Positions 1 through 27,616 of a DNA stretch of 27,616 nt are shown here, piece after piece. The notes below the pieces were generated by a model. It saw nothing but the letters and a program-made list of their open reading frames with translations. It was not told where the DNA came from and did not search any database. The DNA is from a virus. Position numbers and translations under genes: made by a program. The stretch lies in IMG/VR virus record IMGVR_UViG_3300025759_000543, positions 1 to 27,616 of that record. The stretch is one strand, 5' to 3'. Within the stretch, counting starts at the first letter, position 1; each line of letters starts with the position of its first letter.

Positions 1-807
1 GCCACTACCGCCACCACCGCCTGAATTGGTGTGGTCAAAAACTCCGGTTTCCCAGCCAAACCTGTTTTCCTTTTTTACAGTAGATTGACTACGGATTTTC
101 ATCGCGTCTTCCCATGTAATACCATCTTTCCACGTAGTGACAGTATTAGTAGATGACTCGTAATGGGAATAAATGAGATTAGAAGAGCTACCATTATCAT
201 TATCATTCGAACTGTTGTTTGGTGGTGGGGGAGGATCTGCAACAGTTACCCAATCGTATATTGGCACATCATACGCTACTTGACTGGTCACGGTATTTTC
301 TGTATATACTTCATATACTCCTGTAGAATAAAATTCAGCCTGAGCATATGATAAAGCTTTAGATTTGTCTAAAATGCTAATATCAATCGCTGTCATTACT
401 CGAGTGCCAATTTTAAAAGATAGGGTATCATTTGATTGTAAGTAAAATGCTCCACTAATAGTTCCCGCAGCATCACTATTAATAGGCCCTGAAGCGTTGG
501 TTGGCCCACCTTGCGCTGTTGGGAATGCAGTAGCATCGATGTAAGTATCGCCTGGAGTTCTCAACTTTGAAGTAATTGCTGAGTTGTTATAAGTATCTAA
601 ATTATAACTTGTATTAATCCATTTTGTAACATCTACTCCATCAAAGAAAATCCAGTGCGGTGTTGATGGCCGAAGACCAACAAATTCAAAAAAGATAAAA
701 GCGGGTTTACAGATATTATTGACTTCATAACCCAAATCTTGTTCTACAGTTTGAGTTTCTTCTCTATATTTTATTTCTGTGCCGACTTGTTGATATTGTA
801 ATGCCAT
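1..807 (-). CDS. Virion structural protein, C-terminus cut by window edge
   Basis: The reading frame is open from an ATG at 807 to base 1, giving 269 codons with no stop, so the C-terminus lies outside the window. It starts 7 bases after the DUF4815 gene stop and is probably co-transcribed with it. The first ~70 residues contain the stretch GLRPSTPHWIFFDGVDV. I associate this type of motif with structural proteins next to DUF4815 proteins in marine T4-like phages (from memory). A low-complexity linker rich in Pro, then Asn/Asp/Ser, lies near residues 195-215, and a Gly-rich run begins at the window edge. This suggests a multi-domain fibre or baseplate-periphery protein. Function not assigned beyond a likely virion component. 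Confidence 0.7.
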   Translation of the reverse strand, partial: MALQYQQVGTEIKYREETQTVEQDLGYEVNNICKPAFIFFEFVGLRPSTPHWIFFDGVDVTKWINTSYNLDTYNNSAITSKLRTPGDTYIDATAFPTAQGGPTNASGPINSDAAGTISGAFYLQSNDTLSFKIGTRVMTAIDISILDKSKALSYAQAEFYSTGVYEVYTENTVTSQVAYDVPIYDWVTVADPPPPPNNSSNDNDNGSSSNLIYSHYESSTNTVTTWKDGITWEDAMKIRSQSTVKKENRFGWETGVFDHTNSGGGGGSG

Positions 808-814
808 TTTTTTA

Positions 815-3781
815 TTATCCTACTCCACCATCTGTATTTTCTTGACCTTGTGATGAAACTACACTTGTACCAATTTCAGCTATAGCAGCAGTTGAACCTA
901 ATTCATAACTAACATCAACTTTCTTACGAGTTGAGAAAGCTTGACGAGGTGGTGCTATTTCTCCAGATCCAACATTCTTATTTAGTTCAAATTGATTTAC
1001 ATTAATAGCTTTTGAAGCTACATTTTGATTAATCATAACTTCTTCAGTGAATTTTGGCCAAACAGTATTACCATAAATTTTTGTACTCACTGATTCGTTT
1101 GAATCGTAATATAGAGAGCTTGTTCTACCAAAAACAAGCGGGCCTACCATACCTAGATTTTTATCAAGACGAGCTCTATAATCTATGTCTGAGATATGAG
1201 ATTGTATATTACTTGTAAAAGTATCACCAGTAATACCTTGCTTTACTCTGTCTGGTAAAGTGGCATCATTAGGATCTCTAACAGTAAGCGCTTGTAAATC
1301 TTGTTCAGCTATTGTAAGAGCTGTAAGTTTTTCTACATTACGTAATCTATCATCCATATTACGGATTTGAGACATATTAAATCCGCGATGATCTACAGTT
1401 CTAATGGTTAGATCTCTTTCATCGAAAGTATATGGATTTAAAGTTACTGTGTGCAATATCAGATCTTGAGGTTTTATATTAGGTAAGATAGGACTATTAT
1501 CTGTTTCACCAGGTGTAACCTGTAAAGTTCCGGTAGGCGACATATGAATTACATCAATCCGTGGCTGCCAGTTTGAAATACTACCTACAGTAATCGTAGA
1601 GGCATTCTTTGGCAATGGCTCAATAACTGCACCAGTTCCTGTAAAATTAGCTCCAGTATTATTTTTTACTGGTCTCATATCAATAACATCAGTCAATCGA
1701 TAAGATTTTCCGGTGCTTGTTGCATAGAATGGAACTTTTTCATAAGCAATGTCGGGATAAGAATTTTTCCCAGCGAAATAGTCTCCAGCAGTATGAGTGA
1801 AATAGTCATAGGTAACTGTTATCGTACCACCCGGTACTGTTTTACCCTGCTTGACTCTTCCTCCACCGACAGTATAAAAGTTATCTCTCTGTCCATTATC
1901 AAATATAAATCTATTCGTAATATCTAAACCAGTAGCATCTTCAACCACAGATCTAAATAAGTAAATATCAGCTTTACTTAATTTAAATTCTCTATTGCTA
2001 ATTGAAACTGATTCAGTTTGATTTGATTGTCTACGTTTAATTTTTAATACAGCTGGCTTATTTTCATATGCTAATAGTCTAACAGCTTTACCATTTTCCA
2101 AATTTGAGATAGTAGTTGTTGTTCCACCAACAGCATCATAAGCTGGAGGGGATATATGCTCACCAGCTGAATCGTACTGTAGTATCCAATTCTCACCATC
2201 TGTAAATGTATTATTTGAAATATCAGAAACTTGGAAACTAGCAGTGCCACCAACTACTGTATCAGTATCGATACGAGTAACTGGCATTGTAACATTTGAA
2301 ACTGATTGAACTCTTCTCCGACCTAATGGGAATAAGAGCGAATTATCTTCTTTATCAATTAGACTTACCACACCTTGTACAGTTTTTAGAGTAGCATAAT
2401 CAGCTGAGTCTGTACCAATAGTTAAAACATTTCTAAATGATTTAGTATCATTTAAAGTAACATCAAACAAATGAATTCGATACTCATTTTCGTACTCATC
2501 AATACTTCTAATTCTTGCTGTACCAATAGCGCTGTCAAATGCATAATTATCATACAAGTTAATTGTATCAAAATTAGAAATCTTTCCAATCAGACCTCTA
2601 AAGTTTGCGCTATCAGCTAGTACATAGTTACCATATCTTGATGAAACAAACGTATTTGTTTTAGTATCTAAATCAGTAGATGTGCTTCTCGGTTTTTGAA
2701 CTCTTAAAGGATTGGCTGCAGCCGCTCTTTCAACTCTATTACCCTTAATAAATGCTGTACCACCATTTACTACATAGCGCAGATAATCTGTGTCACTATC
2801 TGTTTGTACAGATAGATTAAATTCATTACCTGGATTTTTTACAATAAAATCACCATTAATATCAAACGTTCTTGCTGCTAGCATGTTTGTGATTTCACCG
2901 AGTTCATCAGAATGATTAATCTTACGTACTACACCACTTATCATTTCATACAAACGATAGAATGTTTTTCCAGCAGCAGCCTCTGATTCTTTTTGCAAAA
3001 CCAAGCGAATTCTATAACGATCAGCACCTGGTGAAGTTAAGTTAGGAGTAGATCCAGCGTTATCATACAGAGCATTATCATCAGCCGTTGTAATAATTTC
3101 TTCATATAACTCAAAACCAATCACTTCGGTTGGGTTTGGATTATATTTTTCAATAACTAATGTTTGAGCTTCAACGGTAACCATATGTCCAGCAACGAAA
3201 GTGTCAAATGCTGGAGTCTCAATCATAGATCCTTTACCAATTGCCAAATCACTTTGGTCATTGGCAGCTACTGTAAGAGTACCAGTACCAGCACTAGTGC
3301 TATAGTTAAGAATATCATTAGCATTAAATGTCGCTGGAGCTTCTTCTGTATCAGAAGAAGTTTCCTCGGCTGAACTAATATAACTTACTAGCAAAGTAGC
3401 TGGATCTCCACCAAGAGTAGCTGGAATTGCAGCTTTTACAATAGCAGTACAACCATCACCAGTTCCGACATTATTATAAATTCTTGTTCCAACAAGCGTA
3501 GAATAATCATCTCCAAGACCACCAAAAGAAACTAATTTAACATATCCAACTGGATTAAATCCAGAGCTAACTGCTCCAGCGGATCCATATATTCCGCCTT
3601 CTTTGAATAAGAATTTTCCCATCCGCGCTGTTTCAGCTTGGATGATAGTTTGCAGTTGAGTTAATTCTCTTGCTTGAAGAGCTCTACCATTATTAAATAA
3701 AATTCGGTGATAATGATCACTATCACGATAATCATCTTTATATTCTGTTGCAAACGTTGTTTGTGTTAAATTAGTAGCCAT
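815..3781 (-). CDS. DUF4815-type virion structural protein
   Basis: This 988-aa protein has an N-terminus (LTQTTFATEYKDDYRDSDHY followed by FNNGRALQARELTQLQ) typical of the DUF4815 family of large virion proteins in T4-like marine phages and some jumbo phages. The rest is rich in Thr, Asn, Asp and Gly, as in beta-rich baseplate or fibre proteins. I see no catalytic motif. It lies just downstream of gp8, roughly where T4 has its peripheral baseplate genes 9-12, so a role at the baseplate rim or in fibre attachment is an inference from position. ATG at 3781, 9 bases after the gp8 stop. Family call is good; the mechanical role is unknown. Confidence 0.8.
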   Translation of the reverse strand: MATNLTQTTFATEYKDDYRDSDHYHRILFNNGRALQARELTQLQTIIQAETARMGKFLFKEGGIYGSAGAVSSGFNPVGYVKLVSFGGLGDDYSTLVGTRIYNNVGTGDGCTAIVKAAIPATLGGDPATLLVSYISSAEETSSDTEEAPATFNANDILNYSTSAGTGTLTVAANDQSDLAIGKGSMIETPAFDTFVAGHMVTVEAQTLVIEKYNPNPTEVIGFELYEEIITTADDNALYDNAGSTPNLTSPGADRYRIRLVLQKESEAAAGKTFYRLYEMISGVVRKINHSDELGEITNMLAARTFDINGDFIVKNPGNEFNLSVQTDSDTDYLRYVVNGGTAFIKGNRVERAAAANPLRVQKPRSTSTDLDTKTNTFVSSRYGNYVLADSANFRGLIGKISNFDTINLYDNYAFDSAIGTARIRSIDEYENEYRIHLFDVTLNDTKSFRNVLTIGTDSADYATLKTVQGVVSLIDKEDNSLLFPLGRRRVQSVSNVTMPVTRIDTDTVVGGTASFQVSDISNNTFTDGENWILQYDSAGEHISPPAYDAVGGTTTTISNLENGKAVRLLAYENKPAVLKIKRRQSNQTESVSISNREFKLSKADIYLFRSVVEDATGLDITNRFIFDNGQRDNFYTVGGGRVKQGKTVPGGTITVTYDYFTHTAGDYFAGKNSYPDIAYEKVPFYATSTGKSYRLTDVIDMRPVKNNTGANFTGTGAVIEPLPKNASTITVGSISNWQPRIDVIHMSPTGTLQVTPGETDNSPILPNIKPQDLILHTVTLNPYTFDERDLTIRTVDHRGFNMSQIRNMDDRLRNVEKLTALTIAEQDLQALTVRDPNDATLPDRVKQGITGDTFTSNIQSHISDIDYRARLDKNLGMVGPLVFGRTSSLYYDSNESVSTKIYGNTVWPKFTEEVMINQNVASKAINVNQFELNKNVGSGEIAPPRQAFSTRKKVDVSYELGSTAAIAEIGTSVVSSQGQENTDGGVG

Positions 3782-3790
3782 TGTATATCC

Positions 3791-5254
3791 TTAGAGTCTA
3801 ATAACGACTTTAATGTCTTCGGTTTGGACTGCATCACGAGTGATTGGTTCAATATTTGATAGGAACAATAAATCACCAGAGTGTGGGTTAACATCAGGTC
3901 TTATTGCGGCAGAATCAGCCGTGATGCCTGACGTAGCCCCAATCGAAATAGTATCACCATTAGCAAAGGCTTCAAAGCCTGTAGTAATATCATCTTGGTG
4001 GTACCAAATTCTAGTTGGAGATCCAGCATCTGACCAATCTAAAAGAGCTTTAGCAGTTCCACCAGTCTTAGAAATAGTGTCGGGTGTTCGGAAAGTAAGT
4101 CCAGTATATTGGCCATCTAACTTCATTTGTTTTAGAGCCAATCCAGAAAGTCCGGTGAATTTGGTAACATCATTATCACTATCAAAATTGAGAGGATTTC
4201 TAAGAAGTCCTACTTGTCTATAATCTTGATCTACTACAAAAGTTGGGCTACCATTGACTTGTTCATCTGCTTCAGGCTTAATATTGAACATAATCGCATT
4301 TGCTTTTAAATCCTCAATTGGATTATATCCAAGGCCATTAACTGGAGCAAAGACTGGTTTAATAATAGCTCCAGATCCACCACCAGAATTAATTGTAATT
4401 TTTACGTTTGCATAATCGTAACCAGATCCAAGAGCAGCATTGAAAGTTGGTTTAGTTATATCAACTCCAACTCCAGCACTATCACCAATCATGACATGAC
4501 CAATAACGCCATTACTTTGAACGATAGCTCTACAGGTTGCGCCAGATCCATTTCCAACAACGCTTAAAGTAATTGCACCAGAAGTGTTTGAATATCCGGT
4601 CCCGCCGTTAATGACATCATATGCCACAATAGAACCAGCTGCAGCTCCGGTTTTTGCTAGGTACTGACCATAGTATGGATCACCAGCAGCTGCTGAATCG
4701 ACATACTTACATGGCATCCAAGCAGCAGTCATAAAGCTGTTAGCATCTGGTGTTGAAATTGTATATAGATATTTCCAAATGTAACCATCGGTTTCAAGCG
4801 TTAAAGTGTTATTAGTATGATCTGGCTTTTGGTCTGATGGTTGTTCTTCACCAGCAGCGTTTTTATTTGATCTAATACAAACATATACGTTATTATCTTC
4901 AGTAATTACATATGGCGATTGTGCTGCTGGATGGTTTGTTGTTTCCCAATCAGAGAATTCATAATATGTATCTCCTGCTGTCCAATCTCTTTTTGGTACT
5001 ACCCAGCTGAAAGCTTCAACTGCTTTTACAGACTGCATTCTATATCTGAATTCTCTTTCATCACGCTTATTAACACTAAAACCAGGAATGGTTGTATCAT
5101 TAACACTAGCGTTCGTAGGATCGCTCCATACTTCTGATCTACCAATTGCAATATAGTAATTGTTGTCAGAATCACCTACTCTAGTTCCTTCATTTTCATT
5201 AAAGAGCTTTTGAACTAAGTCTCTTTTAAGTGTATCTGTTAAAATAGAACTCAT
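3791..5254 (-). CDS. 8: Baseplate wedge protein gp8
   Basis: 487 aa (T4 gp8 is 334). Landmarks match T4 gp8 in order. IAIGRSEVWSD near residue 36 resembles T4 ITFGRSEPWSS. VVPKRDW near 85 resembles IPRRDW. DGYIWKYLYTI near 156 resembles the T4 GYVWEYLFEI. YRQVGLLRNPL near 345 resembles FRQISIITNPL. HSGDLLFLSN near 458 resembles HSGEMIYMEN. T4 gp8 is a dimeric wedge subunit that binds gp10, gp7 and gp6. The extra length comes partly from a Gly-rich GxGY repeat region at residues ~209-312, and partly from a second insert between ~360 and 455. Follows the fibre-like gene by 10 bases, with an AGGAAA ribosome site. Confidence 0.9.
   Translation of the reverse strand: MSSILTDTLKRDLVQKLFNENEGTRVGDSDNNYYIAIGRSEVWSDPTNASVNDTTIPGFSVNKRDEREFRYRMQSVKAVEAFSWVVPKRDWTAGDTYYEFSDWETTNHPAAQSPYVITEDNNVYVCIRSNKNAAGEEQPSDQKPDHTNNTLTLETDGYIWKYLYTISTPDANSFMTAAWMPCKYVDSAAAGDPYYGQYLAKTGAAAGSIVAYDVINGGTGYSNTSGAITLSVVGNGSGATCRAIVQSNGVIGHVMIGDSAGVGVDITKPTFNAALGSGYDYANVKITINSGGGSGAIIKPVFAPVNGLGYNPIEDLKANAIMFNIKPEADEQVNGSPTFVVDQDYRQVGLLRNPLNFDSDNDVTKFTGLSGLALKQMKLDGQYTGLTFRTPDTISKTGGTAKALLDWSDAGSPTRIWYHQDDITTGFEAFANGDTISIGATSGITADSAAIRPDVNPHSGDLLFLSNIEPITRDAVQTEDIKVVIRL
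4319..4630 (-). repeat. GxGY repeat insertion inside gp8
   Basis: Encodes residues ~209-312 of gp8. Units of the form NGGTGYS / GSGATC, LGSGYDYANVKI / GGGSGAII and NGLGYNP recur here. They resemble the repeats in gp53 of the same phage. T4 gp8 lacks this segment. It is probably a surface-exposed beta domain. Confidence 0.65.
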
Positions 5255-5264
5255 TTTTTATTTC

Positions 5265-6248
5265 CTATGCAGATATTGTATATTCGCCACCAATGACATA
5301 CCATTTGCTATTTATCCATACCATCATAACCGCTTGCGCTTCGGTAAGCTTGATGGTATATGTTGGATTAGCATTACCAAATGAAGTTGGATCGATAGTC
5401 ACTGTACTTGTGCCAATATTTGTAAATATTTTTATTTCTCCAGCCACATTGCCATCAGCTACAGTAACAGTAATAAGATTTGTTACAGTATAATGTGATC
5501 CAGTAGAAGAAGCGGTGGATGTAGTACTAATAGCCGAATCTACTGGGATTGCAAACTTATCAACTGTAACCGAACCTGTGCCTTTAGACTGCAGAGCTAA
5601 ATTGATATTTGTAGATCCACCCGTAGAAGTTATTGAAGGAGCACCACCATTTGAATTTTGTACTGTAATCTCATTAGTAGCTGAACCAGTGGCAGTGAAT
5701 TTAATTATTTCATTATTATTAGTATCATTTATTCCAGTTATAATTTTTGGAGAAGTAATAGTGGCTCCAGCAGAAATAACTGTTCCACTTCCAAGTGTTT
5801 TATTTGTTAAGCTCTGAGTATCAGTAGTACCAACAACAACGCCTGTTGGAATAGCTTTAGCAGAAGCAGATCCGTCAATATTACCTGAACCGTTTGATAC
5901 GACAAAGCTACTAGCAGCAATTCCTGATAATGTATTATTATCTGCGCTAATAGTTTTATTAGTCAAAGTCTGTGTGGCAGTATCAAGTAAGATATTTCCT
6001 GTTGAATCAGGAAAAGTAATTTCGATTTGAGAAGCGCCTTCGACAAAGCCAAGTTTAGTTCTATAAGAAACACCAACAAAATCTAAACCGCTGTCTGTAA
6101 GAAGTGTAGTTCCTGATGCAGATGAATCACCGCCTAATCTAGCGTACAGCTCTTCAAAATTAGAATTAATCTTTATTCCAGCAGTACGAAGCGTATCGCC
6201 GGTTCCATCATTTGCCAGAGATCCTGTATTGATTGTGCGTCTAGCCAT
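5265..6248 (-). CDS. Fibre-like virion structural protein with TNKT repeats
   Basis: 327 aa. The N-terminus contains INTGSLANDGTGDTLRTAG followed by KINSNFEELY, a motif I recognise from structural proteins of marine T4-like phages and probably a docking module. The middle is a low-complexity beta-rich region with TLTNKTISADNNTLSG and SLTNKTLGSGTVISAG repeats, as in phage fibre shafts. The end (VWINSKWYVIGGEYTIS) could be a small tip or trimerisation domain. It sits between the gp7-position gene and gp8, where T4 has no gene. It has its own late-type promoter box 29 bases upstream, so it may be made in extra amounts. A short fibre or baseplate decoration is an inference. Confidence 0.6.
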   Translation of the reverse strand: MARRTINTGSLANDGTGDTLRTAGIKINSNFEELYARLGGDSSASGTTLLTDSGLDFVGVSYRTKLGFVEGASQIEITFPDSTGNILLDTATQTLTNKTISADNNTLSGIAASSFVVSNGSGNIDGSASAKAIPTGVVVGTTDTQSLTNKTLGSGTVISAGATITSPKIITGINDTNNNEIIKFTATGSATNEITVQNSNGGAPSITSTGGSTNINLALQSKGTGSVTVDKFAIPVDSAISTTSTASSTGSHYTVTNLITVTVADGNVAGEIKIFTNIGTSTVTIDPTSFGNANPTYTIKLTEAQAVMMVWINSKWYVIGGEYTISA

Positions 6249-6276
6249 TTGTTTTTCTCATCTCGTTAGTTGAAAT

Positions 6277-6284
6277 TATTTATA
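6277..6284 (-). promoter_or_regulatory. Late promoter box TATAAATA
   Basis: Exact match on the minus strand to the T4 late-promoter -10 element, in the gap between the gp7-position gene and the fibre-like gene. It lies 29 bases upstream of the ATG at 6248. T4 late promoters have no -35 element and are read by RNA polymerase with gp55 and gp33; gp33 is encoded in this window. Confidence 0.7.
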
Positions 6285-6289
6285 ACCGT

Positions 6290-7366
6290 TTATGGTATCC
6301 AATTATCAGAATCTGCGGTATTTGCAGAATCAAATACTGTCCATGTTTTACCTTCATCAAATGTAGATAGAACAAGATCACTGTCACCAAGTGAATTCTC
6401 TTCATCAAAGGTCGCAGAAGTTCTAAATACTGAAGTAATAGAATCTGAATCATCCATAGTTGAAGAATTAGCATCCAACATTTCTTCAAGAGTATAACCT
6501 TGCATATCAGTAATTGAAATGTCTCCAATTTGTCTGAAGAACTGATCTGTATTTTGTCTGTGAATACCGTATGTTGTGTCGCCATCTACTAGGAGTGTAG
6601 TACTTGAGAATGCGCTAGAAGTTAGATCAGCAACAAGAGTTCTTTGAACTGCTTCTACAATTGGATCACCAGCACCAACTTGATCTTCCAAAGCATTTTC
6701 ATTAACTAATTCAAGTAAAAGTTCTGCACCTAAATACACTCCACCTGGATGGACAAACAACTTATATACATCTCTCCAGTCTGTGATAGAAACACCAACA
6801 CGAATAAGTATTGACATTACTTGATAAAGCTTATCATCAGTCAGATATCGTTCAGACGTTGCTCCTATTTCTGAAGCAGGAGTTTTTATTTGTTCTCCAG
6901 CAATATTAGAACTATTTAAAGAATAATCTATTTCTGGACCAATTTTAAAAATATTTTCTTTTGGATAAACTATTGTAGGGTCTTTACCATAAAATCCTCT
7001 AAAGAACTGTTCGGTAGAATACTTTGTTCCTTTTGATCTATACAATAGATTAGAAAATTTAATAGCTTCTCTTTTATTTAAAAATCCACCAAAATAAGAT
7101 TGCCCTAAGAGTAACTCATCTTCTAAAAAGGGAAGATTTATATCTGGAGCTTGTGTAGCATCTTTAGATTCATATAAATTTCTAATCTTAGTTGATGGCC
7201 CATCAGCAGAATCCATAAACTCATAATATGCTTCAAAAAGTTGTTTTAGTTTTGGAAAATCAATGCCAAAATATTCTGGCAAAACATTATCAATTTCTGC
7301 CCTTTGAAAATTCAATGGCAATCTATTATTGTCTATTAGTGTTCTATCTTTATAATTATGTGACAT
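6290..7366 (-). CDS. Baseplate structural protein in the gp7 position
   Basis: 358 aa. N-terminal motif VLPEYFGIDFPKLKQLFEAY followed by EFMD, typical of a virion protein family encoded after gp6 in marine T4-like phages. FLNKREAIKFSNLLYRSKGT and FFRGFYGKDP follow. The ATG overlaps the gp6 stop by one base, so translation is probably coupled. In T4 this position is gene 7 (1032 aa), whose product joins gp6, gp8, gp10 and gp53 in the wedge. By position this is a gp7 analogue, but it is about a third of the length and I cannot show homology by eye. The last ~100 residues are Asp/Ser/Thr-rich and lack clear motifs. Confidence 0.6.
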   Translation of the reverse strand: MSHNYKDRTLIDNNRLPLNFQRAEIDNVLPEYFGIDFPKLKQLFEAYYEFMDSADGPSTKIRNLYESKDATQAPDINLPFLEDELLLGQSYFGGFLNKREAIKFSNLLYRSKGTKYSTEQFFRGFYGKDPTIVYPKENIFKIGPEIDYSLNSSNIAGEQIKTPASEIGATSERYLTDDKLYQVMSILIRVGVSITDWRDVYKLFVHPGGVYLGAELLLELVNENALEDQVGAGDPIVEAVQRTLVADLTSSAFSSTTLLVDGDTTYGIHRQNTDQFFRQIGDISITDMQGYTLEEMLDANSSTMDDSDSITSVFRTSATFDEENSLGDSDLVLSTFDEGKTWTVFDSANTADSDNWIP

Positions 7367-9393
7367 TAATTTGTTGCCGTTGTTGTTATAACTTTAACTA
7401 GAGATCTTGTTGAATCATATTCTAATATTTCATTTCTTACTGGAGATATTGCTGATTGGTTAGCAGGAACAGCAGCTACTTTAATTTCTGATCCACCACC
7501 AACAATAGAAGTAGGATTAAAAAAGTTAATAGTAACTTTCCCTGTTGAAGGATCAAAGTTTCCAATATTATCTACTTCAACGGTTTCTCCAAGCACAGCA
7601 ATTACTTGAATATCCGTACTAGACAATTTATTTCTTAGAATACAGTTTTTACCATTATATACAAACTGATTACTTGTAATAATATATTCGTTATTATCTG
7701 CTAATGCAATACTTACTGGGAATGATAAAACATTAGACATATTAGCAGAAGCAGCTGTTAAATCAGATAAAATTCCAGCATAGTTTTTGCTTTGAATTGT
7801 TGAATTTTTTATCAAATAGTTAGCAGCATCTTTATATTTTCCTGATGAAACCATATCAACAATAACTAGAAAAGCACGTGCTTTTATAGTGGGATTGCCA
7901 TCATTATTAAGAGTAAGGTTCAACACTACAGTAGCAATGCTTGGAGCACTAGGAACAAACCTTTGCTGCATTCTCACATCTGCTCTAGAAGATAAGATAG
8001 CTGGATCAATGTCATCAACCAAAGAAAGAAGATTAGAACGTCTAAAGGATTGTTTAAATTTACCAGTATTTAAATTGAAGTAGCTTGAAACTTGGTTTTG
8101 TACAGCAGATACAACATTATTTTGAGTGGCATCTGTAAGTTTAGGGTTAAACTGGAAGAACAAGTCTGTTTCAACATAAGTTTTTACTGGATCTTCAAAT
8201 CTTAAATTAAATGATGTAATCGCTAGCTGTTTTGCTAGATCTAAAATTTCTCTTTTCTTAATGATTTGTGTATCAAGACTTACATTATCCTCAAACACAA
8301 TAGATGTAAATACTGCACCATATTCGGGTGTGGCAGCAATTTCACCACCAAAGGAAACAATGTCTTTAATAAAAGTTGAAAATTTACGTAGAATCAAAGA
8401 AGAATAATCTTCGGCTGTTACCATTCTATTCTGAGATGCATATTGGAATGGAGCATTCTTTCTAATTGATTCAATGGTTTCTTTTGAAGATCCACCGACA
8501 CTATTTACGATTGTAGTATTACTAATCTCTGCATTAAATGTTCCGGATGAACCAAAGGTTAAAGAACCAGATCTTGTAAATACCGAAGCTCCATTTGCTG
8601 CATCTCCATTTGTAGAAAGATATTCTATTTCAATTCTTGTTCCAGCTCCTGGAGCTACTCCAAATGTTTCACCGTCACCAAATGATAATTCGTAGTACCC
8701 ATTTGGTGATTCTTTTAAAATGTATATTGTTGAGGTTGATGTAATACTTGTTGCATTAATTATGTTTTGATATATTACGTAGTTTGAAGAAGTAAATGAA
8801 TCATATATTTTTACAGTAACAGTATCAGCATCCATCCTAGTATCTGGTATGACATAAACAGGATTATCTTCATATTGACCAACTAAAAAAGTTTTAGTTT
8901 TTCTAGTTCCTTCATAGATGGGAATTCTATTAGATCCATCTGCTGTTTTAAATTCATAAAAACCAGTTCCATCATCATTTGCTTCATATAATTCAATAGT
9001 AGAAAAAGTGTATGCTACATCATCTACTGTAGTAGAAAATGTGGTATAAGCTGGAAGAGATATTTTAGTATCTACATTTGTCTCTGTTGTTGTAACATAT
9101 AATCTTACAGTTGCTTGAGAAGCAGTTGTAGTATCCGGAACATATCCAATACCTTCAGCCAAAGAAACAACAGAGCTTCTCAACTGCGCAGTTGGCAGAT
9201 AAGATTCATTTAAAGCAAAGTTAGCAATAAGAGCATTAATATGAGTATTATATGCTAGTACATCAAGAATATTTGAAAGTCCTGAGGCTTCAAAATTATA
9301 ATCTTTAAACTCTTCTTTATTTGCTAAAAAAGTTTTTAAGTTGCTCTTAATATTATTAAAATCTAGAGCTGTTGATTTTATAGTTGTTGCCAT
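7366..9393 (-). CDS. 6: Baseplate wedge protein gp6
   Basis: 675 aa, close to T4 gp6 (660 aa). The N-terminus (FNNIKSNLKTFLANKEEF, then DYNFEASGLSNILDVLAYNT and ALNESYLPTAQLRSSVVSLA) is the conserved start of the gp6/baseplate J-like family. The central region (YYELSFGDGETFG, then GAGTRIEIEYLSTNGDAANG) is also typical. In T4, gp6 dimers form the continuous ring that joins the six wedges and drives the baseplate change of shape. It begins one base after the gp25 stop and overlaps the next gene by one base. Confidence 0.92.
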   Translation of the reverse strand: MATTIKSTALDFNNIKSNLKTFLANKEEFKDYNFEASGLSNILDVLAYNTHINALIANFALNESYLPTAQLRSSVVSLAEGIGYVPDTTTASQATVRLYVTTTETNVDTKISLPAYTTFSTTVDDVAYTFSTIELYEANDDGTGFYEFKTADGSNRIPIYEGTRKTKTFLVGQYEDNPVYVIPDTRMDADTVTVKIYDSFTSSNYVIYQNIINATSITSTSTIYILKESPNGYYELSFGDGETFGVAPGAGTRIEIEYLSTNGDAANGASVFTRSGSLTFGSSGTFNAEISNTTIVNSVGGSSKETIESIRKNAPFQYASQNRMVTAEDYSSLILRKFSTFIKDIVSFGGEIAATPEYGAVFTSIVFEDNVSLDTQIIKKREILDLAKQLAITSFNLRFEDPVKTYVETDLFFQFNPKLTDATQNNVVSAVQNQVSSYFNLNTGKFKQSFRRSNLLSLVDDIDPAILSSRADVRMQQRFVPSAPSIATVVLNLTLNNDGNPTIKARAFLVIVDMVSSGKYKDAANYLIKNSTIQSKNYAGILSDLTAASANMSNVLSFPVSIALADNNEYIITSNQFVYNGKNCILRNKLSSTDIQVIAVLGETVEVDNIGNFDPSTGKVTINFFNPTSIVGGGSEIKVAAVPANQSAISPVRNEILEYDSTRSLVKVITTTATN

Positions 9394-9394
9394 G

Positions 9395-9841
9395 TTATCT
9401 CAACCTTGATAATGCTGTTGTGAAAGATACCTGTTCACGAGTATTTAATATTTGAAATTCTATCGTTACACTAATGTCGTTTCTATCTGTATTAGAATCA
9501 ATAAAAACATTAATGATTCTCACTCTTGGTTCATATTGTCTTATGGTTTGTCTAATTGCTTCTTCTAATTCAATTTCAATATCTTCATCTGCAAGTTCAA
9601 ATAGTAAAGCTCTTATGTTTCCACCATAAAAAGGCTCAAAAGGCTTTTCATAAAAATTAGTTTGAATAAGATTTTTAATAGCTTGAACTACTGCTGAAGC
9701 ATCTTTTTTCACGTACAACTCGCCATTCGGCTTAGCAGCAAAAGATAAATCAATATCTTTATACTCAACGCGACGAGAAGTCAATAAAGAGGCCGTTGAA
9801 ATGTCTTTATCTTGCCGTGAAAATACTTTAGTTGTAGCCAT
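9395..9841 (-). CDS. 25: Baseplate wedge protein gp25 (lysozyme-like fold family)
   Basis: 148 aa (T4 gp25: 132). Contains the family features: AIKNLIQTNFYEKPFEPFYG near residues 54-73, then IRALLFE, and the EPR motif at 104-106 (YEPRVRIINV). In T4 and related contractile systems gp25 links the gp6 wedge ring to the sheath and nucleates sheath assembly; the EPR loop is the conserved part. First gene after the late-promoter box at 9861, and probably the head of a gp25-gp6-gp7-position unit. ATG at 9841 with AAAGAGATC ahead of it. Confidence 0.93.
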   Translation of the reverse strand: MATTKVFSRQDKDISTASLLTSRRVEYKDIDLSFAAKPNGELYVKKDASAVVQAIKNLIQTNFYEKPFEPFYGGNIRALLFELADEDIEIELEEAIRQTIRQYEPRVRIINVFIDSNTDRNDISVTIEFQILNTREQVSFTTALSRLR

Positions 9842-9860
9842 GATCTCTTTCTTTTTACTT

Positions 9861-9868
9861 TATTTATA
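9861..9868 (-). promoter_or_regulatory. Late promoter box TATAAATA
   Basis: Exact late-promoter element on the minus strand, 20 bases upstream of the gp25 start, in the 29-base gap after the spike gene. It separates hub genes from wedge genes. Confidence 0.7.
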
Positions 9869-9870
9869 TG

Positions 9871-12258
9871 CTAAAACCGTATCCTAAAACCAGAATTCCA
9901 TGTTCCGGCTTTACCAGAGCCTTTTTGTCTCCATGGGCTTTCATCATAATGGATAAAGCTCTTATATCCCCCAATTCCTGGTCTTACTTTTCTTGCTCGA
10001 GCATTATCTACTAGAGCTTTAATTAAATTATCATATGTTTCTTTATTATTGTTTGGATACAGCCTCTTACCATTATATGAAAGGTAGAAATCCATTGCCC
10101 ATCCAAGTGGATGATTAATAGTGCCAGACCTATAAGCTCTACCACCATTATAGGTACAGGTGGCAGTGTATCCATCTCCAAGTGAGGAAACTGCTTTATC
10201 AATAGCATCTATAATAACTTGTCTGGGTCTAGAGCTTGGCTTTGGATTTAAGAATCTTACTCTACCACCTTCTTCCACTGAGGGAATTTCATAGTCAGCA
10301 TCACCTAAATCATCCTGTGGTTTTATTGCTAATATTTCAGTAAACTCATTCTTTGAGAACACCTTGTTATTAAAGTGCGTTTCAATATCTCTATTAAACT
10401 TCGCTTTGTATGATTGGTCAATTTCTGGCAATATTACAATTATTTTTCCAGACAAAGAACAATCAGGAGCTAATGTATCATATGACAATATCATTTTTTC
10501 GTAATAGATAATGTCTTTCCACCATACAGCCAAATCAAATAGTGATGTTAAATTACTTCTTCCAGAATTTCCAACTACATCAAAGACAACAGCACGACCT
10601 TTTAGTTTTAAATCGTTTAAGCTATTGGGAGTAATCTTCTCATCAGGGCCTGGACGATACACACTTTCAGAAATTTTTAAAGTGACATTTTTAAATTTCG
10701 TTTGATTTGAAAGAATATTCTTCATGTTTAAAGCATGAATGCCTAAATATTTCGCTAACTCTCGTTTTACACTAAGATCTCTTATAAAGTTTAAATTAGT
10801 AGGATCGTCAGATCCTAAGAACTTTGCCATTGAAATACCAGGAGCCAATAAAGTTTCTGAAGTAATACTGTTTTGTTTGTATGGATTATATTTTTCATCT
10901 GGATATATTTTTATTTCAGACTTGGATGGTATATAAGCCGATGAAGGATTTACTGGCAGACCAACTCCAACTGAAGTTTGTGGAGTTGGATCATCTTTTA
11001 TAATTCTTCCAATTCCCTCTGGTGTTGGATTATTATAGCATTCTCCAATTGTTCCTTCTTTCACCATAGAACTCACAAAGTCAGAATTGTTCAAATTACT
11101 TGGATCTCTTAATTTTGATCTAGCTTGACCAGTATTTAGTGGTGTTTCAGAAACTCCTCCATAATCTTTTGATTTATTAATAAAGTTTTTAATAAAATCA
11201 CCAACATCAATTCTAACTTTCTTAATAGCATTAGCTGTTAGTGTAAGATAATTACTAATATTTGTAGATGATACGCTAGCAATAGACGGAGTAGCAGTAT
11301 TTGTATTTGTCCAACCAGCAGCACTACCGGGTCCACCACCATACGATGCGTATATTGCAGTATCAGAAGCAATTGCTTCATCTGCTCTACCAGTCAAATC
11401 TCCATGAAACGTAGGAGCAGTTACACCTTCAACAAATTGAGCACCTTTACCGCTATAAACCATTTCAGTTCCACCGATAATGCCGCCACCACCCATTACA
11501 ACTAGCTGATTTGACCAAGCTCTTAATTCATCAGAAGACATATTCATTTCATATTCCGATGAAATATTCATATTACCACTCGCAAAATAATTTGCTGTGC
11601 CGTCAATATTCATTGAATGAATACCTTTTACATTATGAGAATGACCATTTAAAAATGTATCAGTTACTTGCTCTATTACAGTTGTTGACATTGACTTGGT
11701 AACAGTAGTGCCCTTTGATCCTCCTACAGTAGATCTATCAGAGCCTTTAACATTTTCTGTTTTATTTCCTTTGACATTAAGATTATAGTTTAAACAATCA
11801 ACATTAAAGTCTCCATTGACCTTTAAGTTTAAATTGCCTTTATAAACCATAGTTCCATCGCCTTCAACAACAATATGATGTTGAGCGCCTATTAATTCTA
11901 CTTTTTGTTCCATTGCTGAGACAAGAATAGAACCATCATCTCTTAATTCAATTCCACCACCATTATTATGTTTGATTAAGATTCTTTGCCCATCAGCAGT
12001 GTCATTTACTTCTATCACATGGCCAGAACCAGACACCGAAACTTGATTTAATGGATATTGTGATGGGTTTGGTTTATTTAAATCTATTGGTAAGTCTTCA
12101 GCGCTGGTTGCGCTATTTAACTTGTATTGCTGCCCACCACCTCTTGCTTGTAAGTTAACAGAATGGTTTGATCCATATAAAGGATAAACTCCACTTTTGT
12201 CTTCATGATCTCCAGTCTCGGAAGTTACACCTATTGTTTTTACATCTGGTTCTGGCAT
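9871..12258 (-). CDS. Spike protein: gp5 C-terminal beta-helix plus M15-type peptidase
   Basis: 795 aa. Residues ~95-260 form a repetitive beta-helix (VNGDFNVDC, NVKGNKTENV, SMNIDGTANY, NMNIS) like the C-terminal needle of T4 gp5 and VgrG. Residues ~490-650 form an unrecognised globular region. Residues ~678-795 look like a zinc M15 (D-Ala-D-Ala carboxypeptidase/endopeptidase) domain, with H716-P-L-G-W-A-M-D723 fitting HxxGxAxD and IH770YDES as a likely third ligand site. The family cleaves peptide bonds in peptidoglycan. The gene overlaps the preceding amidase-like gene by one base. T4 gp5 carries OB-fold, lysozyme and needle in one chain, then cuts itself between lysozyme and needle. Here the needle is a separate gene and carries its own wall-cleaving domain. 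Activity is inferred from motifs only. Confidence 0.75.
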   Translation of the reverse strand: MPEPDVKTIGVTSETGDHEDKSGVYPLYGSNHSVNLQARGGGQQYKLNSATSAEDLPIDLNKPNPSQYPLNQVSVSGSGHVIEVNDTADGQRILIKHNNGGGIELRDDGSILVSAMEQKVELIGAQHHIVVEGDGTMVYKGNLNLKVNGDFNVDCLNYNLNVKGNKTENVKGSDRSTVGGSKGTTVTKSMSTTVIEQVTDTFLNGHSHNVKGIHSMNIDGTANYFASGNMNISSEYEMNMSSDELRAWSNQLVVMGGGGIIGGTEMVYSGKGAQFVEGVTAPTFHGDLTGRADEAIASDTAIYASYGGGPGSAAGWTNTNTATPSIASVSSTNISNYLTLTANAIKKVRIDVGDFIKNFINKSKDYGGVSETPLNTGQARSKLRDPSNLNNSDFVSSMVKEGTIGECYNNPTPEGIGRIIKDDPTPQTSVGVGLPVNPSSAYIPSKSEIKIYPDEKYNPYKQNSITSETLLAPGISMAKFLGSDDPTNLNFIRDLSVKRELAKYLGIHALNMKNILSNQTKFKNVTLKISESVYRPGPDEKITPNSLNDLKLKGRAVVFDVVGNSGRSNLTSLFDLAVWWKDIIYYEKMILSYDTLAPDCSLSGKIIVILPEIDQSYKAKFNRDIETHFNNKVFSKNEFTEILAIKPQDDLGDADYEIPSVEEGGRVRFLNPKPSSRPRQVIIDAIDKAVSSLGDGYTATCTYNGGRAYRSGTINHPLGWAMDFYLSYNGKRLYPNNNKETYDNLIKALVDNARARKVRPGIGGYKSFIHYDESPWRQKGSGKAGTWNSGFRIRF

Positions 12259-13853
12259 TATGTAGTTCCTTCTAATCTTCTCGCAGCCAATTCTGTTTGA
12301 TCTAATGGTGGTTCTTTTTTAGGGTCATAATTTTCTATAGCTTGAGTAAATCCATATAATTTTAATCTATTTGAAACTGAAAAATATGGACTACCAAATT
12401 CTTTTGAAATATCATTAGCGCCAAAGACTTGAATGCCGGGTCTTACTCTAAATAAATTTCTAAGTAATCTTTTTAATCCATTTATTACAGGGCCATTATA
12501 AGTATTTGAACTATTATCTCCACCCTCTAGTAGAATTATAATTCCGCTGTCAATGTGTTGACTTGCAATAGAATTAGCATTTTTAGTTAATCCTCTAGAT
12601 CTAACATCCAAAGGTCTTCCCGTCCAAATGCGGCCATGAGCATCAATGAAGAAATGAAAAGGAGTACCGGTGCCTTCTGCCACATATGTTCTATGAACAT
12701 CATATGAAGTTATTTTTCCATTTGTAACACCAGTTGAGAAAATAATTGCTTCAGTAGATTCTCTTTTCATACTTGAAAATATAGCTATTTGTTCTTCATC
12801 ACTATTAGCTAACCCAAAGAAGTTAACTTTATCGTTTGTATTTTCCTTCCATCCACCGGCGTTTAATTGCCTTCCTTTGAGGGGAATGTCAACAATATTT
12901 TCTGTTATAATAGCAGATGCTCTATTATCTATTTTTCTTAATTCACTTTCAATTTCTGATAAAGATTTATCACTGTATCTTTTTAATATTTTTGCTGCTG
13001 CTCTGGGATTACCAGCAGTAGTTGAAGTTATAACTGCACGAAAATCTTCGGGTTTTATATCTACTTGAATATTGTTTATAAAAGCTATTTTATTAATAAT
13101 ATTTGTAGCTGGCTGCAAACTTGTTTCAATCACATTTTCTACTAGTGGATCAAATCCTTTATTTACAGTATTAACAATGTTATTGATAGCTATTGTATTT
13201 TGTACAATATTATTTTTTGATAAATTCTTTAAATTTTTTGATATACCAACTGCTGCTCCAACTACACTGCGCAAATCATCGATTGGTTTAAAGCTTAAAC
13301 CTTTCACAAAATCAACATCAAGAGCTTCATCAATTGATAATAAAGCAACTCCAGTTAATATCTCTTTACTATTTGGCAAATTAATATTTACGTTTTTTTC
13401 AACTGCATTAAGAACTTGGGATGTTGTAGCTAAAGGATCAGCTTGTTTTAATGCTGCTGCCATTGCTTCTGGAAATGGGGCTGAAATAACAACATCTCTA
13501 AATGCATTTCCAGTTGTCTTGGAATTTCCAAGAACTTGATCAATAATTGTTTTATCGCTGCTAGCTACTTTTTTTGTTAACCGATCTAAGTCTGATCCCG
13601 TTCTTTGTAGTTGTACAACAGACATTGCAGCTTTATGTTGCACCGGTGCTGATCCTTCTACACTGTCAATAATATCATCTACTGCAGAAGTCAAAGCTTT
13701 AAATCCAGCTAGAGTTTGTCCCACCTTCCCACCTAGTTTAGAAGTTATAGACATTTCATGTTGTCTCAATACAGGAGAGACATCACTAGTTGCATTATTA
13801 ACTTTATTAGAAATATTTGCTAGCTGTTGTTCAATTATAGTTTGTGTTGTCAT
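12258..13853 (-). CDS. Hub-associated protein with degenerate T7-lysozyme-like amidase domain
   Basis: 531 aa. Residues 1-340 are largely helical in appearance, Ala/Asn/Ile-rich and unrecognised. Residues ~357-495 align by eye with N-acetylmuramoyl-L-alanine amidases such as T7 lysozyme: MKRESTEAIIFSTG versus KQRESTDAIFVHCS, TPFHFFIDAHGRIWTGR versus VGYHFIIKRDGTVEAGR, and VFGANDISKEFGSPY versus LRAHHEVAPKACPSF. The zinc ligands of T7 lysozyme (H17, H122, C130) fall on residues that are not His or Cys, so catalysis is unlikely. It sits between the lysozyme and spike genes, with a 1-base overlap downstream and a 1-base gap upstream. A structural or peptidoglycan-binding role in the hub is inferred. 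Confidence 0.65.
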   Translation of the reverse strand: MTTQTIIEQQLANISNKVNNATSDVSPVLRQHEMSITSKLGGKVGQTLAGFKALTSAVDDIIDSVEGSAPVQHKAAMSVVQLQRTGSDLDRLTKKVASSDKTIIDQVLGNSKTTGNAFRDVVISAPFPEAMAAALKQADPLATTSQVLNAVEKNVNINLPNSKEILTGVALLSIDEALDVDFVKGLSFKPIDDLRSVVGAAVGISKNLKNLSKNNIVQNTIAINNIVNTVNKGFDPLVENVIETSLQPATNIINKIAFINNIQVDIKPEDFRAVITSTTAGNPRAAAKILKRYSDKSLSEIESELRKIDNRASAIITENIVDIPLKGRQLNAGGWKENTNDKVNFFGLANSDEEQIAIFSSMKRESTEAIIFSTGVTNGKITSYDVHRTYVAEGTGTPFHFFIDAHGRIWTGRPLDVRSRGLTKNANSIASQHIDSGIIILLEGGDNSSNTYNGPVINGLKRLLRNLFRVRPGIQVFGANDISKEFGSPYFSVSNRLKLYGFTQAIENYDPKKEPPLDQTELAARRLEGTT

Positions 13854-13854
13854 G

Positions 13855-14793
13855 TTATCCTGCCGAAGATGAAATATAATTTTCTATTGAACGCTTATAT
13901 TGTGTATAAGCTTTTCTTGCATATTTTTCTCTTTCAATTATTTCATTTGATTTATTTGCTGGATTTTCATATTCATCTAAGAATACCCAAGTAGAATTAA
14001 ATTCAGATTTTCCACCTTCAAAAGTATCACAATTTAAGAGAGTATTATATGTATTATTATAAGCTCCACCATTTGTTTCTGAATTTTTTTCACCACGCAA
14101 CTCATGAATTATGAAGTCCAGTTGAATAAAGAAATCATCCCATGGCTTATTATTCATTGATGCATATTTTTTTAGTTTCTGAAGTCGATATCCAGCATTC
14201 TTAGATGGATTCCATTGTGCTAGTCCAGCCGAGTTTTCTCCTTCAAAGCTAGAAGGTAATGAAGGCGCAAATGCAGAATTTTCTCTTTCTAGGTTACCTA
14301 GAATGCCAGCAGCCATAATTTCTGTGAAGTCATTAGATCTTAAATATTGAAAGATAATTAATCTTTTTTGATCAAGGGTTGGGTTTCCTTCATAGTAAGC
14401 TTTAGCTAAATCTTTTGGAATAAATGTATTATCTGTCGTTAAATTGTCTGGATCATACCAATCTTTAATATCATTTGGCGCTTTTTCATATTGAGTTACT
14501 GAAGGTATTTCTTTTTTTGGAATGCTACCTAAAATTAATGGATGTTGCGATTTTTGTGCATCTAGAAAAATTCCAAACACTAATGCTGTATTTTGTATTT
14601 GAGCTATTTTACCAATCCCAGATACGCCTCCCTCAGTAGATGGAAGCATAACTTCTGCATATGGCAAATCATCATCACTTATGTCTGGACCATGAATGCC
14701 ATGAATTCTTACTTGAAGTCGGCCTTTAGCAGTTGGATCATAGTTCTTAACTGTACCAATAAACCATCGATTATCATCACCATAAAACTTCAT
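13855..14793 (-). CDS. 5: gp5-like hub protein: OB-fold plus tail lysozyme
   Basis: 312 aa. Residues ~8-92 resemble the gp5/VgrG OB-fold (WFIGTVKNYDPTAKGRLQVR, then LPYAEVMLPSTEGG and HPLILGSIP). Residues ~140-300 resemble the phage tail-lysozyme family: GILGNLERENSAFAP near 163, with E171 the likely catalytic acid by analogy to ES-F motifs, then SAGLAQWNPSKNAGYRLQKL and the FFIQLDFIIHEL helix. T4 gp5 trimers cap gp27 and locally digest peptidoglycan during penetration. The needle part is missing here and is encoded two genes downstream. The ATG overlaps the gp27-like stop by 4 bases. Lysozyme subtype is uncertain. Confidence 0.8.
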   Translation of the reverse strand: MKFYGDDNRWFIGTVKNYDPTAKGRLQVRIHGIHGPDISDDDLPYAEVMLPSTEGGVSGIGKIAQIQNTALVFGIFLDAQKSQHPLILGSIPKKEIPSVTQYEKAPNDIKDWYDPDNLTTDNTFIPKDLAKAYYEGNPTLDQKRLIIFQYLRSNDFTEIMAAGILGNLERENSAFAPSLPSSFEGENSAGLAQWNPSKNAGYRLQKLKKYASMNNKPWDDFFIQLDFIIHELRGEKNSETNGGAYNNTYNTLLNCDTFEGGKSEFNSTWVFLDEYENPANKSNEIIEREKYARKAYTQYKRSIENYISSSAG

Positions 14794-16148
14794 GCGTTGT
14801 TCCTCTGGTTAGTAAGTCTATTCACAGCTAATGAAACTGTATGCAATTCTTCAGCAACATTAAACACATGCCTTTTTCCAAAGATTAAAAACTGACCAGA
14901 TCTTTTTTGATCAAGAGCAGCTCTATCATCATTCGTTAATATTTTTAATTCTATCTTGCTTCCAACAGAAGTTTTTATATTATTAGTCGCAAACAATAAA
15001 CCTGGAACATACAATTGATAAGTGTTCTTAGTTAAATTAGTCAATATGTTATTTTTAACTTGCTCAAGTTCAGAATATGAATCAAACTCTTGTTGACCAA
15101 TCGCATTATACTCGCCAATTGGAAACGGCTGACTGCTAATCTTAGTTATATTATTAGAATTAAATTCACCAAGCTTTCTTTTGTCTTGACCACTTGGATC
15201 TGCTTCAAAATAGTCATCAATTAAAACATGAGTATGATTTTCATCCATAAAACCATTGTCTACTAACACATCTAATCTTTCTTTCATATTAATATGATTT
15301 TCATATACTTTTCCAGTTGTGACATTAACATATGTAAAATCTGCTCCAATTGCTCCTCTTTTTGCTGTTCTTAAAGTATTTTCTAAGAAGCTCCCTTCAA
15401 AATTAATAATTGAAGTCATTTGAGTAGCAAGATCATTTGTCTTACCTGTATCTTGATGATATGTAAACGGTTTGCCTTCATTAAAAGGTTTATTTTCTTT
15501 ATCTAAAATAGTTTCAAGATCTGTTAGAAAAAAGTCATTACTATGAATAGTTGAGTATAAAAAGAAAGGAAAGCCAGTAGTAGTTGTCATGTTATCTAAA
15601 ACTCTATGGCAAGCTTCAAGAGGAGTAATGTATGGTGTTAAATATTTAAATGGTTTTTGCCAAGATTCATTTTTAGATAGGTTAGTTAAATCTCTATTAA
15701 GATTATCTTTTAAAATCTTTTCTATAATTTCTTCGCCAGTCCCTTGATAAGATTTACTTATAGACTGAAGTTCGTTGTAATATCCAATGTCCTCAACTAT
15801 ATTAAGCGTAAGAGTACTTGTTGTTTCATTATTTTTTACAGATGATTCAACATCAGTAACAATGAAGTTTGTTTCAATTGGAGCACCTTCGCCATTTGGC
15901 AAGCGAAAAATAATTTTTATTTTTTCTGTGCCCTGAATGTCTGTGATTCTATACAAATCATGATCATCAATTAAAATGATGTTACCAGTCATATACGGTT
16001 TCATTAAAGATTCATAAATATTAATCTCAGCAACAACTGGAGAGCTAGCATTTTGGCCCATTAAAAATAATGGTTTATTAAATCTTTCTGAGTTTAGTTC
16101 AACGCTGTCTATTTTTATAGACTCAGCTGATATAATAGGCTCTGGCAT
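14790..16148 (-). CDS. 27: Baseplate hub protein gp27-like
   Basis: 452 aa (T4 gp27: 391). The N-terminus (LFLMGQNASSPVVAEINIYE, then SLMKPYMTGNIILIDDHDL) and the segment YLTPYITPLEACHRVL resemble the tube-like domains of the gp27/gpD/VgrG hub family. Near the C-terminus FGKRHVFNVAEELHTVSLAV resembles the T4 FYVDEVIHELSNNN region. gp27 trimers form the platform between tail tube and spike. It begins the base after the gp53 stop and is directly followed by the OB-fold/lysozyme gene, the usual partner order. By-eye similarity is modest; context raises the call. Confidence 0.75.
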   Translation of the reverse strand: MPEPIISAESIKIDSVELNSERFNKPLFLMGQNASSPVVAEINIYESLMKPYMTGNIILIDDHDLYRITDIQGTEKIKIIFRLPNGEGAPIETNFIVTDVESSVKNNETTSTLTLNIVEDIGYYNELQSISKSYQGTGEEIIEKILKDNLNRDLTNLSKNESWQKPFKYLTPYITPLEACHRVLDNMTTTTGFPFFLYSTIHSNDFFLTDLETILDKENKPFNEGKPFTYHQDTGKTNDLATQMTSIINFEGSFLENTLRTAKRGAIGADFTYVNVTTGKVYENHINMKERLDVLVDNGFMDENHTHVLIDDYFEADPSGQDKRKLGEFNSNNITKISSQPFPIGEYNAIGQQEFDSYSELEQVKNNILTNLTKNTYQLYVPGLLFATNNIKTSVGSKIELKILTNDDRAALDQKRSGQFLIFGKRHVFNVAEELHTVSLAVNRLTNQRNNA

Positions 16149-17240
16149 TTATTGCCTCAATAATTGTTGAAATTTAGTACTGATTTGAGAAACAACAGAA
16201 GGTCTTAATATTTTAATTCTAGAAAGCGTTTCATTTTCAGATCTTAATCTATCTAAATATGTGACTATAGTTTTTCCAGAAATTCCAGAAGCCGTATTAT
16301 CTACACCAAAACCATCCCCATAAATTGGTAGGTCTACCCAATTTCCATTTGCATCTTCATAATGATGTGGAGCATTCAATTGACTTTCAATTACTTCATC
16401 AGCGGATACGCTTTTTAGTCTATTAGAACTTCCCCATAAATCAGTATCAGCTACGCCAATAAAACTATATACTGTAGTATTATTTGACAAATCATTAGAT
16501 GATAAAACTGCTTTTGCAGTTGCAGTTGATGCAAGTACACCGGGTGTGTCCGGATCTGATATTGTTATTGTTGGCGCGGTGGTATAACCTGAACCTTTAT
16601 TGCTTAGAGTAATAGCTGTTACAGCTCCACCTGAAATTGAAACTGATTGAACTTTTGCACCAGATCCTCCACCGCCAGATATAGTAACAGTTGGTGTGGT
16701 AGTATATCCAGCTCCACCATTCGTAATAGTAATAGATCTTATTTCAATTATTGGCTCTATTATTAGTTGACCCATATCTAAATTTTTTTCTAAGAGTGTA
16801 CCTTTAAATTGTGGATTTGCAAATGTAGGGTTATTAGATGGAGATCCAACATCTCTAGATGCTACAATATCTCCAACATAAAATTTATTAAGTGTATTAT
16901 TATCAATCTCTGTGAGCGCATCTTTTGTTCTAATAACAGTGTTTGGATAAAATTTTGCTCCTATTGAATAAATTTCTGATTGAGTTAAAGGCCATCCCTG
17001 TCTTCTCAAAGAAGTATTCATAAGATAAAAAGTCCAATAATAATCTGTGGTGCCATATAATTTCTGAGATAACGAATCAGGTCTTTCTCCATCCATAATA
17101 TTATAATATGAATAGGCTGAAACATCATCTACGACTTCATCAACTAAATCAATATAAGTTGTAATATTTTGAAAAAATGCATCTTCTATCTCATCGCCAA
17201 ATTTATAAGCTGTAACTGGAAAATTTCTAAAGTAAGTCAT
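16149..17240 (-). CDS. 53: Baseplate wedge protein gp53 with repeat insertion
   Basis: 363 aa (T4 gp53: 196). Residues ~45-77 ([19 protein letters not shown], then YYWTFYLMN) match T4 YYIKGSPRPEELANAIYG...YWVLLMCN. The C-terminus ([20 protein letters not shown], then [10 protein letters not shown]) matches T4 LENEKLRQIKIIAKSDINSF. gp53 clamps neighbouring wedges together around the hub. The size difference is due to inserted sequence, chiefly two GxGY repeats at ~167-245. The ATG overlaps the gp48 stop by one base. Confidence 0.88.
16506..16742 (-). repeat. Tandem GxGYTTxPTxTIS repeats inside gp53
   Basis: Encodes residues ~167-245 of gp53. Two units, [20 protein letters not shown] and [19 protein letters not shown], are spaced 40 residues apart, each followed by a Gly/Ala-rich strand segment. 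T4 gp53 has no such domain. Similar units occur in gp8 here. Confidence 0.8.
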
Positions 17241-18331
17241 TAGTATCCTCCAAACACGATATCGCGTTTTGTAAGAGCTCTTTCTTCTACAAAGGAAAGA
17301 GATACATCGGTTTCTTGGAAATCACCGCCGCCAGTACCATCTTTATGAAACCCCATATTTGATGGGTTATAAACAACATCTATATTTTCTAAGAAGCATG
17401 GAAGAATTCCTGTTGTTACTTGTTTGTTTCCATACATCATTTTTATGTTAAATTTACTAGGGAATTTTAAAGCAGCTTGAACGCCTTCACTAGAAGTTTC
17501 TGGATACATTTCTTCTCTAAAAAATTTAATTATGTTAGTAATCATATTAGCTTCAGCTTGAGTCGTTGGAATCATTTTAAATTGAAATCTAAATTGTCTA
17601 ATTCCAACACCCTTTAGAGTTTGTCTTCTATTTGGATTTAGTGTAACACCAGTGGTTGTTTCAATGGCACCAGCAACTTCGCTGTTTAATCTCCTTGAAA
17701 CTCTTAGAGCTGCAACCTGAGCTGCTTCAGATGATAGTCCACTTCTTACAGCTTCAGATAATGATTCGAAACTAGGAAGAGCATCTCCAACCACGCGTCT
17801 CACGGTCTCTGCTCCACTAGATCCAGATCTTAAAGCATTTGCTGCAGATTGGCCTAAAATATTAAGATCAACATTGGTATATTCTATTCTATCTTGAAAT
17901 TGTATTTGAGAAGGAAGATATAATGTACAAGACCTTTTGCCATTTCCAATATGGTTTGGAATAGCTGGTCTTGTATCTTTGTCAGCTGGAGATTGATATA
18001 AATCTGAGATCTGCTTATCTTGAGTTGCTAATTGAGCATTAATCTCCTGTTCGTCGGTTATCCCTTGATTTGTGAGTGCTTCTCTTCTCGATTTTCTTTC
18101 TTTACTTGCTTCATTAGAGAATAGATTAAATCCAGTTGCAGCAACCGTTTTATAGTCTTCTCTATACGCGCTAAAAACGATCCGGCCTTGATATAGGTTA
18201 GATTCCTCTAATGGAAACTTTAACTTCCCCAGCACTGGTGCGGCCGTGCTGAACTCACCATTTAAATTTCCTCCAGCAAACTCATCATAGATCTCACCAA
18301 TTCTATTTAGTTGGTCTATCGCAGAACCCAT
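17240..18331 (-). CDS. 48: Baseplate tail-tube cap protein gp48
   Basis: 363 aa, matching T4 gp48 (364 aa). The N-terminal third is polar with a putative coiled region. The C-terminal half has [58 protein letters not shown] and a final [17 protein letters not shown] segment. The layout is like T4 gp48 and the tube-fold proteins that cap the hub and start the tail tube. First gene of the leftward baseplate cluster, behind a late-promoter box. The ribosome site AAGGAAT lies ~10 bases before the ATG at 18331. Confidence 0.8.
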
Positions 18332-18345
18332 ATTTTCTATTCCTT

Positions 18346-18353
18346 AATAAATA
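18346..18353 (+). promoter_or_regulatory. Late promoter-like box AATAAATA facing gp4
   Basis: Seven of eight bases match TATAAATA, 36 bases before the gp4 ATG, in the only gap between the leftward and rightward late genes. It lies between the gp48 start and the gp48 promoter box, so the two transcripts would overlap divergently at their 5' ends. Confidence 0.45.
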
Positions 18354-18371
18354 TTGAATGAAAGTCAAAAG

Positions 18372-18379
18372 TATTTATA
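18372..18379 (-). promoter_or_regulatory. Late promoter box TATAAATA for gp48
   Basis: Exact late element on the minus strand, 41 bases upstream of the gp48 start. It is the probable head promoter of the gp48-gp53-gp27-gp5 unit. Confidence 0.7.
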
Positions 18380-18388
18380 TGGAAAGTC

Positions 18389-18877
18389 ATGGCGTATTCT
18401 GGTCGTTATAAAGTTAAGCATCGTTCGAAATATAAAGGTGATCCTGATAATGTAGTTTTTAGGTCTATGTGGGAAAGACAATGTTTTAAATGGTGTGATG
18501 ATAATCCAAAAATAAAACATTGGTCAAGTGAGGAAACTGTTATTCCATATTTCTATGAAGTGGATAAACGCTACCATAGATATTTTATGGATCTTAAAAT
18601 TGCTTTTAAAGATGGCAAGACTATTTTAGTTGAAATCAAACCAGACAAAGAAACAAAGCCTCCATCATTCAATGGACGTAAAACAAAACGATATATTAAT
18701 GAAGGATTGACATACGTAAAGAATATGAATAAATGGTCTGCTGCTCAAAAATACGCTCTAGACAATGGTTATGAGTTTCAGATATGGACCGAGAACACCC
18801 TAAAAACAATGGGCATATTACCAAACCCAAAGAAAACAATTAAGCCATTGAAACCTATGAGAAAGAAGAATAAATAG
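18389..18877 (+). CDS. 4: Head completion protein gp4 (PD-(D/E)XK nuclease fold)
   Basis: 162 aa (T4 gp4: 150). RSMWERQCFKWCDDNPKIKH near residues 25-44, a core FMD68LKI, then VE82IK84P, fit the PD-(D/E)XK nuclease layout (E29, D68, E82, K84) shared with TnsA-like endonucleases and T4 gp4/gp50. In T4 gp4 is needed to finish the DNA-filled head before the neck is attached. The C-terminus is strongly basic. GGAAAG ahead of the ATG. First gene of the rightward late block, 4 bases before the next gene. Confidence 0.85.
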   Translation: MAYSGRYKVKHRSKYKGDPDNVVFRSMWERQCFKWCDDNPKIKHWSSEETVIPYFYEVDKRYHRYFMDLKIAFKDGKTILVEIKPDKETKPPSFNGRKTKRYINEGLTYVKNMNKWSAAQKYALDNGYEFQIWTENTLKTMGILPNPKKTIKPLKPMRKKNK

Positions 18878-18881
18878 ATTT

Positions 18882-19466
18882 ATGTCAAATTTATTTCAAA
18901 AACTAGAATTAGAAGCATTTAGAAAAGGAATCACTCCCAGAACACAAGAGTCTCGGGATTGGTTTCGACGTAAAGCCAGCACTCTTGGCAATATCAATAG
19001 AAATGCGCTGATGAAAGAAGAGCCTATTCAATTAAAGAATAGGCAAGTAATTGGATCAATGTATATGTTCTTCTATGACCCAAAGCATAAAGAAACATTA
19101 TCTTATTATGATAGCTTTCCATTAGTGATTGTATTAGATAAAGCTGAAGGTGGATTTTTGGGAATGAATTTACATTATCTGCCACCAATCTTAAGAGCAA
19201 AATTTTTGGATGCTCTTATTGATACAGCTAATAATAAATTATACACTGATGATACTAGATTTATGGTAAGTTACAGAATGATGAAAGCGGCGGCAAAATT
19301 TAAATATTATAAACCGTGTGTTAAACATTATTTGACTTCTCATATTAGAAGTCGCCTTGCACTTGTTCCAGCACCTGAATGGGAAATTGCTACGTTCTTA
19401 CCAACAGCAGATTTCCAAAAAGGGTCTAGGAGTGAAGTGTATAGAGATTCCAGAAAGGCAATTTAA
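18882..19466 (+). CDS. Conserved T4-like phage protein, possibly DNA end protector gp2
   Basis: 194 aa. Basic N-terminus (AFRKGITPRTQESRDWFRRK), then a central segment GSMYMFFYDPKHKETLSYYD followed by FPLVIVLDKAEGGFLGMNLH and YLPP, which looks like a small beta-barrel. The C-terminal half (PCVKHYLTSHIRSRL, EWEIATFLPT) is basic and aromatic. I believe this motif set is common in T4-like phages but cannot assign it securely. In T4, gene 2 (DNA end protector) sits next to gene 4, so gp2 is a positional guess; T4 gp2 is longer (274 aa). Its stop overlaps the next start. Confidence 0.5.
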   Translation: MSNLFQKLELEAFRKGITPRTQESRDWFRRKASTLGNINRNALMKEEPIQLKNRQVIGSMYMFFYDPKHKETLSYYDSFPLVIVLDKAEGGFLGMNLHYLPPILRAKFLDALIDTANNKLYTDDTRFMVSYRMMKAAAKFKYYKPCVKHYLTSHIRSRLALVPAPEWEIATFLPTADFQKGSRSEVYRDSRKAI

Positions 19467-20044
19467 TGGCTTTTTCTATCGATCAGCTTAAGTCTAAAAT
19501 ATCGCAAAAAGGTGGCATAGCTTTAGCTGACCTTTTCGAAGTTAAGCTTCCCGCAATTCCAGGGTTTGATGGAATTGACGAATTAAATGTATTATGTAAA
19601 GACGTCAACATTCCTGGAAGACAAATCACATCAAATGATAGATTAATTGGAATGCACTTAGAAAAAGTGGCATATGGATATGCTGTGGCCGATGTTTCTG
19701 CTACCTTCTTATGTTTGAATGACTTTTATGTTAGAAAATATTTCGAAGCATGGCAGGCTTTAGCAGTAAATCCAGAAACTTTTGAACTAGGATATTCTCA
19801 TGGACCAAATGGATATGCAAAAGATGTATCCATTTATCAATTATCGAAAAATAGCGAAATGACTGAAGAAAACAACATGGGGTTTTTACAACCTGATGCG
19901 GATTCTAAAAAAGTCTATGGAGTTAAATTAGAATATGCTTATCCAACAACTTTAAACGGGATTGGGTACGCTAATGAAAACCAAAATATTGTTGAAATAA
20001 ATGTACAGTTATCTTATAGAAACTGGAAACCCATTGAATTATAA
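19466..20044 (+). CDS. gp19-fold tail tube-like protein
   Basis: 192 aa. LADLFEVKLPAIPGFDGIDE, VLCKDVNIPGRQI, FYVRKYFEAWQ and YGVKLEYAYPTTLNGIGY are hallmarks of the T4 gp19 tail-tube family (T4 gp19: 163 aa). Tube subunits stack as hexameric rings inside the sheath. The main gp19 gene of T4-like phages usually lies beside gp18 with the head genes, so a copy beside the chaperone and tape measure could instead be the tube initiator (the gp54 role) or a specialised ring. No separate gp54 is seen in the window. Overlaps the upstream gene by one base. Confidence 0.7.
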   Translation: MAFSIDQLKSKISQKGGIALADLFEVKLPAIPGFDGIDELNVLCKDVNIPGRQITSNDRLIGMHLEKVAYGYAVADVSATFLCLNDFYVRKYFEAWQALAVNPETFELGYSHGPNGYAKDVSIYQLSKNSEMTEENNMGFLQPDADSKKVYGVKLEYAYPTTLNGIGYANENQNIVEINVQLSYRNWKPIEL

Positions 20045-20057
20045 AGGATGAATTGAA

Positions 20058-20768
20058 ATGGCATTACCTAAATTAAATGCATTACCAAAGTATACTGTAA
20101 ATCTACCATCGAGAAATATGCCGGTAAGATACCGGCCATTTTTAGTCAAAGAACAAAAACTACTTTTAATGGCAATGGAAAGTCAAGATTCCCGGCAGGT
20201 AGTAGAAGCAGTTAGTGATATTATTACAGCATGTGTTGATAGTGAAGTAAAAACACATCACATGACAATGTATGATATTGAATTTTTATTTGCAAAGATT
20301 AGATCTAAATCTGTTGGAGAAAATATTCAATTAAAAGCAGCATGTTTAGACGAAAATTGCAACCACCAATCAGACGTTGAAGTAAACATTGATGAAGCAA
20401 AAGTAAGTGAAGTGGAAGAAACTTATTCTATTATTCAATTGACAGAAGAAATAAGTTTGAAAGTTAGCCATCCATCATATGAAAGAATTTTACAAGTACA
20501 GAATTCTGGATCTCAAACTGAAACTATTATGGAATTAATTATGGCATCAATTGACACTGTTCTTACAGCTGAAGAGCAGATCACATTTAAAGACCACACA
20601 CACGAAGAAAAAATTGAATTTGTTGATAGTCTTACTACAGATCAACTTGGATCAATTATTTCTTTCCTTGAAACCATGCCAGCTCTTACAACTGATATTC
20701 ATTGGAATTGTGAAGCATGCGGTAAAGAAAATACACGAACACTAAGAGGACTGAATGATTTTTTTTAA
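20058..20768 (+). CDS. 26: gp26-type baseplate hub / tail assembly chaperone
   Basis: 236 aa, 0-frame product. PSRNMPVRYRPFLVKEQKLL near residues 17-36, then ITACVDS and YDIEFLFAKIRSKSVGE, match the T4 baseplate protein family (gp26; T4 208 aa). Two Cys pairs, C96-x4-C101 and C218-x2-C221 (NCEACGKEN), could bind one zinc. It sits between a tube-fold gene and the tape measure, where lambda-type phages encode the tail assembly chaperone gpG. It ends in Asn-Asp-Phe-Phe-stop on a run of eight T. Ribosome site AAAGGATG. Confidence 0.82.
   Translation: MALPKLNALPKYTVNLPSRNMPVRYRPFLVKEQKLLLMAMESQDSRQVVEAVSDIITACVDSEVKTHHMTMYDIEFLFAKIRSKSVGENIQLKAACLDENCNHQSDVEVNIDEAKVSEVEETYSIIQLTEEISLKVSHPSYERILQVQNSGSQTETIMELIMASIDTVLTAEEQITFKDHTHEEKIEFVDSLTTDQLGSIISFLETMPALTTDIHWNCEACGKENTRTLRGLNDFF
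20744..20750 (+). promoter_or_regulatory. Internal SD-like element before slippery site
   Basis: AAGAGGA within the gp26 coding region ends 8 bases before the slippery run. Internal Shine-Dalgarno-like sequences about 10 bases upstream stimulate -1 shifting in bacterial dnaX. There is no suitable start codon in the -1 frame for it to serve. Confidence 0.5.
20759..20765 (+). promoter_or_regulatory. Slippery heptamer T_TTT_TTT for -1 frameshift
   Basis: In the gp26 frame the sequence reads GAT TTT TTT TAA, so the heptamer fits X_XXY_YYZ exactly and the next codon is the stop. Slipping back one base continues TTA ATA AGC through an open frame of 65 codons. A 4-bp CCTT/AAGG pairing downstream is too weak to count as a stimulatory hairpin. 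Confidence 0.75.
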
Positions 20769-20962
20769 TAAGCCTTTCTCATGATACACTTGAAAATTAT
20801 TATAAGGTAAATTATCAACTAATTCAAAACCACCACTATTCGTTAAAAGAAGTAGAAGATATGATGCCATGGGAGAGGGAAATTTATTTGATTATGTTAA
20901 CTGAAGACCTAAAAGGGCAGAGAGACGAAATGGATCGTCAAAAATTAATGTCAGGAAGATAA
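20765..20962 (+). CDS. -1 frame extension of gp26 (GT-like frameshift product)
   Basis: 65 codons open in the -1 frame from the slippery site to TAA at 20960. The frame has no ATG, GTG or TTG until 20861, while the protein-like sequence begins at once: SHDTLENYYKVNYQLIQNHH, then YSLKEVEDMMPWEREIY, LIMLTEDLKGQRDE. Such HHYSLxE...MPWEREIY tails resemble the C-terminal part of tail assembly chaperone frameshift products. Expected fusion is join(20058..20765,20765..20962), 301 aa. It ends one base before the tape measure start, which it must engage if it acts like lambda gpGT. In T4 the equivalent may be gp51, but I cannot show that. Initiation at ATG 20861 would give only 33 aa. Confidence 0.72.
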   Translation, partial: LISLSHDTLENYYKVNYQLIQNHHYSLKEVEDMMPWEREIYLIMLTEDLKGQRDEMDRQKLMSGR

Positions 20963-20963
20963 T

Positions 20964-23153
20964 ATGTCAAGTTTACAAGAGATAAGCCAAAAACTGGGTC
21001 CAACTAGTGATTCGCTTTATTCTTCAACAACAAGAATTGAAGCAAAAATATCGGCGTACTTTGACTATGTCAAAGATAAAGATGATCGAGCTTTATCTCA
21101 ATTAGAAGCACAAAGAGAATCATCTCGTGGAACTCGTGGAATTGCTGGAAGAGGCACAACTGCTCCAGCTCCTGGTGGTATTGGTGCTGGTGGTATCTTA
21201 GGCGGACTTGGCGGGGGATTTGCAGCTCTAGGAGCTGGAATGATGAACTCTGCTAAAGGTATAGTAGCAATGGGACTTGCAATCCCTGCTTTCTTTGGTG
21301 GGCTACTCGCCGGTAGTGCCGGACTTGATTGGTTGCAACAAACAAAGGGAATGGATTATGAAGGTCTGAAAAAAGCAGCTATGGGCTTTTCAGACATTAT
21401 TACAAGCATGGATCCAGAATCATTTGTTGTTCTTGGTGGAATTATGGCAGTCAGCGCTGTTGGTGGTACAAGAGCCGCTAAAGGGTTAGGCTCTATGGGC
21501 TTTGGTATTAGCGCATTCTTTGCTGGACTATTAGCCGGTGACGCTCTATTCAAAGGAGTCACTGCTCTTGCAGGTGAGAATGCAGTTAATTTTGCTGGAC
21601 TAAAAGCAGTAGCTGTTGGTTTCTCGGATATGATCTTATCAATTGATGAGAAATCGCTCACGGTTCTAGCTGGACTTTTAGGTGCTGCAGCTATTGTTGG
21701 GCTTGCTGGTGGAAGTACTGAAGTTCCAAAAGCGATGGGGTTGATGGGTATTGGTATCACAGCGTTTTTAGCTGGTCTATTACTTGGCGATACATTTTTA
21801 GCTGGAGCTTCAGCTCTAGGAGCTGACTTAAACTTTGCGCATTTAAAGACAGCCTTAGTAGGATTTTCGGATTCTATTACTGGATTGACTGAAGATGGAG
21901 TTATCGCTTTAGGCGCAATCATGGGAATAAGTGGTCTAGCTGCAAAATTCAATCTTTCTGGGGCGAAGACTGCCGCATTCATGACTTCACTTGGCGCAGG
22001 TATCTCTGGATTTTTGGGTGGCCTCATATTAGGTGATGTTGCGATAAGTTGGTTGAATAAATTAAAAGCTTCAGATAGTCCAGGTATTGTTTCAGCATTT
22101 GGAATATTTAATAATTCAGTTGAAACATTAAATGAAAAATCGCTAAAAGCCTTTGGCTTAATACTTGCCACGGCAACTGGGCTTGGAGTTTTAAGTACTG
22201 CAGTTCCAGGTTCTGCACTAGTGGCAGCTGGTGGAATTGGTGCAATTATGACAGCACTTGGTGTTGGCATCTCTGGATTTTTAGCCGGTATCGTATTAGG
22301 AGATGCTGCACTGAGTTGGTTGGGTAAATTGAAAGCTTCAGATAGTCAAGGTATGTCTGGAGCATTTAAAGTATTCAATGATTCAATTAATGCTATTGAT
22401 GAATCAGCTATGTCAAAAATGGAAAAAATCAGTAATTTGAAAATTGGAGGCGAACTTAAAAACTTATCTTTAGCAATGATTGGCTTCTTTACAGCTGAAG
22501 GTATGAACGAAGCTGCATCACTCTATAGTAAAGTAAAAGATTTTATTACAAATGGAATTAATTTTATTTTTGGTACGAATCTTGGTGAAGGTAAAAAGAG
22601 TGCAATAGAGACAATGTTAGATGGATTGGCTCCTTTGATGACTATAGATCAAAAGATCTTTGAAAAAATAAACATGTTTAGTGCTGCTTTAGATAGTTTT
22701 TATAAATCATTTAATAAAATAGCGAGTGCAAATATTGGAGAAGGTCTAAGTAAAAACATATCAAAAATAATGCAAGACCTTTCAACAGTATTAGACTTTA
22801 TGCCAGATCCTTCAGATCCAAAAAAAGGAAATATATTAACAGGTGGAACTTTGAGCCACAAATGGCTAGGCAAAAAGTATTATTTTGGTGGGGGTTTAAA
22901 TAATCTTACTGATGAGAACCTAGAACAATTAGAAACTGGTGTTGGGAAAATGTATAAGGCCCTAGGAATTGATCTACAAAACCCAGGGCCTAGAACTACT
23001 TCAGAAGCATTACAACCACTTAATACTAATATGCAAGAACTAACTAGAAGTATTAATAATTTAGTTAACCAAAATACCGTAACTACTGTTAATCAACAAT
23101 TGAAATATACTCCAACTCCTGCACCTTTTGATATTAATGCTACTGTTCAGTAG
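20964..23153 (+). CDS. 29: Tail tape measure protein (gp29-like)
   Basis: 729 aa (T4 gp29: 590). N-terminal ~60 residues are polar and helical, then a Gly/Ala-rich hydrophobic region with five degenerate ~75-88-residue repeats (residues ~104-510), followed by an amphipathic helical part and a C-terminus rich in Asn, Thr and Pro. Length, hydrophobic repeats and position directly after the frameshifting chaperone mark it as the tape measure, which fills the tail tube lumen and sets tail length. I see no peptidase or lysozyme motif. AGGAAGAT precedes the ATG. By-eye similarity to T4 gp29 itself is not visible. Confidence 0.78.
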   Translation: MSSLQEISQKLGPTSDSLYSSTTRIEAKISAYFDYVKDKDDRALSQLEAQRESSRGTRGIAGRGTTAPAPGGIGAGGILGGLGGGFAALGAGMMNSAKGIVAMGLAIPAFFGGLLAGSAGLDWLQQTKGMDYEGLKKAAMGFSDIITSMDPESFVVLGGIMAVSAVGGTRAAKGLGSMGFGISAFFAGLLAGDALFKGVTALAGENAVNFAGLKAVAVGFSDMILSIDEKSLTVLAGLLGAAAIVGLAGGSTEVPKAMGLMGIGITAFLAGLLLGDTFLAGASALGADLNFAHLKTALVGFSDSITGLTEDGVIALGAIMGISGLAAKFNLSGAKTAAFMTSLGAGISGFLGGLILGDVAISWLNKLKASDSPGIVSAFGIFNNSVETLNEKSLKAFGLILATATGLGVLSTAVPGSALVAAGGIGAIMTALGVGISGFLAGIVLGDAALSWLGKLKASDSQGMSGAFKVFNDSINAIDESAMSKMEKISNLKIGGELKNLSLAMIGFFTAEGMNEAASLYSKVKDFITNGINFIFGTNLGEGKKSAIETMLDGLAPLMTIDQKIFEKINMFSAALDSFYKSFNKIASANIGEGLSKNISKIMQDLSTVLDFMPDPSDPKKGNILTGGTLSHKWLGKKYYFGGGLNNLTDENLEQLETGVGKMYKALGIDLQNPGPRTTSEALQPLNTNMQELTRSINNLVNQNTVTTVNQQLKYTPTPAPFDINATVQ
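21273..22493 (+). repeat. Five internal repeats of the tape measure protein
   Basis: Units begin near residues 104, 179, 262, 344 and 432 with G(I/F)xISAFFAGLLxGDA-like hydrophobic segments, then a loop with (N)FxxLKxxxxGFSDxI and DExSLxxLxGI. The last two units share the loop KLKASDSxG and are closest to each other. The pattern suggests growth by duplication. Confidence 0.8.
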
Positions 23154-23156
23154 TAA

Positions 23157-24080
23157 TCAATCTTCCGCTGCCAGTTTAGCGAAATAGCTCATTGTATCAT
23201 CCTCATCATCCATTGAGGATTCAGCCGTTTTTATAGTAGGTTCAGGAGCTGCAGTCTGAGTTGGCGAGGGAGCTGATTGAAAGTCAGGAATCTCATCATC
23301 GAGATCCATTGACACTTCCTGCTTTACAGTACGTGGAGCTTGTTCACCTAATACTTGATACATCTTCGCTTTTAGCTCATCATAAGTTTTATAGTTCTTA
23401 GGATCAGTAAACTCTGAAATATCATATAGACTATCATAAATTGCTTCTAGACGAGATTCGTCACCATCGTAGAGAGGCTCTGGTGAACGGAACTCTGATT
23501 TGTCATAGTTACGGTAACCCTCAACGTTACGAATTTTTAGTACAAAATCCGCACCATCCCAAAAGTCAAATGGATTTACTGGCTTTTCATCTGGGAATTG
23601 AGGCTGCATTAGATCCATAATCTTATCAAAGATTTTCTTACCAAACTGGTACATAAAGACTTTACCTTCATTGGCAGGATTACCTGGATCTGAGACTACC
23701 AACGCATTAACAACATAATGTAGTCGACGCTTTTGCTTGCGTACAGTATCCTTATCATCTTCAATACCTGAATTCCATAGACGAGTATTCAATTCAGATA
23801 CAGGATCTTGTTGACCAATGGATGTTAGAGATTTTTCAATGTACCATTGACCTGTTGGCCCTTTAAATCCGTGGTCCCAATAGCGAACCCAAGGAATATC
23901 CTGGCCTTCTTTAGCGGGGAGGAATCGTAGGATAGCATAGCCATTGCCTGCTTTATCTACTGTAGGTTTCCACATACGGTCATCACCATATGATTTTTGT
24001 TCTCCACCACCAACAGACTGAGCTGCATTGATAAGTTTAGAAAAGTCTGTACGGTTACGTTTTAGATTTGCAAAAGACAT
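23157..24080 (-). CDS. 32: Single-stranded DNA-binding protein gp32
   Basis: 307 aa (T4 gp32: 301). N-terminal basic LKRNRTDFSKL resembles the LAST motif used for cooperative binding. The core has GYAILRFLPAKEGQ, WVRYWDHGFKGPTGQWYIEK, LVVSDPGNPANEGKVFMYQF and GADFVLKIRNVEGYRNYDKS, all matching the T4 OB-fold core. The tail is acidic (SSMDDEDDTMSYFAKLAAED) for partner binding. The zinc ligands of T4 gp32 (H64, C77, C87, C90) are not all present: the region aligned to the three Cys (KSLTSIGQQDPVSE) has none. Acts in replication, recombination and repair. Ends 3 bases from the convergent tape measure gene. Own promoter at 24117-24145. Confidence 0.95.
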   Translation of the reverse strand: MSFANLKRNRTDFSKLINAAQSVGGGEQKSYGDDRMWKPTVDKAGNGYAILRFLPAKEGQDIPWVRYWDHGFKGPTGQWYIEKSLTSIGQQDPVSELNTRLWNSGIEDDKDTVRKQKRRLHYVVNALVVSDPGNPANEGKVFMYQFGKKIFDKIMDLMQPQFPDEKPVNPFDFWDGADFVLKIRNVEGYRNYDKSEFRSPEPLYDGDESRLEAIYDSLYDISEFTDPKNYKTYDELKAKMYQVLGEQAPRTVKQEVSMDLDDEIPDFQSAPSPTQTAAPEPTIKTAESSMDDEDDTMSYFAKLAAED

Positions 24081-24116
24081 ATTTGTTTTCCTTATTTGCT
24101 GAAATATTACTGAAGT

Positions 24117-24145
24117 ATTCTACCATATTTTTTTAGATTGGTAAA
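24117..24145 (-). promoter_or_regulatory. gp32 promoter TTTACC-17-TAGAAT
   Basis: -35 TTTACC at 24140-24145, 17-base spacer, -10 TAGAAT at 24117-24122 preceded by TATGG. The -35 lies in the last codons of gp33. It is the same form as three other promoters on this strand, and would let gp32 be expressed apart from gp33. Confidence 0.65.
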
Positions 24146-24366
24146 CTGTTTTCTTGAGGCAAAAAATTTAATTTCATTGCTTCTGCCTCAAGTTTGTTTT
24201 TAATGACTGGAGAAATATATTTTTTTATATCCTCCATTTCAATATTGTGTTGATCGCACAAGTGTATAATAGCATCCATATACGAGGACTTGTGCGATTT
24301 TACGGTATCCACTACTAACTTAGTGAACTCACTTTTTGTTAGAAACTTTTTTTCTGCTGTTGACAT
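24133..24366 (-). CDS. 33: Late-transcription co-activator gp33
   Basis: 77 aa from the ATG at 24366, chosen because GAGGATC lies just before it and the family similarity begins after it; a longer frame to 24447 lies inside the upstream gene. SSYMDAIIHLCDQHNIEMED and LEAEAMKLNFLPQENSLPI match the short gp33 proteins of marine T4-like phages (T4 gp33: 112 aa). gp33 binds RNA polymerase and links it to the sliding clamp and gp55 at late promoters. It lies directly upstream of gp32 as in the T4 33-59-32 order, but without gene 59. Overlaps the upstream gene by 38 bases. Confidence 0.8.
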   Translation of the reverse strand: MSTAEKKFLTKSEFTKLVVDTVKSHKSSYMDAIIHLCDQHNIEMEDIKKYISPVIKNKLEAEAMKLNFLPQENSLPI

Positions 24367-24892
24367 GATCCTCAATGGCCATTTCATTAGTATATACATC
24401 TCCAATATCTGGATAATATACACCAGGTGTTCGTTTTGGCGTACCATCAGGATAGTATGCCATCGCTACTGATCTGTGTTGTATAGTATTTTGTTTTTGA
24501 GCGCCATATCGGTTATCACGATAGATGCCATCACCAAGGTAACGTTGCAAATTAAAGATGTAAGTTTCAGTTTCCCAATATAATTGACGGAGATTTTTAT
24601 CCTTACTTTCTTTTGCTTCTTTACCTAATCCTTTAATTAAATCTTTTTGCTCCTTAATCCATTCTTTCACTTTAGCTGGAGACAGCGAATGCTCAGCAGG
24701 AAGATCCCGAATAGACTCGTCAATAGAAAGATTTTTAGCTGGACCCCGAGCAGCACGAGCTTTCGCCAAGCGATCTACTATTGCTGCTTTTTGTTCTTCT
24801 GTCATTTGACGTTTCTTACGGGTCTTTTTAATTGGCTTTAGTTTTGAGTCTGCAGCCAATTGTTCTCTAATTTTTTGACGTTTTGTAGCCAT
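24329..24892 (-). CDS. Basic protein of unknown function upstream of gp33
   Basis: 187 aa. The first ~60 residues are highly basic (KLKPIKKTRKKRQM, VDRLAKARAARGPAK) and suggest nucleic-acid or polymerase contact. The middle (SPAKVKEWIKEQKDLIKGLG, then LRQLYWETETYIFNLQRYLG) is predicted helical. The end has a DGTPKRTPGVYYPDIGDVYT segment. T4 has dsbA, a small dsDNA-binding protein acting with late transcription, at this place, but DsbA is 89 aa and I see no similarity. Strong GGAGG site before the ATG and its own promoter at 24920-24948. Confidence 0.7.
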   Translation of the reverse strand: MATKRQKIREQLAADSKLKPIKKTRKKRQMTEEQKAAIVDRLAKARAARGPAKNLSIDESIRDLPAEHSLSPAKVKEWIKEQKDLIKGLGKEAKESKDKNLRQLYWETETYIFNLQRYLGDGIYRDNRYGAQKQNTIQHRSVAMAYYPDGTPKRTPGVYYPDIGDVYTNEMAIEDHVNSRKKVSNKK

Positions 24893-24919
24893 GATTCCTC
24901 CATCATCAAATTATAATAT

Positions 24920-24948
24920 ATTCTACCACATTTTTGCAGTAATGTACA
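24920..24948 (-). promoter_or_regulatory. Promoter TGTACA-17-TAGAAT
   Basis: -35 TGTACA at 24943-24948, 17-base spacer, -10 TAGAAT at 24920-24925 with TGTGG just before it. It is 28 bases upstream of the basic-protein start and would drive that gene and gp33. Confidence 0.65.
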
Positions 24949-24976
24949 CAAAAAAGTTTTCAATGGAATCAATTAG

Positions 24977-25177
24977 TTATTCATCAAGTGGAAGAAGTTC
25001 AATTTCGCCGTTTTCATCTTTCTTCCACTTGACCAATTTATTATCAACTAACCAGAGAATTGTAGTTTCAATAATCTTATCTTTTGATATGTTATTTACT
25101 GAGTAGCCAATCATAAAAGCACAAACACTGGCAGCAAAGAAAATTACCCATTGAATAATGATAGGATCTATGAACAT
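24977..25177 (-). CDS. Small membrane protein
   Basis: 66 aa. Residues ~5-27 (PIIIQWVIFFAASVCAFMIG) form one transmembrane helix; the remainder is a charged domain (SKDKIIETTILWLVDNKLVK, ending in an acidic ELLPLDE), probably cytoplasmic. GGAG precedes the ATG. A late-promoter box lies 20 bases upstream, so it may be a late function such as lysis or membrane modification, but it has no recognisable holin or spanin signature. Function unknown. Confidence 0.7.
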   Translation of the reverse strand: MFIDPIIIQWVIFFAASVCAFMIGYSVNNISKDKIIETTILWLVDNKLVKWKKDENGEIELLPLDE

Positions 25178-25196
25178 ACAATTCTCCGTTTCTTAT

Positions 25197-25204
25197 TATT
25201 TATA
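25197..25204 (-). promoter_or_regulatory. Late promoter box TATAAATA
   Basis: Exact late element immediately after the stop of the WYL_2-like gene and 20 bases before the small membrane-protein ATG. It is the only such box in the small-gene block. Confidence 0.6.
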
Positions 25205-25483
25205 TCAGCTAAAAGAGATGATACTATCAATACGAAATGAACGCCACTCTCCTTTGCTCACATCAATAACACGAATGGCATCTTGTGTGTAACCATTTTC
25301 TTTATTTGTGTTATTATCAGATGTAAAAGCCGGAATTGCATCTTCACGTAGTGTGCAGAGCATATCTCTGGTTTCGCCATTTGCTTTTTTAAAGATTACT
25401 CGGCAATCACGCTTTCGCAATTCATCAATCATCCAACTGCGATCATATGTCATAGTACCATCCTCATGTTCATTTAAGATCAT
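25205..25483 (-). CDS. WYL_2/DUF2693-like SH3-barrel protein
   Basis: 92 aa from ATG 25483 (AAAGGAAA lies 5 bases upstream). A TTG at 25498 could add 5 residues but has no ribosome site. RSWMIDELRKRDCRVIFKKA, NGETRDMLCTLREDAIP and IRVIDVSKGEWRSFRIDSI fit the DUF2693 family (WYL_2, Sm-like SH3 barrel) common in T4-like and other large phages. The function of the family is not established; nucleic-acid binding is a reasonable guess. Starts 11 bases after the preceding gene stop, in an operon of small genes. Confidence 0.75.
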   Translation of the reverse strand: MILNEHEDGTMTYDRSWMIDELRKRDCRVIFKKANGETRDMLCTLREDAIPAFTSDNNTNKENGYTQDAIRVIDVSKGEWRSFRIDSIISFS

Positions 25484-25494
25484 TATATTTCCTT

Positions 25495-25704
25495 TCAATC
25501 AGTATATTGAGCAGGGACAGCAGATGCGTCCCAAACATATGGGCTGTATTTTGGATCACCAACAACAACAACGTCAGCATCCCCAACTTCAGTCCAAACA
25601 CGGTCGTCCATCCACTTGTGATAGTATGCAGGACCACCCCAGACTCTACGAGCCCGTTGATAAGTTGCTTGATCCATGCCTACATAGTGAACAGTTCTTA
25701 CCAT
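25495..25704 (-). CDS. Hypothetical protein, Trp/Tyr-rich
   Basis: 69 aa. Contains YQRARRVWGGPAYYHKWMDD and DRVWTEVGDADVVVVGDPKY; a compact aromatic-rich domain with no motif I can name. Strong AGGAGG before the ATG, whose TAATG overlaps the stop of the 30-aa membrane peptide gene. Function unknown. Confidence 0.7.
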   Translation of the reverse strand: MVRTVHYVGMDQATYQRARRVWGGPAYYHKWMDDRVWTEVGDADVVVVGDPKYSPYVWDASAVPAQYTD

Positions 25705-25796
25705 TAATATATCCCTCCTGGTATAAAGTAAAAATCAATAGCGATCATAAAAAATCCTATGATCATTCCCCAAAAGATTTCATTAATCCCAATCAT
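25704..25796 (-). CDS. 30-residue hydrophobic membrane peptide
   Basis: A complete ORF of 30 codons whose product is almost wholly hydrophobic: MIGINEIFWGMIIGFFMIAI followed by DFYFIPGGIY. It has AAGG 9 bases before the ATG, begins 14 bases inside the preceding gene and ends in TAATG, overlapping the next start. Both junctions fit translational coupling. Probably a single-span membrane peptide; role unknown. Confidence 0.6.
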   Translation of the reverse strand: MIGINEIFWGMIIGFFMIAIDFYFIPGGIY

Positions 25797-26040
25797 TATC
25801 AAACCTTGTTGTTTCAAACATTACGTCGCCGTAATATTGTTTAGCATATTTTGATGCATCAGTCCAGTGATACATATTAGAGTCGTCCTGAGGAATTTCA
25901 ATTTTCTTAGGACCAGTTTTATAGTTAACAGTTTCAGTAACCGTTTTAGATTGTTTACGAACCTTAGCCATTTTTTTACGACGTTCAGCAATTTTTTTGA
26001 TTAAAGCCATACGTTCGTCATATGATGTAGCAATTGTCAT
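25783..26040 (-). CDS. Hypothetical protein with basic N-terminal helix
   Basis: 85 aa from ATG 26040, chosen because AAGGAGA lies 8 bases before it; a longer frame to 26067 lacks a site. Residues ~8-35 (DERMALIKKIAERRKKMAKV) are a basic helix, followed by a polar region (TGPKKIEIPQDDSNMYHWTD) and an acidic end. First gene behind the downstream copy of the promoter cassette. Function unknown. Confidence 0.7.
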   Translation of the reverse strand: MTIATSYDERMALIKKIAERRKKMAKVRKQSKTVTETVNYKTGPKKIEIPQDDSNMYHWTDASKYAKQYYGDVMFETTRFDNDWD

Positions 26041-26065
26041 AATATTCTCCTTATCATCTAAAACC

Positions 26066-26094
26066 ATACTATACTATTTCTAATCAATTGTAAA
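26066..26094 (-). promoter_or_regulatory. Promoter TTTACA-17-TAGTAT (cassette copy 1)
   Basis: -35 TTTACA at 26089-26094, 17-base spacer, -10 TAGTAT at 26066-26071, 26 bases before the ATG at 26040. It directly follows the terminator hairpin of the upstream transcript. Confidence 0.65.
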
Positions 26095-26095
26095 C

Positions 26096-26125
26096 AAAAA
26101 AGTGAGCAGTCAGCTCATTTTTTTT
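26096..26125 (-). terminator. Hairpin terminator, copy 1
   Basis: Stem TGAGC / GCTCA around an AGTCA-centred loop, flanked by a run of A and a run of T, so it can work on either strand. It lies after the stop of the 77-aa gene (26115), partly overlapping its last codons. Confidence 0.7.
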
Positions 26126-26348
26126 CTGCTACTAAAACATAAGTTCCTTCTGACAAGTTAAACGATTTCATTAGTTTTAAATACATTTCAGGTTTTAAAG
26201 TCACAACATCGTACCTCTTGAGCTTTTCGTTCCATTGTCGTATGTGGCAGTAGTCGTCATAAAGGAGAGCTCCAACATCTTCTAGCTCTCCAGTATCGTC
26301 CATGACGGTAATATATGTTTCATCCATATCGAATTCAACAGTAATCAT
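26115..26348 (-). CDS. Hypothetical acidic protein
   Basis: 77 aa. Acidic N-terminal half (VEFDMDETYITVMDDTGELE), then YDDYCHIRQWNEKLKRYDVV and a C-terminal LNLSEG-like turn. The start directly abuts the stop of the preceding gene (TAAATG) and has AAGGAATGG before it. The last four codons overlap the terminator hairpin. Function unknown. Confidence 0.7.
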   Translation of the reverse strand: MITVEFDMDETYITVMDDTGELEDVGALLYDDYCHIRQWNEKLKRYDVVTLKPEMYLKLMKSFNLSEGTYVLVAEKK

Positions 26349-26579
26349 TTACCATTCCTTACGATCTTCCTCGTTATCATAACCATAACGATAAGCTTCA
26401 ATCTCACCAACAGTCATATTATCTTCTTCAACGCGCTCACCTTTATAAGTGCCACACGGCCAATAGTGAGGCTCAAAAGAACGATTGTAATAGCGGTCAG
26501 CAGAACCCCTGTCTTGAGGAGAGCCGTGTAAAGGAATACCGTCTGTTACGATGATGTCAAAATTGGGATACGTTGTCAT
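26349..26579 (-). CDS. Conserved small phage protein (GSADRYY / GTYKGERV type)
   Basis: 76 aa from ATG 26579, selected by GGAGA 10 bases ahead and the TTAATG overlap with the upstream stop. Motifs SPQDRGSADRYYNRSFEPHY, GTYKGERVEEDNMTVGEIEA and YRYGYDNEE match a small protein family I recall from many T4-like and other large phages, always annotated as hypothetical. Function unknown. Confidence 0.75.
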   Translation of the reverse strand: MTTYPNFDIIVTDGIPLHGSPQDRGSADRYYNRSFEPHYWPCGTYKGERVEEDNMTVGEIEAYRYGYDNEEDRKEW

Positions 26580-26806
26580 TAATAAATCTCCATTCCCGTA
26601 AAGCCTTCTTGAGTCCAACCACGAGCAACCGCATGAGCTGCAATCATGTGAACATAATCCATCATTGGCCAGTGGCCTTCCTTCTCAGCCCATTTCTTCA
26701 TATCAGACTGAACCATGATAGATTGTTCGCCTTGCATAGTATATGGTTCAATGCGACGCTGTTCTTCTTCTACAAAGATTTGATCTGCTAACCATTGACG
26801 TTCCAT
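26579..26806 (-). CDS. Hypothetical protein
   Basis: 75 aa. Amphipathic N-terminus (RQWLADQIFVEEEQRRIEPY), then SDMKKWAEKEGHWPMMDYVH and an AAHAVARGWTQEGF segment. The ATG overlaps the upstream stop by one base, as does its own stop with the next gene, so this run is translationally coupled. Function unknown. Confidence 0.7.
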   Translation of the reverse strand: MERQWLADQIFVEEEQRRIEPYTMQGEQSIMVQSDMKKWAEKEGHWPMMDYVHMIAAHAVARGWTQEGFTGMEIY

Positions 26807-27135
26807 TACGCTACCTCCTCTACATAGCCAAGCTCTTTGAACCCAACCATTGAAACTTCATAAACAATACCACCGATTTCCATACGATCAAACATTGATG
26901 TAGAACGAAGACCTAAACCATCCTCACGCTCAACAAGAACAGTCACATCATCGTTAGCATCCTCACCGATCTTTTTAGACCAGCTACCCATCACGTTGTT
27001 AGTCCAACGGAATGCATACTCTAGAATGTCCATTGTGTTATGACCATCAGCAAAGTTAACCTCAGCAACAGGTGTAAAACCTTCTTTGTTGCCTGTGATT
27101 TCGTTGCGATCCATATGTAAAACTGTGACTTTCAT
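26806..27135 (-). CDS. Conserved hypothetical phage protein
   Basis: 109 aa from ATG 27135 (GAAAGGAAA upstream); an in-frame ATG at 27150 has its purine run too close. LEYAFRWTNNVMGSWSKKIG, DVTVLVEREDGLGLRSTSMF and VYEVSMVGFKELGY fit a family of small proteins common in T4-like phages. It appears beta-rich. First gene of the unit behind promoter cassette copy 2. Function unknown. Confidence 0.75.
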   Translation of the reverse strand: MKVTVLHMDRNEITGNKEGFTPVAEVNFADGHNTMDILEYAFRWTNNVMGSWSKKIGEDANDDVTVLVEREDGLGLRSTSMFDRMEIGGIVYEVSMVGFKELGYVEEVA

Positions 27136-27163
27136 AGTGTTTCCTTTCATTCCTTATATTATT

Positions 27164-27192
27164 ATACTACACTATTTCTAATCAATTGTAAA
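27164..27192 (-). promoter_or_regulatory. Promoter TTTACA-17-TAGTAT (cassette copy 2)
   Basis: -35 TTTACA at 27187-27192, 17-base spacer, -10 TAGTAT at 27164-27169, 29 bases before the ATG at 27135. It would drive the four coupled genes from 27135 to 26115. Confidence 0.65.
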
Positions 27193-27193
27193 C

Positions 27194-27222
27194 AAAAAAG
27201 TGAGCAGTAGCTCACTTTTTTT
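27194..27222 (-). terminator. Bidirectional hairpin terminator, copy 2
   Basis: Perfect inverted repeat: AAAAAAGTGAGC, loop AGTA, GCTCACTTTTTT. It begins 6 bases after the stop of the 48-aa gene and reads as a rho-independent terminator on both strands. Confidence 0.8.
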
Positions 27223-27227
27223 CACTT

Positions 27228-27374
27228 TTATGCTGTTTTCTTTCGTCTCAGTCGTCGAAGTTTAGCAAAAAGATTTAAAGTTCGTTCTGTTACAATATTT
27301 TTCCTTTGACGTCTACGTTGACGAGCGGATTCTGATCTTAACATACGTTCTGCTTTGGATTTATCTTTTTGCAT
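27228..27374 (-). CDS. 48-residue highly basic peptide
   Basis: A 48-codon gene with a perfect AAGGAGG 7 bases before the ATG, which overlaps the stop of the preceding gene (TTAATG). The product has about 18 Arg/Lys, in clusters such as SARQRRRQRK and KLRRLRRKK, with a short hydrophobic stretch between. Nucleic-acid or RNA-polymerase binding is an inference. Followed at once by terminator copy 2. Confidence 0.7.
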   Translation of the reverse strand: MQKDKSKAERMLRSESARQRRRQRKNIVTERTLNLFAKLRRLRRKKTA

Positions 27375-27571
27375 TAAGCTGCCTCCTTGAACCAATCTGG
27401 TACGTTGCGGTTAGTCCAAGCCATCTTGAATCGTGATTGCTTGGTTTGATAGAATGCACGATATGCCTCAACTGGATCGCCAAGGGCGATGCATTCAGGA
27501 TAGTCGGCCATTGCTAGTTTAAATGGCGTCATCTTATAATTATTGGTTGGAATATTGTCTGGAATCTGCAT
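27374..27571 (-). CDS. Hypothetical phage protein (YRAFYQTKQ / PDWFKE type)
   Basis: 65 aa from ATG 27571. An in-frame TTG at 27586 would add five residues; neither has a well-placed ribosome site, so the start is uncertain. An in-frame stop at 27587 shows the gene is complete. The C-terminal VEAYRAFYQTKQSRFKMAWT and NVPDWFKE is a pattern I recall from small conserved proteins of T4-like phages. Function unknown. Its stop overlaps the start of the basic peptide gene. Confidence 0.65.
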   Translation of the reverse strand: MQIPDNIPTNNYKMTPFKLAMADYPECIALGDPVEAYRAFYQTKQSRFKMAWTNRNVPDWFKEAA

Positions 27572-27616
27572 AAGTAAATCAGACAACCTATCATAGGTGC
27601 TATGGTGTTTATTATA

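Follow-up and report, generated by a model that had tools for sequence, protein, structure and literature searches.

A candidate programmed -1 frameshift in the gp26-like gene of a T4-like phage and its conservation among relatives

The DNA analyzed here (the window) is a stretch of 27,616 nucleotides from a marine T4-like phage, and it contains a gp26-like gene that is followed by a second reading frame in the -1 phase. Our analyses make it very probable that the products of this locus are a pair of tail assembly chaperones of the lambda G/GT type, made via -1 frameshifting, and we assign this reading a probability of about 93%. A programmed frameshift in the gp26 gene had been put forward from the letters of the DNA and its open reading frames (the sequence-only reading), and this proposal is supported both by the conservation of the site and its phase in relatives and by the window's tail frame lacking a start codon of its own throughout its first half.

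We infer the ribosomal slippage at the heptamer, its efficiency and the binding partners of the products, and the proposed sequence of events is as follows. Most ribosomes would stop at the TAA after gp26 and release a short form of 236 aa, and a minority would slip by -1 on T_TTT_TTT (P-site TTT to TTT, A-site TTT to TTT), probably aided by pairing of an upstream AAGAGGA with the 16S rRNA. The slipped ribosomes would then read 65 further codons, giving a long form of 301 aa. By analogy with lambda, the gp26 part may coat the tape measure protein, the rarer tail domain may recruit tail tube subunits, and both chaperone forms would leave before the tail is completed.

The gp26-tail junction in the window

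The features of the locus, in order along the window, are:

19466-20044, + strand: tail tube family gene (phrog_45), just 5' of gp26
20058-20768, + strand: gp26-like gene, putative short chaperone form (G-like), 236 aa (PF12322, phrog_150, AlphaFold model)
20744-20750, + strand: Shine-Dalgarno-like (SD-like) AAGAGGA, likely frameshift stimulator, 8 nt 5' of the heptamer (position kept in 191 relatives; anti-SD pairing stronger than in synonymous controls)
20759-20765, + strand: slippery heptamer T_TTT_TTT (T_TTT_TTN in phase in 331 of 331 related loci)
20765-20962, + strand: -1 frame tail (putative T-like domain), 65 aa (phrog_634, the C-terminal end of phrog_150 and the C-terminus of T4 gp51)
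20766-20768, + strand: zero-frame stop TAA, directly 3' of the heptamer (sequence)
20964-23153, + strand: 729-aa gene, probable tape measure (position, length and composition)

Each of the details that the sequence-only reading gave for this junction was confirmed. The gp26 frame ends GAT TTT TTT TAA, with the heptamer touching the stop, and the T run at the slip site is eight long when the T of GAT and the T of TAA are included. AAGAGGA lies eight bases 5' of the heptamer, the -1 frame is open for 65 codons from 20765, and the first 32 of these codons include no usual start, the first ATG, GTG or TTG being the 33rd. A stop at 20756-20758 makes the heptamer (20759) the exact point at which the -1 frame opens, and the frame's other bound is the stop at 20960-20962. 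The overlap that permits -1 joining thus amounts to the heptamer and essentially nothing more. Joining gp26 to the -1 tail gives the predicted long form of 301 aa.

Protein families and neighbouring genes

In profile searches, the short form matched PF12322 "T4_baseplate" (E=4e-57) and phrog_150 "baseplate hub" (E=2e-61). For the 65-aa tail, the matches were to phrog_634 "baseplate hub assembly catalyst" (E=3e-22), which is the gp51 family, and to phrog_150 at its C-terminal end (E=2e-8). The tail could also be aligned with the C-terminus of T4 gp51, and a relationship between the two, which had been suggested as a check by profile search, is thus borne out. Searches of Rfam gave no match and those of NCBIfam no useful match.

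The gene order in the window is tube family, chaperone and probable tape measure, the last being named by its position, length and composition. It had been claimed that the tail ends one base before the tape measure start. The position is correct, with the 729-aa ORF starting at 20964, but the tape measure identity did not gain the support of a profile, as this ORF had no Pfam or PHROG match. The similarity search gave one weak match, the equivalently placed ORF of a single relative.

Several other features of the window were noted. On the minus strand, between 9871 and 14793, the gp5-like hub/lysozyme family phrog_430 matched two separate ORFs, its N-terminal part corresponding to ORF 13855-14793 and its middle to ORF 9871-12258, and an amidase-like ORF (12258-13853, minus strand) lies between them. 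The spike seems to be split over several genes in the window. A single-strand DNA binding protein (phrog_224) and a late promoter transcriptional regulator (phrog_254) are encoded at 23157-24447 on the minus strand, which fits a T4-like phage. A pattern scan also found a 7-bp GC-rich hairpin at 20120-20136, in the 5' part of the gp26 gene, that is terminator-like on both strands.

Conservation of the slippery site

Relatives of the locus were collected from IMG/VR scans and annotated phage records, which together with the window stretch gave 347 sequences (346 loci plus the window). The patterns used to search IMG/VR were gp26 or tail peptides that do not cover the slip site. Three of the sequences had no detectable tail, 13 had gp26 and the tail fused in one frame, and 331 had them in different frames. 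In all 331 of the latter the tail was in the -1 phase, and in none was it in the +1 phase. Dereplication reduced the different-frame loci from 331 to 191.

A T_TTT_TTN heptamer was present in frame inside the overlap in 331 of 331 loci and in 191 of 191 non-redundant ones, where it took the form TTTTTTT in 111, TTTTTTC in 64, TTTTTTA in 12 and TTTTTTG in four. The background rate in the gene bodies was 0.0052 per codon position for X_XXY_YYZ and 0.00076 for T_TTT_TTN. Chance can be excluded as the source of the site, because the heptamer is in phase in 191/191 loci and the background rate leads us to expect 8.7/191. The relatives are treated as independent in these counts, which they are not fully, and we therefore do not read the counts as probabilities. 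Each of the six Ts is invariant (2.00 bits), and together they form the sole fully invariant run within the surrounding 115 positions. All 191 encode the P-site Phe by TTT, although 25% of the Phe codons in the rest of the gene are TTC. The comparison of the junctions, which had been proposed as a check, shows the slippery run and the -1 ORF to be conserved (331/331), both across marine T4-like phages and beyond that group.

Distribution of the arrangement and start codons in the tail frame

Such a site, together with a -1 tail, was found in Kyanoviridae, in Pelagibacter and Methylophilales phages, in Rhizobium and Sinorhizobium phages, in KVP40-type Vibrio phages, in Aeromonas phages 65 and phiAS5, and in phages of Stenotrophomonas, Xanthomonas, Pseudomonas and Nitratidesulfovibrio. 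In Erwinia phage phiEa2809 (Ackermannviridae; L347:2200-2430) a -1 tail ORF was observed after gp26 but no X_XXY_YYZ heptamer.

The most serious alternative, although we consider it highly improbable, is that the tail is a separate small gene, a free gp51 with its own start codon, expressed perhaps by termination-reinitiation. In public records the tail does stand as a protein of its own, labelled "baseplate hub assembly catalyst" and frequently begun at an internal ATG, and an ATG is present within six codons in 26 of the 191 relatives. In some phages an ATG is at or near the gp26 stop, as TGATG in Rhizobium and Sinorhizobium phages and as TAATG in Vibrio phage phi-pp2, and such an overlap with the stop occurs in Rhizobium/Sinorhizobium and KVP40-type phages (L087:1495-1510, L088:1501-1515, L089:1501-1510). 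However, the slippery site is retained in those loci, as it is in all 191 relatives, including the ones with an ATG. In the window, a protein made from the first usual start, at codon 33 of 65, would omit the conserved LSHD..L.NYY..N part, a motif that begins directly 3' of the slip site and 5' of any ATG in most relatives. The tail is also fused in T4 gp51, which is a further point against an independent gene. A free tail protein might additionally be made in the Rhizobium/Sinorhizobium and KVP40-type phages, since the ATG overlaps the gp26 stop there.

Stimulatory elements and the length of the T run

Among the relatives, pairing with the anti-SD of the 16S rRNA was strongest in 9-nt windows whose first base lies 14 to 18 nt 5' of the heptamer. 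Its means there were -4.9 to -6.2 kcal/mol, as against roughly -0.5 to 0.2 just upstream. A Gly codon is conserved at the SD-like site, and part of the pairing signal is therefore protein sequence. When the same residues were recoded synonymously, mean pairing was -5.04 (standard deviation of the control means 0.07), compared to the observed mean of -6.38, which shows selection on the SD-like element at the synonymous level too.

Downstream of the heptamer, folding was in excess on average among the relatives (mean z -1.5), and no such excess was seen in the window (z 0.06). A common downstream RNA structure was considered and rejected, as RNAalifold gave no consensus on 191 ungapped rows and none was found in the window.

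A long form could also arise if the RNA polymerase, rather than the ribosome, slipped on the T run. We regard this as less probable still than a separate tail gene. The run of eight Ts in the window, and of eight or nine in 87 of the 191 relatives, would suit such a process, but 77 of the 191 have only six Ts, and a run of six is short for polymerase slippage. The TTTTTTC, TTTTTTA and TTTTTTG heptamers are common and suit ribosomal slippage of the X_XXY_YYZ kind, and the SD-like element, with its selection at the synonymous level, acts on ribosomes. An error of sequencing or assembly that split one fused gene has almost nothing left to recommend it: homopolymer runs are error-prone and the T4 gene is fused, but the same phase and site occur in 331 loci that include many independently sequenced isolate genomes, which refute such an error, and the heptamer is the consensus across families.

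Predicted fold of the short form

The 236-aa short form was modelled with AlphaFold, and the pLDDT was 92. Foldseek returned no significant match for this model (E 0.75), and among the matches listed the highest probability (0.69) was that of the HK97 tail assembly chaperone, 2ob9. The top four structures in VIA-align, which aligned over residues 1-96, were 3fgx (Z 7.7), 2ob9 (7.3), 3klu (YqbN, 7.2) and 5ir0 (5.1), followed by a match at Z 3.0, with the reservation that a Z below 8 can reflect a common arrangement. We take 3fgx, YqbN and 5ir0 to be chaperones of the same kind as that of HK97. As modelled, the short form matches the tail assembly chaperone fold (HK97, YqbN).

Copy number and evolution of gp26 and gp51

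Both T4 proteins contain the PF12322 domain, with E=9e-64 for gp26 and E=4e-52 for gp51 (residues 1-201), and in gp51 the domain is followed in frame by the same tail. By sequence comparison, T4 gp26 and gp51 are paralogues, with gp51 as the fused long form. Searches of the whole records of 22 phages found one PF12322 copy in each of the 18 that lack a fused copy (18/18), and two copies in the other four, namely the three T4-type phages T4, Aeromonas AS-gz and Klebsiella pKp20, and Vibrio phage Va1, the second copy bearing the fused tail. A sequence search of the window, a 27.6-kb contig that is itself a fragment, gave only one match, and the two-gene arrangement of T4 was not encountered in it, as gp26 and the tail are in different frames. 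In Va1 (L355:833-2175), a short gp26-like gene and a fused gp26-tail gene are in tandem on the same strand, and this tandem is a second arrangement of the duplicate-and-fuse solution.

In a tree of the gp26 domain, the T4-type gp26 and gp51 were placed together (95/92), apart from KVP40 and Aeromonas 65. The two Va1 copies also grouped with each other, although on long branches, which may attract. Duplication and fusion has replaced frameshifting once, and possibly twice, based on the exchange of copy number and these groupings. A wider scenario, to which we give somewhat less than even odds, is that frameshifting is the ancestral means of setting the short:long ratio in T4-like phages and that duplicate-and-fuse took its place on two or more independent occasions, once in the T4 lineage of the Straboviridae and once in Va1. 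The KVP40-type and Aeromonas 65-type phages would, in this scenario, have retained the frameshift. The suggestion that gp26 and gp51 correspond to a G/GT-like system, which in the window phage is still joined by frameshifting, draws support from their paralogy, the homology of the tails, the HK97-like fold and the conserved site.

Comparison with known systems

In 2010, gp51 was reviewed as essential and of unknown function (PMC3004832), and a 2016 review described G-T frameshifting as widely conserved except in T4 (PMC5009743). According to passages in two later papers (PMC10885494, PMC12846349), Vladimirov, Gautam and Davidson (Virology 2022) identified the tail assembly chaperone genes of T4-like phages. 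The first of these passages attributes to that work the finding that some T4-like phages have a short gene plus a fused long gene, and the second refers to it for the presence of poly-T slippery sequences in the TAC-N genes of T4-like phages. On the account given in those passages, both the assignment of T4 gp26/gp51 as chaperones and the frameshift signals of T4-like phages are already published, and the idea is not new. As the principle had been published, what our study adds is breadth, statistics and annotation, not a new mechanism.

What emerges is a single two-part chaperone that would be made by frameshifting in most of the T4-like relatives examined and by duplication and fusion in T4. 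The routine annotation of public marine phage genomes, in which gp26 appears beside a truncated gp51 as a second protein or the tail is absent altogether, can be corrected on this basis.

The locus resembles lambda gpG/gpGT, and the chaperone frameshift of long-tailed phages in general, in having a short form and a form predicted to be extended by a -1 frameshift, a slippery site near the stop of the short form and a chaperone-type N-terminal fold, and probably also in its place between a tube-type gene and a tape measure gene. It differs in its T_TTT_TTN site, with lambda reportedly using another, and in its gp26, which is longer and has a second, Cys-containing part. A 2004 study by Xu, Hendrix and Duda is said to have described the frameshift that long-tailed phages conserve in their tail assembly chaperone genes. 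In T4, too, the short form is a PF12322 protein and the long form is PF12322 plus the same C-terminal tail, but in T4 these come from two paralogous genes, of which one is the fusion, whereas the window phage has one gene and a candidate frameshift. The chaperone locus of Pseudomonas phage Adele and the Vandenendeviridae (PMC12846349) likewise has a poly-T slippery motif ending TAC-N, and its -1 frame is uninterrupted and lies upstream of the tape measure. Its motif is GTTTTT and it belongs to another phage family, and the two loci are likened by motif and arrangement.
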